NCBI GenBank assembly: GCA_032622095.1
Contig: CP136067.1
Coordinates: 120,811,030 to 120,875,029, forward strand
DNA length: 64,000 nt
Direction: 5' to 3'
DNA from: Siphonodentalium dalli
Taxonomy: Eukaryota > Mollusca > Scaphopoda > Gadilida > Siphonodentaliidae
Shown: piece after piece, positions 1-64,000 of the stretch
How positions within the stretch are numbered: position 1 is the first letter of the stretch
Layout of the letters: every line of letters starts with the position of its first letter
The notes under the pieces: generated by a model
What the model saw: the letters and a program-made list of their open reading frames with translations, nothing else
Databases searched by the model: none
Told to the model about the DNA's origin: nothing
Translations under genes and position numbers: made by a program

Positions 1-145
1 TTCGAGAGTAAAATTAATTTTGCTTTAAACTATCATTGCCAAGGTGTAGTAGATCGATACATTGTATGATTTGAGGTGTGGTTGACAGCAAGTCGCGTGT
101 CGTGCGTAAACGAACACGTTGATGCGCATGTGTGTTTATATGTGT

Positions 146-146
<1 letters not shown>

Positions 147-185
<39 letters not shown>
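147..185. repeat. (TA)n microsatellite
   Basis: Uninterrupted alternating TA dinucleotides. The short open frames that cross it, rich in Tyr and Ile, are products of the dinucleotide repeat and are not genes. Confidence 0.95.
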
Positions 186-188
<3 letters not shown>

Positions 189-436
189 CAAGTCAAGTAA
201 TCGTCAGTCACTTTAAACGATGTGTGTTTTGTTGGCCAGTCAGTATGTCTATAAATGTAACTCGAGCTAGGGATGTAACTCTTTGGATAGAGTTACCTCC
301 ATTGGCATGTCTGATGCCGTCGGATTCTTTCGTTAATCAAAATGTGTTTAGTGGACAGGTCGGTCACATGAGTTATATATACTACAGGAATAGTATTAAG
401 CTTGTGTATAAGTAGCATAAATTTCTTAAAGATGCA

Positions 437-1389
437 ATCACGGTTCCACGTGTTAGCTGCCTCACGTCATCCTTCATAATCCAGGAAAGTATCGCCTTCA
501 CGGCCGAAAATCACAGCTCACTGTTTGCTTGTTTTTTAGATGTCCGTAAAGCATTTGACACAGTTTGGATTCATGGTCTCCTGCTCAAACTCTATCAACG
601 TGGATTCGCTGGTAAAATATGGCATATTATCAGTTCGTTGTTAAGTGGAATAAAATGTTCTGTTTAACTCAATGGTTTGATTTCGCCATACGTCGATATA
701 CAACAGGGAACACGTCAAGGATAATACTCTCCCCCTTATTTTACATGATCTTCACCGATGAACTAATTTTCCAACTTGAAAACAGTCATCATGGTTTGCG
801 AGCGGGTTCTGCGTGTTGCGCATCTCCAACCCAAGCCGACGATATGACTCTCTTGTCTCTAACATTTTCTGGCCTCCAAATTTTGTGTGATCTATGCAGC
901 TCATACAGTCAAAAATGGAGATACAGACAGGAGTGGTTAAATTCTGTTTTATCTGACACTGATCTCTTTTTCTTTCTGAAATGTCACGCCGATCCTCTGT
1001 CTTCTTGGCGAATATGGTATCTGCTTTCGCGTAACCGACACCGATTGAGAGAGCTACGTCAATTGTTGCTTCTGTTAAATAAAACCACGTATCCGAATAG
1101 ATTGTGTTGTGCTCAATGTGGTTCATTCTACGACAAGGAGATTACTCACGCGTTATTCTCCTGTAATGCTCGCATTCTAATACAGCTACGCAATATCTTC
1201 TTGGAGAGAATCATTGACATATTTGGGATCCGAGTTTTCGATAGCCTGCAATCCATCTCACACGTGAACTTAACGGCGCTACTTCTAGGAAATACTGCCC
1301 TTCGAGAAAGGATGGATGTTTGCTCTAATTCTGGGGAACTGATTGTTGACGTACACACATGCAACATTATTCGGGGCACTCGTGCCTAA
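437..1389 (+). pseudogene. Decayed non-LTR retrotransposon (LINE) reverse transcriptase, 5'-truncated
   Basis: Conceptual translation shows a LINE reverse transcriptase in pieces. Frame 2 (about 437-720) carries the first catalytic block, FLDVRKAFDTVW, followed by a stop and then QQGTRQG, the usual RQG motif before the palm. From about 720 the reading moves to frame 1: LSPLFYMIFTDELIF and then QADDMTLLS, the catalytic ADD box with Gln in place of the usual Tyr. Downstream, about residues 150-190 of the 619-1389 frame, a CxxC...H....C cluster (CAQCGSF...HALFSC) matches the C-terminal zinc knuckle found in many LINE ORF2 proteins. The endonuclease domain is missing. At least one frameshift and one in-frame stop make it non-functional. 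The Met at 619 is not a true start. Family (CR1-, L2- or Jockey-like) cannot be settled by eye. Confidence 0.85.
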
Positions 1390-2220
1390 AGAAATGCGTT
1401 CATAAACTTCATTTACATGCGATTTACTTGTCATTGTTGTGTATTTATGTGTATATATACTGTATTTTCTATACATGTATAGTGTATATAATCTGACTCT
1501 CCATGGAGGAGGTATTAAAGATATATATGGGGGTATGATGTTATAAGCATGTTTGCGTTCGTTTGCTCTATCGAAGTTACTGCGACACACTCCTTGAAAA
1601 TTTGTGAGCGTGTGAAAACTGCGTTATGACTACTGGTTAGTGTGACACTACGCGATTATTGACTTGACTATTGTTTTTGCAGAAAGATTGATCGACCTTC
1701 GTCGCCATTTATATGTACATGTGGTATAGTGTCTTTGTCAGTGGAATGAATGTCCAATGTAAGCATTATTTGTGCTTCTGTAATATAAACAATAATATTA
1801 ATTTATCAAGCTAAGTAAAATAATAGGCATGTTTTGAATACACGAGTGTTCAACGTGGTGATGCATACATTGTTTCTATAAAGTCACTAATATATAGATA
1901 CACATTCCAGTCATATAGTCCAGTAACACAGTAACACATTAACCAAAGTACAAAGCTATATACTTGTAAGATTTGTACTTTGGTTACTTTGTTTACGGTG
2001 TACGTGACACAAGCGACATATTGGCTTTGCTTATTGAATTTGAGCGCATAAACGGATTGTATAGGACTCCGCTTCTCGTCGTCCTAGAATAAATTTGTAT
2101 CAGTTTCTTTGTTGTCAAATTCGAAAATAAACGTCAATGCGCAGTGTATTTATTTCTCAAATATCAAATGCACATATATTATCGATAGATCAATGGGCCA
2201 ATTTCCAGAATGTTTTAACT
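1390..2220. other. Intergenic stretch, no gene recognised
   Basis: AT-rich sequence with short TATA-rich runs. No ORF of note, no RNA gene and no clear repeat termini were seen. Confidence 0.5.
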
Positions 2221-2224
2221 TGTC

Positions 2225-2625
2225 CTGCTTAGTCTATCGCTATAACTCACCGACTACCCACCAACCACGGCATACGTGCCCGGAAAAAATCCTCCCCTGT
2301 TATTCTAAGGTGTTTTAAGGCAAACTCATTGCAAAAACAGTTAACAAAAGTTTTTTGAGTTGCTGGTTAACGAGTGATTAGTGGATCTCCAGCGGAAGAC
2401 CAGCATTGGAACCATGTGTAGTGCGTTGATACTGGTCGATGGGACCAACAAGCAATTTTTTCCGCAACTCACAGGGTGGGTGTCCAAAATAGTCGGAAAA
2501 ACTGCCAAAAACGGAAACAATTTTGGACGCGGGGGTGGGTGGGTCCCAACAAGGATCGAAAGGACAAAATCAGCATACGTGCCTGAAATTTCTTTTCGAC
2601 CCCCCCCCCCCCCCCCCCCCGCATA
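2225..2625. repeat. Interspersed palindromic repeat R1 with poly-C run
   Basis: The same blocks occur inside Helitrons A and B at about 10.2-10.7 and 15.0-15.5 kb. A left block (CATACGTGCCCGGAAAAAA, then CTAAGGTGTT...GCCAAACTCATTGC) matches in the same orientation. The right block (GATGGGACCAACAAGCAATT, then GGACGCGGGGGTGGGT) matches in the opposite orientation, so the family is internally inverted. It ends in about 20 consecutive C at 2600-2620. It explains the frame at 2381-2641, which is therefore not a gene. The transposon class is not recognised. Confidence 0.75.
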
Positions 2626-2929
2626 CTGTGTGATTAATTAATTCGGTAATTTAGAATATGCAACTTATGATTTTTGAGAACATTTTATTAGTTTTTTTTA
2701 ACCGGTTTCTGAGTAAAAATAATTAATTTAAACATTTTTGAAACATCTCGTGCTTACAAGATTTGTAATGTTACCAGTTGACTTGAAATCAATGTTCAGT
2801 TTTATAAGGAAAGACCCAACTAAGTTTTTATTTATTTTTTTTTAACTTTTGTTTTTACAACCGACGTCGTTTCAGATCTCACATCTTGAATTATTGTGTG
2901 TTAAAATAATTCTGACATCCTTCCCCTAG

Positions 2930-3123
2930 CAGCGCGAGCAATACGACGACTTCAGAAGATACTTAAGCCAATGGAGAGGATTCTAGTTGAATTGGCTGCG
3001 GAGAAACATTCCAGCGAAATGGCGAATCTCGATCTTGTTGAAGAAAATAATGAAAACATGAAACGAGAAATTCTGCAACTTCAACTTGAAAGAGAGCGGT
3101 CATCTCGAAACGGAAATAATTAA
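2930..3123 (+). CDS. Isolated 3'-terminal exon encoding a coiled coil (possible Harbinger-type Myb/SANT accessory protein)
   Basis: A pyrimidine-rich 3' splice site (CATCCTTCCCCTAG, ending 2929) is followed by an open frame running to TAA at 3121-3123. It encodes about 64 residues of charged amphipathic helix (RAIRRLQKILKPMERILVEL at the start, then Glu/Asn/Gln/Leu-rich heptads, ending SSRNGNN). I know this architecture from the last exon of Myb/SANT-like proteins that accompany PIF/Harbinger transposases and from related host genes, but no DNA-binding exon is visible upstream. It lies about 1 kb left of the ISL2EU-like transposon on the same strand as the transposase. The splice site and frame are seen; the family is a guess. 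It may equally be a retained piece of a host gene. Confidence 0.45.
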
Positions 3124-3950
3124 TGACGGAGCCAGACAATTTCCTGTTAGTTCTATAAAATGATTCATAGATTTTTTTTAAATCACGTTGTACATGTGTC
3201 ATATCCACGTGTTTCAATTTTCACCGACCAGGGTATATAATTCATCAGGTAGTTCAATTAATTATGTGTGCCCTTTTAAGACATAACTTTGAGGTTTAAC
3301 GGGACTATCTAATAAGATTATCCGGGTCAAATTACCCATACGTACACATTTTTCAGACCCGAGCCTCTGGCCAAAAATATATATAATAATTATTAGTGAC
3401 ATCTGGGGTGAATGGGACCTATATCTAATAACGCCCCCAGGTCCAGTTACCCCTGTATACAAACGAATAAAGTATCACAGATATTCCAGCCCATTGAAAA
3501 CAAATGTTGATAAGGGAGCAATCAGCATGAATTAGGCCACAGTGTTAAGAGATATTGTGATCAGCTTTAACTTGGTTATGGACCCATGACCCACAACTCA
3601 TCTCAGCCCAATTGTTCATTACATGAAAATCCTCAAATGTTGAACATTATTTTGGGTATTTGCTTTCCTTGATGAAAATAATCATTTTACAGAAGTTCTG
3701 GGTACCTAAAAACAGTGAAATTTTAGATATATTTCATGCCATAGAAGTAAAGTAAATGAGGTAATAATATCCAAATGGTCGATGGTTCTTAAATTATTGT
3801 GTCACAATAATCGCTTGGACCAAATTTCACAAAGATATTCCTAATAGAGTTTGAGAAAATCCATTTTGACATACCAGGAAAATTTGACAAAACGTGCGCC
3901 TGACCCTTAAAATCATCTACGTCATTGATACATAGTTCCATATAGGAGAA
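3124..3950. other. Intergenic, with one diverged direct repeat pair
   Basis: Two related blocks, about 3296-3345 and 3410-3455, share CTATCTAATAA-like and GGGTCAAATTACCC-like cores in the same orientation. The rest is AT-rich with no gene seen. Sequence around 3815-3850 (GGACCAAATTTCAC...) resembles invertebrate repeat filler but has no defined ends. Confidence 0.4.
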
Positions 3951-3957
3951 CATTCGA

Positions 3958-3998
3958 TGACGTCACACAAACACGTGTTAATTTTGCTGGTGGGCAAA
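3958..3998 (+). repeat. Left terminal inverted repeat of the ISL2EU-like element
   Basis: TGACGTCA and GCTGGTGGGCAAA separated by 20 bp, with a CACGTG palindrome between them. The same blocks in the same order are found inverted at 9226-9267. The intervening bases differ, so only parts of the terminus are conserved. Confidence 0.65.
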
Positions 3999-4072
3999 AC
4001 AAAGCCGGTCTCTTTGTTTACATCGGAGATTAAGGTACAGCGCATAATTGCATATTTTTAACAACCTCAAAC

Positions 4073-4271
4073 ATGCCTATGTCTTGTATTATCGGCAACT
4101 GTGCCAATCGACATGACCCGAAAGTAAAAGTATCATATCATCGAATACCAAAGACGGAACTGCGAAAATCAATGTGGATAAACGCAATTCGAAGAGTTTG
4201 TAGCGATAATCCATCGAAGACCTGGATTCCTGGAGATGATGACAGAGTCTGCGGTCGGCATTTCATAACAG
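4073..4271 (+). CDS. Transposase exon 1: THAP zinc-finger DNA-binding domain
   Basis: Starts at ATG 4073 and encodes a C2CH THAP domain: first cysteine pair in SCIIGNC, a central Trp (KSMWINAIRR), and the closing CGRHF (Cys-x2-His). The length, about 66 residues before the splice, fits a THAP domain of 80-90 residues split by an intron. The exon ends with ACAG|GTAAAT, a good donor at 4272, leaving one base to complete the next codon. THAP domains bind DNA in P-element, ISL2EU and some other transposases, and in host proteins derived from them. This exon is intact. The next exon continues with the Asp-rich linker and YVPS motif that normally follows a THAP domain. Confidence 0.8.
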
Positions 4272-4952
4272 GTAAATAATCGATTTATTTTTCAATTAGG
4301 AATTTATTCAACCGAGTTAATTGCTGAGAAAGATATGCCCGATAAACTGTTCCATTTACAGTACCATTTTATGAACTATTAGGAATCCGAAATTGCGTAA
4401 TATCTTACGGCCTCTCCTGTCTTCGTGGTATTGTTTACATTCCGACTACGGTAACCACATAAAAGCGAATTGAATGTAGCTTCTTCTAAAGAATAGGTTA
4501 AATAGAACAGGGAATGGTCAATAATGTTGGAATCTTCACAAGATGTTGATCGCACGGTTGTACTGGCGATGTGATGGAAGGGAGGGTGGGGGGGATCTTG
4601 GAGATGACATATCGTTTTTCCTTTTTCAACTTAGTTCCAACTTTCCAATTGCGATTTTTGCAGTACAGAAAAATAGTGGTTGTCTTTTAATATCTGTTTT
4701 AATATTTGAATTACAGTTGTCTAGTAATGGACTAATTAGTTACATGTATAATGGAAAATTGGGTTTCCTTAGAGTTAGATCATGCCCATGAATTTCTGCT
4801 CTGGCTAACGCCTGTCAAAACTTCAAAAAGTCCCCAAGTTTTGTACTGGTGGAATACGATATCTACGGGTGTTAGCCAGATTTGAGATTTATGGCATGAT
4901 CTAGCATCTCCAGTATCCATTATTAACACTTTCATATCATTTTCGCTTACAG

Positions 4953-5178
4953 GCAGCAGACACGATGATTCCACTCATCCAGACTATGTACCGTCACAAG
5001 AAATGGGGTACTCTAAAATGAGCTTGACAACACCTGAGTCAAAGATTGGTCGTGAGAAGAGGCACAGAAAGAGGAACTCAGCCAAATTACTTATATACGA
5101 CAAAGAAGAAGCTGCACATGCTCTATTAGACCTGTCATTTAATGAGACGCCTGCATCAACCTCGAGTCATCTGAAAAT
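4953..5178 (+). CDS. Transposase exon 2: basic linker after the THAP domain
   Basis: A clear acceptor (TTTTCGCTTACAG, ending 4952) joins in phase with exon 1 (G|GC AGC AGA...). It gives GSRHDDSTHPDYVPSQ, the usual sequence just after a THAP finger, then a Lys/Arg-rich segment (GREKRHRKRNSAK) that could act in nuclear import. The frame stays open to a stop at 5216. The donor is not clear; a weak one (ATG|TTAATT region, about 5178) is used here, so the 3' edge is uncertain. Confidence 0.6.
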
Positions 5179-5555
5179 GTTAATTGTATTATGCACAATA
5201 CCTACTGATATATACTAGTATTTTAAAATCCCATCATTGTTTGCTAAACCATGACTATCCAAGAAAAATCAGGTACATGCTTGCCATTCAACTCTTTTAA
5301 TGTCAGCCCATTTGAATAATTGTTATCACCATAGTGTGGATACTGAAATAAGTTTACGTACAAAATGACACAATAACATGTAATTTATTTATATATATAT
5401 ATGTACACAATATGGACATACAAAACACATGTATAAGCTGAACAATATGTTGATGAAAATATATAAATAACCTGATAGTAGTTGATAACTTACCACAAAA
5501 TTATACAACTATAGATAATAACACTAAGCTGACATATGAATTTATTATGTTTCAG

Positions 5556-6544
5556 GTGTCCACGACTCTTATGTTAGGAATATGGTGTCTCTAAAAAAAA
5601 GACAAGGACATTTTACACAAGGAGATTCAACTTTTGCGATACGAGAGAGATCAACTTAGAGCAGAAAACACCAAAATGAAGTTCGGTGTTAACACCATAA
5701 CCAACGATGATGCCAAAACAACACTTTTCACTGGTCTGCCATCTTTTGGTGTATTCCTCTGGCTGGTGAAATTGTGCGATTCTGTTCTGCCAGCTTCAAA
5801 CGTTATGACCAACCAGGAAGTTGTGGTGGTTATTCTTATGAAGCTGAAGTTGAACTTAGTTCATCAGGATATAGCTATCCGGTTCGGAGTATCGGATAGC
5901 CATATATCTAAGATACTGAACACTGCGATACCAGCCATTGCAAATAAAGTCGCCTTTATGATAAACTGGCCTGACAAAGAGTCTACCCTGAGGCATCTTC
6001 CATCGGCTATGAAGAAGACATATAAAAGATGCCGGTCAATAATAGACTGCACAGAGGTGTTTATTGACCGGCCAGGAAATATGAGAGCTCGTGCCACTAC
6101 ATGGTCAAACTATAAACATAATAACACTGTTAAATACCTTATATGCATATCACCAATGGGAGTATCTCGTTCATCTCAAAGGCATTCGGAGGAAGAACCT
6201 CAGACAAGGTCATAACCCAACGTTCTGGATTTTTGCAAAAACTGTCGCGAGGTGATCAAATACTAGCAGACCGTGGATTTTTAATTGAGGATGATTTAGC
6301 CGCGCACGATGCAGATTTGGTCATTCCTTACTTCACAAGAGGTAAAAAACAGTTGAGTCAAAAGGAAGTTGAACTTACAAGAAGAATTGCGAACGTTCGG
6401 ATACACGTTGAAAGGGCAATTGGCAGAATGAAAACGTTCAAAATAATGTCAAGCATTATGGGCCTGAATATGGTTCCCCATTGTGATTCTATTGCCATAA
6501 TTTGTGGTGCTATATCTAACATGCATAACAAACTTATTAAATAA
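5556..6544 (+). pseudogene. Transposase exon 3: coiled coil, HTH and DDE catalytic domain (frameshifted)
   Basis: An acceptor (TTATGTTTCAG) ends at 5555. After a short N-terminal piece, an 8-A run near 5596 shifts the frame. The reading then continues as a coiled coil (KEIQLLRYERDQLRAEN), a helix-turn-helix of the HTH_Tnp_4 kind (NLVHQDIAIRFGVSDSHISK), and a DDE_Tnp_4 catalytic core. The catalytic triad is visible: first Asp in SIIDCTEVFID (about 6046), second in ILADRGF (about 6268), Glu in IHVERAIGRMK (about 6410). A second one-base frameshift near 6160 separates CISPMG from SFISKAFGGRTSDK. The stop is at 6542-6544. All three acidic residues survive, so the lesions are few. Family placement rests on domain order and the ADRGF and HVERAIGRMK motifs. 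Confidence 0.85.
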
Positions 6545-6632
6545 TACTATAAATGTATGCAGATTACCAACACACATGGAATTAAATTGATTATTATATA
6601 TCCAAACTGTATGTATTTGATACAGCTTGAGA

Positions 6633-7467
6633 TTAGAATGCCATCTGCATTTGAACTTGCGTATAGTAACAGTGCGTCTGTTTGAGTCGTAAGCTCTCAT
6701 CAAGGCAGAAATTTGTATCTTCAGCCGCACTTTCCAACATATTGTCGCGATGTTTGAATGGGCATTTTATCTCCAGGACACCTCTACTGCAACACTCACA
6801 GTTAATAACACCATCTGGAGAGTATCCAATGAATGGTCTATCAAGTGGCACTCTCAATCCAGCCGGGCGACATGTAAACTTATTATGATTACTAGTCATA
6901 TATGACATATAACATTTTCTTGCGACATCTTCATTGTCAACACCCCATGATACAGCTGCATTGTTCTTCAGGTCATATGTTTGATAACCCATTATCCTTT
7001 TAACCAAATTACATGGGTCAGTACTTGGTTTTGGAGTGTAAACATCATGGGCCTTTGAAGCTGTAATGCGACCTACTCTATGCTCATACCATCTCTCACA
7101 TATTGCTTGAGTCCTTGTCTGTAGTTCCAAATCATCAAGCTGTGGTTTGGTGAGAGACGATGTGTACGATGCCCAAAGCTCACCAGCATAATTTTGGACA
7201 TCCTGGTCAGTCATGATATCAGTTTCATCATCATAGAATGAGGACAATGTTGTTGGCAATAAGTTCTCATCCTCAGTTTCAGAAGCAGAGTCGGTGTCAT
7301 CATCCAATGGGGGAATTGTAGTGAAGTACTGCATTTGGGCAAAGGGACTTCAATTCTTTTAACATCTCAACCGTTGAAACTTCAGGCTCACTGTCGACAC
7401 GAGTCACATCTTTTGTACGTTTTCCTCGAATGGTTTCCTCAACTTCACACAGTGGAACATAATCTAC
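6633..7467 (-). pseudogene. YqaJ nuclease exon, catalytic motifs intact, C-terminus lost
   Basis: The exon starts after an acceptor at 7469-7468 (ACTTTGTAG). An opening segment (VDYVPLCEVEETIRGK...) shifts frame near 7325 into the 6633-7334 frame. Catalytic landmarks of the PD-(D/E)XK YqaJ fold follow in order: ERWYEHRVGRITAS, AVSWGVDNEDVARK, FIGYSPDGVI (metal-binding Asp), GVLEIKCPFKHRD (the ExK) and YYTQVQMQM (the QxQ helix). The frame stops immediately afterwards at 6633, where family members usually continue for tens of residues. The active site is therefore present but the fold is truncated. Confidence 0.85.
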
Positions 7468-7802
7468 CTACAAAGTAGAATTTCTCATCAATAATACAAA
7501 TTCAAATAGACTGATGGAATGCTTCTATCTTTTTTGTGTGTTTGTTTTTTCTAAAATGTATTGATCGTAACGAAATGTTACATATATGTACTTTTCATAT
7601 ACTCACAATTTACTATAGACTGGATAGAAGACTTTAATGTTACTGAAATATCCATGGAATTTAATATACTAGTGAGTCTTAACATTTATTTGAGAAATCT
7701 TAAAAAACAAATACTTGCATAAATAAAACATTTTCCTTCATTATGCCACTACAGGTAGACTGGAAAATTGTGAAGGCCACTCATATTACCGTGTAAACTT
7801 AC

Positions 7803-8464
7803 CACTTTGCTAGATCCTTGATTCCATACACATAGTTCACTGGTTGATGAGTTCACAGCCAAACCAAGCCTGGATACTGCATCCCCTTGAAATAGCACTG
7901 CAGCAACATGACTGTATACTTCACCCAATCTGTTTAAAAAAAGATTGTGTCATTATATGCATCATATATATATGCGCCATGTGTGTATATATACACATGT
8001 ATATATACATTACACATATTATACCATACCCATATTAATGTTATGCCTATCTTATTTTCTTTAATAGTGGTATGGTCAGATCCATATGTACAATCTAGTT
8101 CAAATATTGTTTACATCTATATCTGTATTTTCCATTGATATTTGCTAATACATAGCACTGTTATTGTGCTGAGAGTAGGACTATTTCCCCCGTCAGACTG
8201 TACAAGACTTCAGAGAAGTTATGTTCACGCGACATAAGTCGGTGTCAGTAAACAAACTCTCACAGATGACTTACCCTGCAATGCATGTGCAATGAGCACA
8301 AAGTATGTGCCCGTCTTTCTTTGATACGTAAATCTATGGCAAATGTGCATGGCGTGTCAGAAATTCTTTGGGAAGGGATGACATCGGCTTTCAATACGCA
8401 GTAAGGACTGTCACTGGATACTGGATGTTGGTCGATTGTTTTGACATGGCCACTTTTCACGTAC
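7803..8464 (-). pseudogene. SWIM zinc-finger exons 2 and 3
   Basis: Exon 2 (8464-8275) starts after TGTTTCAG and ends CAGG|GTAAGT. Exon 3 (7929-7803) starts after TTTAAACAG and ends GTG|GTAAGT. In the second frame exon 2 reads IYVSKKDGHILCAHCTCIAG, which is the first half of a SWIM motif (CxC). Exon 3 continues LGEVYSHVAAVLF, where the expected second Cys of the Cys-x-His pair is Tyr. A TAG just before IYVS replaces what is usually Trp. The 5' half of exon 2 is in a different frame (HVKTIDQHPV...SQRISDTP), so one base has been gained or lost inside it. Zinc binding should be lost. Confidence 0.75.
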
Positions 8465-8608
8465 CTGAAACATTGTGTAAAAACGTGGGATTAGAGCTTG
8501 GGAAAAAAACGATAGCAGCGATTGATATAGGTAGGCCTTATAGCTAATGACACTGTATAATGTGTTCATGAATTGAGTAGTTGATTAAAACAAATAAATA
8601 AACAAATG

Positions 8609-8611
<3 letters not shown>

Positions 8612-8641
<30 letters not shown>

Positions 8642-8642
8642 A
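8612..8642. repeat. (CA)n microsatellite
   Basis: About 15 CA units inside the first intron of the YqaJ gene. Confidence 0.9.
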
Positions 8643-9180
8643 CAAATTTAATTATTTAAAACAATTGTTTTTGGCTTTTTAGGTTGGCGACTTAGACGTT
8701 GTTGATGTACATAAACATTAAGATGAACGTTTGTGATATCTCACAGGGCGACTAAACTGTGTAATTTATTGCACTCGAAACTTTGTTGTTGTCAACACTG
8801 GGCAAAATGGATGCACGAATTACGGCAACACGCCATAGGTTACGCAGCGATAAAATAACAAATAAGTTACAAATTGTGATAACAAAAAATGATTTACTAA
8901 CCTCCATGCTTCTAGGGATTTGTGTGCTTTGAGAGCTTCTTTGGTATATATTCCCGGCGTGTCGATCATGTAGCTGTAAATGTCCGGGTACGTAACCGGT
9001 GGCCATGTTGATGTTTCGGAGTTCCAACCATCGACCAATGTGTACGGATCGGGAAGTTTTTTTGTGCCCTTGTTGTACGCAAGTTTGTTCGTATATCTCG
9101 CCTGTGCCTCGGAATTCAGATCACTAATAAAATATCTCTGATCGCTGTTAAAACGTATCACTTTCTTCAAAATAACACTC

Positions 9181-9616
9181 GCCGCTTTGTTCGCCATACT
9201 CGAAGAACAGTACACGTGTTATTGCTTTGCCCACCAGCAGGTGCGCACCGGTCCGCGCATGACGTCACTTGTTTATTTATAAATAACGTCGCACGGGCAA
9301 ATGAATAGGCTTATGACACTCCCCATACGAAAGTATCCCTAGACACTAATTTTCATCGAAATCCCGTGATATTTGGGCGTTTGACCTTGACATGACTCGC
9401 CGCTTTGTTCGCCATACTCGAAGAACAGTACACGTGTTATTGTTTTGCCCACCAGCAGGTGCGCACCGGTCCGCGCATGACGTCACTTGTTTATTTATAA
9501 ATAACGTCGCACGGGCAAATGAATAGGCTTATGACACTCCCCATACGAAAGTATCCCTAGACAGTAATTTTCATCGAAATCCCGTGATATTTGGGCGTTT
9601 GACCTTGAAATGACCC
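9181..9616. repeat. 218-bp tandem duplication spanning the transposon/Helitron boundary
   Basis: 9181-9398 and 9399-9616 are near-identical. Each copy holds the first codons of the YqaJ gene, the right terminus of the ISL2EU-like element and about 100 bp of the adjoining Helitron A sequence. Because the unit contains the junction, it arose after those two sequences came together. The very few differences between copies imply a recent event. Confidence 0.9.
9226..9267 (-). repeat. Right terminal inverted repeat of the ISL2EU-like element
   Basis: Inverted GCTGGTGGGCAAA (9226-9238) and TGACGTCA (9260-9267) match the left terminus at 3958-3998. A second copy sits about 218 bp to the right within the tandem duplication. 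Confidence 0.65.
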
Positions 9617-9752
9617 GATTTCAAGGTCAAGGTCGCGTCGCACCGGCAACTTAATATGCCTATGCCACTCCCCGGCCGAAAGTAGCCCCACATACCAAGT
9701 TTCATCGAAATCGGTTTGGCCGTTTCTTGTCTCAGTGTTCATTTATTTGCAG

Positions 9753-9868
9753 GCGAGATTGACTCAGACGAAGAAGTAAATGTACATATACCAGTCATAC
9801 CAAGCAGATCAACAAGGAGTGGACGACAGATCAAGTTCAATAGATTTCTTGAGGATTTTTTGGCATAA
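9753..9868 (+). pseudogene. Captured 3'-terminal exon (copy 1)
   Basis: A 3' splice site (TTCATTTATTTGCAG, ending 9752) is followed by 37 open codons ending in TAA at 9866-9868. The product begins EIDSDEEVNVHIP and ends with RSTRSGRQIKFNRFLEDFLA. A short acidic stretch followed by TRSGR and an aromatic-rich tail resembles the extreme C-termini of some retroelement or transposon polyproteins, but no family is assigned. It lies on the strand opposite the Helitron, as expected for sequence picked up by chance. An identical exon sits in Helitron B. Confidence 0.5.
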
Positions 9869-10204
9869 TATGAGTGTATATGGTCAAATATCAAATGAAT
9901 TACACATTTGATACTGCCAATGCGTTGTTTTAGCTATAAACATTGGCAACAATGGGTTAAATTGGTATAATTAGTATTCCGGATGCCACCCTCTGTTATG
10001 GAGTATTCCAGATGCCACCCCCCCCCCCCATTTTAGGCCAGATGCCGGATGCCAGGGGGTGGGGTGGTCCCCCTCATTGATGTGTGCTGTGGAGATTTCA
10101 CACACGCCAAGAGGCGTAACTCTGTTGTCTGCAATATGTTGACAGATTAATGGCTGTTGGCCTATTGATTTTTACTGTGATTCACTCGGATTTGTTTATG
10201 TGAT

Positions 10205-10690
10205 ACCGGGGGGGGGGTCGGAAAAAACTTTCAGTCACGTATCTTGAGTTTTTCCTTTCGACCCTTGTTGGGACCGACCCACCCCCGCGTCCAAATTTCT
10301 TTCCGTTTTGGCAGTTTTTTTCCCCGATCATTTTTTGTAAACCGCTGTATATGAATTTCTGTGCATATTATTTGCCATGGATGTTAACATTGACATGTAA
10401 ATAGGAACGAGTCATTTTGGGGTCATTCGGCCAAAAAAACATGGCTGCCAGCGGCCATCTTGGATTTCAAAATTCAATCCATAAGCATGGGCTACAGGCT
10501 ATACTATACTTGTCTGATCATCATGACATTTTTCATTTATGTTAATATTGACATTCTAAGGTGTTCTAAGCCAAACTCATTGCAAAAACAGTCAAACAGA
10601 CTTGCAGGAAAACAAAATTGAGTTGCGGAAAAAATTGTTTGTTGGTCCCATCGACCACCCACCCACCCCGGCATACGTGGTGATACTGGG
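10205..10690. repeat. R1 repeat inside Helitron A
   Basis: Begins with a G run (about 10207-10216), then TCGGAAAAAACTTTCAG, GACCCACCCCCGCGTCC and TTTCCGTTTTGGCAG. It ends in CTAAGGTGTTC...GTTGGTCCCATCGACC and CCCCGGCATACGTGG. These blocks also occur at 2225-2625 and 15030-15500. Confidence 0.7.
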
Positions 10691-13064
10691 GTAAATATGA
10701 GCCCGTTGGTGCCAAAATTGCGGCCAAATTGCCATTGTGTTTCTGTTCAGAGCCTAGTATATCTTGCCTTAGGAAACGGATGCTAAAAAGCTAGAATCTA
10801 CAGCTTAATACCTCGACTATGGACGGGAGTATCACTGCCATTCTGAGAATAAGAGATGCCTAAATATTGGTGTAGGATTAATAAAGTGATCGTTGTTAAA
10901 TACTTTCTTGCAAATGTGTGACCTTTAATATGTTCAAGATTTATACTTATTTCAACCGACGTTAACGTTTTGGCGTAAGGTCATGACATTGAACTCTTTC
11001 CTGAAAGTAAAATGTTATTTCAGAATTGAAAATGCCCAATTTCTCCTGAGCCCTTTCTAGGATATATCCAGAAACACTTCTCTCCCACCACCTACACATT
11101 TTAGCACAGGCAGTCCGTGTGGGATAGCTGGGTGAGATTTCCCTGTCTCACCCAAGACTTGACCAGCTGTCTCACCTTACCCACGTGACTGCTTTAATTA
11201 AGAGCCGGAACTAATTGAACAATCCTCATCATTTTTTGTTATAATACACCAAATACAAATTAGTAGAGTGATTTCCTCTGGGACCCCCAAGCTAGGATCA
11301 GCATAAAAACATCCTGGGAGCTGAATGTTCAATGACACATGGATGAAAAGTGCACGAAAAAATGCAGGAATGTATTTCCCGACGAGAAACATCAAATACG
11401 GCCACATGGTGATATATGACAAGGTTTTACTCTGCGGAAGAACTCAATGGAGTCAACTCATTCAGTCTGATTTGGTCGTGACGTTTGCGTGTGATATATT
11501 CTGTTTGACAGTTGCCTTCCATTATGACTGAATAGGGAAGAATCCTGTGTCCGCAAATGTGGTGAGATACATAATCGGTTGTATTTTACTAGTACAGGAA
11601 TAATGTTTCCTATGAAGCCAATTGGAGGGCGTTTAAATAGTATATGGCGTGGAGATTGAATAAGAAAATGCGGAGAGCGTCACGGTGGTTGCATGGCAAG
11701 TTTATTAAAGTGCCCATGAATAACAGTTTTTTCTTTTCAATTTCAAGTTTGAGTGGATTGACTCCGAGCAGGGACAATGCAATTTCTGTGCTCGTTCTTG
11801 TCGGTAACATTTGAATTGTTTTGATGCACATGCGATAAGATGTGTATAATTCCGTCATAATAAATAGGTGCAGCTGCATTTCACATAAATACGAGTTCAA
11901 TGCGAATTTTCAGATTATATGCTCGAGCGTATCCTCGTAAATATATAGTGAACAATGTAAACTGCTAGAAGACGCCAAGACAACAATAGATGGAATACCG
12001 GCGTTAGTTTATTTGTGAGATGGTGTGTTTTATCGGGATTTCATTTCAAATAATGATCAATCAATTCATTTAATCTTGTCGACCCATACATAATACATAG
12101 GTATTAAGATAACATATAATACATTTTATGCACATGGACTCAAAGTGGGGGTATCAGATATTTCTCGGTTCATTTCATGGTGTCACCTGTTCTACGTGCA
12201 TGGGTGTTTCATTGTGGTGTCGGTTACATTTTGACCTAGCTGTATGCAACACCAAAAACAGACAAAACACGTATGCGCAGGTCGCTAGGAATTAACATTA
12301 GCGCGGGTTCGTGCTGTAGTACATATGTACGACAGCGTCATGCGCTCTTCTGGTGTACGTCGGAAGGCTTTTAGCTGGTGAACTATAGCACCGCTGGTAT
12401 TCGGTGACTGGCTTCAATGTCATATATCCAAATTCTAATCTTCATAGATTTTGGGACATTCCTCCGATCATAATAGTAATATGTCGAAAACTACTTCAGA
12501 TATACTAATCTATATCTATATTTTCGAATGTCAGTATGTCCCTATAGAAATTTACATTGAACATCATTTAACAGTCAAAGGAGAGTAATCAGTTATATAC
12601 AAACGGTTGCCACTGAGTACACTAAATAAAATGCGATCTTGGTTTATCAATCCTTCAGAAGACTAGGAGTATATATGCAATGAATGGGTAAAGACTGAGA
12701 ATCAATACTGAAATAATTTTGTATCACGAAGATACTTGTTGTGTTGCCTCATTAATGGTCATTGGAACAAAATATTAGCTTATTAGTATGTGCATATATG
12801 ATATCGTTGCCATGGACACAGGTTTTTTCTGACACATGACCCATAGCCGGGACTCATCAATAGTCAGTATCTACACAGGAGTAAAGTAATTGATTGGTGT
12901 TTTGTCTTTGCAAATTTTATGTTTGAAATACAAATAAATGTGCACACATTCCACCACAATTGGAATACAGGCAATACATAACTTAAAGTGTTTAAGAGGT
13001 TAAATTTTCGCTCAAATGGCTGCCATTTAATTCGCCATTTTGAATTTACCCATAATATATAAGA

Positions 13065-13799
13065 CTAGAAGGTGACCCGACTTCGTCCGGGCTATTCAAA
13101 AACCAAATTTCAAGTCGATTGCTCCACCCGTTTCCTAGATCTGGTCTGCGCATGCGCGAAGCTGGTGTCGCACGTGCTCGGCGACCCGATAAAATTCGTA
13201 CCGGGGCAAGATACATTCACATACCAAATTTCAAGTCGATAGCTACACCCGTTTCCGAGATATATAGCCCAATGTCATTTGCGGATACCTCGGCCGGTGA
13301 TGAGTTAACGCGACACAGTCAAATGCATCGGCAGGGTGAGAGTTAACGTAATCTAACTTTGTGACCTCTGACGACGTCATAGAAGTTACGCATTGATTTT
13401 ATCCTGATAAAAGATCATACCACTTGTCCCTAATAATTGAGGCAGATAACTAAAACGGATACATACATGTTATATATCGTTGGAAAGATGAAGCCACACA
13501 GATTCTAACCGTGTAAATTATATGACTGGCAATTTATTATTCGCGCTATATCGAATCGATTTGTGAGCACCGAACTGAAATATATTAGCGCAAAACGGCG
13601 TAAAAATAGATTTGACCTCCGCACGTGAAAAGTTGACCTCGCACGGACAAATAAATATGCCTATGTTCGTCTCCGGCCGAAAATACCCTAAAATACCAAA
13701 TTTCATCGAAATTGGCTTAGTCGTTTTCGAGTCCATCGATTTCAAACACACACACACACAAACAAACACACACACAGATCTTTCAAAATATATAATAGA
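13065..13799 (-). mobile_element. Helitron 1, complete non-autonomous element (735 bp)
   Basis: Minus-strand element with 5' end TCTATTATATATTTTGAAAG (13799) and 3' end CTAG (13068-13065). Seven bases before CTAG is a hairpin, CCCGGAC-GAA-GTCGGG. These are the diagnostic Helitron ends. It directly abuts Helitron A on one side and Helitron B on the other with no intervening base. Internal sequence has repeated ACCAAATTTCAAGTCGAT and CACCCGTTTCC blocks and a CA-rich stretch near 13750. Its first 580 bp or so (from CTAG) match the 3' part of Helitron B. No protein is encoded. Confidence 0.85.
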
Positions 13800-14621
13800 C
13801 TAGAAGGTGACCCGACTTCGTCCGGGCTATTAAAAAACCAAATTTCAAGTCGATTGCTCCACCCGTTTCCTAGATCTGGTCTGCGCATGCGCGAAGCTGG
13901 TGTCGCACGTGCTCGGCGACCCGATAAAATTCGTATCCGGGGCAAGATACATTCACATACAAAATTTCAAGTCGATAGCTACACCCGTTTCCGAGATATA
14001 TAGCCCAATGTCATTTGCGGATACCTCGGCCGGTGATGAGTTAACGCGACACAGTCAAATGCATCGGCAGGGTGAGAGTTAACGTAATCTAACTTTATGA
14101 CCTCTGACGACGTCATAGAATTTACGCATTGATTTTATCCTGATAAAAGCATCGTACCACTTGTACCTAATAATTGAGGCAGATAACTAAAACGGATACA
14201 TACATATTATATATCGTTGGAAAGATGAAGCCACACAGATTCTAACCGTGCAAATTATATGACTGTCAATTTATTATTCGCGCTATATCGTATCGATTTG
14301 TGAGCACCGAACTGAAATATATTAGCGCAAAACGGCGTAAAAACAGATTTGACCTCCGCACGTGAAAAGTTGACATCGCACGGACAAATGAATAGGCTTA
14401 TGACACTCCCCATACGAAAGTATCCCTAGACACTAATTTTCATCGAAATCCCGTGATATTTGGGCGTTTGACCTTGAAATGACCCGATTTCAAGGTCAAG
14501 GTCGCGTCGCACCGGCAACTTAATATGCCTATGCCACTCCCCGGCCGAAAGTAGCCCCACATACCAAGTTTCATCGAAATCGGTTTGGCCGTTTCTTGTC
14601 TCAGTGTTCATTTATTTGCAG

Positions 14622-14737
14622 GCGAGATTGACTCAGACGAAGAAGTAAATGTACATATACCAGTCATACCAAGCAGATCAACAAGGAGTGGACGACAGAT
14701 CAAGTTCAATAGATTTCTTGAGGATTTTTTGGCATAA
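14622..14737 (+). pseudogene. Captured 3'-terminal exon (copy 2)
   Basis: Same acceptor and the same 37-codon frame as at 9753-9868, with no change seen in the coding part. The two copies move with the Helitrons. No promoter or upstream exon accompanies either copy. Confidence 0.5.
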
Positions 14738-15029
14738 TATGAGTGTATATGGTCAAATATCAAATGAATTACACATTTGATACTGCCAATGCGTTGTTTT
14801 AGCTATAAACTTTGGCAACAATGGGTTAAATTGGTATAATTAGTATTCCGGATGCCACCATCTGTTATGGAGTATTCCAGATGCCACCCCCCCCCCCCCA
14901 TTGATGTGTGCTGTGGAGATTTCACACACGCCAAGAGGCGTAACTCTGTTGTCTGCAATATGTTGACAGATTAATGGCTGTTGGCCTATTGATTTTTACT
15001 GTGATTCACTCGGATTTGTTTATGTGATA

Positions 15030-15500
15030 CCGGGGGGGGGGGGGGTCGGAAAAAACTTTCAGTCACGTATGTTGAGTTTTTCCTTTCGACCCACCCCCGC
15101 GTCCAAATTTCTTTCCGTTTTGGCAGTTTTTTTCCCCGATCATTTTTTGTAAACCGCTGTATATGAATTTCTGTGCATATTATTTGTCATGGATGTTAAC
15201 ATTGACATGTAAATAGGAACGAGTCATTTTGGGGTCATTCGGCCAAAAAACATGGCTGCCAGCGGCCATCTTGTATTTCAAAATTCAATCCATAAGCATG
15301 GGCTACAGGCTATACTATATATACTTGTCTGATCATCATGACATTTTTCATTTATGTTAATATTGACATTCTAAGGTGTTCTAAGCCAAACTCATTGCAA
15401 AAACAGTCAAACAGACTTGCAGGAAAACAAAATTGAGTTGCGGAAAAAATTGTTTGTTGGTCCCATCGACCACCCACCCACCCCGGCATACGTGGTGATA
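15030..15500. repeat. R1 repeat inside Helitron B
   Basis: Same order of blocks as at 10205-10690, with a longer G run (about 15033-15045) and loss of the TTGTTGGGACC segment. G-run length is the most variable part between copies. Confidence 0.7.
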
Positions 15501-17871
15501 CTGGGGTAAATATGAGCCCGTTGGTGCCAAAATTGCGGCCAAATTGCCATTGTGTTTCTGTTCAGAGCCTAGTATCTATTGCCTTAGGAAACGCATGCTA
15601 AAAAGCTAGAATCTACAGCTTAATACCTCGACTATGGACGGGAGTATCACTGCCATTCTGAGAATAAGAGATGCCTAAATATTGGTGTAGGATTAATAAA
15701 GTGATCGTTGTTAAATACTTTCTTGCAAATGTGTGACCTTTAATATGTTCAAGATTTATACTTATTTCAACCGACGTTAACGTTTTGTCGTAAGGTCATG
15801 ACATTGAACTATTTCCTGAAAGTAAAATGTTATTTCAGAATTGAAAATGCCCAATTTCTCCTGATCCCTTTCTAGGATATATCCAGAAACACTTCTCTCC
15901 CACCACCTACACATTTTAGCACAGGCAGTCCGTGTGGGATAGCTGGGTGAGATTTCCCTGTCTCACCCAAGACTTGACCAGCTGTCTCACCTTACCCACG
16001 TGACTGCTTTAATTAAGAGCCGGAACTAATTGAACAATCCTCATCATTTTTGGTTATAATACACCAAATACAAATTAGTAGAGTGATTTCCTCTGGGACC
16101 CCCAAGCTAGGATCAGCATAAAAAAATCCTGGGAGCTGAATGTTCAATGACACATGGATGAAAAGTGCACGAAAAAATGCAGGAACGTATTTCCCGACGA
16201 GAAACATCAAATACGGCCACATGGTGATATATGACAAGGTTTTACTCTGCGGAAGAACTCAATGGAGTCAACTCATTCAGTCTGATTTGGTCGTGACGTT
16301 TGCGTGTGATATATTCTGTTTGACAGTTGCCTTCCATTATGACTGAATAGGGAAGAATCCTGTTTCCGCAAATGTGGTGAGATACATAATCGGTTGTATT
16401 TTACTAGTACAGGAATAATGTTTCCTATGAAGCCAATTGGAGGGCGTTTAAATAGTATATGGCCGTGGAGATTGAATAAGAAAATGCGGAGAGCGTAACG
16501 GTGGTTGCATGGTAAGTTTATTAAAGTGCCCATGAATAACAGTTTTTTCTTTTAAATTTCAAGTCTGAGTGGATTGACTCCGAGCAGGGACAATGCAATT
16601 TCTGTGCTCGTTCTTGTCGGTAACCTTTGAATTGTTTTGATGCACATGCGATAAGATGTGTATAATTCCGTCATAATAAATAGGTGCAGCTGCATTTCAC
16701 ATAAATACGAGTTCAGTGCGAAATTTCAGATTATATGCTCGAGCGTATCCTCGTAAATATAAAGTGAACAATGTAAACTGCTAGAAGACGCCAAGACAAC
16801 AATAGATGGAATACCGGCGTTAGTTTATTTGTGAGATAGTGTGTTTTATCGGGATTTCATTTCAAAGAATGATCATTTAATCTTGTCGACCCATACATAA
16901 TACATAGGTATTAAGATAACATATAATACATTTTATGCACATGGACTCAAAGTGAGGGTATCAGATATTTCTCGGTTCACTTCATGGTCTCACCCGTTCT
17001 ACGTGCATGGGTGTTTCATTGTGGTGTCGGTTACAATTTGACCTAGCTGTATGCAACACCAAAAACAGACAAAACACGTATGCGCAGGTCGCTAGGAATT
17101 AACATTAGCGCGGGTTCGTTCTGTAGTACATATGTACGACAGCGTCATGCGCTCTTCTGGTGTACGTCGGAAGGCTTTTAGCTGGTGAACTATAGCACCG
17201 CTGGTATTCGGTGACTGGCTTCAATGTCATATATCCAAATTCTAATCTTCATAGATTTTGGGACATTCCTCCGATCATAATAGTAATATGTCGAAAACTA
17301 CTTCAGATATACTAATCTATATCTATATTTTCGAATGTCAGTATGTCCCTATAGAAATTTACATTGAACATCATTTAACAGTCAAAGGAGAGTAATCAGT
17401 TATATACAAACGGTTGCCAATGAGTACACTAAATAATATGCGATCTTGGTTTATCCATCCTTCAGAAGACTAGGAGTATATATGCAATGAATGGGTAAAG
17501 ACTGAGAATCAATACTGAAATAATTTTGTATCACGAAGATACTTGTTGTGTTGCCTCATTAATGGTCATTGGAACAAAATATTAGCTTATTAGTATGTGC
17601 ATATATGATATCGTTGCCATGGACACAGGTTTTTTCTGACACATGACCCATAGCCGGGACTCATCAATAGTCCGTATCTACACAGGAGTAAAGTAATTGA
17701 TTGGTGTTTTGTCTTTGCAAATTTTATGTTTGAAATACAAATAAATGTGCACACATTCCACCACAATTGGGATACAGGCAATACATAACTTAAAGTGTTT
17801 AAGAGGTTAAATTTTCGCTCAAATGGCTGCTATTTAATTCGCCATTTTGAATTTACCCATAATATATAAGA

Positions 17872-18805
17872 TAATGTTGTCAACGGGTATACAGTCTGAT
17901 ACATGTCCGAACAACATAGCTACAAACTGAGCAGTGTTCCTCGCAGTTACTGGTCACCCGCAATTTACAATGGTTTAAAATGGGAGGAAAACAGGCGTTT
18001 TCACCAAAATGGTTGCCATGTCAACCATGACAATTTTCCAGCTTGGCATGATATCCAAAACTACTATTCATGTGTTTCAGATGTGTGCCAAATGTTGCAC
18101 TTTTACCATAGCATGCGCGAATTTTCATCTATCCGCCCCACTAATAACATCCCATGTGCCCATTTGCGTATACAAGTTATGAAATAAAAAATGTTGGTGA
18201 GCCCACGTCCGCTTAAGATGTGACTTTTGTGGCGTTGGCTACGAATAAGAAAAAAGGTCCGAATTGTGGAAAGATTTGATTCCATCTTGACTATGACCTG
18301 CGTGTTCTCAAAGGTGGAACATATACCACCTATCAAAAGTTTCTTTTGAAGTTTGTTCAAGTTATCATTGAGGCATCACCAGTATGATGATTCTTAAGAG
18401 GAACAAAGGCGCACAACTCCATCAAAATCGTGTCACGCGAGGTTGCGATTAGGAGGATAGAATTGACGAATTAACGGCGATATATTATTCATAAAAGTGT
18501 TTTTAAAAAGCACTCCAAAACCTCTCCCAAAACACGCACACAATAGGAGAATTTGACTGATGACAAGTTGTGCACATATCAATGTAATGTACTACATGCA
18601 TGTGAGTGAGTGGATGAGGGATAGCCACGGTCAATCAAAATTCTGAAAGATCGTCCAAATATATATACATCGTAGAGAAGAATAGAATATAGCCATGCGT
18701 AATGAGTAGATATCATGCTGCAACCTTGGTACAACGCAATGGGCTAATTGGTCAGTGGACTGATTGTGTGAAAACCCAGCGGGCGACATGGCTAGCTATG
18801 GCATA
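17872..18805. other. Unique-looking flank, no gene recognised
   Basis: No convincing gene. Short open frames at 17903-18187 and 18103-18360 have no recognisable domain and overlap on opposite strands. This is the outer flank of the Helitron array. Confidence 0.4.
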
Positions 18806-19069
18806 GTACTGTAGCGTGGGAGGGTTAACTAATTATAAAATCTTTCTAATTAAATTCTATGTTCGCCCTATTTTACGTAATTTTACTTTCGTAATGTTCA
18901 TCGCGATTTATATCGTAAATCTATTCATCGTATTCGTACCATTTGATCAGTTTTATTTCACAGATCGCTTTGCTGATCTGGCACTTTCATAATTGTAAAT
19001 ATTACGGGAAATCCTACGTGCCGCGTGATGTGAGTTGCTATGCTATTTTTAACGGCCTTGTTTCCGGTT

Positions 19070-19085
19070 GGCTGGGTATAAATAC
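19070..19085 (+). promoter_or_regulatory. TATA-box promoter motif within the candidate LTR
   Basis: GGGTATAAATACC in an otherwise GC-richer stretch, about 265 bp from the LTR start. Transcription would be expected to begin about 30 bp downstream. Seen as a motif only. Confidence 0.4.
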
Positions 19086-20470
19086 CGACCAACCGCCAAC
19101 GTCGCTGGCTTTCAACTTTCTCTCTCGGCATAGCAACTTACGTCACTTTGTCAACAACGAAGCAAGGGCATTCCAACGGCTTTCGTGACAATCGAGCTCA
19201 TTTCCAAGCATAATTCAGCCGTATTTCCATACGCATCCTGGCGAAAGAAGAATATCATGCCAGGCTACTATTATAGAGCATCCACAGCTCGCAATCTTGG
19301 TGATTTAGGTTATTTCAACGCATATGTCATACACTTTTCCACTTGGTCAACTGGTCAATTTCACCGCAGTTCAGACTTCAGTCGTAGTCATTCTTTACTC
19401 TTATTCTTACTACTCTTGTAGTACATTTGTAGTATAGGTTAGTTCTTGCGTTAGACTGTGAGGAATAATGGTACTCTAGTCATGCTATCCATCCAGGAGG
19501 TACAGTCAGAATCAGATCCAGGTTTAGATGCACGAGGACAAACATATGCATCACATGTCAGTCAGAATCAGAGCCAGATTTAGATGCACGAGTGCAGGCA
19601 GAGATGCATCACCTGGATTATGGATAGTACAGCTTCACTCACATACCACGTTGGTCTAATCATGGCAGATGTAATAATCAAGACAGAAACCAACCATACA
19701 ACCACTCATCACCACTTGGTCGATTGCTTTGCCGATGCTCGGTATTACGCCCATCCCATGTGAACCATTTCCAGTGCTGCCTGGTGACACATAGATGTCC
19801 ACACTTGGTTTAGGCCCAGGTTACAGTTCAGCCCACATGCACACTATGCATCCAGTACACGTACCACGTCCATACTTTATCAGTAGATGCTGGAGTACCA
19901 TTCCACGATCAGACATACATAACAGGTTCATCCAGGTCATATTATTATTCCTCACAGGTAACCCAATTACTATAGCATATGCGGGTTCAGTCATATTAAT
20001 AATAGCACTAATAGAAGTAATTTACGAGTATTCCATCACTGCATTATGCAGTACTTATTCCCGTAATATAGTGCGTACAGATTGTTCATATTGTTATAAT
20101 AGCTTTGAATATACAATATTATTCTGGTCATTGTAAATAATTCATAGCATTTTATACTGGTCTCTACTCTTGTTAGGCTGGTCAACTCAGATGTATTTGG
20201 GTGTTGTATTTATCATGCTCACAGTGTAAGTTATAATCTAGTCCGCCAGTTGGCAATACTCAGGTAAATGCCAGGTATATAGACAGCCCAGATGTACTAA
20301 GTCCATCAGCTTACTCATGAATATTGATGTCGTCATCCAGCCATGCAGTGTCGATTATCCGGTCGCTGTACCGCCCTATCCACTGCTCGTCAGATGTCTT
20401 GGTTGACATGTTACTCATCCATTCAGAGATGTCAGATCTGGTCGGTGTACTTCACTGTCAGTCCAGTTAA

Positions 20471-20740
20471 TAACATGCATACGCTACCAATCCGATAGAT
20501 GTATGGGTATACAGGTACGTACCAGCTAGCCTATATGCCTACATGTCAGGTCGTGAAAGATGTCAGAGGTTACAGTGTCAGCTACCGCTACCAATCCGAG
20601 ACAGACATGGGTATACAGGTACCTACCAGCTGCCTATATGTAGATATGTCACATCGTGAACGAGGTCAAAGGTCACAGTTTCAGCTACCAATCCGATACA
20701 GATGCAGGTATACTTACCAACTGGCTTATGCATATTAATG
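20471..20740. repeat. About 103-bp tandem repeat, 2.6 copies
   Basis: Three successive blocks start near 20476, 20581 and 20685 with GCTACCAATCCGA. They continue with GGGTATACAGGTAC, ACCAGCT..CCTATATG and a GTCA(A)AGGTCACAG-like tail. The third is truncated. It lies in the right part of the candidate LTR, and the frame at 20499-20738 is explained by it. Confidence 0.7.
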
Positions 20741-21125
20741 ATGTAGTAATTATGTAGTGAGTTGACCAGTGGTCCATGGTGTGGCACTTCCTCAGTATAA
20801 CTATAACGCTACCACTTGTAAATTGGGAAACGAGTTAGTTTTCACGTGTGGCATTTGGGGTATATATTATGTCAGGTTTCCGCTCGGCCTATTTATGACA
20901 TTTATATAGGTACTAGTACCCCTCCCCCAGCACGCCACAGTACTTATATGACGACCAATTGTCACAAAACTCCACCATAATGAGACGCCACATCTACTAG
21001 TATGCCATCGCTATCGCTGTACGTGTGTCCGCAGCCAATGGTTGTTCCAGGAATCAAATTTTACATTTCTAAAAAAGCTACCGATCCAATAAAGCTACAT
21101 TAATGTGTGGCCTAGCGGTCTTTTA

Positions 21126-21919
21126 TTTCCCCCCGACATTCCGTCGGAGGACTATAGTAATGACCCTCGTCGGTGCGTCCGTGTGTGCGTGGGGACGTAT
21201 GTCCGTGCGTCCGTCTGGAACTTTGTCAAAGCCTGTATTCTGTCATTTTAAACTTGGCACATATATCAACCTGCATGCATGGGAACCTGCGCCCCTGCGA
21301 TTTTGAGTTCGGTCGGACTCACTTTGGCGGACTTATTGTCCTTTTTCGACATAGAATCGTAAATCCTGGGACGCATCTTTTGTCCGAGCCTGTATTTCGT
21401 CATTTTCCAGTCATTTAAAAAAAAAATTGGCACATATGTCAACCAGAATGGGAAACTCGACATAGAACTGTTTAATGTTTTTTGTGTTAGAGTTATTTCT
21501 CGACAAATTGAAGATGTGCAACATATTTAGTGAATATGCACTTTGTATCATATTGGGAATAACTCCACAAAAAAAGTCGGACAGAGTCATAATCGCAGGG
21601 TCACAGGTTCCCATTGTACTAAAGATATATGCCAAGTTTCAAAAACATTGACCTAAAAATGTAGGAATGAAAGCTCGGACAAAATTATGCATGTTGCAAC
21701 AAAATTTCTAGTCGAAAAAAGGGGGATAACTCCACCAAAAAAGTAGCGCAGACGTCATAAATGCAGGTATACACAGGTTCCCATGGTACTAAATATCTGT
21801 TCCAAGTTTTAAAAACATTGACCTAAAAATTCAGGACAAATTTGTGTCCACGGTCGACGGATGGACGGACAAGCTGATCCCAGTATACCCCCACAACTTT
21901 ATTGCGGGGTATAATAAAA
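21126..21919. repeat. Interspersed repeat with hairpin ends (about 790 bp)
   Basis: The left end CCCCCCGACATTCCGTCGG and the right end ACCCCCACAACTTTATTGC...GGGG are each a hairpin and are roughly inverted copies of one another. Just inside lie GTCCGTGTGTGCG (left) and GACGGATGGACGGACA (right). Blocks such as TTGGCACATATGTCAACC and AACTCCACAAAAAAAGTC recur inside. I know this style of repeat from many marine invertebrate genomes, but I cannot name its class. Confidence 0.6.
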
Positions 21920-22778
21920 ACTTCTGCCGAGTTCTGGGCTATTCAGAGACCCGGATTCCAGTTTTCACTCATTCATTATTAAAAACATATTGCCGTGGTA
22001 ACATCAATACATGCCTATATATGTCTACCAGCACATTATTATATTTATTAATTATATCAAAGACTTAAACTATAATTTGATAAAACTGGGAATTGCTATA
22101 ATAAGAAATGTCTGCATTAATGTTTACTATCTTGTGATGATTTCACAATTCTCTCATGGTTCACACAAAAACAGCATTTTTTACCCGAAAATCGAATCCC
22201 AGCAAATTGACGGACCCGATAAATATATTATGGTAGGTGAACATGATCACACTTTGTTATTTAGTTAAATTCCTAACCAGAAATAGAGGAAAATGTTATT
22301 TAGGCAGTTGGATTCCATTTTTCACTGTTTTCTTTTACGAAAAAGCCTATTTAGCCCAAACAAAATAAACAATCGTACAACATTTCATTTGAAGGGAACA
22401 TCCGCATGTTATGCACTCTATCAAGACTAGTATGGTGATATATTTGATTCACGAAAAAGCCTATTTTACCCAAAATAAGAAATCGTACAACACCACACGA
22501 AAAGGCAAAACCGGCATGTTATCCGCTGTATCAATACGGACATTTTGATATATAATACAGTTTGTTACTCTTCCACTTGGTTGAACTAGAAAAATAACGC
22601 CCAATTCTGGTCCCAGCTGCTCCATTATATATGTCTCCACTGCTTTACCAGAAATATTGGAATTTTCTCTCACAAACTTAACAAAAATATCGGCAAAATT
22701 TCACTTTTCAGGTTTGGACATTTATTGGATATACATGTACTTGCGTAAACCCATGCACGTGTGCGAAAACAAGTAAAA
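21920..22778. other. AT-rich stretch, weak internal repeat only
   Basis: ACGAAAAAGCCTATTT(A)CCCAAA occurs at about 22337 and 22452 with similar flanks, a direct repeat of about 115 bp. No gene recognised. Confidence 0.4.
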
Positions 22779-23300
22779 CTAGAGGTCTGATTCCATGTAA
22801 CAGATATACTTCCATGGTATCGCATTCCATGTGTGTGTTTTGTCTATTGGTGTGTTCCTCTTCACGCGAGTGCATACTGGTGATTTGTGATCTGATGGTG
22901 GACTTGAATTGACATTTCTAAATAGGATATATATTCCAAAGGTTTATGTCATTTGGTTTGGCCCAGTGTGGATAGTTAATTACCGTCTAGTGCATGATGG
23001 TCCTGACCAACTAGGCCGCCGCCCACCCCATCCAAGCATTCAGTTTTATTCGGTAGGGATACATGTTAGGGCTAATTACAACCCCTCCCATTACGTCCAA
23101 ATAAATCATGTTCAAAGGTCACGAAATTTGACGTGTTTGATTATATATATCGTAATCTACATATAGATCAAAAGGATATATAGCATATTAACTCTGTTAT
23201 TTCGCATTTTTTTTTTTAAATAATTCTTTCAGTTTCGGATTCAGAATCTTTTAGAAGTTTTATTGGCGGAGGAAAGACCGCTTAGTTAATTAATACTATA
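22779..23300 (-). mobile_element. Terminus of a rolling-circle-like element (second copy of the family at 48891)
   Basis: Begins CTAGAGGTCTGATTCCAT and AGATATACTTCCATGGTATCG, as at 48891-48940. Diverged similarity continues through GGTCACGAAATTTG and TTTTAGAAGTTTTATTGGCGGAGGA (compare 49130 and 49335). The other end is not found here, so this copy is truncated or too diverged. Confidence 0.6.
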
Positions 23301-23956
23301 CGTATTTCAGTGTGTCATCTCTACACAGAGTCGTTAGCGTCTTTGTAATAGAATTAACTGAAATCAAGAGATAACGCAATCACAGTCGATAACGCTAGCT
23401 GAGTGCCTACCCGTCTGCTACCAAACACATGCAGTATTCAAGATATAAAACACGATTTTCCATTTTGTCCCTTTTTCGAGTTTCGGTGGAATTTGCCAAA
23501 AGACTCGACCCTCCCCGGGAGCGTACGCGGGCTCTCCGTTGGGCTGGTTACTTTCTTAGTAGAGATGTCAAACTTTGGGGGCATACCTATAGTATATCGG
23601 TGAACCTGTTCATGCATTAGCCTTGCTCCTTGCTTGATAAGGCCGTTTGAATTTGGCGTCAGGAAGAGTGGGTTTGAATTTGAGTAATATATATCACCCG
23701 TTAACAACGTTACACGCTACCATGGTCAAACCCGTCCACTCTATACCTTTGAAAATAGTACTAAACTTGCGCGTGGATACTACTAACCACATCCACTCGT
23801 CATAAAGTTTTTATCTCAATATCTGCTTTTCGATTTTCTTTTGAATTTTCCAAAAGTCTAAACAATCACATAACTAATTCACCCTTCGGCAATTTAGAAA
23901 CAACTTTCAGAAGACTTAGTCAGTTTAATTTAAAGTATTCGTCTGCTTCACTTTCC

Positions 23957-24413
23957 TTAAAGGTACTCAATCCGATTCCATGCTCCCCATATCATCAGAT
24001 TCCAACAACAACAATTTTTTTTTGAAATGCCGCTTCAGTTATCAGAATCGATTAATTAACCAAAAGTAATGCTAACCACAGTCTAATATAGTATAAAATA
24101 GCCCAAAACCTGTTATTTATCAACATTGTTTTAAACGAATTTTGCCGGTTTGTCAATTATCTGACATGAAAAAGTCACTTGATTTTAGAGTTATCAATCT
24201 TCGTCCGCAAATTTGGTCCGAGACAGTCTTCTCGTCGACTTTTACTGGGCCACTGAATATTCGAGTTGGAGAAAAATAATAGATTTAAAAAATCGATATC
24301 TGATCACTCTGAGCTTTGATGGGTGGGTTCCTCGACTCGAATCAAATATTATTTACCCCCGAAGCCAAATAAATAGTAATTGAGGGGTGCTTAATCGGAT
24401 TGAGTTCCTTTAA
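23957..24413. mobile_element. TTAA-flanked MITE, family D
   Basis: TTAA at 23957-23960 and 24410-24413 frame inverted ends AGG(T/A)ACTCAATCCGATT. TTAA target duplication is the mark of piggyBac-type (or Kolobok-type) transposition. No coding capacity. Confidence 0.75.
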
Positions 24414-24631
24414 ATTGTGATACTGTTTTCGAGTCAGGATTAGTTTACATACATTTTGCATCGGGTCAATTGTATCTGCAGACAATATTAAATAATTAAT
24501 TTAAGATTCATAGGTCAAAGGGACATGAGGCATTCGTTAATTGTGAAAACTTAGAAAGATTTCTAAAAACAATCGTTAAGCAGGATATTTAATAACTTAT
24601 TATTTTGTTATAATTATCCAGAGACAAGCTT

Positions 24632-24885
24632 TCACATTTAGTTACCAATGATATGTAAACATTACTGTTACATTTAGATACCAATGATATGTAAACATTA
24701 CTGTTACATTTAGATACCAATGATATGTAAACATTAATGCTACATTTAGATACCAACGATGTGTAAATAGTACTGTTACATTTAGATACCACTGATATGT
24801 AAACATTACTGTTACATTTAGATACCAATGATTGTAAACATTACTGTTACAATTAGATACCAATGGTATGTAAACATTACTGTTA
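24632..24885. repeat. 36-bp minisatellite, about 7 copies
   Basis: The unit ATTTAGATACCAATGATATG plus TAAACATTACTGTTAC is repeated with few changes. Because 36 is a multiple of three, it produces long repetitive open frames (VSKCNSNVYISL) that are artefacts. Confidence 0.9.
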
Positions 24886-25587
24886 ACAGTGAAAGTCGTT
24901 TAACAAACAAACATCGCCAAATGCAATCGCAAATTAAATAACTTAGTTGAAAATCATTTTTGTCTGGTATATTTCTAACTGTTACAGTTAATTTGACATT
25001 TAGTAATATAATCCCTCATTTAACTGTTTGTTGATAACATGGATGGCACTTTAACGGTAACGTTTACACAACACAGGTTTTTAATACGCCGCGCAGTTGG
25101 CACAGCTGAAAATTCATAAATAATTTTACAGTTGTTAAAGAATTATAACCATGAGCACAAGTATTTCATCAATTTATTTTTAATATCAATAACTACACTC
25201 TTAACAATTTTAAAAACCCATATAATTTAGTACACTCGCTATACCACTAGTGCAATCAGTAAAATGTTGACAAAATGATGGAACTTTCAAAAATAAAATA
25301 AACAAAAAACATACGATTACATATTAACACACTATACGTATATACGGCGGCGTATTAACGCCAACTTGGTTTATTATACTAAGTTGGCACTAATTCGCAA
25401 CCGGACATACGCGTGTTTCGTATTTTAACATGACATATCAATCATAAATACTAATCAGATATATACAGAATGAATGGGGTGGGTGTGTGTGGGTGGGGGG
25501 GGTGCTCATTTATTGTCACGATAAATTCCCATATGTGGTATGCTCTTTAAAAGCTAACTTATTGGACGATGTTCATGTGTATAGATT

Positions 25588-25748
25588 ATATAAGGATTAA
25601 CTGTCATGTGGACTGTTTTTATGGAGATGTAACCGTGAGGTAAGTGGTCATAACTTGTCTTTCGGGTTTTACATACAAGTTATGACCATTTACCTCACGG
25701 TTACATCTCCATAAAAAAACAGTCCACATGACAGTTATCCTTATATTT
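25588..25748. mobile_element. Near-perfect 160-bp palindrome (fold-back MITE)
   Basis: Arms of about 70 bp (AAGGATTAACTGTCATGTGG ... GGTCATAACTTGT and its inverse) surround a 16-bp loop (CTTTCGGGTTTTACAT). Only a few mismatches separate the arms. Ends at TATAAGGAT / ATCCTTATA. Confidence 0.85.
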
Positions 25749-26170
25749 ATATACATTTAGCGAAAAGCCACTTTTGTAAATGTATTTAAATCGAAAAGTG
25801 TATCGTGACAAAACCAGCCCAGAATAACCCATAGCACCCTTGGCAAAAGTTAACAGTTGAAACCCGATGATTTATTAAGTCAATCCTGCGCGAATCCAAA
25901 TGAGCCCAAAACATTACGCGTTCGTCTTTCCAAGCCCAAATGACGTATCGATGTTGTTATGAGCTGACGTATCGATGTTGTTATGAGCTGTTGCGCATTC
26001 ACCGAGAAATAACTGCAACTAGCCACGTGGGCGCCGACCAATCAGAATGCTGGATTTAGTGATGACAACACTTAGTATGTAAATATATTAGATTAGATAT
26101 TATGTTTGATAACATTCATATACATGTTGACAGTACAGTGAAAATGTTTCGCATGTTGAGGTAGAACATT

Positions 26171-26628
26171 TGTGACACGCCATATCAAATCCAGTCGTAA
26201 GTCGGATTTGTTTTACCCTGTGCCAATGCATTCTCTTATATATGCTAGTCGGCCATAGGTCGCCTCGCATATATAAGAGAATGCATTGGCCTAACCATTT
26301 TTTACAATTTTAATAATTTTTTCTTGTATTCTTTAACAATTTTATAATTTCACCTATACAGAGCCCCAGACAAACATGAGCAGACGACACTCTTCTCTAT
26401 GCTTCTATATATGTGTGGGGCTCCCTGCAGGGTAATGGATGTTTTTATTTTATGTCCTAAAAATTGTAAGAAACATTTATTTTAAAAAAATGATAAAAAA
26501 TTGTTAGGCCAATGGATTCTCTTATATATGCGAGGCGACCTATGGTCAACTCGCATATATAAAAGAATGCATTGGCACAGGGTAAAAAAAATCCCGACTT
26601 ACGACTGGATTTGATATGGCGGGTCACA
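26171..26628. mobile_element. Palindromic MITE (TGTGACACGCC ends) interrupted by a second MITE
   Basis: Outer arms 26171-26215 and 26583-26628 are inverted copies: TGTGACACGCCATATC, then CCAGTCGTAAGTCGGATT. The central part has been replaced or opened by the TA-flanked element at 26216-26582. Confidence 0.75.
26216..26582. mobile_element. Palindrome-ended MITE P (copy 1), nested
   Basis: Both ends are 75-bp units CCCTGTGCCAATGCATTCTC ... GAATGCATTGGC that are themselves near-perfect palindromes centred on GTCGACCATAGGTCGCCTC-like sequence. The two units are inverted relative to each other. TA lies on both sides (26214-26215, 26583-26584), fitting a Tc1/mariner-type target. Other copies at 38710 and 44371. 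Confidence 0.85.
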
Positions 26629-26679
26629 TTTATGGGGAAATGATAAAGTTCACAACAGATAAGCAGAGTGGTTAGATAG

Positions 26680-26729
26680 AAAGAGAGAGAGAGAGAGAGA
26701 GAGAGGGGGGAGAGAGAGAGTGAGAGAGT
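26680..26729. repeat. (GA)n microsatellite
   Basis: GA repeat with a short G-run interruption near 26705. Confidence 0.9.
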
Positions 26730-26935
26730 GAAAAACAAGCACCGTACCAGCATGGGTGCTCACTGTTAAAACAATTCTATGCACACAAAATAAAAAATAC
26801 CAGAGACCCTAAAAATCATTCGTCCAATCACGTGCCTGTCGTCAACATGCACATTGTTAACTGCCACCTTGACAGGCAGAATATATATACACCTAAATTT
26901 TAAAGATACGGGCGGCGTTGGCGGTGGGTATGCTG

Positions 26936-27975
26936 TTAAAATATTCAGCTCCGTCAAAAACCGCCATAAACAGAAAGAATAGTAAAATATGGACAGACTT
27001 TGTTCTTATACAAATAAGAAATATGACATAAACAGTATGTTATTGTCAAATGTTTTTCCTTTGTTATGTAAACAAAAGCAAACAACGGTACAGCACCTGG
27101 CTTTTGTTTAGATCCGGATATGGTAAACATAAAGAGCGTGATTTGTTACTATTTTCCTGATATGGACATAATAAAGATCGTTTATATAATTTGTGTGTGA
27201 TTGACAATATAACTGCGCTGTGTTATGTAAATAGAAGCAAACTTCTGTACACGTCTTGACAATATTATAGACTATTTACGCGCTGATTATTTTTGGCATA
27301 TGAGCAAAACTATATATATTTTAATATTTCTTCTGTTGATGGCGATTTGAACAAATATGAATATTTCTGCAACGAACGCCACCCTTGCCTTCAAACTCAT
27401 CCAGTATCAGCAGCGCGGGGCAATGTGGGGATCATACGGGTGCAAGAACCAAGTCCTCGTCAATTAAATTGTCATTGAAAGTTGTGCTCGACGTGGCTTG
27501 GTGGATTATATAAAGGCGTTCGACGGTGTTCCCCACAGCTGGATAAAATAATTCCTTGGCATATTTTGGATCAGTCAATATGCCGAAAAATTATTGGTTC
27601 ATGATTCGACTAAATGGGAGACTACTCTCTCGTTCATACAAGACACACGATGGTGTACGTAAACAAGAGCCTGCTCGTGTAACATAAGTTCTTCTGTTTA
27701 CATAGCACACGCAATTATATTGGTTAATCACACACAAATGATATAAACGCTCTTTATTATTTCCATATCAGGAAAACAGTAGCAAATAACGTTCTTTATG
27801 TTTACCATATCCGGATCTAAACAAAAGCCAGGTAATGTAACGTTTTTTGCTTTTGTTTACATAATAACATACTGTTTATGCCATATTTCTGATTGGTATA
27901 AGAACAAGGTCTGTCTATATTTTACTATTCTTTCTGTTTATGGCGGTTTTTGACGGAGGTGAATATTTTATTGCT
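26936..27975. mobile_element. Long inverted-repeat element with about 310-bp arms
   Basis: Left arm about 26938-27265 and right arm about 27660-27972 are inverted copies (AATATTCAGCTCCGTCAAAA, GCCATAAACAGAAAGAATAG, then GATCCGGATATGG and so on). The left end abuts TTAA and the right end TTAT. The 400-bp spacer holds an RT fragment. A MITE or fold-back that trapped LINE sequence is the simplest reading. Confidence 0.75.
27501..27645 (+). pseudogene. LINE reverse transcriptase fragment in the spacer of the inverted repeat
   Basis: The frame reads VDYIKAFDGVPHSWIK, a stop, then FLGIFWISQYAEKLL and STKWETTLSF. The first block is the A motif of a non-LTR RT (DYxKAFDxVPHSWI), and KWETTL is the following conserved strand. 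Only about 48 codons survive, with one stop. It is of a different family from the RT at 437-1389. Confidence 0.75.
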
Positions 27976-28091
27976 CGTTAACTCACATTGTGTAAATTTC
28001 ACCATTACATCCTACTATAGATATAATGCTCCCTATAATGTGAGGTTAACTTTCACCTGTTGATGTAAATATTTAAACGGCACTTCATCGG

Positions 28092-28420
28092 TTAAAGGCC
28101 CACTTAATTTTTGAGTCATTGATTATTTTTATAGTGCCTTGATATACGGTTTTACTAACAATCAATGCCATAAAATATGATTAAAATACTCTAATTCATC
28201 ACCATTTGGAACGTCTGTGTATCAGAAGGTGCACACAGAGTAATAGAAAATAGCTGAAATCATAAAAAAAACATTTCCCACTTTTTGGCTCCCAGAATGC
28301 TACAGAATTCAAACTATAGTTTATTTGTAACGGAAGGGGAATATCTATATCTGGGGGTATTTAAACCTTTATACCCAGAGTAGAACTAAATTATAGTTTA
28401 CAAAAAAATAGTTCCTCTTT
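28092..28420. mobile_element. TTAA-flanked MITE, family C (copy 1, degraded right end)
   Basis: TTAA at 28092-28095, then AGGCCCACTTAATTTTTGAG. Inner blocks (AGTGCCTTGATATACGGTTTT, GGCTCCCAGAATGC, GGAAGGGGAATA) match the copies at 40432 and 46924. The central hairpin and the right end are eroded. Confidence 0.65.
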
Positions 28421-29007
28421 TACATTCATTTACAATTGGCATTATCAGCAAACTTACCTGTATTTCAATCAAACGTGTAGCATGTTTGGTAATTTTTCAA
28501 TTCAATTCAATTTTATTTAGTAATATATAACAAACATGATAACGTATAATACAAAACTCAAACAAAATATAGTATACATTACTGGGATATGGCATGACTT
28601 ACTTGTCGTCTTCCTGCATACGCCCAAACTATAGTTCATTTATGGTATATGATATAAATGTTGCTATAATATAAGAATGGTAAATGATACTCACTGAGGG
28701 AGTGTGTTAAGTGTGTCTTTTAGTATGTTGTTTATAGTATACATTTTCGCATATTGAACGACGACAGATAATTATTATGAATGGCTAATTGGTGGTCGAC
28801 ATTTTTTTCGGACAGTTCAAAAACCTTTTCGCAGAATTGACGATACGAGTACGTTTGTGAGACAATCGTGCTTGTCACTGGCAGTAATTGTGTTGTTATC
28901 AGATCATAGCTTAGCACATTGTGTTTGACAAGATTCTCGCGTTTCACGACGACGAACTATTTGATTACCACTAATATGGAAAATTAGGGCCACATGGAGA
29001 TCACAAT
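28421..29007. other. No feature recognised
   Basis: AT-rich. The minus-strand frame 28732-28947 (71 codons) shows no known domain. Nothing supports a gene. Confidence 0.4.
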
Positions 29008-29221
29008 TTAACCCTTTCAGTGCCAAGTCCGATTTTTATATCAACCCATTTTTCCTTTATCGTTTTTCAAATTATTGATTGTAATAATGTGATACATTGA
29101 TGGAAAGAGCTCTAAGAGCTCTTTCCATCAAGGTATCACATTATTATAATCAATAAATTTGAAAAATGATCAAGGAAATATGGGTTGATACAAACATCGG
29201 GCTTGGCACTGAAAGGGTTAA
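29008..29221. mobile_element. TTAA-flanked palindromic MITE, family A (complete)
   Basis: TTAA at 29008-29011 and 29218-29221. Ends CCCTTTCAGTGCCAAGTCCG and its inverse; the whole 206-bp body folds on itself with the centre at GAGCTCTAAGAGCTC. The CCC start next to TTAA matches piggyBac termini. It is the cleanest member of the TTAA group here. Confidence 0.9.
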
Positions 29222-30011
29222 GGACGTAACCTCAGAATCATTTCCAACATTGGTGAGCTGAGAAACGATCACAAATTATTACTCTATGATGTGCGTGTGA
29301 GTTTTGTTGAAATTTCTAAACCATATTCGTAACAACGAATAGTGGAAAACGACAACCAATAGAAAGAACACAAATTCTAGTGACGTAGTACGTATGTACC
29401 ATATTCCGCTCATTATGTAAAAGTGTCTAACGGTTTGTGTTTAATTATTTCTGCAGACGACAAATACGTTGTAGTTTGTTCCGGGTAAAACAATACAAGC
29501 ACTGGACTATTTTGATTATCACCTATTCGGAACAAACTCGAGGAAGTAGGTATTGATGCAAACTCCAGGCAGAGTTATCTCCCATAGCTCCGCTGAGATA
29601 TAACTGCCATAAGGACATTTGGTAAGGATTTCTTACGTGTTCTTAGTTCTTATGTTTTAGGATTAAAATTGTTTATATCTGGCTCAGTCTATATTGTTAT
29701 TATCAATACCGAAAGAATTACCATTATTGCAAACTTTTGGTAGTCAAAATAAGATAATAAGTGACTAAATATAGTTCCGACGATATGTAAAAATAGATGT
29801 ATCGGTCCGCAAAGTACCATCCTTGTGGCAGTGCTATATCGCAGTGCTAACTTAGAGTGCGCTGCATGGAGTTTGGTATTGATGTCCATAGTGTTTTTAC
29901 ATAATGTTTGCAAATTCCCACATACTTGTGTCCAGAGAACGCCCTTTGTGGCCCGATTGTGTTGATAGCAGGTCCAAGCTACATACAGGTTTAAACTGGA
30001 ATTGGAGCATC
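29222..30011. other. Intergenic, downstream flank of the Harbinger pair
   Basis: No gene recognised. If the FkbM transcript reads through the Harbinger elements, its native 3' flank before insertion would lie here. Confidence 0.35.
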
Positions 30012-31623
30012 TTAGGCCCGTTCCAAACGACGGATTTTTGTCGACTCGAATCTAATACCAGACCCACAATTGTATTAAATGCGTCAAAAATGCGACGTTT
30101 GAAACAATTAGATCCGTGTCAGACGCATCACAGACGAATCTCCGTCCAATTCAGACGAATCTTCGTCGGCGATGCGTCTGAAATCCGTCTTGGTTTCAAA
30201 CGACGGATTTTTGACGACTCGAATCTAATACATGTGACGAGAAGAGCCGAAAGTTGCCGAAGAACGAATGCAAATGATATGATAATGATATGATAATGGT
30301 ATAATAATGAGGGTGCTCCCCTTATCTGAGGAAATACCCACATGACGTCATTTGTCGCACGCTCTCTTTGTCATAAAGACAGATATATATATAAGCATTG
30401 CTTAGGTAACATTGTGCAAATTGTTATTATTTTGGTAGTTTGATTCCTCAACGAACATGGCATGTCACTGACTCACATCTTATAATGGATATAGTATCAA
30501 TGTTTTAGAATAATCCATATATATATACCGGTATAAGGGGTAAGGGTTGTAGCAACTGATTTAGAATAATTCATATAGACCGATATTCCTTATTGTAAGG
30601 AATAGGGGTGGTAGTCTCTGATGTATAATAATTAATATTTACCGGTATTACTTATTATAAGGGGCAGAGGTGGTACTACTGATTTATAATCATTCATATA
30701 TACCGATATTACTTATTATGAGGGGTAAAGGGGTGGTAACCTCTTATTTATAATAATTCATATATGCATGTATTACTTGTTATAAGGGGCAGAGTGGTAG
30801 CCTATGATTTATAATAATTTATATATACCGGTATTCCTTATTATAAGGGGTAGGGGTGGTAGCCTCAGATTTATAATAATTCATATAAACCGGTATTACT
30901 TATTATGAGGGGTATAGGGATGGTAGCCTATGATTTATAATAATTCATAGATACCAGTATTCCTTTTTATAAAGGATATATAGGTGGTAGCCTATGATTT
31001 ATAATATATAATTAATATATTCCGGTATTCCTCATTATAAGGGGTAGGGGTGGTACCACTGATCTTATTTATAATAATTCATATATACCGGCATTACTTA
31101 TTGTGAGGGGTATAGGGGTGGTAACCTCTTATTTATAATAATTCATATATTCCGGTATTCCTTATTATAAGGGTAGGGGTGGTAGTCTCTGATTTATAAT
31201 AATTCTTGTATACCTGTATTTACATGCATGTTGTACACATATATGGCAATTGGTTGCACGATCTAACATTTATTTGTAGCGCCTATTATATTATATTATA
31301 TAACTATATGTACTATATACATCCTCATATACATATGCACATATATTCGCGCTGCAATCGCGCATATATTTATACATAATTTATATTGTAGTTTAGTATA
31401 TATATATGTATAATATACCTGTATATATAGGCCTCTATATCTACGCGTGACCAATTTGTGAAGGTAACATGGAGTGCACCTTTAAATAAATCGACCGATG
31501 TATTAGATTCGACGCGACAAAGATGCGTCCGTCTGAAACAAAATTGACCGCAGACGCATCACCGACGGATATAATACAATTAGATTCGAGTCGACAAAAA
31601 TCCGTCGTTTGGAACGGGCCTTA
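30012..31623. mobile_element. Harbinger-like non-autonomous element 1
   Basis: The body, 30015-31620 (1606 bp), has ends GGCCCGTTCCAAACGACGGA and the inverse, with TTA on each side (30012-30014, 31621-31623). A 3-bp TTA/TAA duplication is the PIF/Harbinger hallmark. The left subterminal region repeats the terminal sequence internally near 30197 (TTTCAAACGACGGA) and contains nested inverted GACGCATC...GATGCGTC blocks. The middle is a minisatellite. It encodes no protein. Confidence 0.85.
30480..31230. repeat. About 60-bp minisatellite inside Harbinger element 1
   Basis: About 11 units of CATATATACCGGTATTAC, TTATTATAAGGGGTAGGGG, TGGTAGCCTCTGATTTATAA. Spacing is irregular (about 55-65 bp). The same array, inverted, is in element 2. 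Confidence 0.85.
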
Positions 31624-33014
31624 GGCCCGTTCCAAACGACGGATTTTTGTCGACTCGAATCTAATTGTATTAAATCCGTCGGTGATGCGTCTGCGGTCGA
31701 TTTTGTTACAGACGGACGCATCTTTGTCGCGTCGAATCTAATACATCGGTCGATTTATTTAAAGGTGGATTCCCGGTTACCGTCAAAAAATGGTCACGCG
31801 TAGATATAGAGGCCTATATATACCGGTATATGTTATACATATATATACTAAAATACAGTATAAATTATGTATATATATATTATATATGCGCGACTGCAGC
31901 GCGAATATATGTGCTCATGTATATGAGGATGTATATAGTATACATATATATAATATACTATAATATGCGCAACAAATAAATGTTATATCGTGCAACAAAT
32001 TGCCTTCTATGTGTATACCGTGCATGTAAATACCGGTATACAAGAATTATTATAAATCAGAAACTACCACCCCCTATCCCTTATAATAAGGAATACCGGA
32101 ATATATTAATTATTATAAATCATAGGCTACCACCCTATATCCTTTATAATAAGGAATACCGGTATATATGAATTATTATAAATCATAGGCTACTATCCAT
32201 ACCCCTCATAAGTAACACCGGTTTATATGAATTATTATAAATCTGAGGCTATCACTCTGTCCCTTATAATAAGGAATACCAGAATATATGAATTATTATA
32301 GATAAGAGGTTACCACCCATATACCCCTCATAACAAGTAATGCCGGTATATATGAATTATTATAAATCAGTGGTACCACCCCTACCCCTTATAATAAGTA
32401 ATACCAGTATATATTAATTATTATACACCAGAGACTAACACCCCTATCACTTATTATAAGGAATATCGGTCTATATGAATTATTATAAATCAGTTGCTAC
32501 AACCCATATCCCTTATACCGGTATATATATGAATTATTATAAATCATTGATACTGTATACATTATTATATATATAAGATGTGAATCAGTGACATCAAACT
32601 ACCGTAATAATTAAAATTTTCACAATGTTACCTAAGCAATTCTTATAGATATATCTTTCTTTATAACAAAGAGAGCGTGCGACATATGACGTCATGTGGG
32701 TATTTCCGCAGATAAGGGGAACTCCCTCATTATTATACTATTATCATATCATTTGCATTCGTTATTCGGCAACTTTCGGCTCTTCTCGTCACATGTATTA
32801 GATTCGAGTCGACAAAAATCCGTCGTTTGAAACCAAGACGGATTTCAGACGCATCACAGACGAAGATTCGTCTGAATTGGACGGAGATTCGTCCGTGGTG
32901 CGTCTGACACGGATCTAATTGTTTCAAACGTCGCATTTTAGACGCATTTAATACAATTGTGGGTCTGGTATTAGATTCGAGTCGACAAAAATCCGTCGTT
33001 TGGAACGGGCCTTA
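31621..33014. mobile_element. Harbinger-like non-autonomous element 2, inverted relative to element 1
   Basis: The body, 31624-33011 (1388 bp), has TTA at 31621-31623 (shared with element 1) and 33012-33014. Sequence and order are the reverse complement of element 1, including the inverted minisatellite (about 31985-32570). The outermost part at the right end matches element 1's left end over about 600 bp with small differences. The right TTA is the stop codon of the FkbM gene read on the minus strand. Confidence 0.85.
31985..32570. repeat. About 60-bp minisatellite inside Harbinger element 2
   Basis: Inverse of the array at 30480-31230, with about 9 units (TATGAATTATTATAAATC, CCACCCCTACCCCTTATAA, TAAGGAATACCGG). 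Fewer units account for part of the length difference between the two elements. Confidence 0.85.
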
Positions 33015-34031
33015 CTTATCAGCTAACCAGAAAATGTCATCGTATCCCCACGAATGAACCTTGGCGGGATCTAACCTGGTACTGACTGATTTATGATGCG
33101 GCACCAAATTGTTATCCTTCATAAACTTCAAAATAAACGGAACTGAAGGGTATTTCAGAACGTCATAAAAGTACCATTCCATCATTACGACTTTGACGGT
33201 ATTCTTTTTGAAGAATTCAGATGCGGCTTCCAGAATCTTCGATTCATGTCCTTCCGTGTCCATTTTGATGATGACCTGCTCAGAACTAACTAGCGGAAGC
33301 AGGTCATCGAGCCGATGACATGGAACTGTCCCTCCAGTTTTATTTACTTGCGTTGCTCCTATGTTGTTCTGGAATCTTTTCACTAGAGAAATATTCGCTC
33401 GGTCATTTGATAGAGCGCCATAGATTGCGGTGACGGGACGTTTAAATGTATTGATGGATACTGTTTTACAAACATGTTGCAAATTTGACACAACTGGGTC
33501 CACGGCCACTGCTCTGTGTCCAGCTTTTGCCGCGAGGAAAGAATATTGACCGATTTGTGACCCTATATCTACAAACACTGCATCCGGGTATTTTTGTAGA
33601 TGCTTCCATATTTCGTTAACTTTACCAGGTTCGAAGACGCCAGCATTTTTTATTGACGCCGACACAAATTTGTCGGTCTCCATGTTGTGTATGTACATGG
33701 GGACATTTCCTCCTGCGGTCCTCAGTTGAGCAAGCTCGAATGTTTTGTTAGTCTGGCAAATATGGCGACAGCTGTGCCAACTATTGTCGCTGCTACGACA
33801 CAACAAGTCATACTTGTAGCTGGAGAGCATGCTCTTATTTGTGTTGTCCACTTGGGGCCTTCCGGTGGTTGTTTTAGAAGACGTTCCGCTCCAGAAGTTC
33901 GTAATTGCGGGAATAGGCGTGCCGCGTGTTGCTATTGACGACATTCCTAAATGATATCCGACGTATACTCCACAAAGCACAAACATCAAGATGCCAAATT
34001 TCTTCCACGTCTGCGTTATAGTTGATGCCAT
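33012..34031 (-). CDS. FkbM-family methyltransferase, Golgi-type membrane-anchored protein
   Basis: Intact frame of 339 codons, ATG at 34031, TAA at 33014-33012. Residues about 12-30 (FGILMFVLCGVYVGYHLGM) form one membrane segment after a short basic N-terminus, so a type II anchor with a luminal catalytic part is likely. Four N-glycosylation sequons follow (N65, N95, N213, N230). The FkbM domain starts near residue 150: SAM-binding VFVDIGSQIGQYS (D155, G157), acidic loop AVDP (D178), and IIKMDTEGHE (256-263) before MMEWYF. FkbM domains transfer methyl groups from SAM, usually to hydroxyls of sugars or polyketides; a glycan substrate is my inference. The acceptor just upstream means the coding part is one exon after a 5'UTR intron. 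The stop codon coincides with the TTA target site of a Harbinger element, so the 3'UTR starts inside it. Confidence 0.9.
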   Translation of the reverse strand: MASTITQTWKKFGILMFVLCGVYVGYHLGMSSIATRGTPIPAITNFWSGTSSKTTTGRPQVDNTNKSMLSSYKYDLLCRSSDNSWHSCRHICQTNKTFELAQLRTAGGNVPMYIHNMETDKFVSASIKNAGVFEPGKVNEIWKHLQKYPDAVFVDIGSQIGQYSFLAAKAGHRAVAVDPVVSNLQHVCKTVSINTFKRPVTAIYGALSNDRANISLVKRFQNNIGATQVNKTGGTVPCHRLDDLLPLVSSEQVIIKMDTEGHESKILEAASEFFKKNTVKVVMMEWYFYDVLKYPSVPFILKFMKDNNLVPHHKSVSTRLDPAKVHSWGYDDIFWLADK

Positions 34032-34055
34032 GTCAGCTGGAAAGAAACATGATAT
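34032..34055 (-). other. 3' splice site in the 5'UTR of the FkbM gene
   Basis: On the minus strand, CATGTTTCTTTCCAG ends at 34037 and is followed by CTGAC and then the ATG. The strong pyrimidine tract and AG five bases before the start codon suggest the upstream 5'UTR exon lies beyond 34.1 kb. That exon was not located. Confidence 0.55.
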
Positions 34056-34338
34056 TGCAGCTTAGAATATAAGTTTTACTTCACCTATGGAACCTGTAAC
34101 CTGTTCGTTGTTCGGGTATAGTCAGACTTGTGTTATTACGGTCTACTGGCGAATGAACAAGTGAAACACATAGAGTTTTCGCTGGTATGAGGTTGATTAA
34201 TTGTATGAGTGTCATAACTTGAAAAGAATTGATTGGACGACACCTGATGTCAGTTGATATTTTTCCCCCAATGGTGATTCACGAGTACAGTAATAATTAG
34301 CTCTCTGGTGGCATATTATGTACTGTTGTAAATTTCCC

Positions 34339-34424
34339 GAATGCTCTCTGAGGGTACATTATGTAAAAACAATTCACCATTCGTGATGAAAATGTTGTAC
34401 ATAATGTACCCTCAGAGAGCATTC
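34339..34424. repeat. Inverted repeat, 26-bp arms
   Basis: GAATGCTCTCTGAGGGTACA and its continuation to 34364 are inverted at 34399-34424. The spacer is 34 bp. Possibly the core of a small MITE upstream of the FkbM gene. Confidence 0.7.
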
Positions 34425-35383
34425 TGGAATGCGGATCAAATCAAAAATAATAATGATGGCATAAACAAAATACACCCATAGTAGCCGAGAGTACAAATTT
34501 TTCACCACTTGGGTATTGTGGTTTTAACCATTCTGCAAAGGCTGGTAATTAAAACCACAATTCCACTCGTCGACCTCATCATAACTCTGTATAATTAATA
34601 TTTTGTGTTCTGGGAATAGTGTTCAAAGATATGTTATGAGCTTAAACGACATATATGTATCAAGAGGCATGCCATTCTCATTTACATATCTTTTTTCTTT
34701 TGTTTTTTGTTTTGTTTTGTTTTTATTGAATAGCAAAACATACACGGAATATCACATACATACATTAGCATACGATACTTCAAGGGCGAAAGGGGAAACT
34801 ATCTCACTGTCACATGCGCACTGTCTTACACTCTTCATTCGCACCTGGTGTCATCATATAATGTGACATGGATATGTTGTGTCAAATATGGGAGATTGGG
34901 CACGATACACGACACAGCGCTGCGAAACAGTCCAGGATTTGTCAAAACAGAAGATACAGCCTCGATGCCGGGAGCTATATTAATAGAGTTGTTACCCTTT
35001 GTTCTTTGTCGACAGATTATTTCGTTGTTTACGAACAATCGGCCAATGACTGGCCATGTTTCAACTTTCTATTCTACCAATATAATATTGAGATATATAT
35101 CTGAACGGGTTTTAAAGTGTTGTATCTTATCGGGTTTCGTTTTCAAGTGCTCGTTTATATATACATATCTTACCTGGTCGCGCTAATTTTAACATCGCAT
35201 TAAATCCAAATTTGAGTGACCTGAACGATAATATAAATACAGTCTAGGTAATGAGCACTAATTATTCAATTACGGACTTCCGGTATGAAACCCACGTGAA
35301 ATCGTCGAGGTTCTACGAGCTCCTTTAAAAAATGAAAAAGTATTCCTAAACTCGGACACTATTAACTACAAAATGAAATAACT
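34425..35383. other. Intergenic, no gene recognised
   Basis: Contains a T/TTTTG-rich stretch near 34690-34725. Overlapping short frames at 34835-35186 on both strands show no domain. Confidence 0.4.
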
Positions 35384-36220
35384 TTGGAGGAAACTATTTG
35401 TAGAATACAAAAAAAAACTATCAAAACAGGTTTTGATAGCGAAAAACGTACGTTTAAGTTGGATTGCACGAAAATAGGTGACAAGAGTTCGAAAACAAGC
35501 ATGAATACGAGATCGCAAAAGGGCGAAAAAGGAGGGAAAAAAGAAGTTGTGTATAGCTGCACCAGTTTTGAAGACATTAGTAAATGTTTTCAGCAGTTAC
35601 ACCAGTCTCTAGGTGGTCAAATCGAGACAGTGGGAATGCAAGTTGCAGCTTTGCGTACAAGAGTTGAGGATTTAGAAAAATCAACAACCGAAGCTGTCAC
35701 AGCAGTAAGCAAAATAGAGAAAACTACTGTCCAGGCGACAGAAAAATAGATTGGTGATCTCGAAGGCAGAATTGTGACACTTGAAGAGTTACCTTCGTCT
35801 TGACCTTTGGGGCGAAAGTGGAATCTTATAGTGAAAGGGGTGAAAGGTTCAAATAAGGAAAATACTGAAGAGACTGTGTATAAAACTTTCCAATCCTTTG
35901 AAACAAACCTTAATATTCCGAAGGACAGATTACGTGAGATGGGTTTAGCAGCCTGCCATAGGTAGCCAACAGGCAAACCTGGGACACCAGATATTATCAT
36001 ACGGTTCCTAAACTTAGATGATAGAGACTTTCTGCTGGACGGAGCGAAAATACTGAAACCAGGAACTGGATACGGTATAGCTGTGGATCTGCCAGCAAGT
36101 TTATCCAAACTTCATGGTAAACTTTTGAAGGACATAAATGACTTGTCGCCAGAAGAAAAGAAAAAGACGAAGCTGGTGTATTCGAAAAGGGAACCGTTTC
36201 TATCACAGCAACGGAAATAA
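35384..36220 (+). pseudogene. LINE ORF1-like RNA-binding protein with three premature stops
   Basis: One frame stays in register for about 279 codons, broken only by TAG (35747), TGA (about 35804) and TAG (about 35963). Layout: basic N-terminus with MNTRSQKGEKGG, a coiled coil (QIETVGMQVAALRTRVEDLE), an RRM-like part (KWNLIVKGVKGSNKENTEE ... DIIIRFLNLDDRDFLLDGAK) and a C-terminal part (KLLKDINDLSPEEKKKTKLV). This is the L1/Tx1-type ORF1p architecture (Transposase_22 group). The lack of frameshifts with three point nonsense changes suggests a fairly recent death. No ORF2 follows within reach. Confidence 0.75.
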
Positions 36221-36772
36221 AAAACAGTATTTCCAAGCTCAGCACTTATCTCAGGGACGTTTTTGTGTTTCTTTTGTGTTTTCAAATATGACTCAGTAAT
36301 GTTTAGAAATAATGTTTTTTTCTATTTATTCCAATATAAGCACTTGGTGTGAAAAGCGTTTCAAACGCATTCGGGTGATAGACAGCTACAGTGATTGAAT
36401 TTATTGTGTTTACAATTTCTGGTCGGTGTTTCCACTGTTTCCGGTTTAATTTATCATTCCAAGTTGAAGTTTGTGTTGAAGAACAACAAAGTGAAGGGAG
36501 TTATTGTGATATATATTGAATTTACATAATATTCACTAATATTATTACAGTTATAATTAAAATCTATCTTATGTTGAAATTGGACATATTTATGGGGGGA
36601 ATAAAGGGAAGAATATGGGAACTATATTTTTAAATTCTGCGGATGGTGAAGCAGTATTGCGTGAACAGGCACCGATCAGCTGATTGCTTCAAAAATGTAT
36701 TTTGAAGACGATTGTGAGATCATTTATCGTCGTAAATGGTGAATTTCTTTGGATACGCGTATAATAAAAAGA
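36221..36772. other. AT-rich gap between the two LINE remnants
   Basis: No frame or repeat recognised. Part may be 3'UTR of the first LINE remnant. Confidence 0.35.
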
Positions 36773-36888
36773 ATATCTAGTGTTTTTGAGTGGATACCGA
36801 AAAATATGTCATTCGTGAGCGAGACAAATGTTTTTGTCTCGCTCACGTCTGACATATTTTTCGGTATCCACTCAAAAACACTAGATAT
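36773..36888. mobile_element. 116-bp near-perfect palindrome
   Basis: Arms ATATCTAGTGTTTTTGAGTG ... GTGAGCGAGACAAA and the inverse, with a 4-base centre and one 3-base mismatch. It lies between the two LINE ORF1 remnants and is probably a small fold-back MITE. Confidence 0.85.
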
Positions 36889-37054
36889 CCTCTATATATC
36901 CGAGGATTTAATGCTCAAATTCCTGATGACATGTTAACAGGTTAACATTCTCCGAGCAAAACCCAACATCCGAAGTGAGTAAATGTGCCGAGACTGATGG
37001 TGTTGTTCTTGCTGATGATGATGAATTTGAAATAGCAGAAACCACGACGAAAGA

Positions 37055-38370
37055 ACATTGAATGACAAATCTGTACTCTTTGTTATGCCAAAGCGGAGGA
37101 AGGGTGTAAGTGTGAGTCAACGATTCCGGAAATCAAATTTATCCGCCAAATGTGATTATACATTACAACAACCAACATCAAAAGATCTGTTGATGAATTA
37201 CATATGTGATGCTCGAGGAAACCAAACTTGACCACAAGGATATGAACGATTATCTACAGAATAATCTAACAGCTACTATGCGCCTTATTGAAGAGGCAAT
37301 GGAAAAGAAAACGACCGCGTTAGTAGAGCGTATCGGTAAAGTTGAGACTGAATGCAAAGACTTGAAAAAACAAAAATGGTCGACTTTCCAATCAGGTCGC
37401 ACATTAAAAAAATTCATAGAAAAAATATGAATCGGCAACTAAAAAGGAAGAAGCCGCGACGGAACAAGTAAATGACACAGAAAAGACATGTACCATAACA
37501 AATGACAACAAACTCTCAGATGTAAATGATAAAGAATTTGCCGTGTCCGTGGTCCCGAGTGTTCTAGTCTCCAACAGATTTGAAGCATTTGTAGATCAGG
37601 ATGAATCGCTTGTTTCCATTCCAGGTGATTGTGAAGTGTATGAACAAACTCAAAGCGCTAACATTACAAACGAAATGGAACTTGAAGACCATGATGCGCG
37701 TGCGTCACCGGAACATACCCCGCCTGTTCATTTAATATTAGGAGACTCTGTTCTAAGGAAAATCGACCCAACAAAGATGTGCGTCGGTGATGAAAACGTT
37801 CAATGTTTTGTACAACCAGGACAAAGGATCGGTGGACTTATGAGGTGGCCAGATGACGACCACACTTCCAAGTTCAAATACGTGCATAAAGTATCTGTGC
37901 ACGTGGGAATAAATAGCTGCAGAAACAGCATTCAAACTACTAAAAAGGACTTGAGAGATCTAATTGCTAAACTTCGTAGTAAACCCCCAAGTGCTGGAAT
38001 AAGAATCGCTTCTATTCTGCCTACTTTGAATTCCAACCATATTAATATGCTCGTTGAATCTACAAATCAAATGTACAGAGATATCTGCTATGAGGAAGAC
38101 TGTATGTATGTTGATAACACACCAGGGATTGTCGACCAGTATTCGTCCGAAGTTATACAGGAACTCTATTGCGACAATTGACACCCGAATTTCAACGGTG
38201 TTAGAGTACTGGCAAAGCATATTAAATATGCCAAGAATGCAGACTTCAGCTGGTCTAAACGTTCGTCAATGATGGAAAACCGCGCACCGAGAGGAACCAG
38301 ACAATTCGAAAGACCAGGACATACAGCTAGAAGGAGAGATTACCGCGGGGACAGACAAACTCAGAATTGA
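37055..38370 (+). pseudogene. LINE ORF1 with Cys cluster, coiled coil and SGNH/GDSL hydrolase domain (damaged)
   Basis: The order of parts follows CR1/L2-type ORF1 proteins. First comes a Cys-rich start (ICTLCYAKAEEGCKCE, about 37060-37110). A coiled coil follows at 37206-37430 (MRLIEEAMEKKTTALVERIG). After a frameshift in an A-run near 37405 comes a frame from about 37430 through 38370. SGNH blocks: GDS in HLILGDSVLRK (nucleophile Ser), GQRIGGL, HVGINS (Gly and Asn of block III), and HPNFNGVRVLA with the catalytic His just after an in-frame TGA at 38179. The basic tail (RGTRQFERPGHTARRR) fits nucleic-acid binding. In these elements the hydrolase is thought to act in RNP formation or lipid deacetylation. 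All catalytic residues persist, but at least two frameshifts and one stop break the gene. Confidence 0.8.
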
Positions 38371-38685
38371 CACGGACAGTACATGACACAGTCGTCAAAT
38401 GATCAACGTTCAGAATACCGATTGGAGACCATGACTGCATGGATGAACATATGCAGAAATTCAGCAGATGAAACAGAAATAAATTCTTTACGGAGTGGTT
38501 TTATTTGTTAAGCGAACAGCTTTTCAATTTTGGAGGGTGTTTAGGAAAAATTAGCAGACGACAGATAATACTATTGCAGAGGGAGTTTTATCTATTGGAG
38601 GGAATTGTATAACTACTAGTCAATGAGCATTTAGTGTCGAAAGGGTTCAAGTTTATGTATCTAATTTAATTTATATTTTATGCCT

Positions 38686-39085
38686 TTAACCCTTTACCCA
38701 ACAGAACGGCCCTGTGCCAATGCATTCTCTTATATATGCGAGTCGACCATAGGTCGCCTCGCATATATAAGAGAATGCATTGGCTTAACACATTAAAAAT
38801 TATAAAATTGTTAAAGAATGTAAGAAAAAATGGTAAAAAGTGTTAAAAAAAAGATTTTTTTAGGCCAATGCATTCTCTTATATATGCGAGGCGACCTATG
38901 GTCGACTCGCATATATAAGAGAATGCATTGGCACAGGGCACAACTGTAACTATCACAATGTGGTCAAGGAGCCGGTTCCAATGATATCCATATGTGTATG
39001 GTTCTATTGAGACAGACCGAAGATATTTTAGGCTGTTGAAGCTTTATTTGGCCGGTTTTGGCCGTTTTGTTGGGTAAAGGGTTAA
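38686..39085. mobile_element. TTAA-flanked MITE, family B, carrying nested MITE P
   Basis: TTAA at 38686-38689 and 39082-39085. Ends CCCTTTACCCAACAGAACGGCC and the inverse with one mismatch. The nested element occupies 38710-38938, near the left end, leaving about 144 bp of the host MITE on the right. Confidence 0.85.
38710..38938. mobile_element. Palindrome-ended MITE P (copy 2), complete, 229 bp
   Basis: Two 75-bp palindromic end units in inverted orientation, separated by an A/T-rich core with TTAAAAATT and TGTTAAAAAAAAG runs. Almost every base of the end units matches copy 1. No clear TA pair flanks it, unlike copy 1. Confidence 0.9.
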
Positions 39086-39298
39086 TTTGTCCACAACCCA
39101 GTACAATTTGCGTGGTCACTAGATGCTGAACTCAATTAATATATATATATATACCTTTAAACAATCAGCAAAAATCATACTATATTTCTGTCAATTTAGT
39201 CAAATTGGTTTCTATCTACCCACTGAATAGTAATTACCAAGTCACACTACAGTGATAAAATCGTTGTTTCATTTTTAGCACAATACAAGTATATTCGC

Positions 39299-39838
39299 TT
39301 AAAGATGGTCTATCTCTTTGTAAACATTTGTTATATAGTTACCGGGGTATAAAATATTAGATATGAATCGATGACCCCTGTTCGGAAATGCTTCTATCGA
39401 TTAATATTGAATATTTTCCGAATATTGTCTGGTCTAAACACGTGCGGTTGTTTAGCTAACGAACAATAGTGGTTATTTTGAACAGAGACCAGAAATTTTA
39501 ATGTGTAATTTTGTCACAAATAAACGTTAATTAGACCCATTGTCGCTATAACTATGTAATAAAACAATACAAACAATAATCTGGGACATTCGGAGCATAG
39601 CTATGGGAACACCCTAATGATCTCTATCGCCAATTATGGTATCACCTGAATGGTCTGTTCTAAAAATAGAACAATAAAGTATCCCACTTAATCATCTCAT
39701 TTTATAATAAAATAATCGAAACAAAATCAATATTAATTGATAGAAGCGTTCCAGACAAGGGTCTTCAATTCAAATGTATTATTTTATACACACGAAACTA
39801 TTTCAAAATTGTTATATGAAGAGATAATCCATCTTTAA
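39299..39838. mobile_element. TTAA-flanked MITE, family E (copy 1)
   Basis: TTAA at 39299-39302 and 39835-39838, ends AGATGG(T)TCTATCTC and inverse. Inner arms (ATCGATTAATATTGA; GGGGTATAAAATATTAGAT) are inverted across the centre. No coding capacity. Confidence 0.8.
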
Positions 39839-40431
39839 AGCAACTTGGCGGTTTGCGCTCCAAAATTACACCTAATAATACTCGCATTTGAATTTGTCCC
39901 TTATCGAACTATCTCGATAAATACCTGAATACCTTTCTACGAGCATTATGTCCCAGATATACGCATTGAAGTCATAAAAAAACGATCTTGGTATCCCAAA
40001 CACAAACAGCAATGTGCACGGCATGAACCAGAAAACAGCGTCCCGTGATGGTCTATCCCTGATATGGTAGATATACAGAGCGTTTATTTCACTTACGTGC
40101 GAAAAATTTAAACAACTGGAAAATGGTTGAGACCATAGCAAGTATTTTTCAGAGCATTTTAACTTTGAAGCCGATATAACAATATTTACATTTATCAACA
40201 TATCCTATACCTCTTTCCCAATTACGTAGACAAAATTTGTAAGGTCGAATGGTGCATGTCCGTTTCACTTCAATGTGCAATTATGTAACACAGATAAGAC
40301 ACTAAATGTCGGCTTTTAATCTATAGTGTCAAGTTTTGTCTATTAGTATAAATATTCGGCCATTTTCAAACATTTCGTCACACAGAAAAACACTCTAGAA
40401 TATGAACGCTGTTTCAGTTTGTAAAAGCAGT
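39839..40431. other. No feature recognised
   Basis: Minus-strand frame 39872-40201 (109 codons) lacks any recognisable domain and sits between two MITEs. Not called as a gene. Confidence 0.35.
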
Positions 40432-40925
40432 TTAAAGACCCACTTAATTTTCGAACCCTCAAATATTTTTATATAAAATATATGCCATATTATATACCAT
40501 TTGAAAGAGGGAGCTCTAAAACATTGTATCATCAACTTATTCAGTGTAATAAACTGTGAACTTGTTTTTGTTGAGATATCGATTTGGGTTCTGTGATTAA
40601 ATTTCATTATTTTCAATGGAAGGGGAATAACTCAATATATATAGATATAGAGTTATTCCCCTTCCATTGAAAATAAACTACACTTTGAATTATGTTGAAT
40701 TTTGGGAGCCATAAAGGGGGAAAGGATTTTATTATTTCAGCTAGTTTGTATTACTCTATGGGCTCCTACTGAGCCACATACGTTCCAAATGATGATGAAT
40801 TATAGTATTTTAATAATATTTTATGGCATAGATTGTCATTAAAACCGTATATCAAGGCACTATAAAAAATAATGAGTGACATGAAATCGGAATATCATAT
40901 AGGCTACTTAATTGGTGTTGATCGG
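40432..40925. mobile_element. TTAA-flanked MITE, family C (copy 2)
   Basis: TTAA at 40432-40435, then AGACCCACTTAATTTTCGAA. The central hairpin is TTTTCAATGGAAGGGGAATA and its inverse around TATATATAGATATA. The right end resembles the 46924 copy up to TATATCAAGGCACTATAAAA, then decays. Confidence 0.7.
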
Positions 40926-41538
40926 TGTCCAATCTGAGATGCCTAACACACCGCTAACCGTATAATAGGTGTCGATTAATCGACAAAACAGGACCGTTTC
41001 CATAGTGACAAGGTGACAAGTTTTCTTGTGGTTTCTCATGAATGCCAGAGAAATGGTGAGATAAATGACACTCTTAGAAACGACGACAGTTTATCTAAAT
41101 AAATCAAGTAATTTATTCGCGTTTTTTTAAATAAGATTTTTTTATTTTCAAGAAAATATGAATACAAAAAATGTAAATATGACATAAAGTATCAAAGCAT
41201 GGCACAACCCGACCTGGAAAATCGGGACAACGCGACCCACAATACGACCGAGCGGGTAGTCCCTGTGGTCCCGGTTCCGGAGGGTTTTGCCGAAAAATTA
41301 GACGCGATCAAATTATTCAGACTCACAAAAAAATATATAAAAATAAAAACAGGGAATAAAAAATAAAATGTCGAGCTATATAAAATACATTAATTAAACG
41401 ACGACTTGAAATCAGACCTATGCATGTACATGTACCAAATAAACGAGATTTGCCCCCAGCATGGGTAAAACACATTGCCAATTTCAGCGAATTTACATGC
41501 AGGTAAAACAATTCGTATTATGCTAACCTTGGATATAA
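40926..41538. other. No feature recognised
   Basis: AT-rich with A-runs near 41325-41365. Short minus-strand frames here have no domain. CACAACCCGACCTGGAAAATC and nearby GC-rich text at 41205-41290 stands out in composition but has no identified meaning. Confidence 0.35.
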
Positions 41539-42217
41539 CCACAGTTGTTGGAAACTTGTCAAAAAACCCGAAAAGAGATGTCACCACCACTACTTATTAA
41601 TATAATTGACAAGTAGGGAAAGCTACTGAGCCCACCCATCTCCCATCAAACCATGTCACCGCTCGTTTCGTGTTCAATTGCAACAATAAAAACATTAATT
41701 TCAGAAAAGTACCACATCCTAGTAATAATACATATATTTCTTTTCATGTTTACCGTAATTGCAGTATAAAATTATCACTTTATAATTACTTTTATCGTAT
41801 ACAACATCCGAAAACAACTGTGCAACTGTGGGGTGCCGATTCCACGAGTCGCCATCCGAGAGTCAAGGGCAGATAATTTCAAATGCTATTATCTGCGCTT
41901 GACTCTCGGATGGCGACTCGTGGAATCAGCGAGCCGCTGTTGTTTGGGAAGTTGTATACGATAAAAGTAATTATAAAGTGATAATTTTCTACTGCACTTA
42001 CGGTAAACATGAAAAGAAATATATGTTTTATTACTAGGATGTGGTACTTTTCTGAAATTAATGTTTGTATTGATGCAATTGAACACGAAACGAGCGGTGA
42101 CATGGTTTGATGAGAGATGGGTGGGCTCAGTAGCTTTCCCTACTTGTCAATTATATTAATAAGAAGGGGTGGTAACATCTCTTTTCGGTTTTTTTGACAA
42201 GTTTCCAACAACTGTGG
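41539..42217. mobile_element. 679-bp fold-back element with about 330-bp arms
   Basis: Starts CCACAGTTGTTGGAAACTTG and ends with the inverse. The flanking direct repeat ATATAA lies at 41533-41538 and 42218-42223. The arms stay near-identical up to a short central loop (TTTCAAATGCT, about 41877-41888). Mirror-image frames at 41670-41876 and 41879-42103 encode nearly the same peptide, which is a consequence of the palindrome and not evidence for genes. Confidence 0.9.
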
Positions 42218-42578
42218 ATATAACAAATTCCAGAGACCATGGGATAACGACAAATTGAGCAGTAGTATCATTGTACTTACCACGTAGCACGAGGGTAATA
42301 ACTTAATAGACCACAGTCTATGCTTTGATTGAAAGTTAATTGAACAGTGGGTACGAATTTGCTAGTCCGATCCTGCAGTTGTAATCCGTGATTCGCATTA
42401 TTGGTAGCAAATTGTCAGTATGCAAGTTCACTCGCACCAACTTGTCTGTGCCCGACAAAAGGCATAAAATTGGTCGCATAGCAATATCGATTTCCCACGT
42501 GTGTTATTTCAAATGATCGTTGAATTTACTGTCAATGCACAACCATTCGCACAGCAATTATGCCAAGATATACATCTA

Positions 42579-42698
42579 GAATATCCCCATTGTGTCTGCA
42601 TGGTCTGGTGAATCAAAAGTGGCATTTGGCGAGTGGTTAAAACCACAAAATGTCGAATGGTGTAAATTCGATTCATCCATACACAAATGGGGATATTC
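42579..42698. repeat. Inverted repeat, 17-18-bp arms
   Basis: GAATATCCCCATTGTGT at 42579-42595 is inverted as ACACAAATGGGGATATTC at 42681-42698. About 85 bp separate them. Origin unknown. Confidence 0.6.
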
Positions 42699-43083
42699 TG
42701 TTTCTCGGTACACGAGCAAAACATGCTAGGAAATTGTTATAGATCCGTATAAACCAAGTAACACGATTCCGGTGGCATTCACAATAACCACCGGTGTGTA
42801 ACCCACACTTGGCAGCACATTATAGTCATTAGGGTGGTATCATCTGCGTAAGACAATATATATTCATGGTTGTAACCATTTGGCATATCGTTAGCGTAGA
42901 CGTTATGTCCATTAGTTTGGATCTATTTCTCTGAAGTTCAGTTTATTGTCGCCTGTTGTCTATAGAGCTTTGATTCGCGTGGATATACATGTACCACTTG
43001 GTGCCTTCGCGGCAAGGATATTTCTAAGCAACCCATATTTCAAGTTTGCTTCTTTACAATCTCACTGTGTACAGGCGATCTAG

Positions 43084-43605
43084 CCGAAAAATGGCGTCAA
43101 CCCTCAACTAATTGCAACACAAATGCCTTTTAGTTTACTGGATAGCTGAATATGTGTACTTCATTAGAATATAATTTTTTTAGGAAAATCCAATTGGGAC
43201 AAATTTGATAAATTTGTGTTTCCATGGCAACGATGGCTAATAATCGGGTATTTGAAATTTGACATTAAATAGTGCCTATCCTGAATAAATTAACAACTAC
43301 CTAAAAGTTTACCTTGGTTTATGGAAACACTTGTAATGACCAACATTTCCATATACCCATGGTGACCTTGAAATGTCAAGGTCATGTATAAAGGTCAAGG
43401 TCATTGTTAAAAATTAGGATTTTTATCGTTTAGCAGTCATATTTTCGACCGTCCTGGTTATGATTTATTACGAATAGCGATAACCAACACAATTTTATAA
43501 ACTCCCGAATGCAGGCTCCATGGGAAGGTTCATTTGAATGAATATCGATATCTGCTTTAGAAACTATAGCAGTTTGAAATATGTGGCGACAACATGTACA
43601 ACATG
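43084..43605. repeat. Interspersed repeat R3 (copy 1)
   Basis: GGAAAATCCAATTGGGACAA, TTTCCATGGCAACGATG, GGTCAAGGTCATTGTT and CATATTTTCGACCGTCC recur in the same order at 61345-61790 and partly at 61920-62170. Its end carries AACATGTACAACATGTACAAC. Confidence 0.75.
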
Positions 43606-43848
43606 TACAACAAGACATACAAGAAAACCATAATCAGAAATGGTAACTCTCTGTCAGACTTCGCTGTTGATGCTCCAACACTCGATCAATTCAAAATATA
43701 CATAGATTCATTCTTCTATTATATAAAATACGAGTTCGACGACAAGTAATATGTTAACGTGACTCACGGGTAAATATCGAATTACGATACATACATGTAT
43801 ATTTGTAAACAGGCATTGCAAATAATGTTATTGGGACGAAAAGTCACA

Positions 43849-44171
43849 AGACTTGTTCCGTATTATGATGATGATGATGATGATGATGTTGATGATGATG
43901 ATGATATGATTGATAGAACACACCACTATTATGATGATCGTGTCGTTATTTGTTTAAAATACGTATCAATTGACATATACGCACCCGTTCCCTCATTAAA
44001 ATCAACATATTTCGACCATTTTAGGCAACCTCCTCGAATTCGGGGAACTCCTCAAATAGGGACCTACTGCGAATTGTCACAACCGGTAAAACCCATTATC
44101 TATTTATAAAACGTCCAGCGACACACAGCTATCTAAAATTTGTCGACCAGTATACACCCGATGGGCGTTAA
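43849..44171. repeat. Interspersed repeat R4 (copy 1) with ATG microsatellite
   Basis: Begins GACTTGTTCCGTATTATGATG with a GAT run (about 43866-43907), then CGTATCAATTGACAT, CACCCGTTCCCTC and AAAACGTCCAGCGACACAC, ending CCCGATGGGCGTTAA. An almost identical block lies at 60898-61221. The frame at 43795-44109 (Asp run) is repeat-derived. Confidence 0.8.
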
Positions 44172-44325
44172 CAAGCTGTCAAATATCGACACCTTTCATG
44201 TCATTCCAGGCGGACGCTGGGTCTGAACGAAATCGAGTTATGGCAAACCATGGGCGATAACTCTGTATATCAAGTACGTACATAACTTGTTATGTATGGA
44301 CGCAATCCGGGCGATGTTTTTCGCA

Positions 44326-44779
44326 TTAACCCTTTCAATGCCAGGTCCGATTTTTGTATCAACCCATATACCCTGTGCCAATGCATTATCTTATATATGC
44401 GAGTCGACCATAGGTCACCTCGCATATATAAGAGAATGCATTGGCCTCACAATTTTTTATCATTTGTTATTATTTTTTACAATTTTTTACAATTTTAATA
44501 ATTTTTTCTTATATTCTTTAACAGACTTATTTTGTAGGTTTAGTGCCAGGGAATCTTACGTTTTTCATGGGCATCAAAATTATTACTGTGAATACTTGGT
44601 GATAGTTTTGAGTTATAACATGCCCCTAAGGTTTTATCCAGTTTGTTTTTAAATTCGCTAAAGCATGCTTAAGCATACCCAAACAAAATTCAACCCAAAA
44701 AAATATATAAATAAAGGGCCGATTTTACAGACCGTAAATTAGGGCCGATGAGATCGGCCCCTGGCACTGAAAGGGTTAA
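44326..44779. mobile_element. TTAA-flanked MITE, family A (copy 2), with a truncated MITE P inside
   Basis: TTAA at 44326-44329 and 44776-44779, ends CCCTTTCAATGCCAGGTCCG and the inverse. MITE P enters at 44371 after CATATA and shows one palindromic end plus the T-rich core up to about 44522. Its second end is lost. Confidence 0.8.
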
Positions 44780-45147
44780 AGTGATATTAATCACCATTTA
44801 ACCCTTCCATTACTGGAGCTTCCTGAAAACTCTGTGTATTGTCTTATATCCCACAGTGAGCTATGCCATTTCCGCACAATAAATATGACTGACATTTTGA
44901 ATTATTGTGTGTGGGTTATTATATTTATTGTGTGGGTTATTATATTTATTGTGTAAATAAAACATCTACATCTACATATATACTAGACCATAATAGTGAA
45001 TTATGTTAGACGTTATTTAGTAGACTTTCTGACAGTATACAGCCTGACTATACATGTACACGCGCGATCTCCTATTGTTACAGAGAGAATCGAATTTGAC
45101 TACAATGACATACTTACATCCACTTAATAGTATTAGTCCACACAAAG

Positions 45148-45645
45148 TTAAAGATGTATTATCTCTTTAAATAACAAATTTTAAATAGTTGCGTGGGTAA
45201 AAAATTATAAATATGAACTGAAGACCACTGTCCGGAAAAGGCTTCTATCAATTAATATTGATTTTATTTCAAATATTTTATTGGGACCGTTTATTTGTCT
45301 ATTTTTAGAACAGAGCATTCGGGTGATACCATATAGCAATATAGAGCATTAGGCTGTTCCTATATGGCTACGCACCGAACGTCAAATGTCCCAGATTGAT
45401 TGGTTGTATTGTTTTATTCCATAGTTATAAGCGATATTGAGTATAATTAATTTTTATTGGTGACAAATTTACACCATAAAATTTCTGGTCTCTGTTAACA
45501 TTAACCACTATTGTTCGTTAGCTAAACAACCACACCTGTTTAGACCAGAAAATATTCGAAATAAAATGAACATTAATCGATAGAAGCATTTCCGGACAGG
45601 AGTCTTCGATTCAGATCTAATATTTTATACCCCGGTAACATGTTT
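45148..45645. mobile_element. TTAA-flanked MITE, family E (copy 2, right end lost)
   Basis: TTAA at 45148-45151, then AGATGTATTATCTCTTT. Inner blocks (TTCTATCAATTAATATTGA, ACCACTATTGTTCGTTAGC, CTAATATTTTATACCCCGG) match copy 1 in inverted order, as expected of a palindromic element. Confidence 0.7.
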
Positions 45646-45948
45646 TCGAATGTTTGATACGCAGAAAAGCTTTTCCCGGATATATTCAGATTATCGCAAC
45701 ACCGCGAAAAATACAAATTAAAAAAGTATAAGTTACTTTTTATTAACAGCATCAGTTTGCACTAACATCATCACATCAATTCAGCAGTACCCAACCACAC
45801 CATAGCACATTAGCAGGACCACTTGACCGGGGTGAATCCATTTAGTATAGAAAGTGATAAATGATGGCACTGTGAATTAACTTTATATAGTGGAAACTAC
45901 GTTAAGAATAACTATGTGTCTTTTGGTAAAAAAGAGTTGGACTTTATA

Positions 45949-46130
45949 TATAGGTAAGCATGGTATGCATACCTTAATATATAGGTAAGCATGGTATACA
46001 TACCTTAATATATAGGTAAGCATGGTATACATACCTTAATATATAGGTAAGCATGGTATACATACCTTAATATATAGGTAAGCATGCATGGTATACACAC
46101 ATTATAGGTAAACATGGTATACATACCTGG
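45949..46130. repeat. 31-bp tandem repeat, about 6 copies
   Basis: Unit TATAGGTAAGCATGGTATAC plus ATACCTTAATA. The first four copies are almost identical. Confidence 0.9.
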
Positions 46131-46546
46131 TATAACGAATAAGAGGTACCTCAAATAAGTTGTGGGGCGACCGAACGTTTAAGTGATGTGGTTTGGATCA
46201 CAACTAATATATGCTTCACGATCGATTTACAGAACAATCTGTTGGGAACACTTAGTTTCTGGTACAGTAAAAATGTAATAACGCCGTCACTGTGGAATAT
46301 GAAGTGACACATCGTTAAATATATCAGTCGTGCATTGTCGGAATGTGGGGGACATGACACGTGTATAAACAGAGCAAGTATTTCAATGCAGGCAGGGTCA
46401 TCGGAGGTTAATTAATATACGATCACGAATGGTGAACTGGCAAATTCCCGGTGGGATATATAGACGTCGCTTCGATTGTTTCCATCCAGTTATATTTAAA
46501 CCGACAGGAAATGTTATGGCACTGGGGATATTTTGGCTGGGTAGGG

Positions 46547-46650
46547 TTCTCTATTCCGAAGGTTCATTATTCCGAAGGTTCCCTATTCCGAAGGTTCATT
46601 ATTCCGAAGGTTCGCTATTCCGAAGGTTTTCTATTCTGGGCGTATTTAAC
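46547..46650. repeat. 16-bp tandem repeat (TATTCCGAAGGTTC type)
   Basis: About 6 copies of CTATTCCGAAGGTTCA / TTATTCCGAAGGTTCC. The same unit in reverse orientation forms another array at 60285-60397. Confidence 0.9.
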
Positions 46651-46923
46651 CAGAAATGAATAAAAATTTGCACTCCCACAAAAACCACACGAGGAATGAA
46701 AAATACTTTCGCTAGTATTCACATATAGTACAATTATACACCCCATTATAATTCCCAAATTGTTCCAGATGTCGGTTATTAATAGCAAGAAGACAGTATC
46801 AGTTTATCGTTTATTATGGAAATTTGAAAACACGATGACTGCATGACTGAAATAAACTACATGTACATGTAAGAGATACAGTATGTCCGAACTGGCAATC
46901 TGTAAATGAAAGAAACATCAACA

Positions 46924-47351
46924 TTAAAGGCCCAGGCCACTTAATTTTCGAACGCCCAAATCACATATCTAAAATATATGTCATATTATTAACTTATCCG
47001 GTGTAATAAACTGTAAACTTGGGGAGTTACCGATATGTTTTGTGCTTAAGTTTCATCTGGTGTTGTTGCGCAAAGTGTATTATTTTCAATGGAGGGGAAT
47101 AACTCTATATTTTAAAGATAGAGTTATTCCCCTTCCATTGAAAACACATTTTTAGTTTGAATTCTGTTGCATTCTGGGAGCCATAACGGGGGGAATCTTT
47201 GTACGATTTCAGCTGTTTTCTGTTTCTCTATGGGCATCTTCTAAGACACAGACGTTTCAAATGGTGATGAATCGTAGATTTTTTATTAAAACCGTATATA
47301 TCAAGGCACTATAAAAAATAATAGCTGACTCGGAAATTAATTGGGCATTAA
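46924..47351. mobile_element. TTAA-flanked MITE, family C (copy 3, both ends present)
   Basis: TTAA at 46924-46927 and 47348-47351. Left end AGGCCCAGGCCACTTAATTT, right end GAAATTAATTGGGCA. The central hairpin GGGGAATAACTCTATA...GAGTTATTCCCC is well kept. This copy fixes the family's ends. Confidence 0.8.
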
Positions 47352-47632
47352 AGTAAATACAAAGTCACAATTGCAGTTAGGTTCATTTCAGATCCGTCTT
47401 TTCAGCGATATTCTGCTACGCAGTATGTTATGGCGCTCTAGTATTCATTAATCGTTATAACCCAGCCCCACTGTTATAATCCGCCTTTAGCTGGCGTATT
47501 CTTACCTCTAATATTATTGAGATATAACGTCATACGTAATGACATTAAATCTCATGGAAACCCGCGAAAACAAAACAAATCACATTTAATGTTTTATTGT
47601 TTTAAAAGAGTCTTCGTGATAAAGAACCCTCT

Positions 47633-48890
47633 CAATACAGTATAAGGCCCGTGGTTTTTTACATGTCCACGGAAGACCACGCGCGATTCTTCCGTGGTTT
47701 TTCCGTGTTCAAAATCTGAACTCGCCAAGAACACGGTCTGGTTAAACGTGTTCAATCGTGTTCAGATTTTGAACACGCTCTGATCACGTTTGAACACGCT
47801 CTGATCACGTTTGAACAGGGAACATCCACGCTATGACCACGGTACGATCAACGGGTGACCACGGCCAAATGATCACGTTTGAACACGGAACATCCACGCT
47901 ATGACCACGGTTGAACACGGCCATAACAGATGTGACCGCGACATGAACACGGAGGAACATGGCTGAACACGGAAACATCGCTGGTGGTCGGAGCTTGACA
48001 CGCCGCTGTGGCGGAGCTCGCGGTGTCCGTTACGTAATTAATTATCACCTCCCTAGTTCAAAATATATTCTCGAAATTGCTGCTCAAAGTGGCAAATGAG
48101 GGGCACCATTTTATTTATCGGAAATTTCATCGAAATTGAACCCGTCGATTGTGAAAATTGGCCCAGAAAAAGTAAAGATACCAATCTGCAATATACCGCG
48201 ATTACTCATAAAAATAACTTATACATGGGAGGTGGAATGGTACCGATACACTTGCATTATTTCAAGCAGAGTGCTAACTCAATACTAAATAACTCGAATA
48301 TTTTGACAGGAACATATGACTATAAATATTTATTGAATTTTATAGATTTACATCTTCCTGATCGAAAATAACTTTATGGGACCTTTGATAAATGTTCAAT
48401 TTATTTTCAATTTAGAATGTTTCTGGTATCAATGTCCGTTTAGTTTTAAACAAACCTTGATCACATTTGAACACGGAACATCCACGCTATGACCACGGGT
48501 GACCTCGGCCATAACACGGGTGACCACGGCCATAATACAGGTGACCGCGACATGAACACGGAGGAACATGGCTGAACACGGAGCCATCGCTGGCGGCCGG
48601 AGCTTGGCACGCCGCGGTGGCGGAGCTCGCGGTGTGCATTACGTAATGAATTATCACCTCCCTTGTCCAAAATATATTCTCGAAATTGCTGCTCAAATTG
48701 GCAAATGAGCAGCATCATTTTATTTAACGGAAATTTCATCGAAATTCAACCCGTCGTTGTAAAAATTGGCCCAGAGAAAGTAAAGATACCAATATACCGC
48801 TATTACTCATAAAAATAACTTATATATGGGAGTAGGAATGGTACCGATACACGTGCATTATTTCAAGAAGGGTGCTAACTTAATACTAAA
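47633..48890. repeat. Left part of a GACCACGG-rich element: terminus plus about 606-bp tandem units
   Basis: Begins TACAGTATAAGGCCCGTGG; the inverse of the same terminus occurs at 60214-60250. A stretch rich in GACCACGG, GAACACGG and TGATCACGTTTGAACACG follows. A unit of about 606 bp is then tandemly present: 47870-48450 and 48478-48890, the second continuing at 55210-55395. Each unit ends in AT-rich sequence (CTCGAATATTTTGACA...GTCCGTTTAGTTTTAAAC). The 91-codon frame at 48096-48371 is in unit 1 and is broken in unit 2. Confidence 0.7.
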
Positions 48891-49418
48891 CTAGAGGTCT
48901 GATTCCATCAAATCAGATATACTTCCATGGTATCGGCATTTCAATGGGTGTTCTCTATATATCATATAGTTCGAACAAGCGTGGCAGTGTTTATGCCATT
49001 CTAATGTATCATGTTACTAACCGACTGACAGTGCGGTGCCCCAAACCAAACGTTTAGATCGATTCGGTGGGGATATATTTAGGGCCACTTACCACACCTC
49101 CCAAGGATGCCAACATTCTGTCACGAAATTTGGCTTGTCGGATACTATAATAAGGTAATGAGATATAATACTTAACACATTCCATATTATATGTCAGTAT
49201 TCGATCTATGAGATAAGGCTTCGATTATATTTGGTAGAGATAGGATGCCATCGTATTCTAGAGCAAAATATTATAAAGCATGTTGAGGGATTTTGAAAAT
49301 TCTGTCAAGTTCGGAGTCAGTATCTTTCAGTAGTTTCATTGGTGGAGGATACACCGCTCAGTTTGATAATTATAATATTGGCGTAGATTAAGATGCAAGC
49401 TGTTCCGAAAGTATGGGT

Positions 49419-49421
<3 letters not shown>

Positions 49422-49449
<28 letters not shown>
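49422..49449. repeat. (GA)n microsatellite
   Basis: Fourteen GA units within the 6.3-kb insertion. Confidence 0.9.
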
Positions 49450-49476
49450 TCTAAATAAAAAAAACTGGATTAAATA

Positions 49477-50135
49477 TCGGTTAAACTGCGATCGGTGGAA
49501 TCTGCTAAACTGTAATCGAGTATTTGCTGAACGCGATTTTGAACTGTTGAACAGGGGTGGATGTCCGTTAAAATGTTAATTGTGTTCCATCTCTGTACTT
49601 GGTTATGGCCCATCGATTGCAAGTCATCTGCATAACCTATACCTGACTATCCTATAGTTAAAAATCGGTTAAGCTACTTTCGGGGGATCTGCTGAACAGT
49701 ATCCGATGAAGTGCCGAACGTGATTTTAAACTGGGTGGAAGTCGGTGCAATAGTATTCCCTCCCTATATTTGATTTTGGTCCATCGATTAAAAGTCATTT
49801 GCATTACCTCTACCCGACAATCGTCGTTAAAAATATGTTAATCTGCGTTCGGTGTAATCTGCTGAACTGTACGTAAAGTGCTGAATGGGATTTTAAACTG
49901 TTGAACTGTGGTGGAGGTCGGTCAATTGTGAGCCATCCCTGTACTTGGACCAACGATTACAAGTCATTTGCACAACCTATACTCTGCTGACTTCGTTAAA
50001 TTGAGCTAAACTGCGTTCACAAGAATCGACTGAACTGCAGCAGCCGCATTTCTGAACAGGATGTTTAACTGCTGGACGGGCATGGCGGATTGTCAAACGG
50101 TTCCGCAATCTTGTATTGGGAAATAACATATATTT
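49477..50135. repeat. 170-190-bp degenerate tandem repeat, 4 copies
   Basis: Copies start near 49477, 49666, 49835 and 50003 with GGTTAA(A)CTGCG(T/A)TCGGT-like sequence. They share CTGCTGAACTGTA, GATTTTAAACTGTTGAAC and CGATTACAAGTCATTTGCA. No coding potential. Confidence 0.75.
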
Positions 50136-50679
50136 CGTTACAATTGAGTTAAACTGAACTCAGGTAATATCCTTGTATGTTGTAACCTGCTCCCAAATAG
50201 CTGATTCAGCATTTTAGGTGCATCCAGTCAGGTGTGTGCGCACTGAGGTTAGTGAAAAGGTCGCGTGACATGTATGGTGAAATAAACTGACAGGCATGGA
50301 TGTACAAGATCTTATTTCAATTGCCAGAGACATTTTATTCGAATTGGAGTGGTACTTGGTCACGGAACACGGCCAGAAAATTACACGTTCGATGGTGAAT
50401 ACGAAACCGTCACATTTATTTTATATTAGGAGTGACATGTCCTGTTCATCCTTTTCACTCGATGATCTATTATGTGCATTGAATCGAGGCATTGTATCAG
50501 CTTCAATTTGTTCTGACATGTTGTTCTTGTTTACAGCTGTATGGGACTGACACTCCTAGTAAAATACCCTTCTGAGTTTTCCTTCTTGTATATGCATGTC
50601 CAATACACCCTGTATACAAAACTGAAATCCCTTCAGAGTTTTCCTTCTGGTCTCATGAACTGATTTTCCCTTTCATATA

Positions 50680-51063
50680 TCTAATATATATTTTGGGACT
50701 TCTGTCTGTTTGTCTGTCTGTGTGTCTGTTATCAATGGCCGGGAAAACTGCCAGATTGATTTCTACGAAATTTGATACCTGTGGGTACTTTTGTCCGGTG
50801 AGTGTTTTGGATGGGTCAAATAGTGACCCCGACCTGACATTGACCTTCAAAATGGTCAATTCAAGGTCAAATCGGGTAAAACGGACGGATTTCGACGAAC
50901 TTTGATACCTAGGGGTACTTTTGTCGAGAGTGTGTTTTGGACGGGTCGAATCGTTACCCCGACCTGACCTTGACCTTAAAAATGGTCAATTCAAGGTCAA
51001 ATCGCGCCTTTCGATGGAAAGCAGAGGGGAAACAGCCCGGACGAAGTCGGGCCCACCAGCTAG
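50680..51063 (+). mobile_element. Helitron C, complete non-autonomous element (384 bp)
   Basis: Plus-strand element with 5' end TCTAATATATATTTTGGGAC preceded by A. The 3' end is hairpin CCCGGAC-GAA-GTCGGG, 8 bases, then CTAG followed by T. It has the same terminal hairpin as Helitrons 1 and B, so it is the same family. Inside, a unit of about 118 bp with GATACCT..GGGTACTTTTGTC and AAAATGGTCAATTCAAGGTC is present twice. It sits within the 6.3-kb insertion. Confidence 0.85.
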
Positions 51064-52379
51064 TAAATATTTAATTGTAATGATATGACTACCATCCGCT
51101 AACTACGGCTTACCAAACTCAAGTTCCAACTAGAAATGCCAATAGCAGTAAGTACACATCAGATACATAGACACACGTATGATTATATATTGGCAGATCT
51201 GAAAAGATGTAAAATCTTCCTAAGGGAGAACTCTACAAAGGTTTTCGTATACAATTAACGTTTATTTGCCAAAATATATTGAGCAGCTTGATAACTCCCC
51301 ACTATATACATGTACATGTAAGTAACATGTGACAATCACCAATATACACATGCAATAATGTACATCCATAAAATTGATTGTCAGTGTCTCAATATCAGTC
51401 TTCAATTTATAATCTAAAAATGCAATACAAGTCAACATTCTAATACATAGTATATTAGGAATTGAGAAGTATAATATACCTTGCAATTATAGGGGTTGGT
51501 TACACAATTACGTTATATCGGATCAAAATATGCATTGCGGTCGTTTCAAACCTAACACCAGTGATAGGTGGGACTATTATATCCGCTCCATTAATTAGAT
51601 CACAATTTTACGAATTTAACGCTTTAAATGAAAGGCGCGTATGTGGAAAATATGCTAATTAGCAACATAGATAAGAGAAAATAAAATGCAAATATGCACG
51701 CGGAGGCAGATGATCCAATCGTTATCGCGGGTGTGTACGTATGTCAGTGCCTGGGCGCCTAAAATTTCACAAGAAAACTTTAAATAGCTTGGACCGGGAA
51801 AATACAACATATCAAACAACAAACATTAACCTACTAGATACTATTGCAATCGTATGTATGCAACATTGAGAAGAAAATTATGGCTCCCCTTGTCGCGTTC
51901 ATGTGGTCTAAGTAGGTCGAAAAACTGCATGGAGACAGTATTCTCTGTATAGATCTGCAAAGATCTAGAGATGTGATAGCGAGTGAAATTAGATATTCTT
52001 AATTTTTCACGTAAACGCTATTTATTTAAAAAGCCTCTTCCAAACAATCACAAACACTAGTCATTGTTAAGTACAAATACAATCCCCTCGCACAACAATT
52101 ACTTTGACTGCCACCCAATATGGCATGGATGTGGCAATTGTAAGTAGCAACATTTGTGCCCAAAGCTATGTGTAATTATAATTGTAAAACATTTTAACGG
52201 ATCACAAACTTGTTTATAAATCGATTTGCTACTATATGTTTGTGATCGACTCAAATGTATCTAAACAGTGTCATTACATTAGTAAATGCATATTCCTTAA
52301 GACATCTAACATATATTTACATGGAACTGTCCAATTAAATGTGTAGTGTACTTAGTGCTGAACAAAAAGATGTATGAAG
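51064..52379. other. No feature recognised within the 6.3-kb insertion
   Basis: AT-rich. Overlapping short frames around 51262-51662 on both strands have no domain. No splice-supported gene found. Confidence 0.35.
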
Positions 52380-53180
52380 TGACTGATTTAACCAAACATA
52401 TTTGCCTCACAAAATGCTGTCACATTAACATTGCGCCTTGTAAAACCCTTCGCAATATCAACATGTGCGGGTCCAATTGACATTCACCTAATCTATAGTT
52501 CTGTATTAACAGGCAGTATCCTTACTGATGAAAACATCAAAAGTAAAAGTCTGGATGATACTGCTGAACATCAAAACACATTCAGATCTCTCGACATATT
52601 CATAATAGCATATCCATGGAATTGCTCATTTAGATATATATTGTTCCCCTATCTGATAAAACAATGTGTAATTTGGCTGATTTTATATCCGACATCTTCA
52701 CCACAACATGCTGTTACATTACCAATGCGACTAAGGACACCCTTCAAGATAGCAACCTATGTGGGTCGAATTGCTATTCACCGAACACTCATACTGAGTC
52801 CGTGCCTCCATAACTCTGACATATATTTATACGCCAGTACCAGTAATCGTATGGTCGCAGAATGGCACATCAAGAATTTCGAACCCATGTTCAGACTGAT
52901 ACGCTTCATAACCTCTCGGTGAAAGGGCTTCCCTTTTAAGGATGTCCACGTAGCTGATGTGGTTAGGTCGTGGATAAGATCATTATACAGTCTGGGCTAG
53001 ACGATGTACCATTCCGATCGACACATGGCCATTTTGATAAAAAAAATGAGAATTTGTTCACGTTCACTAAGTTAAGCAAATATGAGCAATGACCACTCAT
53101 AATGAGTCCGTGCCTCCATAACTCTCACATATATATTTACCAACCATGTTCCTTACTGACCTAATCATCAAAGGCATGGT
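52380..53180. repeat. About 300-bp degenerate direct repeat, 2-3 copies
   Basis: ATGCTGTCACATTAACATTGCG at 52415 recurs as ATGCTGTTACATTACCAATGCG at 52710 with matching downstream text (GGGTCCAATTGACATTCACC / GGGTCGAATTGCTATTCACC). CTCATACTGAGTCCGTGCCTC recurs at 52790 and 53095. The 163-codon frame 52431-52922 spans two units and is judged incidental. Confidence 0.6.
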
Positions 53181-53329
53181 TACAAACCCTATATAACAAG
53201 TAATATTACAGCTCAATGCGAGTTACCATTATGAACACTTTCGGAATTTTCTTCGCGAAATCTAATTAAGTTTTATATTATCTGTAGTTCATTGTTGAGT
53301 AACTCCGTTATTTCCAATATACGGGTTTT

Positions 53330-55209
53330 AATTTTTTTCTTCAGTTTTGTGATCTGCTTCTCTCCAAGATTTCTATTATAAATTTCATCTGATTTGGAAA
53401 ACAAATTTGGTTCCATGGACCACCCCTCTGCTTAACCCACAATATTGAACCGAAACTGGCCAAATTTGGCGCACTACTTGCGCTCTTTATTCCGGTCACA
53501 TCGGCTTATGATTCGACCTCCAATAACTTGAAAGTTCGGAGGAGTTCAGGTTGCGAGTCGTTTTGTCCGTAACGGTAACGTTGAAAGCCTATACATGTAA
53601 CTCTGGAATATTTAAATGGATTTTCGAAATTCTTTCAGTTTCGTGATCGGCTTATGCTGTAAAAATTTATATTCTACCTCCCATTAGTTTCTGAGTATTT
53701 GCAGTCAAACGGAAAACTGCCTCAATAGAAAAACAATATACTTCCTTGGTGACACCATGGAAGTATAATAATAGAAAAAATATTGAGATGAAAGAATCGC
53801 AGTTTAGTAACACAAAATATTCAGTTGTGTGACCATATGTTATCCTGGCTTTTGTATTTCATCTGAAGTGTATGGGAGTGACCCCTCCCCTGCCTCGAAA
53901 CTGTGTGACGGGATAAGCACATTGTCAACCCCGGCTCAAAATGCGAACTTTGAGGGCCCGTAACTTCGTTATTTACCAACGGATTTTAAAACTGTTTTCA
54001 GTTTTGTGATCTGCTGCTCTCGGAGATACAATGGTATGGATTTAATCTGATTCGGAGACGAATAACATTTTGAAATTGACAAGCATATGTGCCCAATTTT
54101 AAATTTTGAGGGACCAAATATCCGACATTTTCCAACGGATTAACGATCTGTTTTCAGTTTCCTAATCAGCTTGTACGGTAGATGTTATATTCCAAGTTTC
54201 ATCTGATTCTGAGACCAAAACAAATTGGGACCTGTGACCACCCCCTCCCCAAACCCACAATACTGAACCGAACCTGGCAGATTTTGGCGCACCACTTGCG
54301 CTCTTTATTCCGGTCACACCAGCGTGTGATACGGCTTTTATTGTCGGATACTTTCAGAGGAGTTGCGGTCGTTAGCAGATCAGCGCAAAAATGCCAATTT
54401 CCAGGACCAACAACTCTGGTGTTTCTGATCGGATTTCAAAATTTCGTTTTGCTGTATGATCAACTTCACTCATGGAATGCGCATACCTTAATAGACTACT
54501 TTCGTTAAGATTTTTTTTTTTTTCGAAAAATTTGCCCCTACCCCAATGTAAAAATATATGACCGACCCTGTCCAGTTTTTGTTTTCGCAATGAACTGACA
54601 ACTACCAAGAGGATTGCGAAAACCGAATTCGGTTATCTACAATTATACAAAAGAACAGCTGAGTACAACCAATTTGAGGTTTGCCTATTTATGGGCGGTA
54701 ACTCCTCAGAAAAAGCTCGGACACAAGTTTTGATGCCGTTGGTCTGTAGGGCATGTCGAGTTGTGCATACGGTCCAATTTTCGATGCTCTGCTCCTTATA
54801 ATTTCCGAGATAATAAAATGACATGTTTTCGTATAAGGGAAGATAACTCTGCGAAGAAAGCGCGGACAATATTCGTTATGCGACTAAGGCATAAAACTCA
54901 TTTGCCCCAACATACTTACCAACTTTTATTTTTCTACTGCTCATACTTTCCGAAATATAGTGATTATAAAAGTGTTGAGTATTTTAATAATAATAATAAT
55001 AGTGAAAAATATATTTTTTTAAATTTCATTCCGTGGCGAAGCGTTCTGGCGACATCGCGATACCTTCATTTTTAGTATCCCTTAGATGCCTACGTTCCCT
55101 AGAGATTTCACGGTCCTCCTCTAATTAGTTTCTGAGTATTTTCAATAAAACGGAAAACGGCCCCAATAGAAAAACAATATCCTTCCTTGGTTACACCATG
55201 GAAGTATAA
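53330..55209. repeat. Duplicated 5'-terminal region of the rolling-circle element
   Basis: AACCCACAATATTGAACCGA...CGCTCTTTATTCCGGTCACA occurs at about 53440 and 54247. TTTCAGTTTTGTGATCTGCT-type blocks recur about five times. The terminal block CAATAGAAAAACAATAT(A/C)CTTCC...ACCATGGAAGTATAATA occurs twice, ending near 53772 and at 55209. The element therefore has two 5'-type ends in tandem. Confidence 0.65.
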
Positions 55210-55395
55210 TAACTCGAATATTTTGACAATAACATATATATATAACTATATATATTTATTAAATCTTATAGATTTACATCTTCCTGTTGTTAGATCGAAA
55301 ATATCTTGATAAATATCTTGATAAATGTTCAATTTAGTTTCAATTTAGAATTTGTCTGGTATCAATGTCCGTTTAGTTTTAAACGAACATTCGAA
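55210..55395. repeat. Continuation of tandem unit 2 after the insertion
   Basis: CTCGAATATTTTGACA, GATTTACATCTTCCTG, GATAAATGTTCAATTTA and GTCCGTTTAGTTTTAAAC align with 48285-48450 in unit 1. This shows the two sides of the 6.3-kb insertion were once contiguous. Confidence 0.85.
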
Positions 55396-58300
55396 CGTTG
55401 TGTCGGATCAGAACCTTTCAACTTATTTTACTCCAATATATTTACACGAACATATTCTTAATATGTGTTAAAAGAATAATATATTCTGACCTGATATAAT
55501 TCGTTACATGGAAACTATTTCGATGGATGAATGGCTTGGTTTTGCTAATTCTTTCATACATGTATAATCGATATCCGTAACCAGCGCAGAGGGCTTCAGC
55601 TCATAATGTCCCTATTTTAAATTTGATTTTACTGCAATATTTTGTTTACAGAAATATGTGATTATGTTTTATATATATTAAACGAATAAAATATTCAAAA
55701 TGATAATCGGTTGTTACAAGCATGGCAATTATGTCCACGGAAACTTATTTATTGTCAGTGGTGTTAACCTGCATGATGTGGTGGGGGTTAGGGTATTTAC
55801 TGCTATTGATGACCATAACCTGCGTGTGTGTATATTCGACCTCATGTCAAGTGCCCTCCCATAAGTTTTACGATAATATTTATTTTTATATACTATATTG
55901 AAATTAATTAACGTATGGGTCAATTCAAGTTTCAACTTTAAAAAAACGGTGGTCAGTGATAAGTTGGTCAGCTGATTATAAAGCATTTTAAAAACACATT
56001 GCTTCTTTATAGAATTATGATATAACCCCATGCAGACACCATTGAAGGCAGAGAGGTCAGCTAAATTAAGTACAATTAGACAAATAGTGTAGATACCGTT
56101 CGTTTTGGGTGATTTTAGTGTGGTATTGAAATTTTTTTTTTTTTAATTTAAATTTAAATTTTTGAAAATGATTTTTTACCAATGCAACTGAAATAGTCCT
56201 GGCAAATTCAAAAAAGAATCTAAAATTAAAATGTATTGGTTTGAACGTTATGTCCATCAATACAACTATAACGGTAATTTAAAAAATGGCAGTAGGAAGA
56301 CGACCAATCCTGGCCATACTGCCCCTGTACAAAACAAATTCTCCACTTGTTCTCACTGCATGTTGTAATGTAAATGTTTTGTGCGAATAAAGTATCTAAT
56401 CTGAACTAACAAAAATCTTGGGCAATCTTTGAGGGGCAGATGTACGGGGTGCAATCGTCCTTATCCCGCGATTAGAAACTGTACTCTGTAACCGATGTCC
56501 CATATCCGTAAACTCCGTGTGAAATTGTTTCTCCGAGGTCCAATGCATCATGCATGTATTTGCGTAGGACTTGGAGTCTATGTTGTGTACAAATCATGTA
56601 ATGCCTGTAAAGACCTATTCAGTTATCACTGTAACTGCATGTTCCGCAGGCACCCGGAAATTAATAACGGATGGACAAAAATGAGACAATGGGCTAATCA
56701 AGCCATTGTCTAGAGATTATCAAAAGGGTGCCATTTCCTGCTATGCCTTTTAAAAAGCGGCGATGGGTGAAGTCAGTGCTCAAGAAACCGCCGATTTTGT
56801 TTTATATGAGATATGGGACATTTGAATTAAATTAACTCATTCGATGTCAGATTCGGTCGTACCAAGAATGGGAATGTTCCCCGCCTGTAATATGTCTGTA
56901 TTGCCTCTTTCTAAGGAGAGATTGAATATATTACAATAATATACACAGACGACAGTATAAATAGTGATTTGGGTTTTGAGAAAAAATAACAGGAATATTC
57001 AATGTGATGGAAGCTCAGAATGCTTTGTGATTGGTATGTCGAAATGAGTGATAACTGGACTAAACGACAAATTTTCAAGTGTGAAAAACTTTCCAGAGAT
57101 GGTAAATGGAATCTATGTTGTTTGGAAGATCAGGTAAGCACCAATTGAACATTTGCGATATATGTTTATTTATGAAATGCTGATTTTTCTCCGATTATTT
57201 TGACAGAAACATGCGAATATTTTGTCAATTTCAAAAGCGTTTCTGTGGATATCCGAGTCCGTTATCAGATCGAAAATATTTACACATGAACTTTGTTTAG
57301 TTAACCTGGGTGTTGATGTGGGACGTGCGGAATACCAACAAATTATTGTTTATGTTTTACCGGTAGTTCATTGTTTTATTTTTCTCGTTTTATTTACAAG
57401 ACAGTTTTTGTTTTACTGTACCACACGCAAAATATTATCAGGAAGTTAATTATAAACACTCGGGTTTTAACTGTCTGTTTCCAATATATCAATCCTCGAC
57501 GACACGAATATTATCTGTGATGTCAATTTACGAATAATTCCATAATATCAAATGACGGAATTATTTAAGATTGATTATGTGATCGAATTGATGTTATTGT
57601 ACGCATCAAATGAATCAGACTCATTTTACTTGCAATATTTATCTATTGAAACATTATATTCTATGCGAAACACGTACTCCCGCTCGATTTAGGGTAGGTG
57701 AGAAGTAGATGTGGGTTATGAGAGACACATTTACACAAGCTGGTCAGTGCGCGCGTAATCGGCGTTTATAAAAGAAAATTACCAGACATTTGTACATTAA
57801 CGTAATTTTTTTAATGAATCCGTGTGAAATATATATTACTGAAATATCTCGCCAACATGGGTGCACTGGAACTGTTATGTAGAGTGGGATGTCATAATGA
57901 CAACAAACTGAATAAAACATTTGATGTTTATTTGAATAACATTTTTTACAGTCATCAACAACAATTAATTTGTTATTACTATGATTATGGATATGCCACG
58001 TACAGCTTATATAACAATTTATCACATAATTAGCCCATAAAACCAGTTTAGTAATTATCGATAAGACACACGTGTAATATCAGTGCGTGTGATGACATCA
58101 CACCATTCTTTAAATGACGTGCGATCGCTGCAGTTTATTATTGTTGTTTTCGATGAATATTTTGCGTTTAGTTGATCATGTGATAAAAGGTATCTCGCAC
58201 TCGATCTATTTTATACGTAATTTATCATCCTCGTCCACTAAATTTTATTTGAGCCTGGGTAAAAATCCGTTCAAATCGAATTTAGTAAACTTGGTTGATA

Positions 58301-58884
58301 AATTCCATATAAAATAGAAACTCATCTGAGATGCTCAATATCTAAAATTAATAAAGTAACATGTTTGCGGTTTGTATTTGCCCAATTCTCGGGTCAATTG
58401 TTCTGTGTACATGTAACCGTTTACTATTTGATATACATGTATGGAGTCCAAATATTATAATGAGAATATTGAACATTAAATTAAAATTTAAAACTTTAGT
58501 TACGTTTTGAACATTAAATTCGAAATTTTAAAGTGATGTGAAACACTCCGGTAGGCTGATCAAATAGAAATGGAGAATAATCTTGCTGAACGTAGTTATT
58601 TTTACAAATATTATATCCAAATTGACAAAACACACCGTAATTCATATATATTCATTAAATACAGTGACCCCCCGATGGCGAAATCGTTTGTGTTAATTTA
58701 CCGCCGATAGTTGCCTCCCGAATCGGGAAGTAAATTTTTACAATTGAGCGTAGTTCAGACGATGTTTTCTATGATGTGGTACGACGATTTGTTTGAGATT
58801 TTTGGCAATGTTAGTAGAATTCTACATTCCCCGAGTTGGCATTGCGCCTGCATACTAACTATACAATTTCAAGCACCCGAACAA
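55396..58884. other. AT-rich region without a recognised gene
   Basis: Many frames of 60-100 codons on both strands (for example 55729-56031 minus, 56495-56713 plus, 57222-57449 plus, 57744-58025 minus), none with a recognised domain. Sequence at 56335-56420 (ATGTTTTGTGCGAATAAAGTATC) resembles a LINE or SINE 3' tail with a polyadenylation signal. A Cys-rich peptide at 56585-56650 (YKSCNACKDLFSYHCNCMF) is noted only as a curiosity. Confidence 0.4.
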
Positions 58885-59815
58885 GTGCATTATATGTCTT
58901 TAACTTATGAATTTTTGTAACGTTATATCCAATTTTTCAGCCATTTGTTAGAACACGATATCGCCGCACAATCTACCGAAACCATTTGCGTACATGTAAT
59001 ATGAACAAACACAAGAAAATAGTAATGCCAACTTAAATAAAATGCGACAACAAAACATGACACGGATATAAAGGTCATAGACACAGATAAACAAATATGC
59101 ATATATACTTCAATATATGAAATTGTTTTTTATTATAAAAGATTTTATCTGACAATTCTTTATTCATTGACGAAATCAATCCGGGCCAAATATACCCTAA
59201 AAAGCCTACCGCAAGTAATCCTGCGGCAACTCTTTGATGTCGCGGATTATTCACACCTCCCGCTCTGTCCCTGAAAAGAGTAGGTGCCTCTCTGCAATGG
59301 GATGCAGACCACGGGGTAAACACTGCTGACCACGCTATTAACATGGATGACCACGGCATGAACACGACTTCAACACGGATGACCACGGAGTACACTCAGA
59401 GTGCATAATATGTCTTTAACTTATAAATTTTTGTAATGTTATATCCAATTTTTCTGCCATTTGTTAGAACACGATATCGCCGCACAAACTACCGAAACTA
59501 TAGTTTTAAAGCCAAATGATGTGTTAAAACTATAGTTCAAAATATGAAATTGTCTTTTATTATAAAAGATTTTATCTGACAATTCTTTATTCACTGACGA
59601 AATCAATCCGGGCCAAATATACCCGAAAAAATCCTACCGCAAGTAATACTGCGGCAACTCTTTGATGTCGCGGATTATTCACACCTCCCGCACTGTTCCT
59701 GAAAAAAGTAGGTGCCGCTCTGCATTGGGGTGCAGACCACGCCGTAAACAAGGCTGACCACGCTATTAACACGGCATGAACACGACTTCAACACGGATGA
59801 CCACGGCGTGCACTC
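58885..59815. repeat. About 516-bp tandem duplication inside the GACCACGG region
   Basis: GTGCAT(T/A)ATATGTCTTTAAC at 58885 and 59401 begin two copies; the second lacks about 100 bp. Shared blocks include TTAGAACACGATATCGCCGC, AATCAATCCGGGCCAAATAT and CTCTTTGATGTCGCGGATTA. The minus-strand frames 59075-59395 and 59587-59772 read the same segment (GGVNNPRHQRVAA), but the second copy shifts frame soon after, so coding is doubtful. Confidence 0.8.
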
Positions 59816-60250
59816 AGATGACCACGGCATGTACACGCCGTGTTCAGACCGTTTTTGAACACGCTGGCCATTTTGCCGTAATTGATCACACTAAGAACAC
59901 GACTTCAACACGGATGACCACGGCGTGAACTCGGGTGACCACGGCATGTACACGCCGTGTTCAAACCGTTTTTGAACACGGCATGTACACGCCGTGTTCA
60001 GACCGTTTTTGAACACGCTGGCCATTTTGCCGTAATTGATCACACTAAGAACACGACTTCAACACGGATGACCACGGCGTCAACTCGGGTGACCACGGCA
60101 TGTACACGCCGTGTTCAAACCGTTTTTGAACACGCTGGCCATTTTTCTGAAGTTGACCACGCTAAGACCACGCGCGATATTTCCGTGTTTTTTCCGTGTT
60201 AAAATGTTGGCCACGCGTGGTTTTGAAAAAACCACGGGCCTTGTACTGTA
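59816..60250. repeat. GACCACGG satellite and right terminus
   Basis: About four units of 115-150 bp with GACCACGGCATGTACACGCC, GTGTTCAGACCGTTTTTGAA and GCTGGCCATTTTGCCG. They end in GACCACGCGCGATATTTCCG, then CCACGCGTGGTTTTGAAAAA and CCACGGGCCTTGTACTGTA. The last bases are the inverse of the terminus at 47633. Confidence 0.75.
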
Positions 60251-60284
60251 CTTTAGAATATAGAATTAACCTATAAAATAACAA

Positions 60285-60397
60285 AAACTTTCGGAATAGC
60301 GAACATTCGGAATAGTGAACCTTCGGAATAGCGAATCTTCGGAATAGTGAACATTCGTAATAGTGAACCTTCGGAATAGCGAACATTCGGAATAGAG
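60285..60397. repeat. 16-bp tandem repeat (inverse of 46547-46650)
   Basis: About 7 copies of TTCGGAATAGCGAACA / TTCGGAATAGTGAACC. Together with 46547-46650 it places inverted arrays on either side of the 47.6-60.25 kb region. Confidence 0.9.
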
Positions 60398-60551
60398 ACA
60401 TTTTGGCTGACGTGACATTTTTTATAATTAATGAGGCTATTCTGGGGACACCCAAGTTGACCATATATCGCAGATTTTCTGGTGCAGAAAAAACATACGA
60501 CGCACCTGTAACCGGCTACTGGGTTTACACACGTTTAAAAATCCGACCTTT

Positions 60552-60612
60552 GAAGTCGTTTAAAAAATCAGACGTTTACATTTGCTAACCAGATTTTTTA
60601 AACGACTTCAAA
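60552..60612. repeat. Hairpin, 21-bp arms
   Basis: TTTGAAGTCGTTTAAAAAATC and its exact inverse are separated by about 19 bp. Could be the core of a small fold-back element or an extruding cruciform. Confidence 0.75.
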
Positions 60613-60897
60613 AATGTAAATTTTAACCCATTTTGTAAACAAGGATATTAGCAAAATATAATGTTGTGACAAACCACGTCTGACTTTTTACCCGGTTACA
60701 AATGAGTAATTCATATTTGTCTCACCAAATTTGGACATATCTAAAAATGACAACCCGTTTCCCTCCAATTTACAGGGGCTGGGGGTTCGTGAACAAATTA
60801 CATGATACAAGGTCCGGGTGGGTGATGGTTCTGAGCGCCGATCGGAGTTTTTTTCTATCATATATTTCCTGTAATTGTTATCGAAATCCATGTTTAC

Positions 60898-61221
60898 AGA
60901 CTTGTTCCGCATTATGATGATGATGATGATGATGATGATGATATGATTGATAGAACAAACCACTATTATGATGATTGTGTCGTTATGTGTTTAAACTACG
61001 TATCAATTGACATAAACGCACCCGTTCCCTCATTAAAATCAACATACTTCGACCATTTTAGGGGACCTCCGCGAATTCGGGGACTTCCGCAAATATACTT
61101 CCGCAATTAGGGACCTACTGCGAATTTTCACAACCGGAAAAAGCCATTGTCTATTTATAAAACGTCCAGCGACACACAGCTATCTAAAATTTGTCGACCA
61201 GTATACACCCGATGGGCGTTA
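60898..61221. repeat. Interspersed repeat R4 (copy 2)
   Basis: Matches 43849-44171 over its full length, with a shorter ATG run and an 18-bp extra piece near 61090. It ends at the same CCCGATGGGCGTTAA. Confidence 0.85.
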
Positions 61222-62210
61222 ATAAAGTTGTGATCTTTATGTAGTCGATTGTTGAGACAAAACATCACAGCATAACTTGTCATATGCAACATGTCAGTTA
61301 TTGTGAACTGGTTGCAACACAGACGGTTGTTGGTACACTGGATAGTTGAATGTCTACCATGTTAGAATATCTTTTATTTAGGAAAATCCAACTGGGACAA
61401 ATTTGGTAAATTTGAGTTTCCATGGCAACGATGTTTAATAATCGGGTATTTGGAAATTTTACATTAAATAATGCGTATCGTGAATAATTTTATAACTATC
61501 TAAAAGTTTACATTTGTTTATGGAAAAACTTGTAGTGGCCGACATTTCCACATATACATGGTGACCTTGACATATCAGGGTCACATATAAAGGTCAAGGT
61601 CATTGTTACAAATAAGGATTTTTATCAGTTATAGCAGTCATATTTTCGACCGTCCTGGTTATGATTTATTACAAATAGCGATCACCAACACTATTTTGAA
61701 ACTCAGGAATTCAGGCTCCATGGGAAGGGTCATTTAAAAGGATATCGATATATGATTTGGAAACTATAGCAGTTTGAAATATGGAATATTTGTATGTACA
61801 ACAAGACATAACTTGTGATATTTATATAGTCGATTGTTGAGACAAAAATCACAACATAACTTGTCATGCAACAGATCAGTTAGTGCGAACTGATTGCAAC
61901 ACAGACGTCTTTTGGTACACTGGATAGCTGAATGCCTACATTATTAGAATATCTTTTATTTAGGAAATTCCCATTGGGACAATTTAGTAAATTTGAGTTT
62001 CCATGGCAACGATGACTAATCATGTGTCATTTGGAGATTTTACATTAAATTATTCTTATAATTCAACAACTACCTCAACGTTTGCACTGGTTTATGAAAG
62101 AACCAGTAGAGTCCACATTTCCACATATGTTGTTGGAAGGTCAAGGCCACATTCAAAGGTCATAGTAATTAAAAAAAGAACATCGCTAGGGCGAGGCAAA
62201 ATACGCATGC
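61222..62210. repeat. R3 repeat in two tandem copies (copies 2 and 3)
   Basis: Units of about 575 bp start near 61230 and 61813 with GTGAT(C)TTTAT.TAGTCGATTG and TTGTCAT(AT)GCAAC. They continue through GGTACACTGGATAG(T/C)TGAATG and TTTCCATGGCAACGATG. The second loses similarity after about 62170. Confidence 0.75.
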
Positions 62211-62900
62211 GGTAATTTCATAACGAGTAATTCATATGCCAAATTTGACGGACGGAACCCAAATTCAAACTTGATCTGTATTTTCATATGGGTAATCCAT
62301 ATAACAAATTTGAAAACAATCAGATAATTCAAACTAAAAATGATCATGCAGAACTGTGCAGAAATAAAAATAATCGGCAAGTTCGACAAGGACCATAACT
62401 CCTGAAAAAATTGGCGGGCGGAACCAAAATTTGAACTTGACCTGTATTTTGGGCAAGTAAACTGACAAACCAAATCTCATTCCATGATGTTCAGACTTAC
62501 TAAAGTTATCATTTTCGAAAACAGCGAACGGATGGACCGACCAAAAACATAATACGTTCCGTTTTTACAAAACGGGCGTATAAAAACAAATTCTTACCGT
62601 TTAACCAAAATATTTGCGACTGAGGTGGTTAAAACTTATGATGGGATATGATATGATGGGATAAACAACATAGTGTAGTAGATTAAATCCAATTTTCAAG
62701 GCAATTGTTCCATTTGTGACTAAAGCGTGAAACTTTGCACAGATGTACATATTCACATACTAGATATTAATTTAAATAAATTTAAAGAGCATTTCATGAT
62801 TGTATTATTTATTAAATGTCGCAATTAATCTTACCATGAAATATGCGATTTAAAATTTAGAATATACAGTAAGTATGACTCTGTGAGATATAATGCCACA
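62211..62900. repeat. Diverged direct repeat plus AT-rich flank
   Basis: GGACGGAACCCAAATTCAAACTT...CTGTATTTT at 62250 and GGCGGAACCAAAATTTGAACTT...CTGTATTTT at 62415 are related units of about 165 bp. They end near ACGTTCCGTTTTTACAAAACGG (62555). The remainder shows nothing. Confidence 0.5.
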
Positions 62901-63720
62901 TTTTTAGGGAAACATTTGAACTCCCGCCGATGATGGCCATCAAAATGGCAGCCAGAAGTAGAAAAATTACGTTTTTTAACTGATCATTGGGACAATGAAA
63001 TATGCCATTCACGAGGTCCCAGCCCCTTCCGCGCCCTCAAAATGTAGATTTTTACAGAACATCGTATGAAATTTCACCAAAAATCACCATTATGAGTCAA
63101 GTCATATTTTAACAAGAAATGGACAGAACTGTGCAAACTAATTGAGGCATACCATTACTTATGAATATTTCAACTCAATGGAAACAAAATTGTCACTTGG
63201 TCTAAAAATGGCTGCCAAAATGGCGACCAAAACCTGGGAAATGGTAAATATTGGCCCAGCATGCCATGTAATCGCTTACAAGTTGTGGTCGATGAATAAA
63301 AGTGGCTGTTCTATCTTATATACATTAAATTTTAACATTTATGATGCACATTTGTTAAGTATTACTAATGTAACCAGTGGAATTACCAGAAATATTGGAT
63401 TCATCAAAATCTGCAATAATTTACTTTTCAGGTTTGAACAATTTATTCAAGTAAATGAAACTATCTTTGGTATCAAAGATGTTTATTGTTTTGATATGTC
63501 TTAAATGCGTTCACACTGATGTGTTTTAGACAAAATTACCCAAGATGGCTTCCAAAATGGCAACCAAATTTGGTAAAAAAAAAAAAGTTTATTTGTTTAT
63601 ATAAAGCCTGAACATTATGCTCTGTTCCCAAGAGGTAGAAAATTGTGACTCACTTGGTTATTAACTGGTTACTACTTTCATTCTCGTTGTCCCAGTACCT
63701 TCTGAGGCACGAGATTCATT
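62901..63720. repeat. Repeat of the ATGGCNGCCAAAATGGC type
   Basis: AAAATGGCAGCCAGAAG (62945), ATGGCTGCCAAAATGGCGACC (63210) and AGATGGCTTCCAAAATGGCAACC (63545) are regularly spaced by about 265-335 bp with similar text between. This suggests a degenerate tandem repeat. The frame 63142-63504 (120 codons) spans one unit and is probably incidental. Confidence 0.5.
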
Positions 63721-64000
63721 TTAGATGATGTACTGTTGTATGGAATTTTGCCGAAAATGTCTTTTGGTATTCTGGCCATATTTTTGAACGGAAATGGGCA
63801 GAAGGCCTAAATGGAACTGAGTGAAACCATACTATGTGACTACTCTCGACCATTAGCATCAAAATCAACTTAATGTATGGTGTATGTCAAAGTGGTACCT
63901 AGGGAGTGAATGTGTGGCCATAGATGTAGGTTAATAGTTATATAGGGAGTTATTGTATCATCATGAATGGTGATGTGTCCACGGTGAGAGGCATATGTAT
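63721..64000. other. Window end, no feature recognised
   Basis: No gene or defined repeat end seen. Confidence 0.4.

Follow-up and report, generated by a model that had tools for sequence, protein, structure and literature searches.

The window analysed here, a stretch of 64,000 nucleotides from the scaphopod Siphonodentalium dalli, holds one intact Helitron of 735 bases (H1) and the tail of a second, located at an ordinary A/T target in an older repeat (Table 1; slashes mark joints or insertion points). The first-pass annotation had read positions 9289-17872 as three complete Helitrons, B, 1 and A, following one another on the minus strand, and the letters A and B are retained below as names for the corresponding sequence. 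Canonical Helitrons start with TC, end with a hairpin followed shortly by CTRR (CTAG here), and insert between A and T. H1 resembles a non-autonomous element of this kind in having a 5' TC (TCTATTATAT), a 3' CTAG with a hairpin-like sequence shortly before it, and an A/T insertion point without target duplication; ORFs of 150 aa or more were absent from it. It is unlike a canonical Helitron in that its hairpin folds no better than shuffled sequence. The predicted fold as DNA was weak (-3.3 kcal/mol at both 3' ends), and 95 and 70 of 200 shuffles folded at least as well as the two hairpins. With up to three mismatches allowed, the 27-base 3' end itself (CCCGGACGAAGTCGGGTCACCTTCTAG) matched the window twice and 100 shuffles not at all.

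Table 1. Positions of the features discussed, in window coordinates unless contig C1 or a fetched stretch is named
Feature	Position	Strand	Description
R upstream of the target site	17872..18715	-	Continuous with 17871 in 9/9 outside copies
'Helitron B' body	14370..17871	-	Not Helitron: R as far as about 16657, more flank, and piece E; repeats 13064-9504
Switch point CATTTGTCCGTGCGATGTCAAC	14369..14390	-	Between A-like CATTTGCCCGTGCGACGTTATT (9521-9500) and H1 TATTTGTCCGTGCGAGGTCAAC (13653-13632)
B tail	13800..14390	-	Last ~590 bp of a second H1-type unit, by similarity to H1; CTAG end abuts H1
H1	13065..13799	-	Complete non-autonomous Helitron, 735 bp; 5' TCTATTATATATTTTGAAAG, 3' CCCGGACGAAGTCGGGTCACCTTCTAG, next base T
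H1 3' hairpin sequence	13076..13091	-	Identical at 13811-13826
3' insertion junction CTAG/T	13064..13065	-	17872 joined to 13064 gives ATTA/TCTT
'Helitron A'	9504..13064	-	Host DNA on the 3' side of the insertion: R as far as about 11841, followed by more flank and by E
E	9287..9725	-	Fragments resembling Helitron interiors, no ends recognised, within the A flank; matches to H1
Trio copies	C1 137827734-137830235 and 137836951-137839435	opposite orientation	About 7 kb apart
Trio within fetched stretches	L021 4234-6736; L022 4564-7049	L022: -	

Both minus-strand joints described earlier were confirmed to the base: CCTTCTAG ends at 13800 and TCTATTATAT starts at 13799, CCTTCTAG ends again at 13065 and TCTTATATAT starts at 13064, and the number of extra bases is zero in each case. 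The lengths reported for H1 (735 bp) and B (4072 bp) were likewise right. Both joints had been taken to link Helitron to Helitron, which is real for the B tail and H1 and does not apply to H1 and A. Similarly, the 3' hairpin with CTAG ascribed to every unit is present on B and H1, and none was recognised for A: on the minus strand below 13065 there was no match to either 3'-end pattern, patterns that an unrelated 3' end would escape. Alignment of H1, B and A by BLAST to positions 4000-1, where a hidden 3' end of A might lie below 4 kb, returned short matches (113 bases or fewer), none of them to H1.

The presumed 5' start shared by A and B (TCTTATATAT) was searched for in the whole genome (2.23 Gb, 9 contigs). 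The first 32 bases of A and B had 11 copies in a search for exact matches; two are A and B themselves and nine lie outside the window. In all nine outside copies the alignment crosses 17872/17871 into the repeat upstream of B, so that these are genome copies in which the presumed end is not an end. The sequence just before TCTTATATAT is in these copies that found before B, ending GACAACATTA (GACAACATTG in L031 and GATAACATTA in L039); L035 carries a deletion of ~34 bases situated ~20 bases upstream of the joint, and only its last ~20 upstream bases align without a gap. In 10 of the 11 exact copies, B included, TCTTATATAT is internal to an older repeat, R. Since the copies run on upstream, TCTTATATAT represents the middle of R, which spans the window from at least 18715 (the furthest point reached in loci of 3 kb, and thus a lower bound) to about 16657, with aligned pieces 83-93% identical. 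CTAG precedes just one of the exact copies, A, and does so because a Helitron sits in front of it there. Of the three starts of TC plus AT-rich sequence formerly taken as Helitron 5' ends, that of H1 holds; those at 17871 and 13064 do not.

The same nine copies provide paralogous empty sites, reading ATTA/TCTT in eight and ATTG/TCTT in one. When the window flanks were joined at the 3' boundary of H1 and compared with the outside copies by eye over 60 bases on each side, substitutions were seen but no base was gained or lost at the joint; in L040 and L041, both of which were read to 10 kb, the BLAST alignment places base 500 opposite 17872 and the next base, 501, opposite 13064. As the joined flanks match all nine copies, the insertion took place between A and T of ATTA/TCTT, a canonical Helitron target. 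B has taken the place of the 5' joint at which the array was originally inserted, so that this joint no longer exists.

These observations bear directly on the reading of the locus as three complete head-to-tail Helitrons, formed either by insertion at an end already in place or as a concatemer of rolling-circle replication. Exact CTAG/TC at both joints speaks for it, as do the frequency of such junctions in the genome and the existence of arrays of unlike units (L020, with adjacent identities of 61-73%). We nevertheless regard it as highly improbable: no end exists at TCTTATATAT in any of the nine outside copies, the empty sites refute A and B as Helitrons, no 3' end was recognised for A, and the only exact copy preceded by CTAG is the one beside H1. 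The claim fails on A and most of B, which are host repeat DNA beside the A/T target. It was the duplicated flanking DNA of the older repeat that made the flank resemble two further Helitrons. A target beginning with TC lets flanking DNA pass for a Helitron, which is a trap for structure-based Helitron finders and one that paralogous empty sites resolve.

A and the body of B differed by 40 mismatches in 3489 aligned bases and by seven indels (97.6% identity over 3005 bases, 98.9-99.1% over 527-530). They share one private base relative to all nine outside copies (GCGAATT against GCGGATT) and are about equally distant from the three outside copies compared, which identifies them as sister copies of the window locus. 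Their likeness extends about 2.3 kb past the end of similarity to L040 and L041 (both copies examined). Judged by these alignments, A and B would most simply be the product of a local duplication.

The remainder of B is of Helitron origin. Its last 651 bp, including a related stretch before the switch point, are 95.1% identical to H1, and among the matches listed the B tail and H1 together align over 1.3-1.4 kb to pairs of units in other arrays. The first ~146 bp of the unit to which the tail belonged appear to be missing, replaced by A-like sequence. A tandem array, taken as two or more units joined CTAG/TC, is thus present at the joint of B tail and H1 only, with the B tail lacking its own 5' part. 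Piece E of the A flank is itself related to H1 (78% over 88 bp at 9638-9725, plus related matches of 75-77 bp). The transition in B from A-like to H1-like sequence falls within a 14-base motif common to H1 and to E; in E this motif occurs at 9521-9500 and again at 9303-9282, and the homology at the switch is short, consisting of ATTTG, one mismatch and then CCGTGCGA.

Taken together, the locus was probably formed by insertion of a Helitron array into R, followed by an unequal exchange that duplicated the flank. An array of at least two units of the 735-bp family would have inserted between A and T of ATTA/TCTTATAT, a target that by chance consisted of TC and AT-rich DNA, the 3' flank thereby imitating a Helitron 5' end. 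A later unequal exchange, in the short motif common to the first unit of the array and to E about 3.5 kb downstream, would have fused an empty copy of the locus with a filled one, giving the order R, flank, E/H chimaera, H1, flank, E that was read earlier as B-1-A. This order would result in one step if E on the empty copy exchanged with the leading unit of a Helitron dimer carried by the filled copy. The ends and target of H1, the empty sites, the sister relation of A and B and the E/H switch are observed. We infer the pairing of a filled with an empty allele, as well as the order of events; the same letters would result from template switching during replication or from two misassembled haplotypes, and no single-copy empty or filled allele of the window locus was seen. 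Replication-based template switching is in fact equally possible, because the homology at the switch is shorter than is usual for allelic crossover. Template switching had been named in the first-pass annotation, which came close in the case of the chimaeric B, its main claim of three Helitrons being unsupported.

An assembly artefact, in which an empty and a filled haplotype were joined in tandem, is an unlikely source of the same arrangement. The difference of 1.15% between A and B (40 of 3489) is haplotype-like, and the product would equal that of a real unequal exchange, but the 14-base homology at the join, judged from the assembled letters, seems too short for the usual overlap join. Rolling-circle capture, in which the transposase would have read from CTAG/TCTT through the flank to an H-type terminator and thereby made B a new capture element at the same site, is quite improbable in our estimation. 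It would account for B running from TC to a hairpin and CTAG and for the resemblance of CTAG/TCTT to a true joint, and chimaeric and composite Helitrons are described in PMC5148889. However, the inserted piece would have to begin exactly with the sequence found at its target, a coincidence that unequal exchange dispenses with, and nine of the 11 exact copies of the 32-base start (exact copies only) are plain R.

Beyond the insertion, similarity of A to B stops near 9504 and A then runs into a YqaJ/DDE_Tnp_4 element. The ORFs for these two domains gave rise to the idea that A was part of a TIR transposon starting at 13064, which was rejected on the position of the inverted matches: 18 bases at 3985-4002 match 9440-9457 (100%) and 9222-9239 (94%), which suggests element ends near 4.0 and 9.2-9.5 kb and not at 13064. 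Between these inverted end matches, the element (3985-9457) contains a DDE_Tnp_4/HTH_Tnp_4 ORF (5595-6215, plus strand) and a YqaJ-domain ORF (6633-7349, minus strand); we take it to be ISL2EU-like. A 218-bp tandem duplication at 9177-9612 spans part of E and the first 21 bases after an ATG ahead of the YqaJ ORF. Elsewhere in the window, a probable solo Helitron relative was noted at 50680-51063 on the plus strand (A/TCTAATATATATTTTGGGAC ... CCCGGACGAAGTCGGGCCCACCAGCTAG/T).

The window locus is an ordinary one that was misparsed, and genuine arrays are numerous in this genome. The H1 family is dispersed with shared ends, a search with the 20-base 5' end finding 3147 exact matches genome-wide; units bearing both ends in the fetched loci measured 598-1062 bp (script limit 1300 bp). 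CTAG directly before TCTATTATATATTTTGAAAG had 1426 matches, against 0 for the reversed control, meaning that 45% of exact 5' ends follow CTAG. Among the first 100 5' ends listed on contig C1, this was true of 41 (lists compared by hand).

Arrays were sampled in 20 stretches of 10 kb from C1, chosen for CTAG/TC junctions, with the result that solo copies are under-represented; the sample comprised 100 units in 31 groups, window H1 included. Composition varied widely. For instance, L023 is homogeneous, with four 913-base units 100% alike and a best outside match of 95.5%, and L020 is mixed, with units of 636, 695, 1043, 788 and 734 bases whose neighbours are 61-73% alike. With the large array (L026, L027) and L014 left out, identity was 99% or more in nine of the 38 pairs of adjacent units, compared with 1.1 expected by shuffling units among places (0 of 5000 shuffles reached nine), and fell below 90% in 10 of the 38; with L014 kept, the corresponding fractions were 22% and 22% of 46 pairs. 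Of the 54 units considered once the same groups were dropped, 13 had their nearest relative in their own array; for the other 41 it lay elsewhere or was tied, 5 of these having it in a different group on the same stretch. Because outside candidates outnumber inside ones, these counts speak only against rolling-circle multiplication having been the single source. Arrays probably arise both by multiplication in place and by the joining of unlike members.

The outer neighbours of the groups were also informative. At the 5' side the adjacent base was A in 17 of 29 groups and the CTAG of another Helitron in 12 (28 groups from the fetched stretches plus H1, two large-array pieces left out; all stretches selected for CTAG/TC). 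Every one of the 31 groups had T on its 3' side, and so did all 23 that remained when those running into the start of a further unit were not counted. Insertion at a pre-existing 3' end, offered earlier as a source of tandem Helitrons, fits this target rule poorly. A new copy inserting between A and the TC of a resident element would satisfy the A/T rule and leave CTAG/TC without an extra base.

Additionally, two adjoining stretches, L026 and L027 (G000:C1:161327000-161346999), contain a satellite-like array of 25 Helitron units of ~730 bp, some joined CTAG/TC and others CTA/TC; this array may have multiplied after loss of G at some joints. On the minus strand of L022 (3502-7049), a four-unit array apparently interrupts another unit within its 5' end (TCTATTA/TATATTTTGAAAG).

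L021 and L022 share the same ordered trio of unlike units, with identities of 99.7%, 98.1% and 99.7%. The 3' flanks are without similarity for 1.5 kb beyond the 3' end, and the 5' sides are occupied by different Helitron tails, alike over about 190 bases. The trio may have been mobilised as a whole across two internal terminators, or it may reflect an inverted duplication ending by chance at the array edge; it is one case and not proof. PMC5148889 proposes that chimaeric Helitrons form by self-insertion, with the transposase stopping at the first 3' terminus, which makes passing over terminators a different step.

Tandem Helitron arrays as such are already known. A study by Xiong et al. (2016, Plant J) is said to belong with this literature. 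PMC5876387 and PMC5148889 report tandem Helitrons in bats, plants, Drosophila and fungi, the latter source citing M. lucifugus, Drosophila, rice and maize and giving one case of three in tandem, from Metarhizium acridum, which it explains by insertion into the 5' end of another Helitron or by rolling-circle replication. Like the arrays in those two papers, the present ones are head-to-tail copies with 3' and 5' ends joined. Unlike them, the window has a Helitron-to-Helitron connection at only one of its two joints, and such joints are very frequent in this genome (1426 of 3147 exact 5' ends). The oyster Cg_HINE/Helentron elements with internal tandem repeats (PMC7492417) are likewise a rolling-circle family linked with tandem repetition, the repeats there lying inside one element, whereas here whole elements are repeated. 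Among the open-access papers surveyed by title and abstract opening, none names a genome with Helitron arrays this abundant.

A broader picture, which we put forward tentatively and as possible rather than likely, is that Helitrons in this genome live largely in arrays, which would grow by rolling-circle multiplication and by repeated insertion of different members at the A/TC edge; mixed arrays might move as composites past internal terminators, and the units might mediate unequal exchanges that duplicate flanking DNA, as in the window. What remains of interest is how abundant the arrays are, together with one trio that was possibly moved as a block, and the tandem junctions of this genome are numerous enough for testing how such arrays arise.
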